Part shown: positions 1-64,000 of the stretch, piece after piece
Layout of the letters: every line of letters starts with the position of its first letter
How positions within the stretch are numbered: the stretch's first letter is position 1
Source of the DNA: a bacterium HR21
GTDB taxonomy: Bacteria; Bacteroidota; Ignavibacteria; Kapaibacteriales; HRBIN21
DNA length: 64,000 nucleotides
Assembly: GCA_002898295.1 (NCBI GenBank)
Contig: BEHX01000010.1
Coordinates: 1 to 64,000, forward strand
Direction of reading: 5' to 3'
The notes under the pieces: model-generated
Told to the model about the DNA's origin: nothing
What the model saw: only the letters and a program-made list of their open reading frames with translations
Databases searched by the model: none
Translations under genes and position numbers: made by a program

Positions 1-1
1 C

Positions 2-430
2 ATGCACATGCAGGGGACACCGCGCACCATGCAGCTCAATCCGCACTACCAGAACGTTGTGGCTGAGGTGAAGGAGTTTCTGCGCGAGCGTATTGCCTAT
101 GCGCGCAGTCTCGGTATCCGGCATCTGATTGCCGATGTGGGCATTGGCTTTGGGAAGACTGTGGAGCACAATTGGGAGCTTCTGCGGCGGCATCGGGAGT
201 TCCGTGAACTCGGTGTCCCGCTCCTGCTGGGCATTTCCCGGAAGTCTTTTCTGGGCAAGACGCTCGGCATTGAGGAGCCGCGTCAGCGTGATTGCGCCAC
301 GGCACTGCTCCATGCATTGCTCCTGGACAGCGGGGTTGATATCGTCCGGGTGCACAACGTTGCGCTCCTGGCACAGCTGCGGCGGCTCTGGGAGTGCCTC
401 TGTGAAGGGGTAGAGGCAACCACGCCGTGA
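2..430 (+). CDS. folP: Dihydropteroate synthase, C-terminal part (truncated by window edge)
   Basis: Condenses 6-hydroxymethyl-dihydropterin pyrophosphate with p-aminobenzoate to give dihydropteroate in cytosolic folate synthesis. Only about 142 C-terminal residues are in the window. They begin with the family motif around MHMQGTPRTM, continue with the D-G-F-GK loop (ADVGIGFGKT), the substrate-binding GISRKSFLG motif, and the closing RVHNV segment of the TIM barrel. The true start lies upstream, so the ATG at base 2 is an internal methionine. The stop overlaps the folD start by 4 bases (GTGA), which suggests translational coupling of two folate genes. Identification rests on several family motifs in the correct order and is secure. 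Confidence 0.95.
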   Translation: MHMQGTPRTMQLNPHYQNVVAEVKEFLRERIAYARSLGIRHLIADVGIGFGKTVEHNWELLRRHREFRELGVPLLLGISRKSFLGKTLGIEEPRQRDCATALLHALLLDSGVDIVRVHNVALLAQLRRLWECLCEGVEATTP

Positions 431-1323
431 CGCCAACGATGGCAGTGCTCATAGATGGGAAAGCGGTGGCGGCAGAGCTCCGGGCGCAGCTCCGCGAAGC
501 CGTGCAGCAGCTCTGGCAAGAGCGGGGAATTCGCCCAGGGCTGGCACTGCTGCTGGTGGGCGATAACCCTGCCTCGCAGGTCTATGTCCGCTCGAAGGCG
601 CGGGCATGTCAGGAAGTCGGCTTCGTCTCGATCGTGGAGCATCTGCCGGCAACCAGCTCGCAGGACCACGTGCTCGACTATATTCGGCGTTGGAACGCTG
701 ACCCGGCGATTCACGGCATCCTGGTCCAGCTCCCGCTGCCGCGCCATATCGATGAGCACGCGGTCTTGCTGGCAATTGACCCCCGCAAAGATGTCGATGG
801 CTTCCACCCGGAGAACATGGGACGGCTCGTGCTGGGCTTGCCCGGCTTTGTCCCGTGCACGCCGGCGGGTATCCTGGAATTGCTCCGCCGGTACGTCGGA
901 CCGCTTGCGGGCAAACATGTCGTAGTGGTCGGGCGGAGCAACATTGTGGGCAAACCCGTGGCGAACCTCCTATTGCAGAAGACCCCGACGGCGAATGCCG
1001 TGGTCACAGTCTGCCATACGGGGGCAGCCGATTTAGTCCCCTTTACCCGGCAAGCCGATGTGCTCATCGTTGCCATGGGCGTGGCACGAGCTATCAGGGC
1101 AGAACACGTCAAAGAGGGAGCTGTCGTCATTGATGTCGGCATCAATCGGATTGTGGACCCGGAAACGGGGAAGGAGCGCCTGGTGGGCGATGTGCACTTT
1201 GAGGAGGTGTTGCCAAAGGTCAGCGCCATTACCCCCGTGCCCGGTGGGGTGGGACCGATGACGATTGCTATGCTCTTGTGGAACACCTATCGGGCAGCAA
1301 CGGGTCAGATATGGAACCGATGA
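427..1323 (+). CDS. folD: Bifunctional methylenetetrahydrofolate dehydrogenase / methenyltetrahydrofolate cyclohydrolase
   Basis: Interconverts 5,10-methylene-, 5,10-methenyl- and 10-formyl-tetrahydrofolate using NADP, supplying one-carbon units in the cytosol. The 298-aa length is normal for FolD. The N-terminal half has YVRSKARACQEVGF with the catalytic Tyr/Lys pair, then QLPLP and DVDGFHP. The Rossmann half has GRSNIVGKP, and ITPVPGGVGPMTIAMLL closes the protein. The GTG at 427 overlaps the folP stop; an ATG at 439 (MAVLIDGK) is an equally good start and fits family N-termini well. The stop overlaps the next gene by 4 bases (ATGA), so folP-folD-rluA look like one transcription unit. Confidence 0.96.
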   Translation: MTPTMAVLIDGKAVAAELRAQLREAVQQLWQERGIRPGLALLLVGDNPASQVYVRSKARACQEVGFVSIVEHLPATSSQDHVLDYIRRWNADPAIHGILVQLPLPRHIDEHAVLLAIDPRKDVDGFHPENMGRLVLGLPGFVPCTPAGILELLRRYVGPLAGKHVVVVGRSNIVGKPVANLLLQKTPTANAVVTVCHTGAADLVPFTRQADVLIVAMGVARAIRAEHVKEGAVVIDVGINRIVDPETGKERLVGDVHFEEVLPKVSAITPVPGGVGPMTIAMLLWNTYRAATGQIWNR

Positions 1324-2108
1324 AACGACAGCGACCCCAGGTTCTCTACCACGACGACGACCTCATCGTGGTCAACAAGCCGCCGGGGGTGCTGAGCATC
1401 CCGGATCGCTTCCAGAAGGACCGACCGCACGTGCGCGGTATCCTGGAGCGCCGCTTTGGGAGGCTCTACGTTGTGCACCGACTCGATAAGGATACCAGCG
1501 GCGTGATGCTCTTTGCTCGGACGGCGGAAGCACACCGAGCGCTATCGCTACAGTTTGAATATCGCCGAGTGGAGAAAGTCTATCACGCCGTGCTCTCCGG
1601 CATTGTAGAACAGGATGCACTCGAGGTGGATTTCCCGCTCCTTCCCGATCCGCGCCGTCCCGGACGGATGATCCCCTCAGCCCGAGGCAAGGAAGCACGC
1701 ACCAGCATTCGTGTGCTTGCCCGCTTCCAGATTGCCACCTACGTGGAGTGCCGTCTGACGACCGGGCGCCTCCACCAAGTGCGGGTTCACTGCGCCGCGC
1801 TGGGGCATCCCCTGTTGGTAGACCCCGACTACGGGGGGGCACCGGCGTTCTTCCTTTCGAGCATCAAGCGGCGCTACAAGCTGGCTCAAGATGAAGTTGA
1901 GCTCCCTCTCCTGGCGCGGCTCCCACTCCATGCTCTGGGACTCGGCTTTGAACATCCGCGGACAGGACAGTGGATGCGCGTCGAAGCCCCGCTACCGAAA
2001 GACTTCCGCGCCCTGCTTCACGCCCTGCAGAAGTACGCCCCCTACAGTCCTGTCTGGCTTGAGCCGATAAAGGAACTACCCGGGGAATCCCGAACCCGGA
2101 CTCCGTAG
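1320..2108 (+). CDS. RluA-family 23S rRNA/tRNA pseudouridine synthase
   Basis: Predicted to isomerise specific uridines in 23S rRNA or tRNA to pseudouridine. The family signature HRLDKDTSGVMLFAR contains the catalytic Asp; YHDDDLIVVNKPPGVLS is the usual first strand of the catalytic fold, and GRLHQVRVH the late conserved motif. No S4 domain precedes the catalytic domain, so it resembles short RluA/RluC-like members rather than RluD. Three ATGs are available (1278, 1311, 1320). I chose 1320 because it makes an ATGA overlap with folD and yields about 262 aa. The exact uridine target cannot be read from sequence. The TAG stop lies inside the palindrome TCCGTAGTTTTACGGA, which recurs at 6176. Confidence 0.9.
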   Translation: MKRQRPQVLYHDDDLIVVNKPPGVLSIPDRFQKDRPHVRGILERRFGRLYVVHRLDKDTSGVMLFARTAEAHRALSLQFEYRRVEKVYHAVLSGIVEQDALEVDFPLLPDPRRPGRMIPSARGKEARTSIRVLARFQIATYVECRLTTGRLHQVRVHCAALGHPLLVDPDYGGAPAFFLSSIKRRYKLAQDEVELPLLARLPLHALGLGFEHPRTGQWMRVEAPLPKDFRALLHALQKYAPYSPVWLEPIKELPGESRTRTP

Positions 2109-2118
2109 TTTTACGGAT
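2101..2118. repeat. Palindromic repeat copy 1 (TCCGTA-GTTT-TACGGA) at a stop codon
   Basis: The 18-base string ctccgtagttttacggat occurs here and exactly again at 6176-6193. Its core is a 6-bp inverted repeat with a GTTT loop. In both copies the TAG in the left arm is the stop codon of the upstream gene, and a gene for an exported protein lies downstream. There is no T-tract after the stem, so it is not a classical terminator. The centre (TAGTTTTA) resembles the TAnnTTTG promoter element with one mismatch. Its role is unknown. Confidence 0.6.
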
Positions 2119-2140
2119 GCGCAGAGGAAACGGGCAGCCC

Positions 2141-2148
2141 TAATTTCG
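2141..2148 (+). promoter_or_regulatory. Candidate -7 element TAATTTCG upstream of the large adhesin-like gene
   Basis: TAATTTCG matches the Bacteroidota -7 consensus TAnnTTTG at 7 of 8 positions and lies 42 bases before the chosen start of the 1206-aa exported protein. No convincing -33 TTG is seen. It could serve as that gene's own promoter, but the match is imperfect and read-through from folP-folD-rluA is also possible. Confidence 0.35.
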
Positions 2149-2182
2149 TGCGGGCGTATGTCCCATGGACGCGAATGAAGTG

Positions 2183-5100
2183 ATGCGCTATGGATACCTC
2201 GTGCTATTTGCTTTCGGGACAGCGCTGGCACAGCAGAACGTCGGCATCGGCACATCTACCCCTGACCCTTCAGCACTGCTCCACCTGGAGAGCACCAGCA
2301 AGGGACTGCTCATTCCCCGGATGACCCAAGCGCAGAGGAATGCGATTGGTTCCCCGGCAACGGGGCTGATGATCTACCAGACCGATAACAACCCCGGCTT
2401 CTACTACTGGAACGGCACAGCGTGGATCCCACTGCTGAGCAGCACTTCGGGAAGTGGCTTGTTCTGGTCCCTGACGGGCAACAGCGGGACGAATCCGGCG
2501 ACGCACTTTTTGGGCACGACCGATGCACAGCCGCTCATTCTCCGGACTAATACAACTGGCTATCCAACTGGCGGATACCTGCGGCTCAGTGCCGATGGGC
2601 GGGGCAGACTAGAGTTTCTCAATGCGGGTGCGAGCGTGTTGATCGGGGAAGGAGCTGGAGCTGGAACCGATTTTTCTGCGCCACGCTACTCTGTGATGGT
2701 CGGATATAATGCCGGTGCAGCACAAACGACAGGACAATTCAACACCGGCATCGGAGCAGCTGCTTTGCTATCCTTGACGACGGGCTCCGATAACACGGCG
2801 GTTGGGATGGCAGCTCTTTACAGTACGACGGTAGGAGAACGAAACACCGCCGTTGGAAGGTCGGCATTGGAAGGAAACCAGACAGGGGCGGCAAACACCG
2901 CCGTGGGATATCGGGCACTTGAAGGTAATGTCGGTGGATCCTACAATACTGCTCTGGGTGCTGGTGCAACTGTTGGCGCAAGCAATTTGACCAATGCAAC
3001 AGCAATTGGGTCCTGGGCCCGAGTAGATGTGAGCAATGCCCTTGTCCTGGGCTCAGTTGCAGGAGTCAACGGGGCACCGGCCACAGTGAACGTCGGCATT
3101 GGGACCACCTCCCCGACGAACCGGCTGCACGTGGTAGCCACGAGCGATCCACTGCGCTTGGAGGGGATAGCAGTGGATGCGGCGCAGGACACGGTGTTGG
3201 TGGTGACCTCGAGTGGGGTGGTGAAGAGGCGCTCGCTTAGTGAAGCTATGGCCGGGACAGCCTGGTCTTTGGCGGGAAATGCTGTTGGGAGTGCATGGAA
3301 CGGGACGACCGGAAGCTTTCTGGGCACGACGAATGCGCAGCCGTTGGTGATAGCAACGACGAACACAACAACACCACAGCCAATACAGTTTTGGACTAGC
3401 AACCAGGAACGGATGCGGATTACAGCGGCGGGTAACGTCGGCATTGGTGTGAGCACACCACTGGCTCGTCTGCAGACACAAACGCTTTCCCCTACGGGAG
3501 CAACAGAGGCAATCTTTGGCTGGGGGAATCAGGGGGTCTCGCTCATGTCTCGCTGGCCTACCGTGGGCTTCAATGCGTACTACGACTACGGAGCCAGTAC
3601 GTGGCGTTCTCTGGATGCGGGCTGGACAGGCAATATCTCACAAGATCAAACCGATGGGAAGCTGCGCTTCGAGACAGGCTCTGCAGCCGTCGCCGGTGCC
3701 GGGCAGAGTGTCTCCCATACCGTGCGGATGGTCATCACGCCGACCGGGCGTGTTGGGATCGGCACTGATAACCCGCTCCAGGCACTCCACGTGGTGGGAT
3801 CTGCATATGTCTCGCAGCGCCTGGGCATTGGAGTTGCTTCTCCCAGCAATGTGCTGGAAGCGGTTGGGAACTATGCCGTCCTGAGCAATCCCAGCGGCAG
3901 CTTTCAGCTAGCGCTATCGAAGAACACAGCCTCCGCAACGGCATCCGTGCTCTTCCAGACGAACTACAGTGGACGTGCCGAGTTCGGCATGATCGGGGAT
4001 GAGAACTTCCGCCTCAAGGTTTCCCCCGACGGGAGCACCTTCTACGAGGCGATCTTCATTGCAAACTCCTCAACCCCATTGGTTGGCATTGGGACCACCT
4101 CCCCGACGAACCGGCTGCACGTGGTAGCGCCCAGCAATCCGCTGCGCTTGGAGGGCTTGCAGACAGACAACACACTGACACAAGTGCTGGTAGCCGATGC
4201 CACTGGAGTGGTCAAGGTCCGCTCGGCAAGTACGTTGGTATCGGGCACGGCCTGGTCCCTGACGGGCAACAGCGGGACGAATCCTGGAACGAACTTTTTG
4301 GGGACAACCGATGCCCAGCCACTGGTCATCCGCACGAACAACCTTGAGCGGCTGCGGGTGACGGCAAATGGGAATGTCGGCATTGGTGTGACCTCGCCTT
4401 CCTATCGCCTTGTTGTGGCGGGGAGTATCGGCTTGCAGGCAGGAACGGAAGTCTTCGTCGGAACGCTCGACAGTAATCGTCTACGACTGACTGCTGGTGG
4501 CATAGGTTTGCTCTTGAACCCGCCCGGGGCTACCCCACCAGCAGGAGCAATCCAGCGGGATCCTGGAGGCAACCCACGGGGGATGTATGCGGTTGATCTG
4601 CAGTACGGTTCGGCTATGCTATCACAGGTGGCTTCAGGGAACTATAGCGTCATTGCTGGTGGGAGCTCAAATACCGCCAGTGGTGACTACAGTGTTGTCT
4701 GTGGGGGGTATGGAAATACCGTAGGCAGTACCTACAGCTTCGTTGGTGGGGGAAGTGGGAACACTGCATCAGCTGCTGGCGCAGTTGTCGGTGGTCAAGG
4801 CAATACGAGTAGCGGTCAGCTGGCCTTCGTTGGTGCAGGGTATCAGAACACTGCCAGCGGTCAATACAGCACAATTGGCGGTGGATATCAGAACACCGCT
4901 AGCCTCGTTGCCAGCACCGTTGGCGGGGGCTTGCAGAACACCGCCAGCGGTCAATACAGCACCGTTGGCGGGGGTGTTCAGAACACCGCCAGCGGGATCT
5001 ACAGTGCGATTCCGGGCGGGTATAACCTCAAGGTGGGTGCCCGCAGCTTTGGCTTCAGTGGGCAGTCGTCGGCAACGCAGACGGATTTGAGTAGCTCCAG

Positions 5101-5803
5101 CAACATTGCCGCCTTTGTGGATGTGGACTTGTGGCTGTACAGTGTCCGGAATCAGGCATCACAGCTGCGGCTCTACGAAGCATCCGCTCACACCAGTGGG
5201 CAGAATTACGTTGGGTTCCGGGCACCGAATTCCTTGACAGGGAACACGGTCTGGACCCTTCCGTCTTCTGATGGTGCCCCAGGACAAGCGCTCGTGACCG
5301 ATGGCAGCGGGCAGCTCAGTTGGGGCTACTCCCCGGGAGTCGTTCTCGTCCGGAAGACGAGCGACGAGAGTGTGAATTCAACCACGCTGCAGGACGATGA
5401 CCATTTGACGGTGTCTCTCCCAGCAAACAGTGTGTGGGAAGTGGATGCACTGCTGTTTGTCTACGGCAGTCCGAATAATAATGATAACGGCGGCATTCAG
5501 GTCCGACTTTCCGCTCCGACCGGGACAACGATGCAGGTGTATGTGGAGATCAAGAAAGGTGGGTCGGGTAGTGACCTCACCCATCACTGGTTCTATGGAG
5601 TGCTGACTTCACCGAGCAGTTCGGTGGGATTTAACCCGATTCCAACCGCGGCAACTGGAACGGGGGCAGTCAAGCTGAAAGGCTTGGTATTCGTCGGAAG
5701 CACCAGTGGGAATCTTGTCCTGCAGTGGGCGAAGAATGCTACCGCTGGCAACGCGACGACGGTCTGGCAGAATTCCTACATGAAGCTTACGCGGGTGCAA
5801 TAG
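2183..5803 (+). CDS. Large secreted adhesin / tail-fibre-like repeat protein
   Basis: Predicted exported, fibrous surface protein of about 1206 aa. The ORF opens at 2165, but ATG 2183 gives a clean signal peptide (MRYGYLVLFAFGTALAQ), so I prefer it. The mature protein starts with the QNVGIGTSTPDPSALLHLES module and the GLLIPRM and GLMIYQTD motifs common in Bacteroidota secreted proteins. Residues about 173-262 hold NTAVGxxAL repeats. A VGIGTTSPTNRLHVV module occurs twice and a WSLTGNSGTNP...FLGTTDAQPL module three times. Residues about 820-945 form a GGGxxNTASGxYS array, like the head repeats of YadA-type trimeric adhesins. The C-terminus (from about VLVRKTSDESVNS) is a separate beta-rich domain resembling phage/tail-fibre tips. 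No T9SS sorting domain or peptidase S74 chaperone was seen, so the export route beyond Sec is unclear. Adhesion is an inference from repeats only. Confidence 0.75.
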   Translation: MRYGYLVLFAFGTALAQQNVGIGTSTPDPSALLHLESTSKGLLIPRMTQAQRNAIGSPATGLMIYQTDNNPGFYYWNGTAWIPLLSSTSGSGLFWSLTGNSGTNPATHFLGTTDAQPLILRTNTTGYPTGGYLRLSADGRGRLEFLNAGASVLIGEGAGAGTDFSAPRYSVMVGYNAGAAQTTGQFNTGIGAAALLSLTTGSDNTAVGMAALYSTTVGERNTAVGRSALEGNQTGAANTAVGYRALEGNVGGSYNTALGAGATVGASNLTNATAIGSWARVDVSNALVLGSVAGVNGAPATVNVGIGTTSPTNRLHVVATSDPLRLEGIAVDAAQDTVLVVTSSGVVKRRSLSEAMAGTAWSLAGNAVGSAWNGTTGSFLGTTNAQPLVIATTNTTTPQPIQFWTSNQERMRITAAGNVGIGVSTPLARLQTQTLSPTGATEAIFGWGNQGVSLMSRWPTVGFNAYYDYGASTWRSLDAGWTGNISQDQTDGKLRFETGSAAVAGAGQSVSHTVRMVITPTGRVGIGTDNPLQALHVVGSAYVSQRLGIGVASPSNVLEAVGNYAVLSNPSGSFQLALSKNTASATASVLFQTNYSGRAEFGMIGDENFRLKVSPDGSTFYEAIFIANSSTPLVGIGTTSPTNRLHVVAPSNPLRLEGLQTDNTLTQVLVADATGVVKVRSASTLVSGTAWSLTGNSGTNPGTNFLGTTDAQPLVIRTNNLERLRVTANGNVGIGVTSPSYRLVVAGSIGLQAGTEVFVGTLDSNRLRLTAGGIGLLLNPPGATPPAGAIQRDPGGNPRGMYAVDLQYGSAMLSQVASGNYSVIAGGSSNTASGDYSVVCGGYGNTVGSTYSFVGGGSGNTASAAGAVVGGQGNTSSGQLAFVGAGYQNTASGQYSTIGGGYQNTASLVASTVGGGLQNTASGQYSTVGGGVQNTASGIYSAIPGGYNLKVGARSFGFSGQSSATQTDLSSSSNIAAFVDVDLWLYSVRNQASQLRLYEASAHTSGQNYVGFRAPNSLTGNTVWTLPSSDGAPGQALVTDGSGQLSWGYSPGVVLVRKTSDESVNSTTLQDDDHLTVSLPANSVWEVDALLFVYGSPNNNDNGGIQVRLSAPTGTTMQVYVEIKKGGSGSDLTHHWFYGVLTSPSSSVGFNPIPTAATGTGAVKLKGLVFVGSTSGNLVLQWAKNATAGNATTVWQNSYMKLTRVQ
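2464..2496 (+). repeat. 33-bp direct repeat, copy 1 (inside adhesin gene)
   Basis: The string beginning ctggtccctgacgggcaaca is identical at 4252-4284. It encodes the WSLTGNSGTNP module; similarity continues imperfectly into FLGTTDAQPL. Confidence 0.85.
3095..3138 (+). repeat. 44-bp direct repeat, copy 1 (inside adhesin gene)
   Basis: The string beginning ggcattgggaccacctcccc is identical at 4085-4128, 990 bases downstream and in frame. It encodes the GIGTTSPTNRLHVV module. The distance is a multiple of three, so recombination between copies would keep the reading frame. Confidence 0.9.
4085..4128 (+). repeat. 44-bp direct repeat, copy 2
   Basis: Exact second copy of 3095-3138 in the same reading frame. 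The flanks also encode similar residues (NPLRLEGL versus DPLRLEGI), so the repeat is part of a longer, diverged module duplication. Confidence 0.9.
4252..4284 (+). repeat. 33-bp direct repeat, copy 2
   Basis: Exact second copy of 2464-2496, encoding the WSLTGNSGTNP module of the adhesin-like protein. Confidence 0.85.
4645..5020 (+). repeat. Tandem ~42-bp repeats encoding GGGxxNTASGxYS units
   Basis: About eight to nine consecutive 14-residue units of the form GGG-x-x-NTASG-x-YS-x-V. The last units are nearly identical at the DNA level (blocks around cagaacaccgccagcgg), while earlier ones have diverged (GGYGNTVGSTYS, GGQGNTSSGQLA). The pattern matches left-handed beta-roll head repeats of YadA/Hep_Hag-type adhesins by eye. 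Nearly identical neighbouring units suggest recent unit duplication. Confidence 0.8.
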
Positions 5804-5805
5804 CA

Positions 5806-6183
5806 ATGCGCACAGTACTGCTCCTCGGAAGTATCGCGTGGATGGCTCTCCCGCTGCCGGCACAGGTGTTGACCAATAACGGTGCGATGCTTTTCCTCAA
5901 CACTGGTGCCACGATGGTGGTCAATGGGGATGTGCAACAGCAGGCGTCGGGCACGCTGCAGCTCCAACCCTCGACCACCCTTCAGGTTTCCGGCAATGTG
6001 ACGATAACCTCAGGGCAACTCCAGTTGAATGGCGATGCCTTCATGCAGGTGACGGGGAACATGACCGTTGGTCCAACCGCCACGGTGGACCGGGCGGCGA
6101 ATGGGACCCTGGAAGTCCACGGCACGTTCAACAATCAAGGTACGGTAACCAACCATGGCACGGTCGAAGTCGGACCTCCGTAG
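5806..6183 (+). CDS. Small secreted N-x-G-T repeat protein (125 aa)
   Basis: Unknown function, predicted exported. The ORF track starts at 5725 inside the preceding gene; the ATG at 5806, two bases after that gene's TAG, gives a signal peptide (MRTVLLLGSIAWMALPLPAQ). The mature part is a beta-rich repeat of short strands with N-x-G turns (LTNNGAM, NTGATMVVNGDV, VSGNVTI, EVHGTFNNQGTVTNHGTV), as in beta-solenoids. It ends abruptly in GTVEVGPP, and the next gene's product ends in GTIEVGP, so the two look like paralogues of different length. No sorting domain. The stop codon lies within palindrome copy 2. It is probably co-transcribed with the adhesin upstream. Confidence 0.7.
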   Translation: MRTVLLLGSIAWMALPLPAQVLTNNGAMLFLNTGATMVVNGDVQQQASGTLQLQPSTTLQVSGNVTITSGQLQLNGDAFMQVTGNMTVGPTATVDRAANGTLEVHGTFNNQGTVTNHGTVEVGPP

Positions 6184-6193
6184 TTTTACGGAT
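6176..6193. repeat. Palindromic repeat copy 2 (TCCGTA-GTTT-TACGGA) at a stop codon
   Basis: Exact copy of the 18-base string at 2101-2118, again carrying the TAG stop of the upstream gene. Downstream of both copies, after 55 and 67 bases, the string GTATGTC occurs, with GTATGTCCCAT at 2156 and 6300. This suggests the two leader regions share ancestry, or a shared regulatory layout. Confidence 0.6.
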
Positions 6194-6328
6194 TCCAGAT
6201 ACCTGACGCGCTGCCGAACTTCGCAGCCGGAATCCTTGTCGAGTATGTCGGATAGAATCCGTGCGATGGCAATGAAGTTCCTCCAGCGAGCTGTACGGAG
6301 TATGTCCCATCTATGGCAGGAGTCTCTC

Positions 6329-8518
6329 ATGAAGGCTGCTGTTCGTGTATTCCTGGTGCTCGTGACTGCTGCCACCGGGATGGCGCAGAATATCGTCAAC
6401 TCTGGAGTGCTCAACAATAACGGGACGATTATAGTCAAGAGCCACTTCATCAACCAGGCAAGTGGACAGATCAACAACAACGGGACCATCCGCTTTACCT
6501 CGAACACCGGGGAGTTCCGGAACGGGAATTCGAACCTCGCCCAGATTGTCAACAACGGCTGGTTCGAATTCCGGGGGACGGATAATCGGTTCACGGATCT
6601 GAGCTCAAATCCTGCCGGGACGACAGCTCTTGGGGTGGCGTGCGATTTCCGTGTGCCAGGGAACATGCGGTATACGGCAAGCTCGGGGACACAGAATGTA
6701 CAGGCGCGCTACTACACCAATCTCGAGATGGCTGGCGCTTCGCAGAAGGCGATTCCCGATGCTGTCTATGTGTCCGGGACGTATGACGTCGTCAGTGGCA
6801 GCGGGGACCGAACGTACACGGGGACGTTTTACTACGACGGGACATCCGACCAGACAATCTTTGCTGAAACGGCAATGTCGGGCTCGGTCAATCGCTACAA
6901 CAACCTGGCGATCATGACTGGCTCGGGAGCGTGTGCGGTGGGCTCCAGCACGAAGACAATTGCAGACAACCAGACCATCAGCCTATTGGGGAACTTCTCC
7001 AGCGCTGCCAACACGACCTTGGACCTCAAGGGGCAGCTCTTCGCGAACGACGTGACCGCCAATGGTCCGATCACGATCAACGATCCGACACCAGGAACCA
7101 CGTTTGCTGAACTGCGGAGCAGCGGAATAGCGAGCTACGCGGCGAATGTGACCGTCACTGCTGGGCTCTTCCATGTTGCCGGTGGGACAGCAACTGTCCA
7201 GAGCGGGGCAACGCTCTCGTTGGCAAATTCCACCAACGCTCAGCTCCAGCTGGATAATGGAACGACTTTGGACATCGCTGGCGTGCTTCAGAACAACCTC
7301 CCCGCCCGTACGAACTGGACTTTCGATGCGGGCTCGACTCTCCGCTTTACGGCAACAGCTCCGGGACAGACAATCCCGTACACCGTCGCGTCAAATCCCT
7401 ACGGCAATGTCTTCACTTCCGGTGGGACGAAGCAGACAGAGAGTGGTGGCAATGTGTACGTAGCGGGCAACCTCACGGTTGAGAGCGACAACATCACTGT
7501 TGCAACCGGGCAGACGTGGATTATGACGTCGCCGACAGCATCGGTCACCTATAGCGGTGCTGGAGCCAATTCAGAGGTTGTGGGGGCGATGCAGCGTGCT
7601 CTGAGCGGGACGGGTACATACACCTTCAACAATGCCCAGACCCAGGTGACCTTCACCGCTGGTACACTGCCTTCGACAATGACCATTACCGCCCTCCCGG
7701 GGACGAGCCCGAACAACTACGACAACACCCGGGATGTCCAGCGTAAGGTGACGGTAAGCTGGGCTGGCTCGAATAACTGGACAGCAACTTTCCGCGTGGG
7801 GTATAAAGCGAGTGATATTCCTGCGACTTGGAGCCCCGGGGTGAGCGAGAGCAATCTCCGTTTCTATGAATCCCCCTCTGCAGGGACGCCGGAGAAGGTA
7901 GCAACAGGACAGCCCTATAACCGGTCTGCTGCCGGTGCCGGACTTGGCTACATTGAGCTAGCGGGCATTCAGGGGACTGGAACACCAGTGCCGAACGGCT
8001 TCGGATACATTGCTTCCGGCAACGATCTGCTCCTGCGTGGTGGTCCGAGTGTCTTCTACGCTATTGCTCATGGGCGCTGGTCCAATCCAGCTACGTGGGA
8101 CGAGGGAGCGGAGCCTTCTCCCACAGACGAGGTCGTCATTGATGGCTTCACGGTCCATGCCGGCTACGTTCGGACGATTGACAACTATACTGGCAACGAA
8201 GCGTATCCCACGCAGTTGGCGGCGAAGATCACCATTGGCTCCAGCCCCAATAGCGCTCTGCTTTTCGGTTCTACCAGCGGGGCGAAGACCTTTGCTCTCA
8301 ACTACGGTACGGGAATTCCGGGTGAGCTTATCAACAACCGTCAGGGGACAGCGACCATTAGCAGTGGGACGCCCGATACAGGGAGTTCGCCAATTGACGC
8401 TGGGCTGGTTGTCTACACAACGGCTGGAAACGAGGTTACCCTGCAGATTCCCGGTGGCTTGACGAACGCCTCGGGAGCGACAATCCACAACTTCGGGACT
8501 ATCGAGGTCGGTCCGTAA
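6329..8518 (+). CDS. Large secreted N-x-G-T repeat (beta-solenoid-like) protein
   Basis: Unknown function; about 729 aa, predicted exported. The ORF opens at 6155, but the ATG at 6329 has a good AGGAG 7 bases upstream and gives a signal peptide (MKAAVRVFLVLVTAATGMAQ). The mature N-terminus repeats the N-N-G-T-I pattern (NSGVLNNNGTIIV, QINNNGTIRF, NNGWFEF). The middle has beta-strand-rich segments such as NVTVTAGLFHVAGGTATVQSGATLSL, and later VQRKVTVSWAG and SNPATWDEGAEP modules typical of Bacteroidota extracellular proteins. It ends in HNFGTIEVGP, the same ending as the 125-aa protein upstream. No T9SS sorting domain is visible. It may be a surface fibre or matrix protein; this is inference from composition and context. 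Confidence 0.72.
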   Translation: MKAAVRVFLVLVTAATGMAQNIVNSGVLNNNGTIIVKSHFINQASGQINNNGTIRFTSNTGEFRNGNSNLAQIVNNGWFEFRGTDNRFTDLSSNPAGTTALGVACDFRVPGNMRYTASSGTQNVQARYYTNLEMAGASQKAIPDAVYVSGTYDVVSGSGDRTYTGTFYYDGTSDQTIFAETAMSGSVNRYNNLAIMTGSGACAVGSSTKTIADNQTISLLGNFSSAANTTLDLKGQLFANDVTANGPITINDPTPGTTFAELRSSGIASYAANVTVTAGLFHVAGGTATVQSGATLSLANSTNAQLQLDNGTTLDIAGVLQNNLPARTNWTFDAGSTLRFTATAPGQTIPYTVASNPYGNVFTSGGTKQTESGGNVYVAGNLTVESDNITVATGQTWIMTSPTASVTYSGAGANSEVVGAMQRALSGTGTYTFNNAQTQVTFTAGTLPSTMTITALPGTSPNNYDNTRDVQRKVTVSWAGSNNWTATFRVGYKASDIPATWSPGVSESNLRFYESPSAGTPEKVATGQPYNRSAAGAGLGYIELAGIQGTGTPVPNGFGYIASGNDLLLRGGPSVFYAIAHGRWSNPATWDEGAEPSPTDEVVIDGFTVHAGYVRTIDNYTGNEAYPTQLAAKITIGSSPNSALLFGSTSGAKTFALNYGTGIPGELINNRQGTATISSGTPDTGSSPIDAGLVVYTTAGNEVTLQIPGGLTNASGATIHNFGTIEVGP

Positions 8519-8524
8519 GCGGAC
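8511..8524. other. Short hairpin over the stop codon (GTCCG-TAAG-CGGAC)
   Basis: A 5-bp inverted repeat with a TAAG loop holding the TAA stop of the 729-aa gene. It differs in sequence from the palindrome at 2101/6176 but has the same placement over a stop codon. No T-tract follows. Confidence 0.35.
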
Positions 8525-8541
8525 AAGAGTGGTGCTGATGG

Positions 8542-8588
8542 GGGGGGCGTGGGCACCCGATATTGGTGGTAGGGGACCTGCGCCCCCC
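8542..8588. other. GC-rich intergenic inverted repeat (GGGGGGCG ... CGCCCCCC)
   Basis: An 8-bp perfect inverted repeat with a 31-base loop in the 120-base gap between two exported-protein genes, followed by tcagcgtttt. It may act as a weak terminator or mRNA-processing hairpin. The T-tract is short and offset, so this is tentative. Confidence 0.35.
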
Positions 8589-8638
8589 TCAGCGTTTTGA
8601 GGGTCGTAACGCAGCTGCGCTGCGAGGGAGAAAATGCC

Positions 8639-10675
8639 ATGAAGGGCGAGGATGCTCTCCGGTGGGTACTCGGCGTGGTACTTGTGCTCTCGGTAGTACC
8701 AGCACCTGCGCAGCTGGTGAGCGACGGGGTGATTTACAACCACGGGACCATTGTCATCAGGGGCAATGCGAGGATCCAGCAGGATACGGTGACGGGGACG
8801 GTCATCTATGCCTGGGATCGGGAGGGGGTCAACCAGTACGTGCCGCATAAGGTCTACACCGATGTGCGCTTCACCGGGCGGACGCGGAAGATGCTGCTCG
8901 ATACGGCGCGTCCGCTCATTGCCCTGCAGCGCTTTGTGAGCGATACGGGGACAGTGTTCAGCCTTCCGGTCAAGGCAGCAATTATCGCCCGGGGCACAGC
9001 GGTCCACGGCGGCTTCATCAATCCAGAGTACCTCCACGGGCAGTTTATCTTGCAAGGTGAGCAGCCACAGGATCTCTGGGGACGGGGGATCTTCCGAGAA
9101 TTGAAGCTGGATAACGTTACCGGGGCCGACGTGCGCAACGGGGGCGGGTTTACGGTGACGACACGGCTGGAGCTCCGGCGCGGAGTGCTGCGCAATAGCC
9201 CGGTGGATAACTTCCGCCTAGCCGATTCTGCTGTCATCGTGCGGTATACAGAAGGGGCTCTGGCGGCTGCACCGATTTTTGGGCGGGACCTTGCCCTCCG
9301 CTACGTGGGACCAGGGCGGATTGAGAGCGGTCCGGAAGTGCCGCCGGAGACCATCCCGGTGCGGATGCTCTCGGTGGAGACCGATAGTGGGCTGGTGCTC
9401 CGCTCCTCGGTGACGGTCAGCGACAGCCTGGTACTATCGTCACCGCTCTGGACGGAGCCCGATTCGAGCGAACGTCATGTCCTCACCTACACTGCCGAGC
9501 AGAACGATCCGATCTTCCTCCATCCAGATGCCGAAATCATCGGGACGGTGCGGCGGACACGCCTCCGTACCGATGGTGAGGCGGTGATTTTCAACAATCC
9601 GTACACGTACGTCCGTCCTTCGACCAAGGGGTGGCAGGGGGTTGCGGCACTCCAAATCCGCGTCCTCCCTCGGACACAGCCGTGGCATCCACAGAGCCAG
9701 CGGAAGGTATGGCGGGTTTTCCAGGTAGCAGCATGGGATAGTACCTCCACGCCGGTAGGGCAAGGTCTGGATTTCCGGTTCGGTTACGGCTGGCGGCATC
9801 TGCCGCGGGAACCCCAGCGGGATGAGACCCGCGGGCTTCCGCTGCAGGCATTGGTTCTCCAGCGCTGGACGCAGAATGGGTGGGTTGCCGCTGGGCGTTC
9901 GATCCCACCCGTGCTCGATACACTGACCGGCTGGGCATATGCCTACGCCGATGCGGTCTACGCGACGGGCGACTTCACCATCGGGCTCCGCGACGATGCC
10001 CGGGCGCTACAGCTCCAGCTGGCAGCACTGCTCGAAGGTCCGTACCGCAATGGCTCCATGGTAGACGATCTCCGCCAGCGTGGCTGGCTGCCCGAGACAC
10101 CGCCGGATATCTATCCGTACAACCTGGACCCGATGCGACCCTACATCCGGGTTAGCCCTCTTCCCGACTCTGTGGTAGACTGGGTCGTGGTGGAGCTGCG
10201 GACGCTGCTGACGGGCGGGGAGCGCTACTACCGAACCGCCTTCATCCGCCGGGATGGGCGGATTGTTGACCTCGATGGCAAAAGCCCCATCACGCTGCCG
10301 GGGCTAGAGCAGGGAGCCTACTACGTTGCGGTCCACCACCGCAATCACCTCGCTATCATCACTGCCGAGCCTGTTGAGATTGTCCCGGAGACGCAGTCGC
10401 AGCTGCTGGCGCTGACCAGCGATCCCAGCCGCATTCTCGGTGGGGCAGGGGCGCTCCGGGCGTTGCGCTCCAATGGACAGACAGTCTGGGCAATGATTGG
10501 CGGCGATGTCAATGGGGACGGACGGGTGGATGCAGAAGACCTGCGCTTGCTCCAGCTCTGGCAGCACGTCGAAGGCTATACCAATGCCGATGCAGACCTC
10601 AGCGGCATCGTGACCACACGCGACTTCAACGTGTCGTGGAATAACCGCGATCGGAGTTCTGTTGTCGTGCGCTGA
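8639..10675 (+). CDS. Secreted protein with C-terminal dockerin-like domain
   Basis: Unknown function; about 678 aa, predicted exported. ATG 8639 has GGGAG 8 bases upstream and gives a signal peptide (MKGEDALRWVLGVVLVLSVVPAPAQ). The mature start (LVSDGVIYNHGTIVIRGN) shares the N-x-G-T-I pattern with the two preceding genes. The rest is beta-rich without a motif I recognise. Residues about 610-670 contain two calcium-loop segments, DVNGDGRVDAEDLRLL and DADLSGIVTTRDF, in dockerin type I arrangement with an Asn-rich end (WNNRD). The first loop fits the EF-hand-like consensus well, the second less so. Dockerins bind cohesins in cellulosomes, but many bacteria carry dockerin-like modules without cellulosomes, and no cohesin is seen here. 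The stop shares a base with the next start (TGATG), so translation is probably coupled. Confidence 0.72.
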   Translation: MKGEDALRWVLGVVLVLSVVPAPAQLVSDGVIYNHGTIVIRGNARIQQDTVTGTVIYAWDREGVNQYVPHKVYTDVRFTGRTRKMLLDTARPLIALQRFVSDTGTVFSLPVKAAIIARGTAVHGGFINPEYLHGQFILQGEQPQDLWGRGIFRELKLDNVTGADVRNGGGFTVTTRLELRRGVLRNSPVDNFRLADSAVIVRYTEGALAAAPIFGRDLALRYVGPGRIESGPEVPPETIPVRMLSVETDSGLVLRSSVTVSDSLVLSSPLWTEPDSSERHVLTYTAEQNDPIFLHPDAEIIGTVRRTRLRTDGEAVIFNNPYTYVRPSTKGWQGVAALQIRVLPRTQPWHPQSQRKVWRVFQVAAWDSTSTPVGQGLDFRFGYGWRHLPREPQRDETRGLPLQALVLQRWTQNGWVAAGRSIPPVLDTLTGWAYAYADAVYATGDFTIGLRDDARALQLQLAALLEGPYRNGSMVDDLRQRGWLPETPPDIYPYNLDPMRPYIRVSPLPDSVVDWVVVELRTLLTGGERYYRTAFIRRDGRIVDLDGKSPITLPGLEQGAYYVAVHHRNHLAIITAEPVEIVPETQSQLLALTSDPSRILGGAGALRALRSNGQTVWAMIGGDVNGDGRVDAEDLRLLQLWQHVEGYTNADADLSGIVTTRDFNVSWNNRDRSSVVVR

Positions 10676-11904
10676 TGCGGCGTGTTCTTCCCATCGGGCT
10701 TTCCCTTCTGACGCTGTTCCCACTCTGGGGACAGGCACAGGGGACAGTCGTGACTGCCGTTGTGCTCCCGCAGAGTGCCCCCGATACACTGGAGGTAGAT
10801 CTCCTCGTGCAGCGTCGCACGCTCGAGTGGGAACGCTGGATCAATGGGACGCTGACGCTCGTGTTGCCCGATTCCCTGACTCCATGGCAGACGCTCTCGG
10901 TTGAGGTTGTCCCGGGCAGTAGCCCGCTGGATACGACTTTCTACCGCCTGGAGCCGTTTGTGCTATGGCAGCCGCCGGTACCGGGGACGCAGTGGACCCG
11001 TCCTCGGCTCGGAGTGACCATTTATGGTCCGCCGGATTTCCCGTCCAGCCAGCTCATCCCGTGGGATACGCTCATTCGACTGGTGCGGCTGCGTATCCTC
11101 AGTACCGACGGTTCCTGGGTTCCGTACCAGCTCGACTGGGCGCGTCCTTTGGAGTACTACCAGGGCCTTGCCTACAAGCAGCGGGAAGATGTGCTGCCAT
11201 GGGTACGGGCAGACGACAACCTGGAAATTGTTGCCCGCGCGGAGTACCGTCTGCAGCCCATGCGGGTCCCAGCCCACGTGGTCCAGGACTTCCGCGCGGA
11301 GTACGTCGGCGACCGAACGGTTCGCCTCAGCTGGAGAACGGCAAGTGAGGCATTCAACCGAGGGTTTGTGCTGGTCCGCTGGTGGAAGCCCTTCAACACG
11401 ACCGAGCTGGTGGATTCGGTGCTCCTGGCCGATTGGCAGCGTGTGCCGCTGCTGCGAGGGCTGGGGACCAGCGATACGGGACGCAGCTACGTATTCCTCG
11501 ATACAGACGCGGCGAAGCGCCGGGGGGAAGATTACTGCTACGACCTCTGGAGTACGGACTTCTCCGGACGACTCCGCTACCACGGGCGAGTCTGTGCCGC
11601 AATCCCGCACGCAGTCATCAGCTTTGCCCAAACAGATCCGAATCCCTTCACAGACCGCACGGTCATCCGCTACCGTCTGGAGGACCGCGTGCTGCTGAGC
11701 ATCAAGGTCTACGACCTCAAGGGGAAAGAGCTGGCAACGCTGATGGAGCAGCGGGAAATGCAGCGTGGGGAGTATACCTTCGAATGGCGCACGCCTGCCT
11801 ATGCCTCGCAGGGGCTCTACGATATTGTCCTGATTGCCTACCCGGTGGATGACCCATCGGTTGAGCTCTCGCGGGCGATTATCAAGGCACAGCTGATCCG
11901 CTAA
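10675..11904 (+). CDS. Secreted protein with type IX secretion C-terminal sorting domain
   Basis: Exported protein of 409 aa, predicted T9SS cargo. It starts with a signal peptide (MRRVLPIGLSLLTLFPLWGQAQ). The middle includes an FN3-like segment around FRAEYVGDRTVRLSWRTASEAFNRGF, which commonly precedes the sorting domain. Residues about 312-409 form a type A CTD: DPNPFTDRTVIRYRL, then KVYDLKGKELATL, then ASQGLYDIVLI. It is the only CTD-bearing protein in the 2183-13249 block. The start overlaps the preceding gene's stop by one base, and the next gene follows after 4 bases. The substrate or binding role of its N-terminal domain is unknown. Confidence 0.83.
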   Translation: MRRVLPIGLSLLTLFPLWGQAQGTVVTAVVLPQSAPDTLEVDLLVQRRTLEWERWINGTLTLVLPDSLTPWQTLSVEVVPGSSPLDTTFYRLEPFVLWQPPVPGTQWTRPRLGVTIYGPPDFPSSQLIPWDTLIRLVRLRILSTDGSWVPYQLDWARPLEYYQGLAYKQREDVLPWVRADDNLEIVARAEYRLQPMRVPAHVVQDFRAEYVGDRTVRLSWRTASEAFNRGFVLVRWWKPFNTTELVDSVLLADWQRVPLLRGLGTSDTGRSYVFLDTDAAKRRGEDYCYDLWSTDFSGRLRYHGRVCAAIPHAVISFAQTDPNPFTDRTVIRYRLEDRVLLSIKVYDLKGKELATLMEQREMQRGEYTFEWRTPAYASQGLYDIVLIAYPVDDPSVELSRAIIKAQLIR

Positions 11905-11908
11905 CACG

Positions 11909-13249
11909 ATGGGGCGCAAGCAGCACTGGGGTGTGGTTCTTGTGAGCACTGTGGCTCTCTGGGCACAGGTGCCGCAGTGGACTGTCGTCGAGCGCTGGTT
12001 GCTCGCAACGGGGGATACCCTGGTGCGGCAGCGCGAGGCAGGGCAGTGGTGGATTGGGCTCGGTGGAGGGACCGCCGGAATTGGGTACCTGGGGCGGTTG
12101 AATCTGCCGCGTTCGCCGGAGGTACCCGAGCGCGGGCTTCTGCCGTTCCGCTATGGGATTGGTGCCGGTGTTGGAGTATGGCTCTCGGGCGAGTGGAGTC
12201 CCCCAGGAGAGCGCTGGGGGGTCGTGCTCCGGCTTGCCCCGTGGGAGAGTTGGCGCGGCAGCTCCAGCTTCCGACCTGTGGGGAGCTTGACGGATGAGCA
12301 CTACGAGGTGGAGGTTGATGCCCGCTCTGTTGTCCTGTCCGCCTCTGCTCGCTATACGCCAGGATGGTGGCGTGGAACGCTCTGGGAAGGCTTGCACATC
12401 CTGGCTGGCATTGATGCCCGCTTTCTCTGGAGCGCTCGCGAGCGTGTCCGTCAGGTCTTCCGTTATGCTGAGCGGGTCGAAGAGTGGCGGCTCCAGCAGG
12501 ACCAGCCGCTGCCGATGTGGTTGGGAGTCCACCTCGGCGTTGGGTTGGACATGATCGTCGCCCTCTTCGGGGAGCGGCTGCGGAACTACATAACCCCGAT
12601 GGTGGTGCTGCAGACCGGGCTTCCGCTGCAGCGGACCTGGGGATCTACGTGGACACCGCTTGCTCTCCATGCGGGGCTGACATTCAAGCTCGGGTGGGAG
12701 CGTGTCCGCGAGCAGCTGCTGCCTTGGGATACCACGGCTGGTCCCTTCCTGGCGGGATCTTCCGAGCTGGGACCGGGAGGGGTCCCTCGCCTCTTGAGAG
12801 AAGAACGCCTCCCGCCAGCCCCATTGGCGGTGCTGGAAACTCCCCAGGCAGAGACGCCACCGGAGGAGTCCCCGACTCCGCCGCCGACCTCCCGCATCGC
12901 GATTGTTCCCAACCGTATCCAGCGCTTCAGTTACCCGACCTCTACGGCGGTGGGTATTACCCCGGAGCTCCAACGGTTCTTGGACGCCCTGGTGGAGTAC
13001 CTCCGGGCGAATCCCCAGGCTGAGGTTCGCATCGTCGGGCACACCGATGAGTTCGGGGGAACGCTGGAGGAGACGCAGTACATTTCCGAGCAGCGGGCAC
13101 AGCAGGTGGTCGAGTACTTAGTGCGGCGCGGTATCAGTCGCTCGCGGCTCTTTGCCTCCGGCGTTGGAGCCCGGCAGCCGATTGCCGATAACCGAACCCC
13201 GGAGGGACGTCTGCGCAATCGCCGGGTGGAAATCGTTGTGGTGCAATAG
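11909..13249 (+). CDS. Outer-membrane beta-barrel protein with C-terminal OmpA/MotB peptidoglycan-binding domain
   Basis: Predicted outer-membrane protein of 446 aa. An N-terminal signal (MGRKQHWGVVLVSTVALWAQ) is followed by roughly 250 residues of alternating amphipathic strands, then a Pro-rich linker (about 305-330). The C-terminal OmpA domain carries AEVRIVGHTDEFGG, EQRAQQVVEYLVRRGI and the end motif NRRVEIVV. Such domains grip peptidoglycan. Placed directly after five exported proteins, it may anchor or organise them at the cell surface. That is inference: it lacks the PorP/SprF partner seen in gliding loci. Confidence 0.85.
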   Translation: MGRKQHWGVVLVSTVALWAQVPQWTVVERWLLATGDTLVRQREAGQWWIGLGGGTAGIGYLGRLNLPRSPEVPERGLLPFRYGIGAGVGVWLSGEWSPPGERWGVVLRLAPWESWRGSSSFRPVGSLTDEHYEVEVDARSVVLSASARYTPGWWRGTLWEGLHILAGIDARFLWSARERVRQVFRYAERVEEWRLQQDQPLPMWLGVHLGVGLDMIVALFGERLRNYITPMVVLQTGLPLQRTWGSTWTPLALHAGLTFKLGWERVREQLLPWDTTAGPFLAGSSELGPGGVPRLLREERLPPAPLAVLETPQAETPPEESPTPPPTSRIAIVPNRIQRFSYPTSTAVGITPELQRFLDALVEYLRANPQAEVRIVGHTDEFGGTLEETQYISEQRAQQVVEYLVRRGISRSRLFASGVGARQPIADNRTPEGRLRNRRVEIVVVQ

Positions 13250-13259
13250 TAGCACGGAA

Positions 13260-13661
13260 ATGGCAGACCAGCTGCAGATCTGCATCGTTGAGGACAGCCC
13301 GCCGATTCGGCGACTCATGGAAGTATTGCTGACGAAGGCGGGATTTGCCGTTGTGAGTTTTGAAAGGGTCGACGAGGCAATACGCTGGCTGCAGGAGCAC
13401 CGTCCGTTGGCGGTCCTCTGCGACCTGATCCTCCCGGATGGCAATGGAATAGACGTCTTACGGGCAGTTCGGGCGCAGCCTGGCGGAGAGCAGATCCCCG
13501 TGGTAGCAGTTACTGGGCTGGCGCAGGAGAAAGATCAGGAGTACTACCTCCACCACGGCTTCGACGCCTACCTGATCAAGCCGCTCAGCACTGTGACCTT
13601 CGCTGCGCAGGTTCGGGAGATTCTCGAACGCAAGGAAGCACTCCCGCCGACGGGTAGCTGA
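13260..13661 (+). CDS. Stand-alone CheY-like response regulator receiver protein
   Basis: Single receiver domain of 133 aa with no output domain. Acidic pocket CIVEDSPP, phospho-acceptor Asp in LCDLILPDGNG, Thr in VAVTGLA and Lys in YLIKPLS are all present, so it should accept phosphate. The ORF track extends it to 13152 by reading through the preceding gene; the real start is the ATG at 13260 (MADQLQICIVED), 10 bases after the OmpA gene stop. No histidine kinase is nearby. The partner and output are unknown; it may work by protein-protein interaction. Confidence 0.9.
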   Translation: MADQLQICIVEDSPPIRRLMEVLLTKAGFAVVSFERVDEAIRWLQEHRPLAVLCDLILPDGNGIDVLRAVRAQPGGEQIPVVAVTGLAQEKDQEYYLHHGFDAYLIKPLSTVTFAAQVREILERKEALPPTGS

Positions 13662-13666
13662 GCTGG

Positions 13667-15988
13667 CTATCGCGAGCCTGAAGGTTTTCCTCTCTCACGA
13701 GGGTGCGGTGGATGTCCCCCGCCGCGGTGTCCCCCGCCGGTAGAGCGATGGTGGTTTTCCGGGCGCCGTACGGGTGCAGGGGACCGATGTCCCTGCTGAC
13801 CCGGTGGAGGCGGCGGCAGGAGAGCTTTCCGGCTGAGGCGGAATTTGCCGTCTGGCTGAATCTCGATGAGCTTCACATCAATGACATCGCCCACTTTGAG
13901 GACCTCGGAGATCGTGTTGAAGGGGCGGTAGTCAATTTGTGAGATGTGGAGCAATCCCAGCCGCCGCGGCAGGAATTCCACGATTGCTCCCAGCCCTTCG
14001 CGAATTTCTCGGACCACGCCGGTGTAAACCTGTCCCAGCTCAGGCACCTGAGTCAGCCCTTGGATGTAGGAGACCGCTTTCTGCAGGGCTTCTTCCGAGG
14101 GAGCAGCCACGATGACGCGCCCGTCCTGTTCGATGTTGATCTCTGCGCCGGTTTCCTGGACAATGCGGCGGATGGTCTCGCCACCCGGACCGATGACCAG
14201 CCCGATTGTCTCTACGGGAATGGTCAGCATCGTCAGTCGTGGGGCATAGGGGGAGAGCTGCGGGCGCGGTGCCGGAAGTGCCTGGTTCATGATGGAGAGG
14301 ATGTACAGCCGCGCCTGGCGGGCTTGTTCGAGCGCTTGTGCCATGAGCTCCAGGGAAATGCCAGCGATTTTGATATCCATCTGGCACGAGGTAATGCCAT
14401 CGGCGGTACCGGCGACCTTGAAGTCCATGTCGCCCAGATGGTCTTCATCGCCGAGGATGTCCGACAGGATGGCAACGCGGTCACCCTCCTTGATCAGCCC
14501 CATGGCAATCCCCGCAGCAGCTTTCCGCAGCGGCACACCCGCATCGAAGAGTGCCAAACTCCCGGCGCAGACGCTGGCCATCGACGAGGAGCCGTTCGAC
14601 TCCAAGATGTCGGAGACGACGCGGATGGTGTAGGGGAATTCCTCCTCCGGCGGAAGCAGCGGTTCGAGCGCCCGTTCTGCCAGGTTCCCGTGCCCAATTT
14701 CTCGGCGACTCGGTGGACCGGGGCGGCGGATTTCGCCCGTGCTGTACGGCGGGAAGTTGTAGTGGAACATGAAGCGCCGGGTATAGGTGGGCAGAAGCCC
14801 ATCGATGATTTGCTCATCTCCTTTGGTGCCCAGCGTGACTGTTGCCAGGCTCTGCGTCTCGCCGCGCATGAAGAATGCCGAGCCGTGCGTTCGAGGGAGG
14901 ACCCCAACGCGGCAGACAATGGGGCGAATTTCTGTGGGCGCTCGTCCGTCGAGCCGACGTCCTTCGGAGAGAATCATCTGCCGGAGCTCGTGGCGCTCTA
15001 GCTCAGTAAGCAGCGCTGGAACCAGAGATTCCAGCGGCAAGCTCTGCCAGTCCGGATGGGCAGTTGCTGCAGCCTCCTGGATGGCGGACAGCATCCGGGT
15101 GCGCAGTTCCTTGCGCCAGTTCGAGCGTTGCTCTTTGGTAGTGTTCTGGCGGATAAAGGAACGGATTTCCGCTGCCGCCAGCTGTTCCAGGAGAGCTTTG
15201 AGCTCTTCCGGGATGACTTCGGCAGGGACTTCACGCTTGGGGCGCCCGACCAGCTCAACGAGTCGGCGCTGCAGTGTATTGAGCTGGCGGATCGCCCCAT
15301 GGGCGAACTCGAGCGCGGCGAGGAAGTCCGCCTCGGAAATCTCCTTTGCGCTGCCTTCGACCATGACGATGGAGTCGTCCGTGCCCGCTACCACCAGGTC
15401 CATGTCCGAGAGGGCAAGCTGGGAGAGACCGGGATTGACGATGAACTCTCCCTCGACGCGCCCGATGCGGACCTCGGAGATCGGTCCCTGAAAGGGGATA
15501 GGCGAGATCATCAGAGCTGCCGAGGCACCGGTAGCGCCGAGCGTATCGCCATCGATTTCCCGATCGTACGAGAAGACCGTCGCCATAATCTGTGTCTCGT
15601 AGCGCCAGCCCTTGGGGAACAAGGGGCGGCACGGACGGTCGATGAGGCGGGCAGAGAGCACTTCCTTATCCGTTGGACGTCCCTCGCGGCGGTAGAAGCT
15701 GCCGGGGATTTTCCCGGCAGCGGAGGATTTCTCGCGGTAGTCGACTGTCAGCGGGAGGAAATCGGCCGTTGGGAGGGGTTCATCGGCAGCGCAGACGGTG
15801 ACCAGAACCATGGTATCGCCGTGCCGGACCATGACAGCGGCATCGGCTTGGCGGGCGTAAAGACCGGTTTCCAGCTCGTAGGGCAGCCCGTTGAGGAGGG
15901 TGGAAACGCGAACGGTACCGTCCTCAGCTGTTGTGACCTGGATTTCCCCTTCGGGGACGTCCACTGTCCTGATGCCTTCCGCTTCCAT
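13667..15988 (-). CDS. pnp: Polynucleotide phosphorylase
   Basis: 3'-to-5' phosphorolytic exoribonuclease of RNA decay, acting in the cytosol as a trimer. The 773-aa protein has two RNase PH-like domains ([20 protein letters not shown] in the first, [14 protein letters not shown] and the core [21 protein letters not shown] in the second). A KH domain ([16 protein letters not shown]) and an S1 domain ([21 protein letters not shown]) follow. The C-terminus adds about 45 residues rich in His, Gly, Pro and Arg after the S1 fold, probably disordered. It is the last gene of the rimP-to-pnp operon, 27 bases after rpsO, the classical rpsO-pnp arrangement, and converges on the receiver gene. Confidence 0.97.
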
Positions 15989-16015
15989 TGTGGGACATCG
16001 GCTGCTTGTGGGACA

Positions 16016-16282
16016 TCATTTGCGCAGGGAGAGTGCCTGCAGGAGCTTCTGATAGCGTTCCCAATCAGTGCGCGCCAGGTACTTCAACAGGCGGCGCCGC
16101 TTGCTGACCATGAGAATCAGCCCGCGGCGACTGTGATGATCTTTGCGGTGCTTTTCCAAGTGCTCGGTCAGCTGGCGAATCCGTTCGGTGAGCAGGGCAA
16201 CTTGGACTTCCACCGCGCCTGTGTTGGTGGGGGAGCCGCCAAACTGGCGGATGAGTTCAGCTTTCCGTTCCTTGGTCAGCAT
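16016..16282 (-). CDS. rpsO: 30S ribosomal protein S15
   Basis: Binds 16S rRNA early in assembly of the 30S platform. The 88-aa protein matches S15 over its full length ([56 protein letters not shown]). The ORF track buries it in a 253-aa frame. The ATG at 16282 gives the standard length and lies 26 bases inside the 3' end of ribF. It sits directly upstream of pnp, as in many bacteria. Confidence 0.97.
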
Positions 16283-17255
16283 TGAGCACGCACGAGCTTG
16301 TGAGACCAGCTTCCAGAGGGCGATGTTGAGCCAGCCATTGCCGGCAGTAGGCTTCATCGGCTTGCATCTGGCGGCGGAGCGCTGCCGCAGTAGGGAAGGC
16401 TTCCTCTGCCCGAACCCGCTTCCAGAACGAAACACAGAGGCGCTCATTGTAGAGCGTACCGGAGAAGTCCAGCACGTACAGCTCCAGCTGTGGGGGGAGA
16501 TTCTGTCCAAAGGTGGGGCGCACCCCGTAGCTGAGCAGCCCACCGTAGGACTTGCTGCCGATTTCCGTGGTAGCAATGTATACCCCGTAAGCGGGCAAGA
16601 GCTTTTCGGGGCTATCCGGGACGATGTTGGCTGTGGGGAAACCCAGAAGGCGCCCACGCCCGTCACCACGGACAACTCGTCCGCAGACCGTATACGGGTA
16701 GCCAAGCAGGACGGCTGCAGCTTCGACGTTGCCTTCCAGCAAGAGGCGGCGGATGCGGCTGCTACTGATGGGTTCATTCCCGCTCAAGCACGGCGGGAAG
16801 TGTTCCACGAAGAAGCCGAATTCGGTACCCAGACGCTGCAGTAGTTCACGGTCGCCGCGGCGGTTGTGTCCGAAGCGATGGTCGTAGCCGACGAGGATAC
16901 CGCGCATGTGCAGAGCCTCCACCAGGTATTGCCGGATAAAAGTCTCCGGCTCTGTGCGTGCCAGCTCTTGGGTGAAGGGGAGCACGAGGACTTCGTCGGG
17001 TCCGAGGCGGCGCAGGCGTTCGAGCTTTTCCGGCAGCGGTGTCAGAATACCCGGCAGAGGGGTATTGCCCAGCACCTGTTGTGGATGCGGCTCAAAGGTC
17101 ACAACGCAGGCCGGGAGCCGATGCAGGGCAGAGAGCTCGCGCAGCCGGCGCAGCAGGGCTTGATGCCCCCGGTGGACACCATCGAAAGTGCCTACCGTCA
17201 CCAGCCGCCCATGAGGACTGGGCGGAACATCAGCCAACCGGGTGTAGAGGCGCAT
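16257..17255 (-). CDS. ribF: Bifunctional riboflavin kinase / FAD synthetase
   Basis: Phosphorylates riboflavin to FMN and adenylylates it to FAD. The N-terminal nucleotidyltransferase domain has [17 protein letters not shown] and the ISSSRIR motif; the C-terminal riboflavin kinase domain has [11 protein letters not shown] and GVYIA. About 332 aa, slightly longer than average because of a C-terminal tail. The upstream extension in the ORF track is not conserved; ATG 17255 gives the family N-terminus (MRLYTRL) and overlaps truB by 26 bases. It overlaps rpsO at its 3' end. Confidence 0.95.
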
Positions 17256-17964
17256 AGGAAGCCGTGCACTGTGTGAATTCTTCCGGTGTGAGAGCCTCCT
17301 CCACGCGGTACTCCCCAATCGCACTGCGGCGCAGCTCGACCACGTAAGCTCCACAGCCGAGTGCTGTGCCAATATCGCGGGCAATTGCCCGCACATACGT
17401 TCCAGCTGAGCAGACGATCCGGAGCTGGACGTACGGGAGCTCCATGCCCTGGAGCTCCAGCTCAAAGATGGTGACCCTCCGGGGCAACGGTTGGAACTGC
17501 ACCCCTGCTCGGGCAAGCTCGTAGAGGCGCTTGCCGCGATACTTGACCGCAGCGTAGCGCGGCGGCGTCTGAGAAATCTCTCCGCGGAAGCGTTCCAGGA
17601 CCTGCTGCAGCTCCTGTTCCGTTACGCGAACCTCCGGGCAGAGGACCTGCTCAGGGGCTTCGGCATCATCGGTTTCCGTGATGGCGCCGAGCTTGAGGGT
17701 GGTCACGTACGTTTTGGGAAGCTGCTGGAAGTCGGTCAAGAGCTTGGTTGCCGTGCCGATGCCCACGATGAGCAATCCCGTTGCCAGCGGATCCAGCGTG
17801 CCAGCATGTCCGGCGCGGCGTCGGAGCTGGCGCCGGACGAAGGCAACAGCCTCAAACGAGGTCCATCCCCGGGGTTTATCCAGCAGCAGGAACGCGCCTG
17901 CGCTCTGGGCGCTCCGGAGCCAGAGCGGGTATGCCTCACGGCTGGAGCGTTCCAGAATGGGCAT
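17230..17964 (-). CDS. truB: tRNA pseudouridine(55) synthase
   Basis: Makes pseudouridine 55 in the T-loop of tRNAs. The catalytic motif GHAGTLDPLATGLL, the FLLLDKPRGWTSFEAV start of the fold and the LRIVCSAGTYVRAIARDIG motif are all present. At 244 aa it is a short TruB without the C-terminal PUA domain, as is usual in Bacteroidota. ATG 17964 lies 4 bases after the rbfA stop; in-frame ATGs at 17982/17985 would overlap rbfA and add non-conserved residues. Confidence 0.95.
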   Translation of the reverse strand: MPILERSSREAYPLWLRSAQSAGAFLLLDKPRGWTSFEAVAFVRRQLRRRAGHAGTLDPLATGLLIVGIGTATKLLTDFQQLPKTYVTTLKLGAITETDDAEAPEQVLCPEVRVTEQELQQVLERFRGEISQTPPRYAAVKYRGKRLYELARAGVQFQPLPRRVTIFELELQGMELPYVQLRIVCSAGTYVRAIARDIGTALGCGAYVVELRRSAIGEYRVEEALTPEEFTQCTASYAPLHPVG

Positions 17965-17968
17965 GCCT

Positions 17969-18352
17969 CTATGCTGTCGCATCATCCGACCCGGACTCGG
18001 GCGCAGAGGACTGTTGGCGGAGCTGGTTGAGCAGTTCGGTGATGCGCTCGGCATAGGCGGCGGAGGTATCGTGCCGGAAACGCAACTCTGGGATGTGCCG
18101 CAGCCGGGTGTGCTCGGCGATGTATTCACGGAGTTTCCGCTGCTCGTGCTGGAGGCGCTGGAAGACCTGTTCGGGCGGGATCGGTGCGCCATAGAGGCTG
18201 ATGTACACGGTGGCATAGCGCAGGTCCCGGCTCATCTCCACACGGGTGACCGTCAGCAAGAGCTTCGGGGAGAGTTCCTCAGCCAGCTTGCGTAGAGGCT
18301 TGCTCAAGACCATCTGCAGCAGACTACCGACACGCTCGGTTTTGATGGACAT
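17969..18352 (-). CDS. rbfA: 30S ribosome-binding factor A
   Basis: Late 30S maturation and cold-adaptation factor binding near the 5' helix of 16S rRNA. The 127-aa protein has the typical start (KTERVGSLLQMVLSKPLRKL), the VTRVEMSRDLRYATVYISLYG core of the KH-like fold, and the LRHIPELRFRHD end motif. It lies 22 bases after infB in the conserved operon. Confidence 0.94.
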   Translation of the reverse strand: MSIKTERVGSLLQMVLSKPLRKLAEELSPKLLLTVTRVEMSRDLRYATVYISLYGAPIPPEQVFQRLQHEQRKLREYIAEHTRLRHIPELRFRHDTSAAYAERITELLNQLRQQSSAPESGSDDATA

Positions 18353-18374
18353 CGAATTCCCCCGTGCGTCCTGC

Positions 18375-21311
18375 TCAACTCAGACTGCGTTTCTGCTCGA
18401 CGAGGCGGAAAGTCTCAATGACATCCCCGGGACGGAAGTCCTCGAAGGCAGAGACGGTAAGCCCGCATTCGTAGCCCGCGCTTACCTCGCGGACATCCTC
18501 TTTGAAGCGCTTGAGTGATTCGATTGTGCCCGTGTGGATCGGCAAGCCATCTCGGAGGATGCGGGCGCGGGCGTTGCGCTGGATGACCCCGTCGGTGACG
18601 TAGCAGCCGGCAACAGTCCCAACCCGGCTGATGTGGAAGACTTGGCGTACTTCGGCGTGTCCGAGGATCTCCTCTTTGATCTCTGGGCTGAGCAGTCCTT
18701 CGAGTGCACGCTTGATCTCATCCAAGCACTCGTAGATGATGCGGTAGGTGCGGATGTCCACACCTTCGGCTTCCGCGAGCTTGCGGGCAGCGGTGGTCGG
18801 CTGCACCTGGAAGCCGATGATCACGGCTTCGGAAGCGGCTGCCAGCATGACGTCAGCTTCCGTGATCGCACCAACGCCGGAGTGGAGAATCGAGACCCGT
18901 ACCTCGTCCGTCGAGAGCCGCAGCAGGGCGTTGGTCAGCGCTTCGACCGAACCCATGACGTCGGCTTTCAAAATGAGCCGGAGCTCCTTTGCGCGCCCTT
19001 CCTGAATGCGCTGCGAGAGATCGCTGAGGGTAATCTGCCGCAGACGGCGGGCATGCTGTTCACGCTTGAGCTGCTGCCGCCGCAGGGCAATCTGCCGTGC
19101 CAGGCGCTCATCCTCGACAACGATGAGTTTGTCGCCAACCTCGGGTAAGCCGTCAAAGCCGGTTACTTGGACTGGCGTTGAGGGAAGGGCGGCTTCCAGG
19201 CGGTTCCCGCGCTCATCGTAGAGCGCGCGCACCCGTCCGTACTGGAGCCCCGCGACGAAGGCATCGCCGATGCGCAGGGTTCCCTTCTGGACGATGACGG
19301 TGGCAACAGGACCCTTGCCTTTGTCCAGATGTGCCTCGATGATGGTGCCCCGGGCGGGACGATTCGGATTTGCCCGGAGGTCCAGGAGGTCGGCTTCCAG
19401 CAGGATTTTCTCCAAGAGCACATCCACGTTCTTGCCCGTCAGGGCGGAGATTTCCACGCACTGATGAGGTCCGCCCCATTCCTCAACCAAGACGCCGTGT
19501 TCGGCAAGTTGCTGGCGGATGCGGTCAGGATTTGCCTCTGGCTTGTCGACTTTGTTGATCGCAACGATGATGGGCACATTAGCGGCGCGGGCGTGGTTGA
19601 TAGCTTCCACCGTCTGCGGCATGACGGCGTCGTCAGCGGCGACAACCAGCACGACGATGTCCGTAACCTGCGCGCCTCGGGCGCGCATGGCGGTGAAGGC
19701 TTCGTGTCCGGGGGTGTCCAGAAACGTGATTAGCCGTCCGTTCGGCAGAGTGACCTGGTAGGCACCGATGTGCTGTGTAATGCCGCCGGCTTCTCCGGCG
19801 ACAACATTCGTCTGCCGAATGTAATCCAGCAGTGTCGTCTTCCCGTGGTCTACATGCCCCATGATGGTGACCACCGGGGGACGGGGCTGGAGGCTCTCTG
19901 GAGGGTCGGGTTCGTCAACCAGCTCTTCGGCTTCCTCGACGTCTTGGAAGTGCACCTCGTAGCCATAGTCGGCGGCAATCAGGGCGACGGTGTCCCGGTC
20001 GAGCCGCTGGTTGATGGTCACAATGAGACCGAGCTGGAGGCATTTGCCGATGATTTCCGACGGGGAGACCCCCAGCAGCTGCGCAAGCTCGGCAGTGGTG
20101 AGGAATTCCGTCACACGGAGCACGTTCGTTTCCTGCTGGAGGGCTTCCTCTTGCTGCAGACGTCGTTCTTCCCGCTCGGCGCGGCGCCGCTGGCGGAAGC
20201 GTGCTCGGAGAGCACTCTCGTCCATCCCGCTGAGGGTTTGGCGGATGGCTTCCTCAATCTCCTCCTGGCTGATTTCCTCCAGGATACGGCGCCGACGCAA
20301 TTTCGGGATGCTTTCCTCCGTCAAGGAAAGCCTTCGCTTTGGAGTCAGGGCTTTCTTCTTCACCGGGGCAGTCGGCGTGGGTGGTGGAGTCGGGGTAGGA
20401 GGCGGCGCAGGAGGAGCGGAGCTTTGCTGAGCTGGTTTGGAGGGTTTCACCGGCTTCTGTAGGCGCGGTTGGCTGCGTCCGCGCTGCCGGGTCAGCTCCG
20501 GTTGGACAGAGCGCTCTGCTGAGGGCGCTTTCTTTTCTCCGTGGGGAGCTCGTTCTCGGCGTCGCGGTCGGGTCTCGACAGGGAGCTCAATTTTGCCCAG
20601 AATGCGCGGACCACCGTCGCCCACAGAGGTTGGGACAAAGGTCCCTTCTGGGGTAACGGAGATGATTTCCCGGCGCCGTTCAGGGGAGGATTCGGGCGGT
20701 GCAGGCGCTTCCGTCTCCGGTACAGGAGCTCCTTCCGGTGGGGCGGTTTCGGTCAGTAGTTCGGATGCTGCCACCTCTACCGGCGGTTCAGGAGCAGCGT
20801 CGGCAGTGGTTGGTGTACGAGGCTCGACAGGGGCTTCCAGTTCGGCAGTTTCAGCGACTTCCGCGGCTTCTGCGGAGGTGTCGACCAGCTGCAGCTCTTC
20901 CGGCGATGTTTCCTCGGCTGTAGGAAGCTCCTCGGGTGTGGGTATCGAGGCTTCACCTTGGGTGACAGTCTCGTGTGTGAGGGTGTCCTCTGGAACTTCT
21001 CCAGGCTGGGCAGGCTCTTGTTCCAGGGCGGTGGTATCGCCGTGCTCTTCCCCGGCGGTTAGGCGGGGAGATCTCTTCGTGCGGGTTTTCTCTGTCTTTT
21101 CCCGGCGTCTTTCGGCGTTGTAGAGATCTTTGCGGAATCTCTCCAGCACCAGCTGGAGCATCTCTTCGGTGATTTCGGCGGTGGCTTTGTTCTCCACGGG
21201 GAAGCCGCGGGAGTGCAGGAACTCCACGATGGCATCCTTGCTGACCTGCAGCAGGGATGTCAAGCGGAAGAGCTTGATCGGAGCTTTGATGTCGTGCACG
21301 TCCTTCGTCAT
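18375..21311 (-). CDS. infB: Translation initiation factor IF-2
   Basis: GTPase that brings initiator tRNA to the 30S subunit and promotes subunit joining. The 978-aa protein has an N-terminal IF2N segment, then about 300 residues of Glu/Pro/Thr/Ala-rich low-complexity linker (about 80-330). A second IF2N-like region follows ([21 protein letters not shown]). The G domain has GHVDHGKTT (about 485), DTPGHEAF and NKVDKPEA. Domains II-IV follow. The long acidic/proline linker is typical for Bacteroidota IF-2. The start is 12 bases after nusA. Confidence 0.98.
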
Positions 21312-21323
21312 GGGCGTTTCGGG

Positions 21324-22952
21324 TTAGTGGGATTCATCGGATTCGTCGTCACGGTACGGGATTTCGTCAGAGAGGCGGTAGGGTTCTTCGTCCTCTTCGG
21401 AGTCATCCTCGGAGGCACTGCCGGAGTATCCCCGAGCTTGCTCTTCGGCAAAGACCTCTTCGACGTCTTCGGCTTCCAGAATGGAGCGGCGCGGTTTGGC
21501 AGAGGAGGCTGTAGGCGTCTGGGAGGCGGCTTGCGGGGCAGCTTTCTCCGAGTCCGGCGAGAGTTCCTCCTGCAGGGCTGGGGTCTCGGTGCCTTCCGTT
21601 GCCGCCTCCTCCGGTGTGGTTTCAACGGGAGTAGGTTCGATTTCCAGTGCCAGGATGCGCTCCCGCAGGGCAGGGTCTTCTTCTTCGTCGAATTCCTCAA
21701 GCATGATACTCCGCAGCTCCAGCAGGAGCTCCTTCGTCATGCCGGGGATACGCAGGAGCTTTTCAGGGTCAGCCTCGAGGAACTCGCGAGCCGTGTCAAT
21801 GCCTTCGTGGATGAGGCGCTCGTAGAGCTCACGTCCGAGCTCTTCGCGAAACTCAAACAGCTCGATGTCTTCCGGTGTTTCTTTGACAAGCGTGATGGCG
21901 TAGCCGGTCAGCTTACTGGCAAGGCGCACATTGACCCCGTTACGTCCAACAGCGAGGGCAACCTGATTATTGGGGACGACAACCACGGCGCTGCGGGTTT
22001 CCGGATAGACTTCAACGCTGGTGACTCGTGCCGGTTGCAGGGCGCGGGCGATGAAGGTTGCCGGGTCATCAGAGTACTCGATGACGTCGATGTTCTCGTT
22101 GTTGAGCTCCCGCACGATCGAGTGGATGCGGATACCCTTCATCCCAACGCAGGCGCCCACTGGGTCAACGCGGTCGTCGTAGGAGAAGACAGCGACTTTT
22201 GCTCGCTCGCCGGGTTCGCGGGCGATGGCTTTGATTTCCACAATCCCGTCGTATACCTCTGGGATTTCCAATTCGAAGAGCTGGCGCAGGAAGCGTTCGT
22301 CGGCGCGGGAGAGGATGATATCGGGCATGCCTCCAGGACCCCCGGTGGGGCGTACTTCTTTGATGAGTGCTCGGATCGTGGCGCCTTTCCGGTACCGTTC
22401 TCCGGGAATTTGCTCCTCCCGCGGGAGGCGCATCTCGATTTTGTCGTGCAAGACAAGGACATCTCCGCGGCGGACTTGGTAGATTTCCCCGAGGATGATC
22501 TCCCCGACGCGGGCGCTGTATTCGGCATAGACGTTCTCGCGCTCGACTTCCCGGATGCGCTGTGTCAAGCGCTGCATGCCCAAAGCAACGATGCGGCGTC
22601 CGAAGGTCTTGCCCAGATCCTCCAGGGAGATTTCCTCCACGTACTCCTCGCCGATGGCATAGCCTTCCTCGCCACGCTCGAGCAGCTCCTGAAGAGAGAT
22701 CTGAGTGCCGGGATCTTCCACGGTTTCCACGACCGTGCGGACCAGGTAGAGTTCGATATCGCCCCGGTCCATGTTGAGCACGATTTCCGGCTCGGCAGTG
22801 GGTCCGTACTTCTTCTGCACCATGTAGCGGAGCGTTTCCTCCAGAATGCCTTGCAGGAGGTCACGGTCAACGCGCTTCTGGCGTGCCATTTCTGTGAAGG
22901 CAGCAATGATTTGCTGCTTGTCGGGTTGGTGCTGTTTTGTCCGACGCGGCAT
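21324..22952 (-). CDS. nusA: Transcription termination/antitermination factor NusA
   Basis: RNA-polymerase-binding factor affecting pausing, termination and antitermination. The 542-aa protein has the N-terminal NusA domain (about 1-135), an S1 domain (GEIILGEIYQVRRGDVLV), and KH domains (PVGACVGMKGIRIHSIVREL and NNQVALAVGRNGVNVRLASKLTGY, the latter a GRNG-type KH). A helix-hairpin-helix-like region follows (LRIPGMTKELLLEL). The final 110 residues are acidic and Ser/Glu-rich, probably disordered. It sits between rimP and infB as in most bacteria. Confidence 0.97.
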   Translation of the reverse strand: MPRRTKQHQPDKQQIIAAFTEMARQKRVDRDLLQGILEETLRYMVQKKYGPTAEPEIVLNMDRGDIELYLVRTVVETVEDPGTQISLQELLERGEEGYAIGEEYVEEISLEDLGKTFGRRIVALGMQRLTQRIREVERENVYAEYSARVGEIILGEIYQVRRGDVLVLHDKIEMRLPREEQIPGERYRKGATIRALIKEVRPTGGPGGMPDIILSRADERFLRQLFELEIPEVYDGIVEIKAIAREPGERAKVAVFSYDDRVDPVGACVGMKGIRIHSIVRELNNENIDVIEYSDDPATFIARALQPARVTSVEVYPETRSAVVVVPNNQVALAVGRNGVNVRLASKLTGYAITLVKETPEDIELFEFREELGRELYERLIHEGIDTAREFLEADPEKLLRIPGMTKELLLELRSIMLEEFDEEEDPALRERILALEIEPTPVETTPEEAATEGTETPALQEELSPDSEKAAPQAASQTPTASSAKPRRSILEAEDVEEVFAEEQARGYSGSASEDDSEEDEEPYRLSDEIPYRDDESDESH

Positions 22953-22976
22953 CAGAGTTTTGCTAGAGTTGTCTGA

Positions 22977-23423
22977 CTACCACCGTGGCACAACGTGTGC
23001 CGTAAGGAGCTCTGCGAAGGGGATCGAGTGCGTTGTGTGCCGTTGCCGCAGTACGATGCCCTCGGCTGTTACCTCACAGAGGGTTCCTTCCACAACGGAG
23101 CTGTCCGCCAGCTGGCACCGCAGGTGGCGCCCGATGTGCTTGCGGAACTGCCACGGAAAGCTCAGTGGACGGTCAACCCCCGGCGAGGAGACTTCCAGGA
23201 ACTGGAATTCCTCCCCGAACGGGTCCCCGATAAACTCCGCCAAGACAGCATCGGAGATTGCCGCGCACTCCCGATGGGTAATTCCCTCTTCGTTGTCGAT
23301 GTAGAGCACCAGACGTTGCCGCCCCGGGAGCCCAACCAGGCGTGCCTCCAGAAGGTAACACCCATGAGCCTGGCAAATGCTCCGGAGCTGCTCCACGACG
23401 GATTCTGGAATCGTTGGCTGCAT
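22977..23423 (-). CDS. rimP: Ribosome maturation factor RimP
   Basis: Needed for 30S subunit maturation. The 148-aa protein shows the family pattern: CYLLEARLVGLPGRQRLVLYID, THRECAAISDAV and the signature FLEVSSPGVDRPL, followed by the C-terminal SH3-like barrel. It is the first gene of the nusA-infB operon; a candidate -7 element lies 55 bases upstream, inside the end of the preceding gene. Confidence 0.95.
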   Translation of the reverse strand: MQPTIPESVVEQLRSICQAHGCYLLEARLVGLPGRQRLVLYIDNEEGITHRECAAISDAVLAEFIGDPFGEEFQFLEVSSPGVDRPLSFPWQFRKHIGRHLRCQLADSSVVEGTLCEVTAEGIVLRQRHTTHSIPFAELLTAHVVPRW

Positions 23424-23453
23424 GAGAAACGAAACGGCATAACCAGTCGTGTG

Positions 23454-24386
23454 TCAAGGAAGACGGTGAGGTGATTGCAAAATTACATCCAGCGTGGTGA
23501 TTGATGGCTCAACAGGGGCTCGCGCAGCGAAGCGGATGTACTCAAGCTCGGCAGGGTCCGACCACTGCCGGCGGCGGAAATCGCGGGCAACACGGCGGAG
23601 AAACGCCTGGACTTCAGCAGTCTGCCCGAGCAGACGGGAGTAGATGATGTAGTTGATGGCAGCCCAGACAAGCCCGGGGTCTGCCTCGTACTGACGGAGC
23701 GCTTGCTGGCGGGAGCGTTCGAGGAAATCCTGCCACGCACGCTGCACCTGGTCGTCGGATAGCCCAGATTCCAGGAGGGAGAGATTCGATACCGGGTATG
23801 CTAAGGAGGCGTTGGGTATGCCCTCCAGGGAAGGAGGCGGCCAGAGCACATCGTAGCTGGCAAGCGCCAGGATGCTATCGGCAGTGAGGCGGAAGAGGCG
23901 CGGAGCACCTTCTGCTTCGAGCAAGAGTCGGCATTCGGGGAAGAGCCAGACGAATGCTCCGAAGCTGCTGGTAGAATTCCCGCCTCCCCAGGTGTAGAGG
24001 ATGAGCACGTGGCGCCGACCGCGATCAATCGGCTCTATGAGCACAGCTGGCTCGTCTAGCTTCCCTGCTGAGGGGCATAAGCCGTAGGCTTCTCCGAGGA
24101 CCTTGATGAGGCGGTAGAGCGAGTCGCCGGGGGCGCTGACAAAGACAAAAATGGAGTCAAGCGCGCACTCCATCAATTTCTCGGGGTCTGGAGTTGCCAG
24201 TAGGCAGTAAGTGCTTTCCCCGATGGAGTAGTACAGCTCAAAGACGCGGGGGAGAGTGTCGTATGCTACCGGGAGCTTTGCTGATCGGGATGAGGGCGGG
24301 GGAAGCTTCTCCGGTGATGGCCCCCGATGGCATCCACCAAGGACCAGTAGGAGGGCGGCGCCTAGAAAGAGGCGGAGCAGCCGCAT
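23454..24386 (-). CDS. Hypothetical lipoprotein (310 aa)
   Basis: Unrecognised family. The N-terminus is a lipoprotein signal (MRLLRLFLGAALLLVLGGC) with lipobox LGGC, so it should be lipidated and sit in the inner or outer membrane facing the periplasm. The body has no motif I know; it contains conserved-looking Trp/Tyr patches (LILYTWGGGNSTSSFGAFVWLFPEC) and a helical C-terminal third (WQDFLERSRQQALRQYEADPG). It precedes rimP by 30 bases on the same strand and is divergent from the Trk genes. The start codon is next to the plus-strand -7 element at 24386. Confidence 0.75.
   Translation of the reverse strand: MRLLRLFLGAALLLVLGGCHRGPSPEKLPPPSSRSAKLPVAYDTLPRVFELYYSIGESTYCLLATPDPEKLMECALDSIFVFVSAPGDSLYRLIKVLGEAYGLCPSAGKLDEPAVLIEPIDRGRRHVLILYTWGGGNSTSSFGAFVWLFPECRLLLEAEGAPRLFRLTADSILALASYDVLWPPPSLEGIPNASLAYPVSNLSLLESGLSDDQVQRAWQDFLERSRQQALRQYEADPGLVWAAINYIIYSRLLGQTAEVQAFLRRVARDFRRRQWSDPAELEYIRFAARAPVEPSITTLDVILQSPHRLP
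23478..23485 (-). promoter_or_regulatory. Candidate -7 element TAATTTTG upstream of rimP operon
   Basis: Perfect match to the Bacteroidota -7 consensus TAnnTTTG on the minus strand, 55 bases before rimP. A TTG lies 24 bases further upstream, somewhat beyond the usual spacing. It falls within the last codons of the upstream lipoprotein gene (ILQ), so chance occurrence cannot be excluded. It would give the eight-gene translation operon its own promoter. Confidence 0.45.
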
Positions 24387-24393
24387 AATTTTG
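24386..24393 (+). promoter_or_regulatory. Candidate -7 element TAATTTTG upstream of trkH
   Basis: Perfect TAnnTTTG match, followed by TGG. It lies about 70 bases before the TrkH start and abuts the start codon of the divergent lipoprotein gene. No clear -33 TTG. Confidence 0.55.
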
Positions 24394-24463
24394 TGGATAT
24401 CACTCGAGGAACGTGGCGCGAATTTACAGCAGCCCTTGGTGAGAACGGTGAGAGCGCACGTCC

Positions 24464-26221
24464 ATGGCAGAGACGCTCCGCTCAGATAGTTTCCGGTGGC
24501 TGTGGCATGGACTCAATGGTGTGCTTCTCGTCTGCGGAGTGGCGGCAACCGTGCTGCTCGTTGCTGAGTTGGGATTCGCGGCGTCGGGTGTGTGGTTGGA
24601 GCAGGTCACCACGGTACTGCTGGTGCTCTTCGGATTGCAGGAAGTAGTTCGGGTGGGATTGGTAGCAGATCCATGGCGGTACGTGCGGCGGCGGTGGTTC
24701 GAGCTCGGCATTGCACTGGCGGTTGGGATACTCCTGGTCTTTGGCAGTTTCGTGCAGCGGGAGCTCGGGCAGCTCTTTCCCAAGCTCGTGGTGGGGAAAG
24801 TGGTGCTGCTCTACCTGGTGCTCGTGCAGCTCCTGATGCTCGGGGGATTGGTGGTGCGGGTGGTGCGCTACCACGAGCTTTTGGGACGGATCGAGCTCCA
24901 TCCCGGGGCGCTGTTGCTGGGGAGCTTCGTCCTGCTCTCGCTCCTCGGGGCGGGTATCCTCTCGCTGCCGACGGCGACGGTGGAGCCGATTGCGACTGTA
25001 GATGCGCTCTTTACCGCGGTCAGCGCAGTCTGCGTGACAGGGCTGACCGTGGTGGATACGGCAACACGGTTTACTCTCCTCGGGCAGATTGCTCTCCTGG
25101 TGCTCATTCAGCTGGGCGGATTGGGGCTGATGACGTTCATGAGCTTTTTCGGGATGTTCTTCACCGCTGGCTTAGGAGTCCGGGAACGTATCCTGCTCGG
25201 GGAGGTTTTCGCCGTAGAGAGCCTGGCGGAAGTGCGTCGATTGCTGGTGCGCGTGGTTGCCATCACGGTCAGCGTTGAAGTGCTCGGTGCCTGTCTGCTT
25301 TACTGGAGCGACGGAGGGGCTTGGCCCGTGGAGGCAGAGCGTGCCTTCCGGGCACTGTTCCATGCGGTGTCGGCATTCTGCAATGCGGGGTTCTCGCTCT
25401 ACTCGGAGAACCTCATCGCCCAGCAGCACAATGTCGTCTACCTGAGCACCATCATGGTGCTGGTTATTCTCGGAGGGCTGGGTTTTCCTGTGCTCTCGGC
25501 GCTGTTGGCGTTGCGTCCATGGGCGCGGCGGGCACAGCGCCTGCAGCGGCGCCTCTCGGTCAGTGCTCGGCTGGTTTTGGTGACCACGGGAGTGTTGCTC
25601 GTTGGCGGGACGTGTCTACTGTGGATGTTGGAGCGCGATGGGGTATTTCGCCCGTTTTCGGGGTGGGAGCAGTGGTTCCAGGCGCTTTTCCTTGCTGTTG
25701 TACCCCGAACGGCGGGCTTCAACAGCGTGCCGATTGCGGAACTCTCTGTCCCGGCAGTGCTCGTGGTCATTGCTCTCATGTGGATTGGGGCATCTCCTGC
25801 CTCAACCGGGGGTGGGGTCAAGACTCTGACCGTTGCTGTTGCTGCTCTTGGAGTGGTGCAGCTATTGCGGGGACGCTTCTCCGTGGAGGTCGCTCACCGG
25901 GAAATCCCGCTCGAGAGCGTACTGAAAGCCTTCATCGCTGTGGTCGTCTCGGCAGTGTTCCTGCTCGGGGCGGCTTTCGTCGTCCAGATGCTGGAGCCGC
26001 AGCAGGACTGGATTGATGTGCTCTTTGAAACTGCTTCAGCACTGGGTACAGTTGGGCTCTCCCGTGGCATTACAGCAGAGCTCTCGCATGCCTCAAAGCT
26101 GTTCTTGTGCCTGGTTATGCTGGTCGGGCGAGTCGGTGTCTTGACCGTCCTGTCAATGCTGATTCCCCCGCGCCGGGCAGAGCAGTATCACTACCTGCAG
26201 GAACGTCTCATCATTACGTGA
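24464..26221 (+). CDS. TrkH/KtrB-family potassium uptake channel subunit
   Basis: Integral membrane K+ (or Na+-coupled K+) transporter. The 585-aa protein has a roughly 150-residue N-terminal membrane region before the conserved core. Four pore loops follow, each with the filter glycine: VCVTGLT, FCNAGFS, PRTAGFN and GTVGLS. The GASPASTGGGVKT segment is the typical M3B gating loop. The long N-terminal extension is common in Bacteroidota TrkH proteins. It pairs with the RCK protein that starts 10 bases downstream. Whether it is TrkH or KtrB type cannot be settled by eye. Confidence 0.93.
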   Translation: MAETLRSDSFRWLWHGLNGVLLVCGVAATVLLVAELGFAASGVWLEQVTTVLLVLFGLQEVVRVGLVADPWRYVRRRWFELGIALAVGILLVFGSFVQRELGQLFPKLVVGKVVLLYLVLVQLLMLGGLVVRVVRYHELLGRIELHPGALLLGSFVLLSLLGAGILSLPTATVEPIATVDALFTAVSAVCVTGLTVVDTATRFTLLGQIALLVLIQLGGLGLMTFMSFFGMFFTAGLGVRERILLGEVFAVESLAEVRRLLVRVVAITVSVEVLGACLLYWSDGGAWPVEAERAFRALFHAVSAFCNAGFSLYSENLIAQQHNVVYLSTIMVLVILGGLGFPVLSALLALRPWARRAQRLQRRLSVSARLVLVTTGVLLVGGTCLLWMLERDGVFRPFSGWEQWFQALFLAVVPRTAGFNSVPIAELSVPAVLVVIALMWIGASPASTGGGVKTLTVAVAALGVVQLLRGRFSVEVAHREIPLESVLKAFIAVVVSAVFLLGAAFVVQMLEPQQDWIDVLFETASALGTVGLSRGITAELSHASKLFLCLVMLVGRVGVLTVLSMLIPPRRAEQYHYLQERLIIT

Positions 26222-26230
26222 GGACTCCGG

Positions 26231-26926
26231 ATGAGCCTCCGCGTCGGGATTATCGGACTTGGGCACTTCGGGCTGAATTTAGCCCTGTATTTGACCGAGG
26301 AAGGGTGCGAGGTGGTGGCAATTGACCGCAATCCCGAACGGGTGGAGCTGCTGCGAGATCGGGTCTCGGTCGCGGTCGTGTTGGATTCGACGGAACACCG
26401 TCCCCTGCGGCGGTTGGGGGTGCATGACCTCGACTTGGTCGTTGTCGCCATTGGGGAGGATTTCCAGAGTTCGCTGCTGACCACGGCATCCTTGCAGGAA
26501 ATCGGGGTCAAACGCATCATCAACCGGGTGATCTCTCCGGTGCACGAACGGCTGCTGCGTCTCATGGGCATCCAGGAGCTCGTCTTGCCGGAAGCGGAAG
26601 CTGCGGAGGCATTGGCCAACCGAATTCTGCTGGGCAGGGTCCAGAAAGCATTCGAGATTTCGCCCGAGTACAGCGTGGTGGAGATCGAGGCGCCGGCGGC
26701 ATTTGTTGGCAAGAGTATTCGTGAGATTGGTCTGCGGGAGCGCTACGGGCTCAATCTCATCACGATCAAGCGTGTTGAGCGGCGGGCTGGTCTTCTGAGC
26801 CTGGGACGCTCCGAGCGGGTCCGGGTGCTCGGAGTTCCGGAACCCACGGCGGTCATCGAGCAGGGCGATATTTTGGTTCTCTTCGGGCGCGAGCAAGATC
26901 TCCAGCGGCTTCTGGAGACAGCATGA
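26231..26926 (+). CDS. TrkA/KtrA-family RCK regulatory subunit
   Basis: Cytosolic regulator gating the adjacent K+ channel in response to bound nucleotide. The 231-aa protein has an N-terminal Rossmann RCK_N domain (GIIGLGHFGLNLAL with GxGxxG, and acidic VVAIDRN) and a C-terminal RCK_C domain (about 140-231) ending in QGDILVLFGREQDL. One RCK_N/RCK_C pair is the KtrA layout; E. coli TrkA has two. GAGGA precedes the ATG. It overlaps the next gene by 4 bases (ATGA). Confidence 0.93.
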   Translation: MSLRVGIIGLGHFGLNLALYLTEEGCEVVAIDRNPERVELLRDRVSVAVVLDSTEHRPLRRLGVHDLDLVVVAIGEDFQSSLLTTASLQEIGVKRIINRVISPVHERLLRLMGIQELVLPEAEAAEALANRILLGRVQKAFEISPEYSVVEIEAPAAFVGKSIREIGLRERYGLNLITIKRVERRAGLLSLGRSERVRVLGVPEPTAVIEQGDILVLFGREQDLQRLLETA

Positions 26927-27792
26927 GGTGGGTGCTTGGACTACTGCTTTCGGCAGGCTGGCTTGCTGCCCAGTGGTGTGAGCACGGGCAGGTTGCCGAG
27001 CTGAACTCCGCTGCCGATGAATTTGCCCCGGTCTGGGACCCTGCCGGGAGGCAGTTGCTGCTGAGCTCGACGCGCAGCGGAGAATCTCGGATCTACGCCG
27101 TGGTCTGGCATGATACCAGTTGGGGCAGCCCGCAGGAGCTCCCCGGGCTTGCCCTCACGGGACACCATCTCTCGTACGCGGCGCCCTCTCCCGATGGCTG
27201 GCTCTACTTGTGCCGCTACCGGCAGGGGAGGCGGCAGGCGTATCTGCACGTCGTCCGTGCCCGCCGGAGTCGGGACAGTTCATGGGAATGGCAAGAGCTG
27301 CCCGAACTCCATAGGGGAGCAGAGGAGGCTTTCTCTGCCCATCCGACCATCTCGCCCGATGGGAGCATGCTCGTCTTCGCCTCCGACCGTCCGGGTGGGG
27401 AAGGCGGGACAGACCTGTGGATTGCTTTCCGACAAGCCGACGGGCACTGGGGCGAACCGGAGAATCTGCGCAGCCTCAACTCCCCAGGCAATGAGATTAC
27501 CCCTCGCTTTGCTTCGCCCGACACACTCTACTTTGCCTCCGATGGGCACGGGGGAGCCGGTGGATATGACCTCTTCGTGAGCGTCCGCCGCTGGGATGGT
27601 ACGTGGCAGCCTCCGGAGCCGCTCGTGGAGCTGAATACCCCCATGGACGAGTCTGATTTCTGCTCGCTTCCGTTCGGTGAACTGGCGCTCTTCGTGCGTG
27701 CTCGAGCCGGGGAGCGCCTCAAACTCTACGCTGCCCGGCGCTGTCCGGCGGCGTCGGATTCGCCGCTCCAGAGTGCCCCGCCTCAACGGTAG
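26923..27792 (+). CDS. Secreted WD40-like (PD40) beta-propeller protein
   Basis: Exported 289-aa protein; signal peptide MRWVLGLLLSAGWLAAQ. Several PD40-type blades are visible: FAPVWDPAGRQLLLSSTRSG, HPTISPDGSMLVFASDRPGG, TPRFASPDTLYFASDGHGGAGGYDLF. These are the same motifs found in TolB and in Bacteroidota proteins that combine PD40 with OmpA. Here no OmpA domain follows. It starts within the TrkA stop (ATGA), so it is co-transcribed, although a direct functional link to K+ uptake is not obvious. Function unknown beyond a periplasmic or surface propeller. Confidence 0.8.
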   Translation: MRWVLGLLLSAGWLAAQWCEHGQVAELNSAADEFAPVWDPAGRQLLLSSTRSGESRIYAVVWHDTSWGSPQELPGLALTGHHLSYAAPSPDGWLYLCRYRQGRRQAYLHVVRARRSRDSSWEWQELPELHRGAEEAFSAHPTISPDGSMLVFASDRPGGEGGTDLWIAFRQADGHWGEPENLRSLNSPGNEITPRFASPDTLYFASDGHGGAGGYDLFVSVRRWDGTWQPPEPLVELNTPMDESDFCSLPFGELALFVRARAGERLKLYAARRCPAASDSPLQSAPPQR

Positions 27793-27843
27793 TACACCAG
27801 CGCGGTACACCAGCGCGAGAGGCTCTTCGTCACAGCTGCCGCA

Positions 27844-28335
27844 ATGACGCGTGGCTTCTCCATCGGCGTGCTTCTCGGGCTCGTTGGAGTGGGATACTCC
27901 CCTCGGGAGGGACTCCCGGTTGTGACCCCGACGGAGCTGCGGCAGCGGCTCCAGCAGCACGGGGACACGCTCGTGCTGGTGAATTTCTGGGCAACGTGGT
28001 GTCGCCCCTGTATCGAAGAGCTGCCAGCATTCGACTCTGTGGCACGACGGTACCGGGACGCACCACTGCGGGTGTACCTGGTCAACGTGGACTTCCGCTC
28101 GCAGTGGCAGCGGGTTGCCGTGTTCGTTGCGCGCCGCCGTTTCGCCGCCCCGGTTTTCCTCCTGTCCTACGGACGGGGAGATCGCTGGATGGATACCCTC
28201 CATCCGCAATGGTCAGGAAGCTTGCCGGCAACGCTCCTCTGGCGTGCAAGCGACTCGGTAGCGGTTCTGCTCGAAGAGGAGCTGAGCCTGGAGGAGCTCG
28301 AGCAATATGTGCAACACTACCTGGTGCACCGATGA
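27844..28335 (+). CDS. TlpA-like thioredoxin-fold protein
   Basis: Predicted periplasmic thiol-disulfide oxidoreductase of 163 aa. The N-terminus (MTRGFSIGVLLGLVGVGYS) is a weak signal or anchor. The active site is FWATWCRPCIEELP with WCxxC, and a cis-Pro appears in GSLPATLL, both typical of TlpA/ResA-type reductants that keep cytochrome or exported-protein thiols reduced. Translationally coupled to the next gene (ATGA). Confidence 0.87.
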   Translation: MTRGFSIGVLLGLVGVGYSPREGLPVVTPTELRQRLQQHGDTLVLVNFWATWCRPCIEELPAFDSVARRYRDAPLRVYLVNVDFRSQWQRVAVFVARRRFAAPVFLLSYGRGDRWMDTLHPQWSGSLPATLLWRASDSVAVLLEEELSLEELEQYVQHYLVHR

Positions 28336-28928
28336 GGCGTCTCGGAAGTGTGATGCTCCTGCTGTCAGGGGTCTCCGCGTGGGCGTATACCGTGGGGGAT
28401 ACGGTGGCGGATTTCCGCTTGCGCAACGTGGATGGGAACATGCTCTCGTTGAGCCAGTACGCTCGGGATGCTCGCGGGGTCATTGTGGTCTTCACGTGCA
28501 ATAGCTGCCCGTATGCGAAGGCGTACGAGGAGCGGATTATCGAGCTGCACCGGGAGTTTGCCCCGAAGGGCTTCCCCGTTCTTGCCATCCAGCCCAATGA
28601 CCCGGAGCGCTCCCCGGAGGACTCCTACCAGAACATGCAGCGTCGGGCAGCTGAGAAGGGCTATCCCTTCCCGTATGTCTGGGACGAAACCCAGGAGATT
28701 GCCCGTCGGTTCGGGGCACGGCGGACACCACAGGTGTATCTGCTCGAACGCGTGGGCAATAGCTTCCGCGTTGCCTATATCGGCGCTATCGATGACAATA
28801 CCGAGGACCCGAAGGCGGTCACGCGGCGGTACGTTGCCGATGCTATTGCCGCACTGCTGGAAGGGAAGACGCCACCAGTGACGCAGACGCGTGCGGTGGG
28901 ATGCACCATCAAGTGGCGTCGTCAGTAG
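28332..28928 (+). CDS. Thioredoxin-like / peroxiredoxin-family protein with CNSCP motif
   Basis: Exported 198-aa protein with an AhpC/TSA-like thioredoxin fold. The signal is MRRLGSVMLLLSGVSAWA. VGDTVADFRLRNVDG is the common start of the fold; FTCNSCPYAKAYE carries a CxxC pair where peroxiredoxins have the peroxidatic Cys. The RTPQVYLLE loop holds the cis-Pro. The family is widespread as a 'thioredoxin family protein' of unassigned substrate. The ORF track start at 27996 is not real. The gene converges with the phosphatase, 2 bases apart. Confidence 0.85.
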   Translation: MRRLGSVMLLLSGVSAWAYTVGDTVADFRLRNVDGNMLSLSQYARDARGVIVVFTCNSCPYAKAYEERIIELHREFAPKGFPVLAIQPNDPERSPEDSYQNMQRRAAEKGYPFPYVWDETQEIARRFGARRTPQVYLLERVGNSFRVAYIGAIDDNTEDPKAVTRRYVADAIAALLEGKTPPVTQTRAVGCTIKWRRQ

Positions 28929-28930
28929 GC

Positions 28931-30529
28931 TCAGCGTGAGGGTATGGTGAGCACCTGCCCCGTTGCGCTCGGAAGGGAGATTCCCACAAGCTGTGCCAGC
29001 GTCGGGGCAATAGATTCAGGAGAGACGGGCTCTGCAGAGCTGCCGGCAGCGAACCGACCGCCGAAGAAGAGGAGCGGGACAGAGCGATCGTACTCGTACG
29101 GCGTTCCGTGAGTTGTCGGAACCTCGGTGCCGAAGATCCAGAAGGGCTTCGGGTAGAAGAGGATGTCGCCCGCACGTCCAGCGGGAAAACTGCGCCGGAG
29201 AAGCTGGGAGAGAGTGTCCGGAAGCAGAACCCGGGAGTGCCCGGTCGAGAGAGCCTCAGAGGGCACGACGATCCCGATGCCCTCATACTGCGAGAGCCAG
29301 TGCACGAGGCTATCGCGGACGGCTTCTGGTGAAACTCCAGCGGCACGGATGAGTTCTCGCTGCAGGAGCAGCAGCGGTGGGTCCGGCAGTATCCAGAAAG
29401 CCCCTGCTCGGGGACCGAAGGCAGCACGGAGCTTCTGGTTCAGAAAGCTCACAAGCTCGTCCAGGGAAATCCGCCCAGCGTCAATTCCGGGGTATGCTCC
29501 AGGACCGCGGCGGGCAAGCATTTCAGGGATGGGGGCAACGCCGTGGTCAGAGGTCAGTACCAATGCGTAGTTCGCGCGTCCCAGTGCGCTGTCGAGAAAG
29601 TGGAGGAAACGTCCCAGGAGGCGATCGCAGGCAAGGTAGAGTTCGAGCACTTCGCGACTGTCCGGACCGAAGAAGTGTCCAGCAAAGTCGGTCGTCGAGA
29701 TACTGATCCACAGCAGGTCCGGGATCGAATCAGCTCCCAGCTGTTCGTGGAGCAGCATGCTCTGGGCAGCCTCCAGGAGCCACTCAACCGAGAAGGGAGA
29801 AAGCAGGAAGCCGTCCCAGAAATGTGCCCCCTGGCTCGGGATGCGGTGTGGGAAGGCAGTCGTTCCCTCCGGAAAAGGAGCCTCCCAAGGGACGGAATCA
29901 GGTGGTGCGAGCGCTGCCGGAAGGAGGGCTTCCCAGAGCATTCCGGCATAGCGCCAGGGAGAATGCTGGCGGTTCCACTCAGCAAGCCAGTCCGGCGTGG
30001 GTAATCCAGGCATGCTCACCAACCCGTCGTGGTCGGGGTCGAGCCAGAAGACCCCTGTTGGGGAATGTCCGCCGAGCATGATAGCCGCTCGTGCTTTGTG
30101 CGAGAGAGCAATAACCCGTGCTGTGGGGAAGCGTGCGCGCAAGGCGTCTCCGAGGGTTGGCAGTTGGAGCCAGAAGGGTGAGGGGCGTCCGGCAGTGTCT
30201 TCAGCGCAGCCAGTCAGGAGCCGCTGGCAGCAGGTGGCAACCAGACTATTGCCGCTGATGCCATGCCGTTCGGGAGCGGCGCCAGTTGCAATGGTGGCAT
30301 GCCCAGCACACGTCACCGTTGCCGCATGCTCGAAGAAACACTGCCGGTAGGCAAAACCTTCGTGCAAAAGCTGCCGGAAGCCCTCGCTCCAGAAGGGTTC
30401 CCAGCGCCAGAGATAATCACCCCGCATCTGGTCGAAGACAAGCACCACGAGCAGCCGCGGAGGCGCTGCCGGGAGTGCGACAGAGACGGCAATAGATGCG
30501 ACCAGAGCGTTCCAGAAGCGCATCACCAT
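28931..30529 (-). CDS. PafA-like alkaline phosphatase / type I phosphodiesterase superfamily protein
   Basis: Predicted periplasmic metal-dependent phosphomonoesterase. After the signal (MRFWNALVASIAVSVALPAAP) come VVLVFDQMRGDYL (first metal Asp), ATVTCAGHATIATG with a Thr in the nucleophile position as in PafA, STTDFAGHFFGP (Asp/His) and LTSDHGVAP (Asp-His). The late GTPYEYDRSVPLLFFGG carries the last metal-site region. About 532 aa, near the family's usual 540-560. The ORF extends to 30628, but ATG 30529 (or 30523) gives the signal peptide. Divergent from ctpA. Confidence 0.88.
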   Translation of the reverse strand: MVMRFWNALVASIAVSVALPAAPPRLLVVLVFDQMRGDYLWRWEPFWSEGFRQLLHEGFAYRQCFFEHAATVTCAGHATIATGAAPERHGISGNSLVATCCQRLLTGCAEDTAGRPSPFWLQLPTLGDALRARFPTARVIALSHKARAAIMLGGHSPTGVFWLDPDHDGLVSMPGLPTPDWLAEWNRQHSPWRYAGMLWEALLPAALAPPDSVPWEAPFPEGTTAFPHRIPSQGAHFWDGFLLSPFSVEWLLEAAQSMLLHEQLGADSIPDLLWISISTTDFAGHFFGPDSREVLELYLACDRLLGRFLHFLDSALGRANYALVLTSDHGVAPIPEMLARRGPGAYPGIDAGRISLDELVSFLNQKLRAAFGPRAGAFWILPDPPLLLLQRELIRAAGVSPEAVRDSLVHWLSQYEGIGIVVPSEALSTGHSRVLLPDTLSQLLRRSFPAGRAGDILFYPKPFWIFGTEVPTTHGTPYEYDRSVPLLFFGGRFAAGSSAEPVSPESIAPTLAQLVGISLPSATGQVLTIPSR

Positions 30530-30687
30530 GAGGCACAGCTGCAGGGTGCGAAGATAGAAAATGCCCCACCAGAAGTCCGGCGAGTATTTCGCGTGGTCTC
30601 GACCCTGCGCCGTATGGCAGAGGGGCACACTGCGGATTTGAGCTCCTTCGTCACTGCCTGTTGGTCAAACCACGGCATGCTGTATCC

Positions 30688-32310
30688 ATGGACTCTGTGG
30701 CTCGTCGCCTCCTGGGTGCTGCACTTCTCATCGCCGCAGGCATCGCCATTGGCTTTTGGGTGCGCCCGGTTTTCTCCGGTGACAATGTCTATGAGCAGAT
30801 TCGGAAGTTCAGCGAGGCGCTCAACTACATTTACCGCAACTACGTGGAGGATGTGGATTCACAGCGCCTGGTGGAAGCTGCTATCAGGGGGATGCTCGAT
30901 AGCCTGGACCCGCACTCGGTTTACATCCCAGTCAGCGAGATGCAGCGGGTTGAGGAAGACTTCCGTGGGAGCTTCGAGGGGATCGGGATTGAGTTCGACG
31001 TCATCAATGACACCATTACCGTTATTGCGCCTATCGCGGGCGGTCCGGCAGAAGCCCTGGGGATCCAGGCGGGCGATAAAATCGTCACCATTGACGGGCA
31101 AAATGCTGTTGGGCTCTCCCGCAGCGAAGTGCCTCGCCGCCTCCGCGGTCCGAAGGGAACCACCGTGCGTGTAGGAATTCGGCGTCCCGGTGTCAAGGAC
31201 ATTCTGGAGTTTGTCATCACCCGAGATCGCATTCCCATCTACAGTGTGGACGCTGCCTTCCTGATCGAGGGGACCGATATCGGGTACGTGCGTATCAACC
31301 GTTTTTCGGCCACGACGTATCAGGAATTCCTTGACGCGCTGCGGCGTCTGCGCAGTGAAGGGATGCGCAAGCTCCTGCTCGACCTCCGGAGTAACCCGGG
31401 GGGCTTTATGGACCAGGCGATTCGGATTGCCGACGAGTTTATCCCCGGCGGATATCGGATTGTCTACACTCGGGGGCGAATCCCGGAATTCAACGAGGAC
31501 TACTACTCCCGGGGCGGGCAAGAATTTGAGCGGACCCCGCTCATTGTCCTGGTCAATCGCGCTTCTGCCTCGGCGAGCGAGATTGTCAGCGGAGCAATTC
31601 AAGACCTCGACCGCGGGCTGATTGTCGGGGAGACCACCTTCGGGAAAGGCTCTGTCCAGCGCCAGTTTGAGCTGCCAGATGGTTCGGGACTGCGCGTGAC
31701 GGTGTCCTTCTACCACACACCGTCGGGTCGAATCATTCAGCGCCCCTATAAGGGCAAAAGCCGGCAGGAATACATCTGGGCCGAGGGAGATGTCGTGGAG
31801 CCCTCGGAGGAGGGCGAAAACCTCTTGCACAGAGAGCAGGCGCTGGCAGACTCAGCTCGCCCGGTCTTCCGGACAGTGGGTGGGCGTCCTGTGCTGGGAG
31901 GCGGTGGTATTACGCCGGATTACATCGTCCGGTCCGATACCACGACGCGGCTCTCCGTTGAGCTGCGTCGCCACGGGCTTTTCTGGAAAGTTGCCGAGGA
32001 GTTTCTCGGACAGCATCGGGCAGAGCTGGAGCGTCGCTACGGGGACAACTACTGGGCTTTTGTCCGGGAGTATCGCCTCCCGGGCAGTGCTATCGAGCGT
32101 CTCCGGCAGCTTGCCGAAGGACGCGGCATTCGATGGGATGAGGAACTCTTCCGACAGGATGCCGACTACATCGAGCACCTGATCAAAGCGCAGATCGGGC
32201 GAGCAATTTGGGGAAACAATGCGTTTGCCGCCGTGATGCTCCGCATTGACCGGCAAGCACAGAAGGCGTTGGAGCTTTTCCCGGAAGCCATTCGGCTGGC
32301 CCGCCTGTGA
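30688..32310 (+). CDS. C-terminal processing protease, S41 family (CtpA-like)
   Basis: Periplasmic serine protease anchored by an N-terminal helix (LLGAALLIAAGIAIGFWV). A PDZ domain follows (FEGIGIEFDVINDTITVI, GIQAGDKIVTIDG). The catalytic core has the Ser in NRASASASEIVSGA and the Lys in TTFGKGSVQ. A C-terminal helical tail of about 130 residues, seen in Bacteroidota CtpA proteins, ends the 540-aa chain. The TTG at 30661 would add nine residues; ATG 30688 is chosen because the membrane helix then starts normally. Confidence 0.94.
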   Translation: MDSVARRLLGAALLIAAGIAIGFWVRPVFSGDNVYEQIRKFSEALNYIYRNYVEDVDSQRLVEAAIRGMLDSLDPHSVYIPVSEMQRVEEDFRGSFEGIGIEFDVINDTITVIAPIAGGPAEALGIQAGDKIVTIDGQNAVGLSRSEVPRRLRGPKGTTVRVGIRRPGVKDILEFVITRDRIPIYSVDAAFLIEGTDIGYVRINRFSATTYQEFLDALRRLRSEGMRKLLLDLRSNPGGFMDQAIRIADEFIPGGYRIVYTRGRIPEFNEDYYSRGGQEFERTPLIVLVNRASASASEIVSGAIQDLDRGLIVGETTFGKGSVQRQFELPDGSGLRVTVSFYHTPSGRIIQRPYKGKSRQEYIWAEGDVVEPSEEGENLLHREQALADSARPVFRTVGGRPVLGGGGITPDYIVRSDTTTRLSVELRRHGLFWKVAEEFLGQHRAELERRYGDNYWAFVREYRLPGSAIERLRQLAEGRGIRWDEELFRQDADYIEHLIKAQIGRAIWGNNAFAAVMLRIDRQAQKALELFPEAIRLARL

Positions 32311-32329
32311 TGTGAAAGGAGCTGTTCGG

Positions 32330-33109
32330 ATGCGCTCTCTGTGTCTTGTATTCCTCGGGGCAAGTGCGCTTTCTTGTGCCCAGTTCCTCCAGCCCGGCGA
32401 GGAGCTCGAGTACGAGGTTTCCTACTTCGGCATTTCGCTGGGTAGAATCCGCATTGTGACCGAGCGGATGGATTCCCTCCAGGGTAAACCTGTGGTAGTG
32501 GCAGCCGCCGTGATGGAATCGCACCCGAACATTCCCTTCCTGAGTCTGAAGGCGCTCTTCCGCAGCTGGCTGGATACCTCAGGAGCCTTCTCCCACCGCT
32601 TCGAGGGCTGGATGCAGCAAGGGGATCGTCCGGAAGGATATGGCAAGTACGTTTTCGACTATGACCGGCGCGTGCTCGTTGCTGAGGAGTGGGAAGGCGG
32701 GCAGCGCATCATCCAGCGGACTTTCCCCTTGCGGGCACGGATGAACGAGGGGCTCTCGCTCCTGTTTGCTGCTCGGCGTTTTGTGCACTCCAAGAAGAGC
32801 TACCGCTTCCCGACGGTGGTGACTTCGGACACCGCTGCAACGGTGATTCACTTCACGGGGCGTCGCCAGGCAATTACCATCGGTGCACTCCCGTACCCGG
32901 TGCGGACGGTGTATTTTTGGGGCACGGCGAACTGGACAGGGATTTACGGGCTGACTGGCTCTTTCGAGGGCTGGTTCAGCGACGATGAGGCACGGGTGCC
33001 AATCCGGGCGAAGCTGCGGGTCTACATTGGCAGTGTGACGGTGGAGCTGGTACGCTGGAAGCGGGCAGGATGGCAACCTCCGCGGGCATCCAACACGGAG
33101 ACGCCGTAG
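32330..33109 (+). CDS. DUF3108-like exported protein
   Basis: Exported 259-aa protein of a family I recognise only as DUF3108-like. ATG 32330 has AAGGAG 8 bases upstream and gives the signal MRSLCLVFLGASALSCAQ. The mature protein begins FLQPGEELEYEVSYFGISLGRIRI, the family hallmark, and later has FDYDRRVLVAEEW and GKY/FPL motifs. Members are periplasmic and beta-rich; function unknown. The 3' end overlaps the kinase gene by 40 bases. Confidence 0.82.
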   Translation: MRSLCLVFLGASALSCAQFLQPGEELEYEVSYFGISLGRIRIVTERMDSLQGKPVVVAAAVMESHPNIPFLSLKALFRSWLDTSGAFSHRFEGWMQQGDRPEGYGKYVFDYDRRVLVAEEWEGGQRIIQRTFPLRARMNEGLSLLFAARRFVHSKKSYRFPTVVTSDTAATVIHFTGRRQAITIGALPYPVRTVYFWGTANWTGIYGLTGSFEGWFSDDEARVPIRAKLRVYIGSVTVELVRWKRAGWQPPRASNTETP

Positions 33110-34047
33110 AGCCGGAAGGACCGGTGCTGGCAGGCATTGACGGGGGCGGTTCGCGTACCCGGGTTGCCGTTACCATTGCCGGGCAGCAGGTGGCAAGCCT
33201 GGAGATCGGGACTGTCCGAATTGGCGCTGTTGGCATTGGGGAAGCCTGCGAACGGCTGGTCAATGCGCTGGTCGAGCTTCGGGAACAGACGGGAGTGATT
33301 GGCTACGATGCTGTCGTTGCGGGTATTGCCGGTGTGTGGCTGCCGGAGGAGCGGCAGCGGGTCGAGCAGGTGCTGCGCTGGATGGCGCGGGAGCGGCGCC
33401 TTCTGCTCGGGGAGCTCCGGGTGGTCAGTGATGCAGAAATTGCCCTCGAAGGTGCCCTGGCAGGGAAGCCTGGGGTGGTCCTCATTGCCGGGACGGGAAC
33501 CATCGCCGTTGGGCGCACCCCGTCGGGACAGCTTGTACGCTGCGGTGGCTGGGGGATTGAGCTCGACGATGAAGGCAGCGGCGCCTGGATCGGACGCGAG
33601 GGCTTGACCGCCGTGGTCCGTGCCCTGGACGGACGGGGACAGCCTACGTGTCTGGCACAGAAGCTGGCCGAGCTCTATCCGTCGATTCGCCTCGAACAGC
33701 CGCGCACGATTGTCGCCGCCTACAATGAGCGCCTCTTTGAGTACCCAACCCTGACCCCGCTGGTCATGGCATGTGCACAAGAGGGTGATGCCGTCTGCCG
33801 GGCAATTCTGGAGCGGGCTGCGGCACACCTGGTGGAGCTTCTGCTCCCGCTGCGGCGGCATTTCCCCCGACGTCCAATCCCGCTGTCCCTGCTGGGGGGC
33901 ATGCTCGAAAACCATACCCTCTTGGCACGCCTCTTCCGGGAACAGCTCGCCGGTGTGCCCGACTACCGTCTGCAGGCACCCAAAGGGACTTCCCTGGACG
34001 GGGCATTCGCGTTGGCAGACCGCCTCCTGAGTGAGAAGGAACCATGA
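33070..34047 (+). CDS. BadF/BadG/BcrA/BcrD-type ATPase, N-acetylglucosamine-kinase-like
   Basis: Sugar-kinase/actin-fold ATPase of 325 aa. Phosphate 1 loop AGIDGGGSRTRVAV, the adenosine/phosphate 2 motif VLIAGTGTIAVGR and the GGWGIELDDEGSGAWIGREGL motif match eukaryotic-type N-acetylglucosamine kinases, so amino-sugar phosphorylation in peptidoglycan recycling is plausible. The substrate cannot be fixed by eye. Start ATG 33070 lies inside the preceding gene; the stop overlaps the next start (ATGA). Confidence 0.88.
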   Translation: MATSAGIQHGDAVEPEGPVLAGIDGGGSRTRVAVTIAGQQVASLEIGTVRIGAVGIGEACERLVNALVELREQTGVIGYDAVVAGIAGVWLPEERQRVEQVLRWMARERRLLLGELRVVSDAEIALEGALAGKPGVVLIAGTGTIAVGRTPSGQLVRCGGWGIELDDEGSGAWIGREGLTAVVRALDGRGQPTCLAQKLAELYPSIRLEQPRTIVAAYNERLFEYPTLTPLVMACAQEGDAVCRAILERAAAHLVELLLPLRRHFPRRPIPLSLLGGMLENHTLLARLFREQLAGVPDYRLQAPKGTSLDGAFALADRLLSEKEP

Positions 34048-34589
34048 GCACAGCACCGCAGACCTCCAAGGCGCTGATTCTGCCCTGGGAGGGCAAAACT
34101 CCGCGGATTGCTCCCAGCGCTTGGCTTGCAGGGGGAGCCTGTATCGTCGGGGATGTCACCATCGGGGAACGCTCCTCGGTGTGGTTCCACGCAGTCATCC
34201 GGGGCGATGTCAACAGCATCTGGATTGGCTCAGAGACCAATGTGCAGGACCTCTGTGTACTGCACGTCACAGGACAGCATGCGCTCTGGATTGGGGACCG
34301 AGTCACCATCGGGCACCGGGCAATTGTGCACGGGGCACACCTGGAGGAGTGCGTTCTGATCGGGATGGGGGCGTGTGTGCTCGATGGGGCACGGATTGGC
34401 AGCTATAGCCTGGTGGCTGCGGGGGCAGTGGTCAGGGAAGGGCAGGTGGTGCCTTCCGGTGTGCTCGTTGCCGGTGTCCCAGCCCGCATCGTGCGAGAGC
34501 TGACGGCAGAGGAACGGCGGCAGTTGGAAGCATCTGCTTCCCACTACGTGGAGTATGCAGCGCGCTACCGTGCCTTGCTCGGGCAGTGA
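34044..34589 (+). CDS. Gamma-carbonic-anhydrase-like hexapeptide-repeat protein
   Basis: Left-handed beta-helix protein of 181 aa. RGDVNSIWIGSETNVQDLCVLHV and VTIGHRAIVHGAHLEECVLIGMGA contain the three zinc-type histidines of gamma carbonic anhydrases and of the YrdA/PaaY group. The helix is capped by VAGVPARIVRELTAEE and a C-terminal helix. AAGGA precedes the start. It may be an active carbonic anhydrase or a metal-binding relative. Converges with the porin gene 14 bases away. Confidence 0.9.
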   Translation: MSTAPQTSKALILPWEGKTPRIAPSAWLAGGACIVGDVTIGERSSVWFHAVIRGDVNSIWIGSETNVQDLCVLHVTGQHALWIGDRVTIGHRAIVHGAHLEECVLIGMGACVLDGARIGSYSLVAAGAVVREGQVVPSGVLVAGVPARIVRELTAEERRQLEASASHYVEYAARYRALLGQ

Positions 34590-34603
34590 ATCGCTGGGAA
34601 AGC

Positions 34604-36019
34604 CTATCGGTACCGGTACGTCAGCCCAGCAGCGACGGTGAAGGGCGTGCGGGTCAGGATATAGGAGACCTGGTCCCCATAGCTCCTGCGCAGTTCGGAG
34701 ACTTCCAGGCGGCGCAGGAGGAAGTCCAGCCGCAGGTTGGGTGCCAAGTAGAGAGCTCCCCCGGCGGCGAAGATCGCCGTGGTAGCCCCGGGGATGTCCT
34801 GTCCGTAAGGCGAAGTGATGCTGTTGTAACTTGCCCGGAGAGTCAACGGGAGCGTGGGCACCTGCCATTCGAGTCCACCGCCCCAGAGGGTTTGTCCTAC
34901 GAGCTGTTCGAGGATGAGCCGGTTGAGCTGCAGGATTTCCCACGGAGCATCGGTAAACTCCAGCTGCGTCACATCCGAATACGCTGCGCCGGCAGTGAAG
35001 GTCAAGCCCACTTCGGGTACGTGGAGAGCCACCGCGCCGGAGAAGACAAAGGGAGTGCGGACGTTATAGGAGTTCTGCCCTTCCTCGCTGAGGCGCTTCT
35101 TGTCTCCATTGTCAAAGCTCGCTATTGCGCTCTGCGAGAAACGCTCCCGGACCTGGAAGAAGGTCGGAAAGCGAGTAACCAGCCCGAGGCGGAAGAAATT
35201 CCCCATCCGGAAAAGCAGCCCGATACTTCCGGTAATGCCGGAGAGTTCTTGCGTGAGGTCCTCGCGCAACTGGAGCTCATGGAAATCCACGTTCGTGAAC
35301 TGGACGGTATCGAGCCAGTTGTAGCGGTTCAGCACATCCGTCTCCCGGTAATCCCGGCTATAGGTGAAGCGCCCGTACTTGAGGGCGACCGTGAAGCCGA
35401 GGGAGACCCAGCGCGAGAGCTCAAAGGCGATACCACCGGTCAAAGAGTGGAGCCCACCGCGCTCGCGGATGAAGCTGTCCTGCTGGAGGCTGTCTTGGAC
35501 CGGAGTGACCATGCGACCGTTGACGGTGTCTGCCAAGTAGAGCCGAAACGCCCAGTTCTCTCGGGGAAGTGGTGTTTGTCCAGTCCAGTAGGCGATAATG
35601 CTACTGCTGGGGTTGAAGGCACTGTAGCGGAGGGAGCTTTCGTAGTCGTTGTCCAGGGCGTAGGCAACGCCGAGAGCTGCTCGGGTGGAGCCCCACCGTT
35701 CGCTTGTTGCCACCCCGAGGTGAGTCAAAGCTGTGGAATTCGATGCTGCGGGAGTGCTCGTCGTCAGGAACGAAGTCTGCGTCGAGTTCCGGGCAAAGAA
35801 GAGTCCGCCTGTGACTTCGATGCCGGGAATGAGGGTGAGCCCGGCGGGGTTGTAGGCAAGGGCACCGATGTCATCAGCGAGGGCTGTAAAGCCGATACCA
35901 AGGGCTCCGGACCGCGGAGTCATCGAGCCATCCAGACGAGCCAGGCGGAGGGCATCGTCGATGAACTGTGCCTGCAGGGGGAGTGTCAGCAGGGCAAGGC
36001 TCATGCAGAGGCGGTGCAT
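34604..36019 (-). CDS. FadL/OmpP1-type outer-membrane transport protein
   Basis: Predicted beta-barrel of about 471 aa for uptake of hydrophobic compounds. ATG 36019 follows GGAG at a good distance and gives the signal MHRLCMSLALLTLPLQAQ. The mature N-terminus has LGIGFTALADDIGALAYNPAGLTLIPGIEV, the FadL hatch/NPA motif, and the rest alternates amphipathic strands ending in an aromatic/Arg strand (GLTYRYR). The natural ligand is unknown. It follows ald by 60 bases on the same strand. Confidence 0.85.
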   Translation of the reverse strand: MHRLCMSLALLTLPLQAQFIDDALRLARLDGSMTPRSGALGIGFTALADDIGALAYNPAGLTLIPGIEVTGGLFFARNSTQTSFLTTSTPAASNSTALTHLGVATSERWGSTRAALGVAYALDNDYESSLRYSAFNPSSSIIAYWTGQTPLPRENWAFRLYLADTVNGRMVTPVQDSLQQDSFIRERGGLHSLTGGIAFELSRWVSLGFTVALKYGRFTYSRDYRETDVLNRYNWLDTVQFTNVDFHELQLREDLTQELSGITGSIGLLFRMGNFFRLGLVTRFPTFFQVRERFSQSAIASFDNGDKKRLSEEGQNSYNVRTPFVFSGAVALHVPEVGLTFTAGAAYSDVTQLEFTDAPWEILQLNRLILEQLVGQTLWGGGLEWQVPTLPLTLRASYNSITSPYGQDIPGATTAIFAAGGALYLAPNLRLDFLLRRLEVSELRRSYGDQVSYILTRTPFTVAAGLTYRYR

Positions 36020-36079
36020 GAGGTGCTCCACCACTGGTTGCACTGCCAGCAGAGACGCTGGAATGCTGCTGGGTATTTT

Positions 36080-37210
36080 CTACACCGAGGCTGGGATGCC
36101 GAGCAGGCGACGGGGGTCGGTGTATTCAAGACCGAAGGATTCAGCGACTCCGGGATGGGTGATGAAGCCATCTACGATATTGAGCCCCGCCAGGAGCTCC
36201 GGATTGGTGCGGACGGCAGTCTCCCAGCCCTTGTCGGCAAGCTCGACAATGTACGGGAGAGTGGCATTGGTCAGCGCGATGGTGGAGGTGACCGGGACAG
36301 CGCCTGGCATGTTCGCAACACAGTAGTGGACGACGCCATCCACGACGTAGATGGGATCGTCGTGGGTGGTCGGGCGGCACGTTTCAACACAGCCTCCCTG
36401 GTCTACGGAGACGTCCACGATGACGGCGCCCGGCTTCATGTCGCTGAGCATCTCCCGGGTAATGAGCTTCGGGGCTTTCGCACCAGGGATGAGAACAGCA
36501 CCGATGACCAGATCGGCATCGCGCAGCACACGCCGAATGTTGGCTGGGGTTGAGACCATCGTGATGACGTTGCGCGGCATGACGTCATCCAAGTAGCGGA
36601 GCCGGTAGAGGTTGGTGTCCAGGATGACCACCCGTGCTCCCAGCCCGGCAGCGATTTTTGCGGCGTTGGTGCCGACAACTCCGCCACCGAGGATGATCAC
36701 GGTTGCCGGCTCTGTGCCCGGGACACCGCCCAGGAGGATGCCGCGTCCTCCCATTGTGCGCTCCAGATACTTGGCTCCTTCCTGCGGCGCCATCCGCCCG
36801 GCAACCTCGCTCATGGGGATCAGGAGAGGCAAGGAGCCATCGGCGCGTTGGACTGTCTCGTAGGCAATTGCCACGCACCGGCTGCGCCGGATGGCAGCTG
36901 TGAGCTCTTCCGAGGCAGCGAAGTGGAAGTACGTAAAGACCACCTGCCCCGGGCGGATGAGCTCGTACTCGGGCTCGATGGGCTCCTTGACCTTCACAAT
37001 CATATCCGCCTGGGCGTAGACCTCGCGGGCGCTTTCCAGAAGCTCTGCCCCTGCTGCTTGGTATTCCGCATCGGCAAAGCCGCTGCCACTCCCAGCGGAC
37101 CGTTCTACCAGCACCGTATGCCCGTGCTGGCGCAGTACCTCGACCCCTGACGGGGTGAGCGCAACGCGGTTCTCGCCCGGCTTGATTTCCCGTGGGACTC
37201 CGATCACCAT
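36080..37210 (-). CDS. ald: Alanine dehydrogenase
   Basis: NAD-dependent interconversion of L-alanine and pyruvate plus ammonia in the cytosol. The 376-aa protein has MVIGVPREIKPGENRVALTPSGV, KVKEPIEPEY with the pyruvate-binding Lys region, TYFHFAASEEL, the Rossmann GGGVVGTNAA, and GAVIVDVSVDQGGCVET with MPGAVPVTST. Length and motif order match Ald rather than transhydrogenase alpha. A -7 element sits 32 bases upstream. Confidence 0.96.
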   Translation of the reverse strand: MVIGVPREIKPGENRVALTPSGVEVLRQHGHTVLVERSAGSGSGFADAEYQAAGAELLESAREVYAQADMIVKVKEPIEPEYELIRPGQVVFTYFHFAASEELTAAIRRSRCVAIAYETVQRADGSLPLLIPMSEVAGRMAPQEGAKYLERTMGGRGILLGGVPGTEPATVIILGGGVVGTNAAKIAAGLGARVVILDTNLYRLRYLDDVMPRNVITMVSTPANIRRVLRDADLVIGAVLIPGAKAPKLITREMLSDMKPGAVIVDVSVDQGGCVETCRPTTHDDPIYVVDGVVHYCVANMPGAVPVTSTIALTNATLPYIVELADKGWETAVRTNPELLAGLNIVDGFITHPGVAESFGLEYTDPRRLLGIPASV

Positions 37211-37241
37211 TGTGACCGCACCTGCTTGCTGAACGCGCTGC

Positions 37242-37249
37242 CAAAATTA
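37242..37249 (-). promoter_or_regulatory. Candidate -7 element TAATTTTG for ald
   Basis: Perfect TAnnTTTG on the minus strand in the intergenic gap, preceded by CCG, at a normal distance (32 bases) from the ald start. No obvious -33 TTG. Confidence 0.6.
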
Positions 37250-37323
37250 CGGTGACCTGCCAGAAGAGCTGCGGGAGCTCACTACGGCAGACGATCTGGT
37301 ATGCCTGTCGGGGAGCTTTGGCG

Positions 37324-37331
37324 TATATTTG
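37324..37331 (+). promoter_or_regulatory. Candidate -7 element TATATTTG for the tandem lipoprotein genes
   Basis: Perfect TAnnTTTG followed by TGC in the ald/lipoprotein divergent gap, about 43 bases before ATG 37374. Its presence argues against using the TTG at 37329, which lies inside the element. Confidence 0.6.
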
Positions 37332-37373
37332 TGCTCGAATCGTGTGTGCTGTCCCACAAGCAGGGCTTTCTCA

Positions 37374-38348
37374 ATGCGGTGGGTGTGCGGACTCTGTGCT
37401 GTGGCGGCGCTCATTCTGCTGGGCTGCGTTGAGGAAAATCCGGCTCTGACACCGAGTACGACGGTATCCCCATCACCTGTGCCTGAGGCAGCCGTTGCCA
37501 TTGTCAACGAGACCACCGTCAAAGTCCGCTGGAAGCCTTCCCCCTCGGAGAACTCGCCTGCCTTCAAGGAGTACTACCTAGTGCTGACCGAGATCGGGGC
37601 GCAGACCGTCGTCCGGCGTCTCTCGGTGACCCAGCGACAGCCGGAGTACCTCCTCACCCTGGGAGGCTTGCGACCCGGCGTTCTCTACGGGCTGGATATC
37701 TGGGTTCGCTTCGCAGACAACTCCCTGAGCCCCGTACCGCGAACGCTCCTCTTTGCTGCGGCACCGCAGTACACCGAACTTGCCGGGCAGCCGATCCGGC
37801 TCTACGAACAGGCGGCAGACCCATCACTCCCGAACGGGCTCAATTTCAACATCGGTGGACTCCCGGCGGTGCTCGATCGGAATGCCGTGCAGCAGTGGGA
37901 TATCTGCTTTGAAATTGTGGGTGATACTGCCCGTATTGGACCGGCTGCCGACGGGCGTTTCTGGAAAAGTGCTTGGGGGGAGGGGCGTCCGGCTACGGCG
38001 CTGTTGGGCAGCAATACTATTCCGGATGTCACCGCTCTCGATGAAGTCTGGGTGACCTCGCTGCTGGATACTGTTGCCGGGCTTCTTCGCCCCGTGATGC
38101 TGGAAGTGCCGCAGCAGCTGCCCTCAGGCAAGGGACTAGTTTTCTTCGTCTGGCGGGCAACCGATGCTACGTGGGCGAAGGTGCTCATCAAGCCCGGTCC
38201 GGATGGTCGCCTCATCCAGGGAAGTGCCCCGAATCGGTACGTGGAATTAGCATTTTCGTACCAGAAAGAAAGTGGAGTTGCCTCTGCTCTGCCCAGCCGC
38301 CGAGCCTATGCTCCCGATAAACCAGGCAGAGTGGGCTTTGAGAAGTGA
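37374..38348 (+). CDS. Lipoprotein with FN3-like domain (tandem copy 1)
   Basis: Unknown function. ATG 37374 gives a lipoprotein signal (MRWVCGLCAVAALILLGC) with lipobox LLGC; the TTG at 37329 in the ORF track lies in the promoter. About 324 aa. Residues about 40-125 form an FN3-like domain (VAIVNETTVKVRWKPSPSENSPAFKEYYL). A second domain ends with APNRYVELAFSYQKES. The next gene encodes a protein with the same layout, including PSPSE, AKV and APNRYVEL motifs, so the two are diverged tandem duplicates. The stop overlaps the next frame (GTGA). Confidence 0.78.
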   Translation: MRWVCGLCAVAALILLGCVEENPALTPSTTVSPSPVPEAAVAIVNETTVKVRWKPSPSENSPAFKEYYLVLTEIGAQTVVRRLSVTQRQPEYLLTLGGLRPGVLYGLDIWVRFADNSLSPVPRTLLFAAAPQYTELAGQPIRLYEQAADPSLPNGLNFNIGGLPAVLDRNAVQQWDICFEIVGDTARIGPAADGRFWKSAWGEGRPATALLGSNTIPDVTALDEVWVTSLLDTVAGLLRPVMLEVPQQLPSGKGLVFFVWRATDATWAKVLIKPGPDGRLIQGSAPNRYVELAFSYQKESGVASALPSRRAYAPDKPGRVGFEK

Positions 38349-38374
38349 AGTCTCACAAGGAACACAAAGGACCG

Positions 38375-39385
38375 ATGCGAGTGCACTGGAAGGAGCTTCT
38401 CCCTGTTCTCGGTAGTGCCCTTGTGGCAGCGTTCTTCTTCCTGGGCTGCGAGGAGACCACCACCCCGGAGCAACCCCCAACCCCGACGGCACCACCCCAG
38501 CCGCCGAGCAATCTCCAGGCGCTCTCGGTGAACGACTCTACCGTGCGTCTTCGGTGGACTCCCTCACCATCGGAGTCGAACGCGAACTTTGGCTTCTATC
38601 GGCTCCGGATTTACGACGATGCACAGGGGAGGTTGGTCGGCGCACTGCGTCTGGGAACCCAGACGCCGGTTGATATCGTCGGGTTGCGGTCCGGTACAGT
38701 CTACCGCTTCGAGCTCTACGCCGTCTGGCGGGATACCACACGGGATACCGCCGAGAGCGTGACAGCTGCAGTGGTACGCTGGGCACCGGCGACGCGCTAC
38801 ACGACGCTGTCCGATGGGAGCCCTATTCGGCTCTACGAGACAGACTCGCAGCTTCCCAGTGGTCTAGACCTGGAGGGACCCGATGGCAGACCTCGAACGC
38901 TCACCGTTTCCCAGGGCAATGAGTGGGACCTCTGCCTCGATACCCGGGGTGGTTCCTGGGATATCGGTTCGCCGCGCTTGAGCACATACACGATTGCGAA
39001 CCCCCGGCGGACGCTCATTGACACACTCCGGCTCCGACAGCAGAAATACCTGCAGGTGGATAGCCTCAACCAGATTTTTGAAACAGAGGCCTTCGGCGCA
39101 GCAACGCTGGCAGAAGCGTTGGTAAACTTCAACAACCAACAGCGGGGCTTCATCATTGTGCTGCGGACCCAGGATGGAAACTGGGCAAAGGTCTTCGTCA
39201 AAGCTGATGCCCAAGGGAATATCCTGCGGGGTACGGCTCCCAACCGGTATGTGGAGCTGGAAATCTCCTACCAGAAAACACCGAACGTTCCGTATGCTCT
39301 TCCTTCCTCCCCGTGGGAGCCGTCCGGGAGGGGATTTGTCCCCCGGATTGACATCCGCACTCAGCCGAAAGAGGTGCTCGAGTAA
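38375..39385 (+). CDS. Lipoprotein with FN3-like domain (tandem copy 2)
   Basis: Paralogue of the preceding gene, about 336 aa. ATG 38375 with AAAGGA just upstream gives the lipoprotein signal MRVHWKELLPVLGSALVAAFFFLGC; the GTG at 38345 would add ten poorly fitting residues but overlaps the previous stop. A Thr/Pro linker is followed by an FN3-like domain (LSVNDSTVRLRWTPSPSESNANFGFY) and a second domain ending GNWAKVFVKADAQGNILRGTAPNRYVEL. Function unknown. A strong terminator lies 26 bases after the stop, ending this two-gene unit. Confidence 0.78.
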   Translation: MRVHWKELLPVLGSALVAAFFFLGCEETTTPEQPPTPTAPPQPPSNLQALSVNDSTVRLRWTPSPSESNANFGFYRLRIYDDAQGRLVGALRLGTQTPVDIVGLRSGTVYRFELYAVWRDTTRDTAESVTAAVVRWAPATRYTTLSDGSPIRLYETDSQLPSGLDLEGPDGRPRTLTVSQGNEWDLCLDTRGGSWDIGSPRLSTYTIANPRRTLIDTLRLRQQKYLQVDSLNQIFETEAFGAATLAEALVNFNNQQRGFIIVLRTQDGNWAKVFVKADAQGNILRGTAPNRYVELEISYQKTPNVPYALPSSPWEPSGRGFVPRIDIRTQPKEVLE

Positions 39386-39410
39386 GCTTTCCCCGATGCT
39401 TGCCTCTGAC

Positions 39411-39442
39411 CCCCGGGTTGCCTCCGGTAACCCGGGGTTTTT
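39411..39442 (+). terminator. Rho-independent terminator after the tandem lipoproteins
   Basis: Perfect 9-bp stem CCCCGGGTT/AACCCGGGG, 9-base loop, then TTTTT. Textbook intrinsic terminator for the plus strand. Confidence 0.88.
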
Positions 39443-39692
39443 GGTCCCCTTCCACAGCCTCAGCGCCACTTGTGACCGTCGCTGACTCTACTCCGTAGAG
39501 GAAGGCACGTGCAGGGTCCCTCTCCTTCCAGCTCTGGCGGGGGAGAGCAACACAGCTTTCTGCGGTGCGCTCGTTCGGAGGGCAATATGCATCTGCTATG
39601 AATCGTCAAAGCGCCCAGCAACAGCCTCGATAGCTTGCTGCTAGATGGATCGGCGGTTTTTCTAGTATGTCTAACTCATCACACGGTCTGCC
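39443..39692. other. Intergenic region before the ARPP-1-like gene
   Basis: Together with the terminator this makes about 307 bases without a convincing gene. It holds a possible hairpin (CTCTCC 39520-39525 with GGAGAG 39542-39547, enclosing CCAG-CT-CTGG) and a small CTCTA-CTCCG-TAGAG inverted repeat near 39487. Only very short ORFs occur (for example an 11-codon one from about 39598). I see no tRNA fold and no clear TAnnTTTG element, so the promoter of the downstream gene is unidentified. Confidence 0.5.
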
Positions 39693-40835
39693 ATGCGTTT
39701 TGATGTCCGGCTTGGAACTCCGCAGGTTGTCGGGGAACTTTTCACGGTGGTGCCCATCGTGCTTCCCCACGTGACGGAACGGCGGAGTGTCACCCTGGGG
39801 GAGGCGTTGGAGCGAGGAGTAGCTCGGGTGGCTGACACGAGAAGCGTAGAGCGGGCAAGCATTGAGGTGGGCGATGTGCTACCCGTGTTGGTCCTGGAGG
39901 GCGAGATTCTCGTCGGAGGTTTCCAGAATCGAGTGGTGAATGTCAGTGTTCTGCTTGAGCCGAAGGAGACACAGTGGATTCCGGTCAGTTGCGTGGAAAG
40001 GGGTCGATACTACCCATTGGACAGCTCGCAGGGACAAGGGTTGGCGAGCCGGGATGAGCGCAATGGGCGTGAGCGTGTACGCGTTCCGGGGCGGATTTTG
40101 ATTCCCATTTTGATTCCCCCCTTGCCCGGATATGCTTCAGGGCGGAGGAGCAGGGGACGGCGCAGGGGAGGGCAGAGGGTAGAGATCGGCGGGGTGTCGC
40201 GGCAGGGAGAAAGACAGAGACAACAAGAGGGGCCGGTGAATATCTCCTGCTTCCGCTTGGCACCTAGCCTTGCGCCGGTAGGTCTTCGGCACACAAAGGT
40301 CGCTAGCGTTGCCGTAGCTCTCCGCTGGGGAGATGCTCGGGCGGATCAACAGGCGGTGTGGGAGGGTGTTGAGCAATACCTGCTGCGGGGCAATGCTGAG
40401 TCTCCCACGCGGGATATCACGGCAGTGATTTCCAAGCAACTCCCTGCCGTTGAGGCGTGGCTGGAATCTGTGCAACCCCTCGAGGGGCAGGTCGGGGTAG
40501 TGGTTGCCATTGACTCGACGATTGTAGGGCTTGAGGCAGTGGAGCATCCTGAAACGTGGCGGCGGGTTGCCAAGCGCATCCTGGGAAGCTACGCTCTGGA
40601 GGCTCTCAGTAGGCAGGCACAGAAGCGCTCAAGAGGGCGCAAGAGAGCTCTCACACTGGAGGAGTTCCAGGCGTTTCTGGAGCGAGTTTCTCGGGCGTTT
40701 AGTCGGGCAAAGGTGGTTCGTCCGCCGGTTGGGCTTGGCCGGTACGAGCTTCCGCGGGGGGAAAGACTCCGTGGCTTTGCTCTCGTCCACGAAGAGGTGC
40801 TCTACCATCTGGTCGTGTTCCCGAGTCGCCGGTAA
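39693..40835 (+). CDS. ARPP-1-like (DUF6569-type) domain protein with Arg/Gly-rich insert
   Basis: Cytosolic protein of 380 aa with no signal peptide. Residues about 60-107 ([24 protein letters not shown] and [11 protein letters not shown]) match my recollection of the ARPP-1 domain, named for association with ADP-ribosylglycohydrolase and rhodanese-phosphatase genes. The matching second half is [19 protein letters not shown] (about 212-230) and [14 protein letters not shown]. Between them, residues about 148-180 are an Arg/Gly/Gln-rich insert ([14 protein letters not shown]), probably disordered, and around 310-318 is a second basic patch. Biochemical role unknown. It stands alone between two terminators. 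The family call is from memory of motifs and needs a profile search. Confidence 0.68.
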
Positions 40836-40858
40836 GTTGGGCTTGGCAAACGCAGAGT

Positions 40859-40890
40859 CCGCCCGGGAGCTGTTCCCGGGCGGATTTCTG
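40859..40890 (+). terminator. Rho-independent terminator after the ARPP-1-like gene
   Basis: Perfect 11-bp stem TCCGCCCGGGA/TCCCGGGCGGA with a GCTGT loop, followed by TTTCT. Strong stem with a modest T-tract; it insulates the ribosomal-protein operon downstream. Confidence 0.85.
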
Positions 40891-40944
40891 TGGCGGGGAA
40901 ACAGCGTCTGTCTTGGGAAAGCCGCGGAAGTGCGGAAGCTGCAG

Positions 40945-40952
40945 TATTTTTG
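40945..40952 (+). promoter_or_regulatory. Candidate -7 element TATTTTTG for rplM operon
   Basis: Perfect TAnnTTTG followed by TACGC, the same extension seen before gyrA (TAATTTTGTACGCC). It lies 44 bases before rplM and after the terminator, so it is a good promoter candidate for rplM-rpsI-rpsB-tsf-pyrH-frr. Confidence 0.65.
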
Positions 40953-40995
40953 TACGCTGTGTCATGGACATGTTGCTGTGAAAGCGGCTCTCCGA

Positions 40996-41460
40996 ATGGC
41001 GTTAGAACCTTCAGGTCGGGTAACGAAATCGGTCCGCGCCCAGGACGTCCAACGTCAGTGGTGGGTCATTGATGCTGCGGGGAAGACGCTCGGGCGTCTG
41101 GCCTCGCAGATTGCGCGGCTGCTGCGCGGCAAGCACAAGCCGTATTACACCCCGCATGTAGACTGCGGGGATTTTGTCATTGTGATCAACGCGGCGAAGG
41201 TGCGCGTAGAGGGCAAGCGCTGGGCGAAGAAGGAATACTTCCACTACACGGGCTATCCTGGCGGGGCACGGTTTGAGAGCTTTCGCTCTCTGCTGCAGCG
41301 CAAGCCGGAGGCGGTCATCGAGCATGCAGTCTGGGGCATGCTCCCGAAGGGGCGGCTGGGACGGCGTATTTTCCGCAAGCTCAAGGTTTACGCCGGTCCG
41401 GAGCATCCGCACCAGGCGCAGCAGCCGCAGCCGTACGAGCTGCCGTATCCGTGTGAGTAG
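40996..41460 (+). CDS. rplM: 50S ribosomal protein L13
   Basis: Early 50S assembly protein. The ORF track prepends unrelated residues; the conserved part is [37 protein letters not shown] through [34 protein letters not shown] 40996 gives 154 aa with about a dozen extra N-terminal residues compared with E. coli L13. A GTG at 40978 is an alternative. First gene of the unit, followed by rpsI as in most bacteria. Confidence 0.96.
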
Positions 41461-41474
41461 AGGAGCTGGTTCCC

Positions 41475-41864
41475 ATGTCGCGCAGTATTCTGGCAACGGG
41501 GCGTCGGAAGACGGCAGTTGCCCGGGTAGTGCTGACCCCGGGAAGTGGTCATATCACGGTCAATGGACGCGCTCTGGAGGACTACTTCCCCATCGAAGCA
41601 CACCGGAAGGATATCCTCCTGCCGCTGGAGCTGACCAACACGCTTGGGCGTTTTGATATCCGAGCAAACGTCAGCGGTGGCGGGATCAGCGGGCAGGCAG
41701 GGGCAATCCGGCTCGGTATTGCCCGGGCATTGGTAGAGTTTGATGAGGAGTTCCGCAAAATCCTGCGCCCTGCCGGGCTTCTGACCCGAGACCCGCGGAT
41801 GGTCGAACGGAAGAAGTACGGGCAGAAGAAGGCGCGCAAGCGCTTCCAGTTCTCCAAGCGCTAA
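41475..41864 (+). CDS. rpsI: 30S ribosomal protein S9
   Basis: Its basic C-terminal tail reaches the P-site tRNA. The 129-aa protein has [39 protein letters not shown] and the ending [23 protein letters not shown] precedes the start, 14 bases after rplM. Confidence 0.97.
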
Positions 41865-41896
41865 GACAAGTCGGTTGACCTGTTCCACAGAAGAGG

Positions 41897-42715
41897 ATGG
41901 CATCGGTGGCAGTGGAGCAACTCATTCAGGTCGGTGCCCATTTCGGGCATCTGACGCGGCGCTGGAACCCGAAGATGCGCCCCTTCATCTTCGGGGAGCG
42001 CAATGGGATTCACATCATTGACGTGCGCAAAACGCAGGCACTGCTCGAGATTGCCCGCTCGGCTGTTGTGGAGACGGTTGCGCAGGGCAAGTTGGTACTG
42101 TTCGTTGGCACTAAGCCGCAGGCAAAGGAGATCATTCGCCGCGAAGCCGAACGCTGTCGGATGCCCTACGTCATCGAGCGCTGGCTGGGTGGGACCCTGA
42201 CGAATTTCTCCACGATCCGGCAGAGTATCCGCCGCCTCAACCAGATTGACAAGTGGGAGGCTGACGGTACCCTGGAGCAGTTTACCAAGAAGGAGCGCCT
42301 GCAGCTCCTGCGGGAGCGGGAGAAGCTGCGGATTCTCTTCGGTGGTATCGAGATGATGAATCGCCTGCCGGGGATGCTCTACGTTGTGGATATCGTCCGC
42401 GAACACATCGCCGTCAAAGAAGCCCGCATTCTGGGCATCCCTACGGTCGGGATTGTGGATACGAACGCTGATCCGGAAGCCGTCGACTACCCCATCCCTG
42501 CCAACGATGATTCGATTGCGGCAATCGAGCTCTTCACCCGCATCATTGCCGATGCGGTGCTGGAGGGACGGCATCTCGCACAGCAACACGGGAAGGACTT
42601 CGAGGCGCTGATGCAGGAGCAGGAGACTCCCTCAGAACGTGGCTCGCCTCGGCGTCCGCTCCTGGTAGAGCCGGACGAGGGATCGGCAGAAGGTGAAACA
42701 GGATCGCGCGTGTAA
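41897..42715 (+). CDS. rpsB: 30S ribosomal protein S2
   Basis: Late-joining 30S protein. The 272-aa protein has LIQVGAHFGHLTRRWNPKM, FVGTKPQAKEIIRREAER, WLGGTLTNFSTIRQS, and LGIPTVGIVDTNADP. The C-terminal 30 residues are a charged tail beyond the conserved fold. The stop overlaps the tsf start (TAATG). Confidence 0.97.
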   Translation: MASVAVEQLIQVGAHFGHLTRRWNPKMRPFIFGERNGIHIIDVRKTQALLEIARSAVVETVAQGKLVLFVGTKPQAKEIIRREAERCRMPYVIERWLGGTLTNFSTIRQSIRRLNQIDKWEADGTLEQFTKKERLQLLREREKLRILFGGIEMMNRLPGMLYVVDIVREHIAVKEARILGIPTVGIVDTNADPEAVDYPIPANDDSIAAIELFTRIIADAVLEGRHLAQQHGKDFEALMQEQETPSERGSPRRPLLVEPDEGSAEGETGSRV

Positions 42716-43587
42716 TGCCTCCGGTAACGCCCCAGCTCATCAAGGAATTACGGGAGAAGACGGGTGCCGGCTTTGCCGACTGCAAGAGTGCTTTGGAAGC
42801 TGCCAATGGGGATGTGCAGGCAGCAATTGAGTACTTGCGCCAACGGGGTGCTGTCTTGGCTGCCAAGCGAGCCGATCGGGTTGCCCGAGAAGGTGTTGTC
42901 CTGGCAGCAACGACTCCGGATGGACGGAAGGCGGTATTGCTCGAACTGAATTGCGAGACAGATTTCGTGGCACGCAACGCCGAGTTCCTCCGCTTCGCCG
43001 AGGCAATCCTGCAGGTGTTGCTGGAGCGTGGGATCGGCTCTGAGGAGGAGCTGTGGAACAGTAGCCTTGGGGAGAAGACGCTGGGGAATTTGCGCGACGA
43101 GATGGCTGCCAAGATTGGGGAGAAGCTCCAGCTGCGGCGCTATCAGGTGTTGACAACAGAGGGCTTCTTCTCCGCCTACGTCCACGCAGGCAGCCGTCTG
43201 GCGGCAGTGGTGGAGGTTTCGCTTCCGGAGCCTCCCGAGGAGCTGCGGACGCTCGTGCGAGACCTGGCCATGCAGGTTGCGGCAATGCAGCCGCAGTATG
43301 TCCGCCGGGAAGATATCCCCGCGGAGCTCGTCGAGCGAGAGCTGGAACTGCACCGCCAGCAAGCCCTCAGCGAGGGGAAATCCCCCGAGGTTGCCGAGCG
43401 CATCGCGCGTGGGCGGCTGGAGAAGTTCTTCCAGGAAAGCTGCCTGCTGGAGCAGGCGTACATCCGGGATCCCAACCGTACCGTCGCTGATGTCCTGCAG
43501 GAAGCTGCCCAGCGCTTTGGACTGACCCTTGAAGTCCGTCGGTTCTGGCGGTACTTCCTCGGGGAAACCGAGCATGGGGGAGGGTAG
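42715..43587 (+). CDS. tsf: Translation elongation factor Ts
   Basis: Guanine-nucleotide exchange factor for EF-Tu. The 290-aa protein has the UBA-like start ([27 protein letters not shown]), the core TDFVARN motif ([17 protein letters not shown]), and the dimerisation domains. Its 3' end overlaps pyrH by 14 bases. Confidence 0.97.
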
Positions 43588-44308
43588 CGGACCACGCTAC
43601 CGGCGCGTCGTGCTGAAGCTCTCCGGTGAGGCTCTCCTGGGAGAGCAGAGGTTCGGTATCGATCCTGAGGCGCTGGCAGCCTTGGCAGAGGAGATTGTCC
43701 AAGCCTACCGCTGGGGAGTCCAGCTGGGGATTGTCATCGGGGGAGGAAACATCTTCCGCGGGATACAGGCAGCCGCGCACGGCATTGACAAGGTGGTCGG
43801 CGACTACATGGGGATGCTCGCCACGGTTATCAACGGGTTGGCATTGCAGAACGCGATCGAAGCCCGTGGTGTCCCGACCCGTCTCCAGACAGCCATTGCC
43901 ATGGCGCAGATTGCCGAGCCCTTTATCCGCCGTCGTGCTATTCGACACCTGGAGAAGGGGCGCATCGTGATCTTCGCTGCCGGGACAGGCAATCCGTACT
44001 TTACCACCGACACGGCTGCCGCACTACGGGCAATTGAAATCGGGGCGGAGGCAATCCTGAAAGGCACCCGCGTCGATGGGATCTACGATGCGGACCCGGA
44101 GAAGGTTGCTACGGCGCGGCGCTACGAGCGCATTAGCTCCCGCGAAGTGCTGGAGAAGGGCTTGCGCGTGATGGATTTGACCGCTATCACCCTGTGCCAG
44201 GAGAATCGGCTGCCCATCCTGGTTTTCAATATCAACCGGCGGGGAAACCTCCTGCGGCTGCTTGCCGGCGAGCCAGTAGCAACGCTTGTGCACCACGAAG
44301 AAGTCTGA
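43574..44308 (+). CDS. pyrH: Uridylate kinase
   Basis: Phosphorylates UMP to UDP in pyrimidine nucleotide synthesis. ATG 43574 ([21 protein letters not shown]) gives 244 aa; the ORF track extends falsely into tsf. Motifs: [48 protein letters not shown] and [15 protein letters not shown], all diagnostic for PyrH. The tsf-pyrH-frr order is conserved. Confidence 0.97.
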
Positions 44309-44327
44309 ACAAGCGCGAGGCACAGCC

Positions 44328-44888
44328 ATGCCCATTGCCGATGTGTTGACCAAAGCGCGGGAGCACATGGGCAAGACGCTGGAATACTTCCAGCATCAGT
44401 TAGCGCGTCTGCGCACGGGGCGTGCAACTCCGGCGTTGATTGAGCACATTCGCGTGGAGTACTACGGGGTTCCTACTCCGCTGTCGCAGCTGAGCACGAT
44501 CAGTGTGCCGGAGCCCCGGATGCTCGTCATCCAGCCCTGGGATCGCTCCCTGCTGGGAGCCATTGAGAGAGCACTCCTGCAGTCCGATATTGGGGTCACC
44601 CCGACCAACGATGGGGCGGTCATCCGCATTGTGCTCCCCCCTCTGAGCGAGGAACGCCGCCGCGAGCTGGTCAAAGTCTGCCGGAAGTATGCCGAAGAGG
44701 CGCGGGTCTCTATCCGCAATATTCGCCGGGACTACCTGGAGGAGCTGCGCCGTCTGGAGAAAGAAGAGCACCTCTCCGAGGACGAACGCCGGCGCGGTGA
44801 GCAGGAGCTGCAGAAAATCACAGACAGGTTCATGGAGGACATCGAGCGCCTGCTGGAGCGCAAGGAAAAGGAGATCCTGGAAGAGTAA
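44328..44888 (+). CDS. frr: Ribosome recycling factor
   Basis: Works with EF-G to split post-termination ribosomes. The 186-aa protein has LARLRTGRATPALIEHIRVEYYGVPTPL, the RIVLPPLSEERRRELVK motif and the coiled-coil C-terminus. ATG 44328 gives the family length, 20 bases after pyrH. Converges with recG 3 bases away. Confidence 0.97.
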   Translation: MPIADVLTKAREHMGKTLEYFQHQLARLRTGRATPALIEHIRVEYYGVPTPLSQLSTISVPEPRMLVIQPWDRSLLGAIERALLQSDIGVTPTNDGAVIRIVLPPLSEERRRELVKVCRKYAEEARVSIRNIRRDYLEELRRLEKEEHLSEDERRRGEQELQKITDRFMEDIERLLERKEKEILEE

Positions 44889-44891
44889 ACC

Positions 44892-47120
44892 TCACGCGAT
44901 GTCGAGGAGCTGGGTGGCTTCGCCGTAGCGTTCTTCGAGGGCGTGCCGGAGCGCTCGGTGCTCGGCATGCTGCAAGAGCGGGTCCATCGCGACGAGCTCA
45001 AAAGCTGCCCGCCGAGCCTGGGTGATGATGTCCCCATCGGTCACCAAGTCCGTGTACTGGAATTCGGGCATTCCGGACTGACGGGTTCCTAGAAGGTCGC
45101 CAGGTCCACGGAGCTGGAGATCGACTTCAGCGATGCGGAAGCCATCGCAGGTTTCCTCCAGTGTGCGGAGCCGGACAATGGCAGCCAGCCGCTCCCGGGG
45201 TTCGTCGGCGGCACGGTGCCAATGGTAGCGAAAGTGGTCCCGTGTGGCCAGAAAGCAGTATGCCTGTGCGCTCCCGCGCCCGACCCGCCCCCGGAGCTGA
45301 TGGAGTTGTGCCAGCCCGAAGCGTTCAGCGTTGTGAACGAGCATCACCGTGGCGTTCGGAACGTCAATGCCGACCTCGATGACGGTGGTGGCAACCAGGA
45401 CGTGGTATTCCCCGCGCGCAAAGGCGCGCATGACCTCCTCTTTCTCGTACCAGAAGAGCTGCCCGTGGAGAAGCCCGCAGCGGAATTCCGGGAAGACCTC
45501 CTGTTGGAGCTTCCGGTAGTGTTCCGTTGCGGCTTTGGCTTGCAGTTTCTCCGACGGCTCGATGAGCGGGTAGACGATGTAGGCTTGCCGTCCGGCGCGG
45601 AGCTCCGAGCGGATGAACTCGTACACCTGCGGCAGCTGACTCTCGAAGACGACCTTCGTGATGACGGGCTTCCGTCCCGGTGGGAGCTCATCCAGAACGG
45701 AGACGTCCAGGTCGCCGTAGAGCGTCATGGAGAGCGTTCGCGGAATCGGGGTGGCGGACATAACCAGCACGTGCGGGGCAATACCTTCGGTGCCGAGCGA
45801 GAGGCGGCTCGCTTCCCGGAGGCGGGCTCGCTGCAGAACGCCGAAGCGGTGTTGTTCATCAATGACCAACAATCCTGCACGGTTGTAGGTGACCGAGCTC
45901 TCGAAGAGGGCATGGGTCCCGACCACGATATGGGCTTCTCCTGCGGCAATCTGGCGCAGGATCTCCTTGCGTAGACGCGGGTTCTGTCCGCCGACGAGCT
46001 GGACGATGCGGAGGTCGGAGCCTTCCAGGAGGCGGCAGAGGGTGTGGTAATGCTGTTCGGCCAGGATTTCTGTCGGCGCCATCAGCAGCGCTTGGTAGCC
46101 ATTGTCCACGGCGACCAGCATGGTGAGCACTGCTACGATAGTCTTGCCCGAACCGACATCGCCCTGCAGGAGGCGATTCATGGGGTGACCGCTGGTCAGG
46201 TCAGCGACAATTTCCCGCAGAACGCGCTTTTGGGCCTGTGTCAGTTCGAACGGAAGACGGTCCAGAAGCCAGCGGGCGTGGGCACTTCTAGGGTTGAAGA
46301 CCAAGCCGCGCTCGCGCTGGATGCCCCGCTGGCGTAAGGCCAGCAGGAGCTGGAAGAGGAACATTTCCTCAAACTTCAGGCGCCGGCGCGCGCGCTGGAG
46401 CTCTTCGGCCGACTGTGGGAAATGGAGCTGCCGAAGCGCTTCTGCCAGCGGAGGCAGGTCGTAGCTCTGCCGGATTGTTCTCGGCAAAGGGTCTGGGAGC
46501 TGCGGGAGGACACGGGCGAGAGCCTGTTCGACCAAGGCGCGAAGGCGTGCTTGGGTAAGCCCTACCTGCCGCAAAGCTTGAGTAGAGCGATACTTCGGGA
46601 TGATGCGCCCGATGGAGTAGAGCTCTTCCTCGCCGGGATCGACAGGTTCGAGCTCCGGGTGGTGGAAAGTGACAATCCCGTGTCGGTCCAGAGTTGGGCG
46701 CCCCGCCAGAATATAGAGTGCGCCCGGTTGGAGGAAGCGGCGGTAGTAGTCGAGCCGGTTCCAGAAGATGACGTGCCCGCGGGCACGGCTCTCATCGGTA
46801 ATGCTCGCGATGAGCATTTGCCGATTACCGCGGACGGTGTGTTCGCGGATGCGCTCAATCCGGACCAGGAGGGTGACTTCGCTATAGAGCAACCGCTCGG
46901 TAAGCAGCGGGGAGGTGGGTTCCTCGAAGAGGCGTTCGTGCTTCTGCAGTGTCAGTGCCAGCGCGCGCAGCGTGGTGCTCGTCGTACGGTCAATGTATGC
47001 CCGGGGGAGGAAGAAGACCAGATCGCGGGCGTTCCGAATACCGAGCTCTGCCAGGGCAGCAGCCCGGCGTGCTCCGACGCCTTTGAAGTACTGCAATTCC
47101 AGCTCTGCTCGGGCAGACAT
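44892..47120 (-). CDS. recG: ATP-dependent DNA helicase RecG
   Basis: Remodels stalled replication forks and branched DNA. The 742-aa protein has a wedge/OB domain (LYSEVTLLVRIERIREH, GNRQMLIASITDES). The helicase motifs are LLQGDVGSGKTIVAVL (Walker A), VIDEQHRFGV (DExH box), MSATPIPRTLSM, TTVIEVGIDVPNA and QLHQLRGRVGRG, and the C-terminal RecG end has DLQLRGPGDLLGTRQSG. The ORF track runs to 47240, but ATG 47120 (MSARAELELQYFKGVG) gives the normal N-terminus; the extension overlaps the divergent TM2 gene. Confidence 0.97.
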   Translation of the reverse strand: MSARAELELQYFKGVGARRAAALAELGIRNARDLVFFLPRAYIDRTTSTTLRALALTLQKHERLFEEPTSPLLTERLLYSEVTLLVRIERIREHTVRGNRQMLIASITDESRARGHVIFWNRLDYYRRFLQPGALYILAGRPTLDRHGIVTFHHPELEPVDPGEEELYSIGRIIPKYRSTQALRQVGLTQARLRALVEQALARVLPQLPDPLPRTIRQSYDLPPLAEALRQLHFPQSAEELQRARRRLKFEEMFLFQLLLALRQRGIQRERGLVFNPRSAHARWLLDRLPFELTQAQKRVLREIVADLTSGHPMNRLLQGDVGSGKTIVAVLTMLVAVDNGYQALLMAPTEILAEQHYHTLCRLLEGSDLRIVQLVGGQNPRLRKEILRQIAAGEAHIVVGTHALFESSVTYNRAGLLVIDEQHRFGVLQRARLREASRLSLGTEGIAPHVLVMSATPIPRTLSMTLYGDLDVSVLDELPPGRKPVITKVVFESQLPQVYEFIRSELRAGRQAYIVYPLIEPSEKLQAKAATEHYRKLQQEVFPEFRCGLLHGQLFWYEKEEVMRAFARGEYHVLVATTVIEVGIDVPNATVMLVHNAERFGLAQLHQLRGRVGRGSAQAYCFLATRDHFRYHWHRAADEPRERLAAIVRLRTLEETCDGFRIAEVDLQLRGPGDLLGTRQSGMPEFQYTDLVTDGDIITQARRAAFELVAMDPLLQHAEHRALRHALEERYGEATQLLDIA

Positions 47121-47231
47121 GCGGCATTCCCGGATGGTCAAGCCCGCGGCGCAGAAGACGTTCACGCCTGCCACTCCGTCCATATGTCCAGCGAGTGTGT
47201 TCCCGGTATCATTGAGCGAGTCTGGAGCGCC

Positions 47232-47630
47232 ATGAGTCACACCAATGGTGGTGCCCGGAGTGGGGCTCAGGGCGGCGCCCTGAGGAAGCGATTACGGCAG
47301 TTGCTGCTCCCCTTCAGCGTTGTGGAGAAGCTGCCTGTTGGCATTCAGTACATGCTGGCAGAGATGCCGCCGGAGGCGCAGGAGGCGTTCTGGGATGAGT
47401 ACCGTCGCCGAGCGCGTGTCCTCGGGGTGGCATACTTCCGATGGCTCTTGTTCGGCTCGCACTATGCCTACCTGCAGCAATGGTGGCGGCAGTGGCTTCA
47501 CTGGCTCACGGTGGGAGGGATCTTCGTCTGGTGGCTCTCCGATCTGGTTCGGCTCCCGCGGCTGGTCGAGGAGCGCAACCGCGACATTGCGCTGGAGGTG
47601 CTCCGCCTGATCCGCCTGATGGGCTGGTAG
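47232..47630 (+). CDS. TM2-domain-like small membrane protein
   Basis: Predicted inner-membrane protein of 132 aa. The ORF track starts at 46422 antisense to recG; ATG 47232 is the first plausible start clear of it. Residues about 70-120 (YFRWLLFGSHYAYLQQWWRQWLHWLTVGGIFVWWLSDLVRLPRL) follow the TM2 pattern: two hydrophobic segments joined by a short turn with an Asp (SD) after the second. The function of TM2 proteins in bacteria is unknown. Converges with the TPR gene. Confidence 0.7.
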   Translation: MSHTNGGARSGAQGGALRKRLRQLLLPFSVVEKLPVGIQYMLAEMPPEAQEAFWDEYRRRARVLGVAYFRWLLFGSHYAYLQQWWRQWLHWLTVGGIFVWWLSDLVRLPRLVEERNRDIALEVLRLIRLMGW

Positions 47631-47634
47631 CCAG

Positions 47635-49317
47635 TTAGGGGCAGTTGAGGGCTTTCAAGTGCTGCTGGGCAGTGGTCTCAGCAGGATTGCGGCGTAAAGC
47701 CTCCCGGTATGCCCGGCAGGCATTTGCTGCGTCATTGAGCCCGTGGTAGGCAATGCCGAGGAAGAGCCAGGCTTTGGCGGAGAAGGGAGCAATGCGGGTT
47801 GCCTCGCGGCTGAGACGTTGCAGGCGGGCGAAGTCTTTCGCCTCAACCCACGGGGCACAGAGCGAGACAATGATATCATCGGCGCTCTGCCGGTCGCCTT
47901 GCTGCTGGGCACGGCGCAGCGCGGTCCATGCTGTCGCTTCTGCTTCGCCGTACCGGCGCAGTGCGATCAGGGCTGCAATCAGGAATCGGTAGGTAAACAG
48001 ATTCGTCGAATCCAGCCGGAGGCTTTCCTGGAGAGCAGGGACGGCGGAATCGGGGTCGTTGGCTGCCAGAAACGCCATTCCGATGAGGGTATAGATGCGG
48101 GCATCGAGCGTATCCGGGCATGTCTGTAAGCGCTGGCGGAAAGCAGCGATAGCGTCGGCATAGAGCTGGCGTCGGTAGAGCAGCATACCGAGTTGGAAGC
48201 TGAGGGCACAGCGTCTCGGGTCGCGTGCGAGTGCCTGGCGGAAGAAGTCGATGGCAGTAGTGGTGTCACCGCTGAAGAGGGCAGAAACGCCCGCTCGCTC
48301 CCAATCGGCAGCGTCGGCCGGGAGGCTGCTATCGGCAAGGAGAGTTGCGTAGAGCTGGATTGCGTCGGTATAGCGCTCCTGTTCAAAGAGGCAGCGCGCC
48401 TTCAGCAGCAGTGCCCGAGGGCGGGCGGTGTCGAGCTCGTCGGCGACACGCTCCAGATGGGGCAGGGCACTGTCGCAGCGCCGGAGTTCCACCAGCGCTT
48501 GTGCCAGATACCAGCGTCCTAGGCTACCTCGGGGGCGGAGCTCGACGTAGCGGCTCAGTGCCGCGACTGCCTCGGCGTAGAGGCGGGAAAAGAAGAAGAG
48601 GCGCCCTTTCTCGTAGAAGGCGCGGGCGTTGGTTGAGTCGAGCTTTGTCAGCACATCCCAGTGGAAGAGTGAACGGTTGTAGTACTGGTTGGCAAGTTCC
48701 CGGTCTGGTTCCCGCTGTGCCAGACGGAAGTAGACTTCTGCCAAACGCATACGGGCATGGCTCTGCAAGGAATCCAAGCGGAGCGCCTGCTCGTAATTCT
48801 GCCGCGCTAGCTCGTAGACACGTTGCCGGTAGTAGAGGTCGCCGAGCATGGTATAGACGCGCGGGTCAGAGCCCGCAAATTCTCGGGAGCGTAGCACGAC
48901 GTACTCGGCTTGGGTGAGGGAGTCTGCTTGGAGCAGCGCCTGTGCCAGTGCCAGGGCGATGTCAACGGAGCGGGGATGGTTCTCGGCAGCTTTTCGCAGT
49001 AGAGTCACCGCTTCCTGGTGCTTCCCGCTTGCCGAGAGGGCGAGTCCCAGGCGTTGGACGACCTCAGGCTTCGATGTGGCTTTGGGGATACGGCTGTAGA
49101 GAGCCACAGCGGAATCCGGACGCTCCAGTTCCATCCAAATATCGCCAGCCAGGAGCAGGGCAGCCTCGTTGCGCTGAGCAAGAAGCGGCTGCAGAAGTTG
49201 GAGAGCTTCTTCCGGTTTCCCTGCTGCCAGCAGTTGGCGAGCCTGCTCCAGCTGGGCGTATGCACCGACACTCACACAGCCGGTCAGCAACACTGCGGCA
49301 CAGAGCATCCGCACCAT
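47635..49317 (-). CDS. Exported TPR-repeat protein
   Basis: Exported 560-aa protein made almost wholly of tetratricopeptide repeats (for example ARQNYEQALRLDSLQSHARMRLAEVYFRLA and AIDFFRQALARDPRRCALSFQLGMLLY). The N-terminal signal (MVRMLCAAVLLTGCVSVGAYAQ) contains LLTGC, a possible lipobox. TPR proteins at this position, after ExbBD-TonB-PstS, recur in Bacteroidota and probably scaffold the complex in the periplasm. The role is inferred from context. Confidence 0.87.
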   Translation of the reverse strand: MVRMLCAAVLLTGCVSVGAYAQLEQARQLLAAGKPEEALQLLQPLLAQRNEAALLLAGDIWMELERPDSAVALYSRIPKATSKPEVVQRLGLALSASGKHQEAVTLLRKAAENHPRSVDIALALAQALLQADSLTQAEYVVLRSREFAGSDPRVYTMLGDLYYRQRVYELARQNYEQALRLDSLQSHARMRLAEVYFRLAQREPDRELANQYYNRSLFHWDVLTKLDSTNARAFYEKGRLFFFSRLYAEAVAALSRYVELRPRGSLGRWYLAQALVELRRCDSALPHLERVADELDTARPRALLLKARCLFEQERYTDAIQLYATLLADSSLPADAADWERAGVSALFSGDTTTAIDFFRQALARDPRRCALSFQLGMLLYRRQLYADAIAAFRQRLQTCPDTLDARIYTLIGMAFLAANDPDSAVPALQESLRLDSTNLFTYRFLIAALIALRRYGEAEATAWTALRRAQQQGDRQSADDIIVSLCAPWVEAKDFARLQRLSREATRIAPFSAKAWLFLGIAYHGLNDAANACRAYREALRRNPAETTAQQHLKALNCP

Positions 49318-49320
49318 GGC

Positions 49321-50241
49321 TTACTCCTCTGGAATCAACCGGATCCGAGCAAATGCGGGCACGATCCCGCGCTGGAGGAAGTGGCGTTGGACTTCCGCAT
49401 CGGTGCCCAGGAACGTCGCCACCGTCCAGGGCAGATTCCGCAGGTCGTCCCGAAGGTAGGCGTAGATGGGAACCACGTACGGGTACTTCCGCAGCACGAC
49501 GTACGACTGATGCACCGGCTTGGGCGAGACATACGCTCCGGTGCTATCCGTGAAGCCCAGCGAGATGGGACGGATAGCGCGGGAGTGAGCAATCTGCGAG
49601 AGGTATCCAATGCCGATACTCCACGGTGTTGCGGCAACGGCATGCAGGACCGAATCCGCCGTGGGCACAATCCGGAGTGCGGCTCGCGGCGGTGTGCCGT
49701 GCAGCACCTGCTGCACTATGTGTGCGTAGACCGAGGAGGTCGGTGGTGGACATACCAGTACAGGCTCCTGCGCAAGCTGGGGGAAGAAGTGCCGGAAGCG
49801 TTTCTCTCCACGGAGGATTGCCTCAAGTTGAGCGACGTTGAGCGTGTCGAGCGGGACACTCGGGTGTGCGAAGACAACCAGCGCGTCCTCTGCCAGCTTG
49901 ATTCGGGGGTGGCGGGGAACGCCATAGACCCGCAGGAGCGAGTCCTCATCGGGCAGGTAATCTCGAGCAAGGACGATGAGCCGGGCTCTGAGGGCGAGCA
50001 GCTCCCGCATCGCCTCGCGAGCAGCCACGGGGATGAGCCGAACATGGGCGTTGGGGTAGAGCGTGTCGAAGCGAATCAGCGGAGCATACAGCAGTGTGGC
50101 GATCGCCTCATCGCAGAGCAGCTCGACCGTGCCGCTGGTGGGGGTCTCCTCGTGCTGCTCCGGTCCCGGCTTCTGGGATGAGCAGGCGCCGAGTAGTACC
50201 AGCACCAGCGCCGCCTTATGGAGAGTTGTCTGCTTCATCAC
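49321..50241 (-). CDS. PstS-like phosphate-binding lipoprotein
   Basis: Periplasmic substrate-binding protein fold, 306 aa. The signal MMKQTTLHKAALVLVLLGAC has lipobox LLGAC. The body follows the PstS layout (VELLCDEAIATLLYAPLIRFDTLYP, LIVLARDY, TPWSIGIGYLSQI, YPYVVPIYAYLRDD). No pstCAB permease genes are near; instead it sits in a TonB operon, so it may not serve an ABC transporter. It overlaps the small membrane gene upstream by 26 bases and precedes the TPR gene by 3 bases. Confidence 0.82.
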   Translation of the reverse strand: MMKQTTLHKAALVLVLLGACSSQKPGPEQHEETPTSGTVELLCDEAIATLLYAPLIRFDTLYPNAHVRLIPVAAREAMRELLALRARLIVLARDYLPDEDSLLRVYGVPRHPRIKLAEDALVVFAHPSVPLDTLNVAQLEAILRGEKRFRHFFPQLAQEPVLVCPPPTSSVYAHIVQQVLHGTPPRAALRIVPTADSVLHAVAATPWSIGIGYLSQIAHSRAIRPISLGFTDSTGAYVSPKPVHQSYVVLRKYPYVVPIYAYLRDDLRNLPWTVATFLGTDAEVQRHFLQRGIVPAFARIRLIPEE

Positions 50242-50458
50242 GCTGCCACTGCCGCAAACGCCAGCGGTACCATAGCACGCGGTAGAGACCGAACAGTGCC
50301 ATCACCACACCGAAGGTGCGCAGAAAAGTCTGTGAGCTCCCCGCGACAGGGAAGGAACCCAGAGCCAGGAGCAACCCGACAAGGATGAGGAGTGCTCGCG
50401 CGGCGTAGTTGACCGCGTGCCACCACTTCCTTGCAGTGCGATGTGAAGGTGGATGCAC
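50216..50458 (-). CDS. Small two-helix membrane protein (80 aa)
   Basis: Unknown. Two predicted membrane helices (ALLILVGLLLALGSF and TFLRTFGVVMALFGLYRVLWY) with a basic N-terminus and C-terminal RWRLRQWQRDE. It sits between tonB and the PstS-like gene, 39 bases after tonB and overlapping the next start by 26 bases, so it is almost certainly translated as part of the operon. It may be an accessory membrane component; no family recognised. Confidence 0.65.
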   Translation of the reverse strand: MHPPSHRTARKWWHAVNYAARALLILVGLLLALGSFPVAGSSQTFLRTFGVVMALFGLYRVLWYRWRLRQWQRDEADNSP

Positions 50459-50497
50459 AGGGGATATCCTGGTCGTTCCGGAATCACACGACTCTGC

Positions 50498-51274
50498 TTA
50501 CCGGAGACGGAAGTCAATCGGGATGGAGACCCAGACGGCGATGGGTTGTCCATTCTGGATTGCCGGCGTAAAGGTCATGCTCATGACAGCTTTGACGGCG
50601 GCTTCCGTCAGCAGCTCGTTGTCGGAGTGCTCCACGATGTAGCGCTTGGGTTTCCCATCGGTTCCGACCAGGACCCGGATGTAAACCTTGCCCTGGATTC
50701 CCGCCCGACGTGCCAGCTCGGGATATTCGAGACGCCGCCGGAGCTCGTTCATATCCAGTGACGGCTCCCGCTCCACGGCAACAAATTCGTAGGGGTCTGG
50801 CTCCTTGGGCACCTCCACCTGGGTGTTTTCGGGGATGACTTGGACATTGCCGCCGTCACCCCCGCCCAGGTTGCCAGTGGGTGACTGTTTGAGCTCTTCC
50901 AACGTTGCAAAGGTCTGTACCTCTGGCGGCACCAGTACGTCGGGGACGGGGATGGGGATACCGACCCGCACGGCGGGTTGCTCGGTGATTGTTGTCTGTG
51001 TCGGTGGTGGAGCGACCTCTTGGGTCAGCGAGGGCGGTGGCGGCAGTTCAGAGAGGCGGATTTTCACAACGGGTGCCGTCCGAGCTGTATACGTCTCGCT
51101 GGGCAGGAGGATGCGGATGGCGACGTAGAGGAGAAACAGCAGCACCAGGAGGGCTGTAGCCGCGAAGAAGCCAATGATGGTGTTACGCCGAATCCGTTGC
51201 AGAAACTCCCGCGTCCACTGGCGAATGCTCCAGCTGCGGGGGACCATCGGGACGGTCTGTGCCTGTGCCATCAC
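50498..51274 (-). CDS. tonB: TonB energy-transducing protein
   Basis: Transmits proton-motive energy from ExbB/ExbD to outer-membrane receptors. The 258-aa protein has one N-terminal membrane helix (IIGFFAATALLVLLFLLYVAIRIL), a Pro-rich periplasmic linker and the C-terminal domain (LARRAGIQGKVYIRVLVGTDG, LLTEAAVKAVMSMTFTPAIQNGQPIAVWVSIPIDF). It overlaps the exbD gene upstream by 4 bases. Confidence 0.94.
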   Translation of the reverse strand: MMAQAQTVPMVPRSWSIRQWTREFLQRIRRNTIIGFFAATALLVLLFLLYVAIRILLPSETYTARTAPVVKIRLSELPPPPSLTQEVAPPPTQTTITEQPAVRVGIPIPVPDVLVPPEVQTFATLEELKQSPTGNLGGGDGGNVQVIPENTQVEVPKEPDPYEFVAVEREPSLDMNELRRRLEYPELARRAGIQGKVYIRVLVGTDGKPKRYIVEHSDNELLTEAAVKAVMSMTFTPAIQNGQPIAVWVSIPIDFRLR

Positions 51275-51840
51275 AGCCCAGCAATCTCCTGTTCATCCTG
51301 CTCGGTCATCGGGGCAAGCGCAAAGCGGCGTTCCCGCTTGAGCCCTTCCCGGGCAAGCTGTTCGCTAATCTGCACCTCCGCGCGGTTGAGCACATCCAGG
51401 ACGGCAATGACCCGCCCGTAGGGGACATTGGGCGAGGGCTTCAACACGGTGATGAGGCGGTTTTTGAGCCGCACGTTTTCCCGTACCGCCAGCGATTCCA
51501 GGTCCTTGAGCGCAATTGCCTGTGGCGCATCGGTTCCCAGGTTGTAGAAGACCTTCCCGTCGCTGCGAATGCGCAGTGTGAGCAGCTCTGACTGGCGGAC
51601 CTCAACCTGGGTGCGCTCCGGCGGGATGGTCATCTCCATGACTTGGGGGGTGACCAGAGTCGTAGTCAGCATGAAGAAGGTCAGCAGCAGGAAAGCGATA
51701 TCCACCAGCGGGGTCATGTCCAGCCGGTACCGCAGACGGCGCATCTTCTTGCGGCGCCGCTTCCCACCTCGGCGCTCTCGCTTGGCTTCTCCACCGAAAT
51801 CGGCAACCCCCATGGGTACCCAGGACTTTGTCGGACTCAC
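51271..51840 (-). CDS. exbD: ExbD/TolR-family biopolymer transport protein (second copy)
   Basis: Proton-channel partner of ExbB. The 189-aa protein has a basic cytosolic N-terminus (KRRRKKMRRLRYRL), the key DMTPLVDIAFLLLTFFML helix with the membrane Asp, and a periplasmic domain. The first 30 residues are longer than in the other copy. Two different exbD genes in a row are typical for Bacteroidota TonB systems. Confidence 0.94.
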   Translation of the reverse strand: MSPTKSWVPMGVADFGGEAKRERRGGKRRRKKMRRLRYRLDMTPLVDIAFLLLTFFMLTTTLVTPQVMEMTIPPERTQVEVRQSELLTLRIRSDGKVFYNLGTDAPQAIALKDLESLAVRENVRLKNRLITVLKPSPNVPYGRVIAVLDVLNRAEVQISEQLAREGLKRERRFALAPMTEQDEQEIAGL

Positions 51841-51870
51841 ATGCTTTTGACGTTTACTGCCCGCACTCTG

Positions 51871-52404
51871 TTACATTGGAGGCTGCTCTGGGGGGCGGCG
51901 GTCCGTGACGAAGTTGAAGATCGTGGCTCGATTCTGCCGGAGGACGTCCATGAGGTCTTCGACCCATTTGTAGCGGACGCGCCGGTCGGCATCAATCGCA
52001 AAGCGGGTCGTCGGGCGCACGATCCGGGTTCGGCGAATGAGTTCGTCGAGTTCCTGGAGATTCACTTTGACTTGCCGGACCCGTTGTCCGCCGAGGGACT
52101 GTTGCAGCTGCTCCATACTGCCGACGACTTGTGCCCAGTCGGTCTCGTTGGTCATCTCGTAGTAGTACGATGTGTCGCCCACCAGGGTGTCGATCCCGAT
52201 TTTGATGATGGCCAGGTCCTTATCTGGCAGCCGAGAGGTGTCAGCGGTTGCTTGGGGGCGAACGATGGTGAACCGCTGCTGGCTTTCGGCTTCGGATTTG
52301 AATTTCGCCGTCAGCATGAAGAAGGTCAGCAGCAGGAAGGTGATATCCACCAGCGGGGTCATATCCAGCACGAAACCAAGCCGGCGTTTCTTGACTTTCG
52401 GCAT
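51871..52404 (-). CDS. exbD: ExbD/TolR-family biopolymer transport protein (first copy)
   Basis: 177 aa with LDMTPLVDITFLLLTFFMLTAKF, including the proton-path Asp. The periplasmic part differs strongly from the downstream copy, so the pair probably forms mixed complexes or serves different roles. It lies 18 bases after exbB and 30 before the second exbD. Confidence 0.94.
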   Translation of the reverse strand: MPKVKKRRLGFVLDMTPLVDITFLLLTFFMLTAKFKSEAESQQRFTIVRPQATADTSRLPDKDLAIIKIGIDTLVGDTSYYYEMTNETDWAQVVGSMEQLQQSLGGQRVRQVKVNLQELDELIRRTRIVRPTTRFAIDADRRVRYKWVEDLMDVLRQNRATIFNFVTDRRPPEQPPM

Positions 52405-52422
52405 GGGCGGCGATGGGAAGCT

Positions 52423-53217
52423 TTACTGTTTGACCTGCACGGTGAGCGTTTCCATCATGCTCAGCGTGGCTTCATCGATGGTGTACACGAAGTTGTCCAC
52501 CTTCGTGGTGAAGAAGTTGTATGCGACAATTGAGATGATCGCCGTGAAGAGCCCGCCGGCTGTGTTGTAGAGAGCTTCAGCAATGCCGATGGAGAGTTGC
52601 TGTGCGGAAACGGCGCCGGTCAGCCCCAGCGCCATGAAGGCGCGGATCATCCCGATTGTGGTTCCCAGCAGCCCCACCAGCGTTGAAATGGAGGCAATGG
52701 TGGAGAGGATGACCAGGTTTTTCTCCAGCAGAGGCGTCTCCAAGTTGATAGCCTCGTCAATGGCTCGCTGGACTTCAGCCAGCTTCCGCTCGGCATCCAG
52801 GGAAGAATCCTGGGCAACCTGTTGGTAGCGTTGCAGTCCTGCCAGCAAGACATTTGCAAGGCTGCCGCCTTGGCGTTGGCATAGCGCTATTGCCTCCTCG
52901 ACTTTCCCGGCTTCCAGCAGTTTCTGGAACTCTGTCAGGAACTGCTCCGGCGAGCCTTTCCCGCGGGCTTTCTGTAGCGAGAGCCAGCGCTCGATGACGA
53001 ACGTGATGGAAATCAGCGACAGAGCGATCAGCACTGCGACGAGCGGACCACCGGTGTAGGCAGTTCCCAGAATGTTACCGGGCACAGGCTCACGCCGGCG
53101 TTCCCCGTCTTTGAAGTTGGCGGGGTTGCCCATGACGAAGTGGTAGAATAGGAACGCGACCGTCAGTGCCAGGACGATGACGATGACATTGAAGAGATTC
53201 CGCAGCGGGTTGTTCAT
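52423..53217 (-). CDS. exbB: MotA/TolQ/ExbB proton channel family protein
   Basis: Membrane proton channel energising TonB. The 264-aa protein has an extra N-terminal helix (VIVIVLALTVAFLFYHFV) before the three usual helices, a Bacteroidota feature. The conserved end includes LLGTTIGMIRAFMALGLTGAV and GIAEALYNTAGGLFTAIISIVAYNFF. First gene of the operon, 45 bases after a -7 element. Confidence 0.95.
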   Translation of the reverse strand: MNNPLRNLFNVIVIVLALTVAFLFYHFVMGNPANFKDGERRREPVPGNILGTAYTGGPLVAVLIALSLISITFVIERWLSLQKARGKGSPEQFLTEFQKLLEAGKVEEAIALCQRQGGSLANVLLAGLQRYQQVAQDSSLDAERKLAEVQRAIDEAINLETPLLEKNLVILSTIASISTLVGLLGTTIGMIRAFMALGLTGAVSAQQLSIGIAEALYNTAGGLFTAIISIVAYNFFTTKVDNFVYTIDEATLSMMETLTVQVKQ

Positions 53218-53261
53218 CAGTTAGCTCCTGTGCTACTTGACGAGACCCTACGACTGGAGTG

Positions 53262-53269
53262 CAAAAATA
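53262..53269 (-). promoter_or_regulatory. Candidate -7 element TATTTTTG for exbB operon
   Basis: Perfect TAnnTTTG on the minus strand in the gap between mdh and exbB, followed by CAC. No -33 TTG at standard spacing. Confidence 0.6.
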
Positions 53270-53309
53270 CAGTCCCGCCTCTGCAGCAGGATTTTCTGCA
53301 GCAACGACC

Positions 53310-54529
<1,220 letters not shown>

Positions 54530-54532
54530 GGC

Positions 54533-54868
54533 TCAGACTGTCTCGGTTGTGGAACTGCCCCGCAGTTCGATACTCGTGATGCGCAGCCGTGTGTAGAGCT
54601 GTCGGTGCCCTTTGAAGCGCTTGTACCCCTTGCGCCGTTTCTTCTTGAAGACGATGACCTTCTTCCCCTTGCCATGGTCGAGAACTTCGGCACGAACGCA
54701 CCCTTCAACGTATGGGGTGCCAAGCAAGACCGTGGTACCGTCTTCGACCAGGAGGAGATGGGGAAACTCTACGGTGCTGCCCGGTTCACTCGGGAGGTGA
54801 GGGACAACCAGAATCTGCCCGGGTTCGACCGTATACTGTTGCGCCGCAATTTCTACCACCGCACGCAT
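54533..54868 (-). CDS. rplU: 50S ribosomal protein L21
   Basis: Binds 23S rRNA together with L20. ATG 54868 ([18 protein letters not shown]) gives 111 aa. The ORF track runs on to 55090 without support; an ATG at 54895 lies too close to the predicted transcription start. The basic [27 protein letters not shown] region is diagnostic. Followed by rpmA as in nearly all bacteria. Confidence 0.95.
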
Positions 54869-54907
54869 GAACGTTGAGGAAAGCGAAGACGACATCACAA
54901 GAGCGCA

Positions 54908-54915
54908 CAAAATTA
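54908..54915 (-). promoter_or_regulatory. Candidate -7 element TAATTTTG for rplU-rpmA-mdh
   Basis: Perfect TAnnTTTG on the minus strand, followed by TGCGC, 40 bases before the rplU start and downstream of the mrp gene's 3' end. Confidence 0.6.
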
Positions 54916-54941
54916 GAGGATTCTCCGGGTTGCGCCATGGA

Positions 54942-56036
54942 CTACAGCTGGATCTCCGGAGGCGGGGCAGCTGTGCGGGCGTAGTGGCGGCGTATTTCCC
55001 GCACCACGCAGCGAGCAAGCTCGGCAAAGAGCGCTCGCATATGAGCACCGGCAGGGTGTTCGACAGCAGGGATCCCCTCGTCGCTGGCACGCTGTAGGAG
55101 GGGGTCGAGCGGTAACTGCCCGAGGAGTACCGTTTGGAGCTCCTCGGCTAGACGTTCCCCACCGCTTTCGCCGAAGGGGAACTCGCGATGTCCACAGCGG
55201 GAGCAGGTGAAGTAACTCATGTTCTCCACAATGCCCAGAACTGCGACGTTGACTCGATGGAACATCGCCGCACTACGGCGGACATCGGCAAGGGCGAGCT
55301 CTTGCGGGGTGGTGACCAATACGACGCCCGTCAGCGGTACCTTCTGCGCCAGCGTCAGGTGAATATCGCCCGTTCCTGGGGGAAGGTCGAAGAGGAGGAA
55401 GTCCAGCTGCCCCCAGTCTACTTGCTCTACCAGCGTCATGAAGTATCCTGCCAGGAGCGGACCCCGCAGGATAGCCGCCTGGTCGCGCTGGAGAACAAAT
55501 CCCATGGAAGCAACACGAACCCCGTAGCGCTGGTGGGGGATCCCGATGACGCGCCCGTGTTCATCTTTGCGGGCGTGCAGAGGCATGCCTTGCAGTCCGA
55601 ACAGGGTCGGAGCGCTGGGTCCGTAGATATCCGCATCGAGCAATCCGACCGTCGCTCCAGCTTGGGCGAGGGCAACAGCTAGGTTTGCTGCCACCGTGGA
55701 TTTCCCAACTCCACCCTTACCCGAGGCAATGGCTAGCATGTGCTTGACCTCGGAGAGCGACGGTGGAGTACTGCCGCGCGGGATCTCCCGCTCCCGGACG
55801 TAAATCTCCACAGGGGCTTCGGGCAGAAGCTCGGCAATTGCTAACCGGCATGCCTGTTCTAGCTGCTGGGCAATCCACCGGACGGGAGGAATCAACTCCA
55901 GGTAGAGCTCAACACAGCCATCGCGGAGGCGTACCGCGTGGACGGCGTTGAGCTCCCCGAGCGGGACTCCGAGCTCGGGATCGCGAACTTGTGCTACACG
56001 CTGGCGGAGCTGGTCTGCGAGAGCTGCGGTGTCCAT
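54942..56036 (-). CDS. mrp: Mrp/NBP35-family iron-sulfur cluster carrier ATPase
   Basis: Predicted carrier for Fe-S cluster delivery. Residues about 1-80 form the MIP18/DUF59-type domain (VRDPELGVPLGELNAVHAV). The P-loop ATPase domain has the deviant Walker A ASGKGGVGKSTVAANLAVAL, DADIYGPSAPTLFG, FDLPPGTGDIHLTL, and the metal-binding CSRCGH, the CxxC motif of this family. ATG 56036 gives 364 aa; the ORF start at 56102 is a GTG that adds non-conserved residues. It follows a small membrane gene on the same strand. Confidence 0.94.
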   Translation of the reverse strand: MDTAALADQLRQRVAQVRDPELGVPLGELNAVHAVRLRDGCVELYLELIPPVRWIAQQLEQACRLAIAELLPEAPVEIYVREREIPRGSTPPSLSEVKHMLAIASGKGGVGKSTVAANLAVALAQAGATVGLLDADIYGPSAPTLFGLQGMPLHARKDEHGRVIGIPHQRYGVRVASMGFVLQRDQAAILRGPLLAGYFMTLVEQVDWGQLDFLLFDLPPGTGDIHLTLAQKVPLTGVVLVTTPQELALADVRRSAAMFHRVNVAVLGIVENMSYFTCSRCGHREFPFGESGGERLAEELQTVLLGQLPLDPLLQRASDEGIPAVEHPAGAHMRALFAELARCVVREIRRHYARTAAPPPEIQL

Positions 56037-56111
56037 CGCACGGTGGGTTCGGATAACTGGATGCCTCCACAGACGTCGGGGCTTCCCTTTCTCGTGTCCC
56101 ACCGCATACGT

Positions 56112-56384
56112 TCAGCGGCGTACGAAGAGTGCAATGAAGAGTGCAACTTCCGCCGGCAAAATCAGCAGCAGTCCCAGAGCATCCCGGCTCAGCCATGGGG
56201 TCAGGTTCGGGGTGGAGAGAAAAGCGCGTACAGCTGCTCCGCTCAGGCTCCAGCCCAGCAGAAAGATGAAGCCAACGAAGAGCACTGCCAGGAAACCTTC
56301 GGCAATTCCCCGCTCTTGCCAGCGTTTCGTGAAGGCATAGAGCGCTGCCAGCATGTGGAGGTACAACACGAGCAGCTCTACCAT
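56112..56384 (-). CDS. Hypothetical small membrane protein (90 aa)
   Basis: Unknown. ATG 56384 (MVELLVLYLHMLAALYAFTKRW) gives three predicted membrane helices (1-17, about 31-50 and about 68-87). The start of the ORF track at 56537 lies antisense to cutA and is not credible. It lies 75 bases upstream of mrp on the same strand and is divergent from cutA. No family recognised. Confidence 0.6.
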   Translation of the reverse strand: MVELLVLYLHMLAALYAFTKRWQERGIAEGFLAVLFVGFIFLLGWSLSGAAVRAFLSTPNLTPWLSRDALGLLLILPAEVALFIALFVRR

Positions 56385-56390
56385 TTTCCC

Positions 56391-56398
56391 TAATTTGC
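56391..56398 (+). promoter_or_regulatory. Weak -7-like element TAATTTGC before cutA
   Basis: TAATTTG is one base short of TAnnTTTG, placed 30 bases before cutA in the divergent gap. Tentative. Confidence 0.3.
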
Positions 56399-56427
56399 GC
56401 CCGGGTTGGACGGACAATGCCAAAGTT

Positions 56428-56760
56428 ATGCAGAATACCCGCGATTTCTGTGTTGTCCTCATCACAACCCCGTCGCTGGACAATGCCAAGCAGCTGGCGC
56501 GCATTGTGGTCAGCGAACACTTAGCAGCCTGCTGCAATATCGTGCCAACGGTCTACTCTTACTTCAGCTGGAAGGAAGCGCTCCACGAAGCGCAGGAAGC
56601 GCTCCTCATTATTAAAACCCATCGGGAGCTTCTGGCGGCACTCCAGCAGCGAGTCAGTGAGCTGCATCCCTACGACGTTCCGGAAATCATTGCCCTGCCT
56701 CTGGAAGCATCGGCGGAGCCGTATTTGCAATGGCTGCACGAGGTTCTCAAGCCCGAGTAA
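56428..56760 (+). CDS. cutA: Divalent-cation tolerance protein CutA
   Basis: Small trimeric ferredoxin-like protein linked to divalent cation tolerance; exact role unclear in the family. ATG 56428 gives 110 aa. Motifs VVLITTPSLDNAKQLARIVVSEHLAACCNIVP, YSYFSWKEAL and HPYDVPEIIALPLE are diagnostic. Its end overlaps radC by 31 bases. Confidence 0.95.
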   Translation: MQNTRDFCVVLITTPSLDNAKQLARIVVSEHLAACCNIVPTVYSYFSWKEALHEAQEALLIIKTHRELLAALQQRVSELHPYDVPEIIALPLEASAEPYLQWLHEVLKPE

Positions 56761-57452
56761 ATGCACCACCTACCTACCGGGCGATTCGGGAGTGGCGCGA
56801 AGATGAGCGTCCGCGGGAACGGCTGCTGCGCTACGGGGCGTCGGTGCTTTCCAATGCCGAGCTGCTGGCAATCCTGATTGGCTCTGGGACGCAGGGGTTT
56901 TCTGCCCTTGATGTCGCACGGGAGCTTCTGGATCGCTTCGGCTCGTTGACGGACCTGGCAGCCCGGGATGTCAGCGAACTGCGGGCGGTGCGGGGCATGG
57001 GGATGGTCCGTTCGATTGTCCTGGCGGCTGCCTTTGAGGTGGCGCGTCGGCTCCAGGCAGAACCCTTTGCTGCCCGGCGGGTGATCCGCTCTCCGGAGGA
57101 TGTGGCGCGGCTCTACATCCCGCGACTGAGGGGAGCACGGACTGAGTCCTTCCATGTTCTGCTGCTCAACGCCGCGAACCAGATTGTCCGCGAGGTGCTC
57201 GTCAGCGAAGGAACGTTGACTGCCAGCTTGGTCCATCCCCGAGAGGTGTTCCGGCTAGCAATTACCGAGAGCGCTGCGGCAATCATCGTGCTGCACAATC
57301 ACCCCTCGGGCAATAGCGAACCGTCTGCCGAGGATATTGCCGTGACTCGGCAGTTGGTCCAGGCGGGTAAGCTCCTGGATATCCCGGTGCTGGACCATAT
57401 CATCATTGCCGGGGATAGCTACACGAGCCTGCGCGAGCGCGGGGTATTCTGA
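56730..57452 (+). CDS. radC: RadC-family JAMM/MPN domain protein
   Basis: Historically called DNA repair protein RadC, but the biochemical function is unproven. The 240-aa protein has the N-terminal UPF0758 helix-hairpin-helix region (RPRERLLRYGASVLSNAELLAILIGSG, LRAVRGMGMVRSI) and the C-terminal JAMM metalloprotease-like motif HNHPSGNSEPSAED with VPVLDHIIIAG-type end (IPVLDHIIIAGDSYTS). The start overlaps cutA. Converges with the dehydrogenase gene. Confidence 0.93.
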   Translation: MAARGSQARVNAPPTYRAIREWREDERPRERLLRYGASVLSNAELLAILIGSGTQGFSALDVARELLDRFGSLTDLAARDVSELRAVRGMGMVRSIVLAAAFEVARRLQAEPFAARRVIRSPEDVARLYIPRLRGARTESFHVLLLNAANQIVREVLVSEGTLTASLVHPREVFRLAITESAAAIIVLHNHPSGNSEPSAEDIAVTRQLVQAGKLLDIPVLDHIIIAGDSYTSLRERGVF

Positions 57453-57457
57453 CCAGG

Positions 57458-58228
57458 CTATCCCTGCTGACGATGGACCAGCCACGTGGTAGCCTGGGCG
57501 GTTGGCACGATGAGAACGTCCGCGATGACAACGTGTGGGGGGCGGGTGGCGCAGAAGAGCACCAGCTCGGCAACGTCGTGTGCTGTCAACGGTTGGAGCC
57601 CTTCGTACACCTTCCGAGCACGCTCGGCATCGCCGCGGAAGCGCACGAGCGAGAACTCCGTCTCGACCAGTCCAGGGTCAATGTTGACCACACGAATGTT
57701 CGTGCCGTTCAAGTCGATGCGGAGTGCCTCAGAGAGTGCCCGGACAGCGTGCTTGGTAGCGCAGTAGACGTTCCCGTTCGGGTAGACCTCTCGCCCGGCA
57801 ATGGAGGCGATGTTGATGATCATCCCTGACCGGCGAGCAACCATGCGGGGCAGGACAGCGCGGGTGACGGCGAGCAGTCCCTTGAGGTTGGTGTCGATCA
57901 TCTCTTCCCAGTCGTCGTAGGAGCCTTCGTGGAGGGGAGCCAATCCGCGGGCAAGTCCGGCGTTGTTGACCAGGATATCAATATCTGCCCATGCCGGCGG
58001 AAGTGAGCCGAGCGTGTCTTCCACCTGGTGGCGGTCTCGGACATCGCATACCAGCAGGTGGCATGAGGCAGAGAAGCGGCTGTGGAGTTCGTGGGCAAGA
58101 GCTTCCAGCCGCTCGCGTCGGCGTGCCAGGAGCAGGAGCCGGGCTCCGGCTTCGGCGAACTTTTCCGCACAGGCGGCGCCGATTCCGCTGGAGGCGCCGG
58201 TGATGAGGACTGTCTTCCCGGCAAGCAT
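57458..58228 (-). CDS. Short-chain dehydrogenase/reductase (YdfG-like)
   Basis: NAD(P)-dependent oxidoreductase of 256 aa. Cofactor motif TGASSGIGAACAEKFA, NNAG (LVNNAGLARGLAP), catalytic Ser in INIASIAGR, and YxxxK in YCATKHAV. The IDPGLVETEFSLVRFRGD segment is like YdfG/serine or 3-hydroxy acid dehydrogenases. ATG 58228 (MLAGKTVLITG) gives the family start; the ORF extension to 58306 is not conserved. Divergent from the M16-like gene. Confidence 0.92.
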   Translation of the reverse strand: MLAGKTVLITGASSGIGAACAEKFAEAGARLLLLARRRERLEALAHELHSRFSASCHLLVCDVRDRHQVEDTLGSLPPAWADIDILVNNAGLARGLAPLHEGSYDDWEEMIDTNLKGLLAVTRAVLPRMVARRSGMIINIASIAGREVYPNGNVYCATKHAVRALSEALRIDLNGTNIRVVNIDPGLVETEFSLVRFRGDAERARKVYEGLQPLTAHDVAELVLFCATRPPHVVIADVLIVPTAQATTWLVHRQQG

Positions 58229-58276
58229 CGTCTGTAGGCAACGGCTGTGGAACAGGCAGGGAGACAAAGGACGGTG

Positions 58277-59620
58277 ATGGCATTCCGTCAAGTGCCGCTT
58301 CGGCAAGAGCCTCCGCAGGTTGTGATCCCACCGCTGCAGCAGCTACCTGCTCCGCCTGGCTGGCAGTGGTATATTCTGCCAGAGCATAGCCTTCCGCTTG
58401 TCTCCTGGCAGCTCATTTTCCCGGTTGGAGCAGCTCATGCGCCACAGCCAGGATTGACCTGGCTGACACTGCGGAGCCTCCTGCGGGGGACGAAGCACCA
58501 GAGGGCAGAAGAGTTCCATTGCCGACTGGAAGCCACCGGCGCGACGCTGGAGGTTGCCATCCAGCAAGACTTCAGTGTCGTGCGCTGCCTCTGTCTGCGA
58601 ACTGTTCTCTCGGAAGTCTTCCCGCTGGTGCTGGAGATGCTTGCCGAACCGGCGTTCCTTGAGGAGGAAGTCAGCCGTGAACGGCAGCGGCAGGAGGTGG
58701 CGCTGGAGGAACAGTGCCAGGAGGTCGAGGCATTGGCACGGTTTGCCTTTTTTACCCTTGCTGCTGCAGGGCATCCCTATAGCCAGCCGCGGTTGGGCAA
58801 GCGCTCCGTGCTTCCCCACCTGACAGCCGATGCCTGCCGTCGGTGGTACGAGGTGATGTGCCGGGCGGTGCCGCGCATCGTGCTCATCGGTGGGGATCTC
58901 CGTGCAGAGGAGGCGCTGCAGTGGTTGGAACGGCTGCAGGGTGCCTTCCCGGCAGAGGGGGTAGAGAGCACGCTCCCGCCGCTTGCTGGACAGTGGCAAC
59001 GCCGGGTTGCCCTTGCGGCAAAACCCGGTGCACTGCAGAGCGCTCTCACCTTTGGACTTCCAGCTCCCCGAGCCGGACAGGAAGCGTATCCGGCTGCATA
59101 CCTGATTGCGGCTTCCCTCGGGGGCTATTTCCTGGCACGGCTCAATCGGCGCTTGCGGGAGTATGAGGGCATGACCTACGGTGTCTCCGCTGTCCTTCTG
59201 TCGTTGCGCGCCGGTGGACTGACACTCATCGAGACTTCGCTTGCCACCGAGCAGCTCGGGCATGCATGCGCTCGTGTGCTCGACGAGCTCGAATGGCTCC
59301 AGCACAATCCTCTGCCGCAAGAGGAGTTCCAACGGGTGCTCCGGGTAGTCTACGGGGCAACGCTGCGGCAGACTGTCACGCTCGATGGCATCCTTGGACT
59401 TTACAGCAGCGCCCTCGTCCATGGTCTTGCCAGCCAGTACCCACAGCACTTTTTGGAAGCTCTGCGCCGACTGACCCCGGAGGAACTCCTCGCAGTGCAG
59501 CGGGACTTCTTTCGCCCTGAGCTGGTACTCATTGCCGCTGCCGGAGACCCTGAGGAAGTTGCGCCCCAGCTTGCGGGCTTCGGGAGGGTGGAGACCGTGC
59601 CTTCCCCGTGTGAGAGCTAA
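58277..59620 (+). CDS. M16-family peptidase-like protein lacking the HxxEH zinc site
   Basis: 447-aa two-domain M16B-type protein. ATG 58277 follows AAAGGA; the GTG at 58247 is less likely. The N-terminal half aligns with M16 (LPEHSLPLVSWQLIFPVGAAHAPQPGLTWLTLRSLLRGT), but where active enzymes have HxxEH there is TWLTLR, so no zinc site. The C-terminal half keeps the R/Y motif (RRLREYEGMTYGVSAVLL). This is the pattern of the non-catalytic chain of heterodimeric M16B proteases. The active partner is not in the window. It overlaps the convergent deacetylase gene by 4 bases. Confidence 0.85.
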   Translation: MAFRQVPLRQEPPQVVIPPLQQLPAPPGWQWYILPEHSLPLVSWQLIFPVGAAHAPQPGLTWLTLRSLLRGTKHQRAEEFHCRLEATGATLEVAIQQDFSVVRCLCLRTVLSEVFPLVLEMLAEPAFLEEEVSRERQRQEVALEEQCQEVEALARFAFFTLAAAGHPYSQPRLGKRSVLPHLTADACRRWYEVMCRAVPRIVLIGGDLRAEEALQWLERLQGAFPAEGVESTLPPLAGQWQRRVALAAKPGALQSALTFGLPAPRAGQEAYPAAYLIAASLGGYFLARLNRRLREYEGMTYGVSAVLLSLRAGGLTLIETSLATEQLGHACARVLDELEWLQHNPLPQEEFQRVLRVVYGATLRQTVTLDGILGLYSSALVHGLASQYPQHFLEALRRLTPEELLAVQRDFFRPELVLIAAAGDPEEVAPQLAGFGRVETVPSPCES

Positions 59621-60561
59621 TAGGCAGCCTGCAGCATCTCTTCCAGGCACGCTGCCACACTCCGCGCCAGGGCAGGGAGTGCGTAACCGCCTTCGAGGAC
59701 AGCGACCAGGCGTCCGTTGCAGAAGGTGGCAGCCCACTGTAGCGTTTGTCGGCACATCCAGCGGAAGCTTTCTTCCGTCAGGCGTTGTGATGCCAGGGGA
59801 TCATCCCGATGCGCATCGAACCCGGCAGAGATCAGGATGAGGTCGGGGTGGAACGCTGCAACGGCAGGGGCAATGAGCTGCTCGAATGCCCTCCGGTAGG
59901 CGCTCTCGTCACTCCCCGGCGGCAGAGGGATGTTGAGGGTGAAGCCTTCACCGACGCCGCGACCGCGTTCGTCCGCCCGTCCGGTCCCGGGATAGAGCGG
60001 GAACTGGTGCAGGCTGACGTAGAAGACCGTCGGGTCTTCCTCGAAAATGTGCTGTGTCCCGTTACCGTGATGGACGTCCCAGTCCAGGATGAGGATACGG
60101 CGCAGACCGTGGTATACTTGGGCAGCGCGGGCAGCGATGGCCACGTTATTGAACAGGCAGAATCCCATTGCGTGGTCACGCTCGGCGTGGTGTCCCGGCG
60201 GACGGATGGCGCAGAATGCGTTGCGGCACCTGCCCTCGATGACAGCCTCGAGTGCTCGCAGAACTCCTCCGGCGGCAAGGCAGGCAACCTCATACGAGGC
60301 TGGGCAGAGAGCCGTGTCCGGGTCAAGCCAGACGATGCCCTGGCGGGGAAGACTCCGACGGATGAACTCACAGTAGGACTCGGCATGGACCAGGGTGAGT
60401 TCTTCCAGGGTTGCCATCCGGGGAGCCAGATGGAGGAGCTGGCTCCACAGCGAGCGCTGGTGGAGCTCCTGCCAGATTGCCTGGAGCCGTTCCGGGCGCT
60501 CGGGATGTCCGCTGCCGGTATCGTGAGCCAGGTAGCGCTCATCGGTCACAAAGCCTGTCAT
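59617..60561 (-). CDS. Histone deacetylase-like (class II / acetoin-utilisation family) amidohydrolase
   Basis: Zinc amidohydrolase acting on acetylated lysine or polyamine-type substrates. The 314-aa protein has HDTGSGHPERPERL, the His pair in RPPGHHAERDHAMGFCLFNN, the zinc ligands in LDWDVHHGNGTQ and AGFDAHRDDPL, and the end loop EGGY. All catalytic residues are present. Substrate unknown. Divergent from the GT9 gene. Confidence 0.93.
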   Translation of the reverse strand: MTGFVTDERYLAHDTGSGHPERPERLQAIWQELHQRSLWSQLLHLAPRMATLEELTLVHAESYCEFIRRSLPRQGIVWLDPDTALCPASYEVACLAAGGVLRALEAVIEGRCRNAFCAIRPPGHHAERDHAMGFCLFNNVAIAARAAQVYHGLRRILILDWDVHHGNGTQHIFEEDPTVFYVSLHQFPLYPGTGRADERGRGVGEGFTLNIPLPPGSDESAYRRAFEQLIAPAVAAFHPDLILISAGFDAHRDDPLASQRLTEESFRWMCRQTLQWAATFCNGRLVAVLEGGYALPALARSVAACLEEMLQAAY

Positions 60562-60621
60562 CGCTGTCCCGTGCGTCTTTTATGAGGGAGAGTCTAACAC
60601 GCAGACAAGGGACGAACAAGG

Positions 60622-61695
60622 ATGCGGCTGCTCGTCTTTGCGCTCTCCGGCATCGGGGATGCGCTCCTGTTTACTCCCGCGCTGGCGCTGCTGAAGGAGC
60701 ATTTCCCGGAGGCGGAGGTGGACATTGTGGCAATGTTTCCGGGGGTTCGGGAGCTCTACGAGCGCCATCCCGGGGTGCACCGGGTATGGTTCTGGGACTT
60801 CCTCCGGGAACCAGTATGGCGCTCGCTCGGCTTCCTGTGGCGCCTGCGGCGGGAGCGTTACGACATTGCCCTGACGGTCTACCCTTCCAACCGGTGGGAA
60901 TACAACGTACTGGTGTGGTTGACCGGGGCGCCGCTTCGCGTCGGGCACCGGTACGCCCATCTGGACTTCTGCCAACTGAATTGGCTCAAGAACCGGACGG
61001 TGCCAGAAGACGAGCGTCTGCATAACGTTGAGGAAAACGTGCGCCTGGTTGCGCTCCTGGGAGTTCCCGTCCCGCCGGAGCTACCGCCGTTGCAGCTGTT
61101 CTTCCGTGAGGAGGACCTCCGTGCTGCGGAGCATTGGTATGCTGTGGAGGGAATCCCAGCGGAGGCTTTCTGTGTCGGCTTCCATGCGGGGTCGGCAGTG
61201 TTCAAAAACCATGTTCGTCGGCGGTGGGCACCGGAGAATTTCGCCGCTCTGGCGCGTCGGCTCATCCAGGAATGGGAGGCATGGATTCTGCTCTTCGGTG
61301 CCGGAGCGGAGGAGGAGCTCAACGAGCGAATTCGGGCGCAGACGGGCTTTCCCGAGCGCTGCCGAGTTGTCCGCTCCCCATCGCTGATGGTCAGTGCGGC
61401 AATTATGCGGCGGTGCCAGCTCTTCGTGAGCAATGATTCAGCGCTCATGCATGTGGCAGCCGCGCTCCAGCTCCCCACGGTAGCAATTTTCGCCTACACA
61501 AACCCGGTCTATGTCCGCCCATGGAAGACACGGCACGAACTGGTTCGCCGGGAACTCCCCTGCAGTCCGTGCTTCTACTACTCGCCACGCCCGGTGCAAT
61601 GTCGCTGGAGTGGGGAGAAAGCCTTCATGTGTATCAGCTCCATCACGGTGGAGGAAGTCTGGCACGCATGTCAGCGGCTCTGCGTACGGGAGTAG
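60622..61695 (+). CDS. Glycosyltransferase family 9 (heptosyltransferase-like)
   Basis: Predicted inner-membrane-associated ADP-heptose or related sugar transferase for LPS core synthesis. The 357-aa protein has the GT9 start RLLVFALSGIGDALLFTPALALLK, GFHAGSAVFKNHVRRRWAPENFAAL in the second domain, and the nucleotide-sugar motif LFVSNDSALMHVAAALQLPTVAIF. The Cys-rich C-terminal part (RRELPCSPCFYY and QCRW) resembles other Bacteroidota GT9 proteins. It is followed by a gap with the gyrA promoter candidate. Confidence 0.92.
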   Translation: MRLLVFALSGIGDALLFTPALALLKEHFPEAEVDIVAMFPGVRELYERHPGVHRVWFWDFLREPVWRSLGFLWRLRRERYDIALTVYPSNRWEYNVLVWLTGAPLRVGHRYAHLDFCQLNWLKNRTVPEDERLHNVEENVRLVALLGVPVPPELPPLQLFFREEDLRAAEHWYAVEGIPAEAFCVGFHAGSAVFKNHVRRRWAPENFAALARRLIQEWEAWILLFGAGAEEELNERIRAQTGFPERCRVVRSPSLMVSAAIMRRCQLFVSNDSALMHVAAALQLPTVAIFAYTNPVYVRPWKTRHELVRRELPCSPCFYYSPRPVQCRWSGEKAFMCISSITVEEVWHACQRLCVRE

Positions 61696-61730
61696 GCTCT
61701 GTAGGAATCCCGACGCGGCGTGTTGCCCCG

Positions 61731-61738
61731 TAATTTTG
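61731..61738 (+). promoter_or_regulatory. Candidate -7 element TAATTTTG for gyrA
   Basis: Perfect TAnnTTTG followed by TACGCC, 18 bases before ATG 61756 (30 before 61768). The same extended string TTTTGTACGC precedes rplM. Confidence 0.65.
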
Positions 61739-61755
61739 TACGCCGTTTCCCGAAG

Positions 61756-64000
61756 ATGAGGCGAGCAATGGAGCAAACGGAGCGTGAGCGTGTGATCCCC
61801 GTCCTGGTCGAAGACGAGGTGCGGGATGCCTACCTGGACTACGCCATGTCTGTCATTGTCTCCCGCGCCTTGCCCGATGTCCGCGATGGGCTCAAGCCCG
61901 TACAGCGGCGCATTCTCTACGCGATGCATGAGCTGGGGCTGCTACCGAACCGACCATACAAGAAGTCGGCGCGTATTGTCGGGGAAGTGCTCGGGAAATA
62001 CCACCCTCACGGCGATGCGCCTGTCTACGAAGCCATGGTCCGCATGGCGCAGCCGTGGACGATGCGCTACCCACTCATCGACGGGCAGGGCAATTTCGGC
62101 TCCATTGATGGCGATAGCCCTGCTGCGATGCGCTATACGGAAGCCCGCCTGGCACCGCTAGCGCTGGAGACGCTCCGGGACATTGAGAAGAGCACCGTTG
62201 ACTTCCGCCCGAATTTCGATGAGACATTGCAGGAGCCAACGGTGCTGCCAACCGTTGCCCCGCTACTCCTTCTCAACGGTGCCAGCGGTATTGCGGTGGG
62301 CATGGCGACGAGCATTCCGCCGCATAACCTGCAGGAAGTCGTCAGTGCGCTTCTCGCACTGCTCCAAAATCCAGACCTCAGCGACGAGGAGCTCCTGCAG
62401 TATATCCCCGCACCCGACTTTCCTACCGGGGGTATCATCTACGGCTACGAGGGTGTGCGGGAAGCGTACCGGACAGGGCGGGGCAAGATTACCGTGCGCG
62501 GTCGTGCGTTCATTGAGACTCTCCGCAGCGGGCGGGAAGCAATTGTGATCACGGAACTCCCCTTTCAGGTAGCGAAAGCCGCGCTCATCGAGCGGATTGC
62601 CCAGCTGGTGCGGACGAAGACACTGGAGGGCATTGCCGATATCCGGGATGAGTCCGACCGCGAGGGCATGCGCATTGTCATTGAACTCCGGCGCGACGCG
62701 GTGCCGATGGTCGTGCTGAACAATCTCTACAAGCACACGCCGCTGCAGAGTACCTTCTCCATCATCATGCTGGCGCTCGTCGGTGGGCGCCCCCGGGTGT
62801 TGTCGTTGCGGGAGATGTTACACGCCTTTCTCCGCCACCGCCATGAGGTCATTCAGCGGCGGAGCCGCTTCGAGCTGGATGGAGCAGAGCGGCGTGCCCA
62901 CATTGTGGAAGGGCTTTTGAGAGCGCTGGACCAGCTCGATGAGGTCATCGAGACGATTCGCTCTGCGCCTGACCCGGCAACAGCATCGCAGCGTTTGCAA
63001 GACCGCTTCGAGCTCTCAGCCGAACAAGCACGGGCGATCTTAGAAATGCGCCTCCAGCGCTTGACCGGTCTGGAGCGCTCCAGCCTGCATGACGAGTACC
63101 GGCAACTCCTGCAGAGCATTGAACGCCTCCGGGCAATCCTCGGAAGCGAAGAGCTCCAACGGCAGCTGATTGCTGAAGAACTCCGCGAACTTGCCCGTCG
63201 CTATGGGGATGAGCGCCGCACGCGCATTGTCTACGAAGCCCGGGAGCTTACGGCCGAAGATGTCATCCCGGACGAAGAAGTCATTGTGACCATCACGCAC
63301 CAGGGCTTCATCAAGCGGACCCCGGCGGATGCCTATCGGCGGCAGGCAAAAGGCGGACGCGGCTTGAGCGGTGCTTCCCCGCAGGAGGATGACTTCGTCG
63401 AACATGTCCTCTACGCCACTGCCCATGCCGAGATACTCTTTTTCACCAATCGCGGGCGCTGCTACCGGGTCAAAGTCTACGACCTGCCTGAAGGGAGCCG
63501 TACGGCTCGGGGACGCTCGCTGGCAAATCTGATTGGCAAAGCGGCGGAAGAGAAGGTCACTGCCTCTGTTGTGGTCCGCCGCTGGGATGCTGCCGAATAC
63601 ATCGTGATGGTGACCCGTTCCGGGATTGTCAAGCGCGTTGCCCTGGAAGAGTTCCGCACGGTGCGCTCCTCGGGTATCCTTGCGCTGTCGCTGTCCCCAG
63701 AGGATCAGCTCGTGGCAGCACATCTGACCAGCGGAGCACATGAGATTCTCATCGCAACTGCCCGCGGCTTTGCGTGCCGCTTTGCTGAAGAAGAGGTGCG
63801 CCCGATGGGACGAGCGGCAATGGGCGTCCGCGGGATTACCCTGGAGGAGGGCGATATGGTCATCGGAGCAGCTGTCTCAGACTCGCCGGAGGGGCACTTG
63901 CTCATCGTCGGCGAACGCGGCTACGGCAAGCGAACACGGGTGGGAGACTTCCGCCGGACTCGGCGCGGAGCAAAGGGAGTCATCTGCATGAACGTGACGC
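61756..64000 (+). CDS. gyrA: DNA gyrase subunit A, 5' part (runs off the window)
   Basis: Breakage-reunion subunit of DNA gyrase. The gene is absent from the ORF track because it has no stop in the window; about 748 codons are visible of an expected 820-850. Motifs: [39 protein letters not shown], the catalytic Tyr in [10 protein letters not shown] (about residue 127), and [11 protein letters not shown]-terminal beta-pinwheel blades follow ([36 protein letters not shown]). A GyrA-box-like [13 protein letters not shown] supports GyrA rather than ParC. ATG 61756 or 61768 may be the start. The residue equivalent to E. coli Ser83 is Ala and Asp87 is Glu. Confidence 0.96.

Follow-up and report, generated by a model that had tools for sequence, protein, structure and literature searches.

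A conserved gene cluster that probably encodes a regulated, type IX secretion-linked adhesive surface fibre or scaffold in Kapabacteriales

Results

The window, meaning the whole stretch of 64,000 nucleotides that was analysed, belongs to the genome of an uncultured Candidatus Kapabacteria bacterium and carries six consecutive genes on the plus strand, here called A to F, and an open reading frame listing and translation placed all six where the initial annotation had put them. Gene A (2183..5803, 1206 aa) encodes a predicted secreted fibre adhesin with YadA-like head repeats and a stem resembling phage tail fibres and mosaic adhesive trimeric (MAT) fibres, and B (5806..6183, 125 aa) encodes a short beta-repeat protein. 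These are followed by C (6329..8518, 729 aa), a predicted secreted beta-rich protein with the C-terminal signature NxGxIEVG, and D (8639..10675, 678 aa), a C-like protein with a C-terminal module of its own. Protein E (10675..11904, 409 aa) has an N-terminal domain private to the bacterial order, a middle part that looks FN3-like by eye and a diverged type IX secretion system (T9SS) C-terminal domain at about residues 320-409, and F (11909..13249, 446 aa) joins an N-terminal part of about 320 aa, possibly barrel-like, to an OmpA peptidoglycan-binding domain at residues 350-438. The spacings from A to F of 2, 145, 120, -1 and 4 bases, with the one-base stop/start overlap (TGATG) between D and E, are as originally described. 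The relatives compared below are draft genomes and signal peptides were called by eye; judged in this way, all six N-termini do look like signal peptides. The block extends past 13249, where it had been proposed to end, since a gene for a receiver-only response regulator (13260..13661, plus strand, 133 aa; Response_reg, 4.1e-22) starts 10 bases past F and accompanies the block in most relatives. Upstream lie folD-like and rluD-like genes, and downstream of the response regulator is a gene on the opposite strand, named pnp-like from its sequence.

Protein A had been called adhesin-like, and the matches of its sequence to trimeric fibre adhesins and phage tail fibre families bear this out: the tail fibre family phrog_18345 was matched at 1.6e-18, the head of UspA1 (3pr7) at 3.2e-17 and the MAT fibre entries of Bdellovibrio at 8.4e-6 (8ond, Bd2133) and 7.1e-4 (8ojn). 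The C-terminal tip domain (residues 1053-1206; 5339..5800, plus strand) matched phrog_24062 at 2.1e-6. A related tip occurs in family f4 (L044, L052), and other loci have different tips or an S74 chaperone domain, which ends the copy of A in G004 (1.1e-5). Among related A stems the tips form several groups without mutual matches. No Pfam match to a YadA-type C-terminal membrane anchor was found in A. Taken together, A may be a trimeric tail-fibre-like adhesin with exchangeable tips. The same genome has a second fibre-like gene of 2012 aa (G000:C11:54195-57833; L078:3081-9119), which is followed by an 808-aa gene that is weakly A-like.

The description of B, C and D as N-x-G-T repeat proteins suits B (3.2 motifs per 100 aa) and weakly C (0.55), and does not suit D (0.15). 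B matched Fil_haemagg at 4.6e-4, just under the cut-off, and a bactofilin domain in B scored 16.2 bits against a cut-off of 27.9 and was not assigned. None of the three proteins had a Pfam match to the N-terminal TPS (haemagglutination activity) domain at E <= 0.1, and none carries a recognised signal for export across the outer membrane, by the T9SS or otherwise. C and D are homologous to each other (hhalign 99.9%, E 1.3e-35). In families f3, f6, f8 and f10, the place of B upstream of C is occupied by giant proteins of 2,350-4,840 aa (L080:915-14687, L081:3301-17763, L082:4043-18565, L083:1660-12084 and L085:12841-19899; 2,352 aa, a cut gene, to 4,840 aa), and the one that was scanned, the 4,590-aa giant of L080, had no Pfam match. 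B, C and the giants share the signature NxGxIEVG at their C-termini, and a DNA pattern for it had no match in the genome outside B and C. When a profile was built from the C-terminus of B, it matched the final residues of C proteins and of several giants (the latter at 1.6e-7 to 1.5e-4) and gave a weak match at the mature N-terminus of D proteins. B, C and D look like linked beta-repeat proteins that may assemble into a rod.

The C-terminal module of D (residues 460-678; 10016..10672, plus strand) is dockerin-like, with Dockerin_1 matched in 12 of 20 D orthologues (best 1.8e-5) and the window protein at 20.4 bits against a cut-off of 22.9. The whole module, about 220 aa, corresponded to no named family in the libraries searched. 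Among the large Bacteroidota proteins examined that have this module, most have it at or near the extreme C-terminus, and modules of this type (L105-L117) often end in SQVP or similar. Contigs filed as viral (L063, L064, L065) also encode a relative of the D module; these may be bacterial sequence.

For E, the proposed T9SS C-terminal domain scored 13.4 bits in the window protein, where the cut-off is 27, and 10 of the 20 orthologues matched it (best 4.6e-4). The T9SS translocon is present, as SprA_N was found in all 41 genomes searched, with the organism's own copy at 1.2e-42. Structure models of D and E were made with the window protein and one relative, L032, as input. The model of E was confident only in residues 330-409 (pLDDT 62-85), where the last 80 residues were modelled as strands; its Foldseek matches were to generic Ig/FN3-type folds (TM 0.15-0.24) and were set aside. 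The AlphaFold models of these two proteins were poor (pLDDT 48 and 30), so that solenoid folds and trimers are conjectural here. A cohesin identity for E was considered and rejected, as the sequence gave no support for it. The OmpA domain of F is clear (Pfam 7.5e-19; OmpA-like matches in the PDB down to 1.6e-29). The barrel attributed to F is conjectural, with an OMP_b-brl_2 match in one orthologue (9.6e-6), and the N-terminal 320 aa of F matched no NCBIfam or Pfam family, PorP/SprF included.

We searched for E in 41 genomes from ten sampled families and found it at full or near full length in 34 of them, covering all ten families. Full-length E is missing in about a sixth of the 41, every one of which has the T9SS translocon, and full-length D and E were found solely within this bacterial order. 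The regions around the cluster were mapped in 20 relatives initially and 26 in the end. The initial annotation had seen a single apparatus here, an idea that would fail if the genes lay apart in relatives, and for the most part they do not: D adjoins E in 26 of 27 genomes, our own included (the exception is G011), and C-D-E-F is contiguous in most genomes examined. C lies upstream of D in the mapped relatives, either separately or fused to it. The order A-B-C-D-E-F-(regulator) is found again in further families of this bacterial order, with identities of 25-45% and with other genes on either side, and this conservation across families means that the clustering is not due to chance. Gene fusions were found in four genomes, joining C to D in G013, G021 and G019 and all three of B, C and D, as a protein of 916 aa, in G028.

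F comes straight after E or, in f3, with one gene in between; the two such f3 genes that were scanned encode WD40-repeat proteins (L046:7010-8890 and L048:8970-10865), of which the L046 copy also carries a T9SS tail (2.2e-5). In two f7 genomes E has no F beside it, with none found in the G019 or G011 loci, and f2 has shorter F-like proteins that lack the OmpA domain (L049, L050). In G016, F is on a different contig from C-D-E, together with a receiver gene and a kinase-size gene. A response regulator gene lies 3' of F in relatives and is followed in several families by a CHASE-PAS-HisKA kinase gene, which is unlinked in this genus (G000:C5:100906-101433; L079).

An operator-like dyad, TCCGTA-GTTT-TACGGA, lies 5' of A (2102..2117, plus strand, exact) and again 5' of C (6177..6192, plus strand). 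Each copy includes the stop codon of the preceding gene (CCG TAG), that of the rluD-like gene in one case and that of B in the other. These are the only two copies of the 16-base sequence TCCGTAGTTTTACGGA in the 1.83 Mb draft genome, and shuffling gave an expectation of 0.01 in the window. The A-side dyad is kept in G001, G002, G003 and G005 and is degenerate in G004, and the C-side dyad has kept its position in G001 and G004 and, with its arms preserved but a different loop, in G002. The six genomes of the genus have one or two dyads each, and the mapped sites precede A or C or, in G004, a duplicated C-type promoter. This duplicate (L036, near 17218-17233) stands with a degenerate remnant ending VGVGPP-stop, as B does. 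A looser dyad, TMCGTA-N4-TACGKA, was counted 17 times in 0.80 Mb of loci, which partly overlap so that a few of the 17 sites were counted twice, compared with 0-1 in ten simulations. It occurs in f4, f5, f6, f8 and f10, where the sites precede the fibre gene or C, making six families in all; the f2, f3, f7 and f9 loci that were examined showed no dyad.

Downstream of each dyad, at 23 bp, is a putative -7 box, TAATTTCG before A (2141..2148, plus strand), of the Bacteroidota TAnnTTTG type, and the weak GAACTTCG before C (6216..6223, plus strand), which is TAAGTTTG in G002. Flavobacterial promoters have TAnnTTTG as their -7 consensus (PMC9723704). A box of this kind with at most one mismatch lay 23 bp downstream of a dyad in 18 cases, compared with at most 2 for any other spacing, and a scan for sigma-70-type promoters gave a count no greater than chance. 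The fixed distance fits an operator better than a terminator, and the latter was rejected as no T-run follows the dyad and it is absent from the terminator scan listing. An arrangement of two half-sites fits the NarL family, and a NarL-type regulator, which combines a receiver with a LuxR-type DNA-binding domain, has its gene within or next to the cluster in f4, f6, f8 and f10. Its best match in our genome, at 49%, is unlinked to the cluster (G000:C2:25085-25714). We infer that such a regulator binds the dyads.

Discussion

The grouping of A to F with a regulator as one unit under common control is well supported, judging from the genomic sequences compared. The gene fusions (B+C+D and C+D) and the two promoters with a common private operator are independent evidence for such a unit, and together with the conserved order amid changing flanks and the cluster-borne regulator they give good support to the idea of a shared function. 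That this function is a surface fibre or matrix, as first suggested, is likely given the resemblance of A to trimeric fibre adhesins, the predicted OmpA anchor of F and the T9SS-like tail of E. Our favoured reading, which we consider probable, is that the cluster encodes a regulated, T9SS-linked, wall-anchored adhesive fibre or scaffold on the Kapabacteriales cell surface.

In such a structure, the NarL-type response regulator, borne by the cluster in several families and unlinked here, would switch on two promoters by binding the dyads, with A-B driven by one and C-D-E-F-regulator by the other. A would form trimeric tail-fibre-like adhesins with exchangeable tips, and B (or the giant in its place), C and D would be joined end to end in that order as a rod or mat, with the C-terminal module of D as a junction or anchor end. 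E would be exported by the type IX system and hold the assembly at the surface, and F would link it across the outer membrane to the peptidoglycan. The surface location, trimerisation, rod assembly and adhesion, the anchoring roles of E and F and the pairing of regulator and dyad are all predictions of this scheme. A bolder and more tentative version, which we would give a modest chance, is that this is a new kind of appendage in which uncapped beta-repeat proteins with one terminal signature are coupled head to tail in an invariant order. One position would then take either a 125-aa or a 4,800-aa subunit, and in this head-to-tail arrangement the length of the appendage would be set by swapping a single gene.

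The cluster appears to be unnamed so far, and it shares features with several known systems without coinciding with any of them. Bdellovibrio produces MAT fibres such as Bd2133, Bd1334 and Bd3182 (PMC10769870). The tail-fibre-like stem of A is similar in sequence to Bd2133 and Bd3182, the tips are mosaic and an S74-ended form occurs in G004. However, A additionally has UspA1/YadA-like head repeats, and neither conserved partners like B-F nor a T9SS link were met for MAT fibres in the parts of that report consulted (PMC10769870). The head-type repeats of A, matching UspA1, recall the type Vc trimeric autotransporters (UspA1, YadA), but in place of their C-terminal membrane anchor, for which Pfam gave no match, A ends in a soluble-type tip. 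B, just under the Fil_haemagg cut-off, and the N-x-G repeats recall the FHA-type beta-solenoids of two-partner secretion, whereas B, C and D gave no TPS domain match and no TpsB-like gene was noticed in the cluster. The PorE-PorP-PG1035 complex has been described as an anchor of T9SS cargo (PMC9143113), and the pairing of E, with its T9SS-like tail, and the adjoining F, with its peptidoglycan-binding domain, is reminiscent of it. In contrast to that complex, F unites both parts in one protein that has no PorP/SprF match, and no counterpart of B-C-D was met in the parts of that source consulted (PMC9143113). Finally, the pair of dockerin-like motifs in D recalls cohesin-dockerin assemblies, but no cohesin partner was detected in this genome.

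Some of these likenesses lead to other explanations of the cluster. The proteins could form a structural coat, either an S-layer-like sheet or a biofilm matrix that covers the cell, of which A is merely one decorating part. The terminal repeat common to B and C would suit a layer, which E and F could tether, and some families combine giants of 2,350-4,840 aa with only small A-like genes (L080, L082, L083). Against this, A-like fibres with tip and chaperone domains go with the block in many families, and the regulated two-promoter design, like the lack of the block in some relatives, is easier to reconcile with a facultative structure than with a constitutive coat; we regard a coat as rather unlikely. 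Lower still is the probability we attach to a T9SS adhesin set of the SprB/PorP/PorE kind, with E as the tail-bearing cargo, F as a fused barrel and peptidoglycan-binding anchor and A-D as unrelated surface cargo. The adjacency of E and F, the combination of a possible barrel with an OmpA domain in F and the F-like proteins of f2 that lack this domain (L049, L050) are as such a set would predict, but the N-terminal part of F has no match to PorP/SprF or any other NCBIfam family, the tail of E is like type A and not type B, and the fusions and promoters bind B-D into a unit.

The regulatory genes raise the idea of a surface-sensing device, in which contact of the fibre with a target would be signalled by the linked receiver and CHASE kinase. 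The kinase and receiver do lie 3' of F in several families, and in G016 F, the receiver and the kinase-size gene are grouped away from C-D-E. However, the kinase is unlinked in this genus, and the usual role of such proteins, expression control, accounts for them equally well, making a sensor improbable. It is very doubtful that D docks on E or another protein in a cellulosome-like assembly: the dockerin-like calcium-binding motifs of D invite the comparison, but our genome gave no cohesin match at E <= 0.001, protein E itself had none, and the D module closes many unrelated Bacteroidota proteins. That these are independent secreted genes adjacent by accident is hardly credible and strongly disfavoured by the conserved order with changing flanks, the fusions and the private operators.

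In conclusion, the preferred reading of a regulated adhesive fibre or scaffold bears on a group, the Kapabacteria, that is known mostly from metagenomes, and in the literature searched we found no description of its surface machinery. The cluster is a defined set of genes, found in the majority of the genomes sampled from the order, and it comes with a built-in readout of two promoters, one operator and one candidate regulator. It also draws attention to the module at residues 460-678 of D, which is common to many large Bacteroidota proteins. As predicted here, the cluster would connect the tail-fibre-like adhesins of phages and predatory bacteria with the lineage of type IX secretion.
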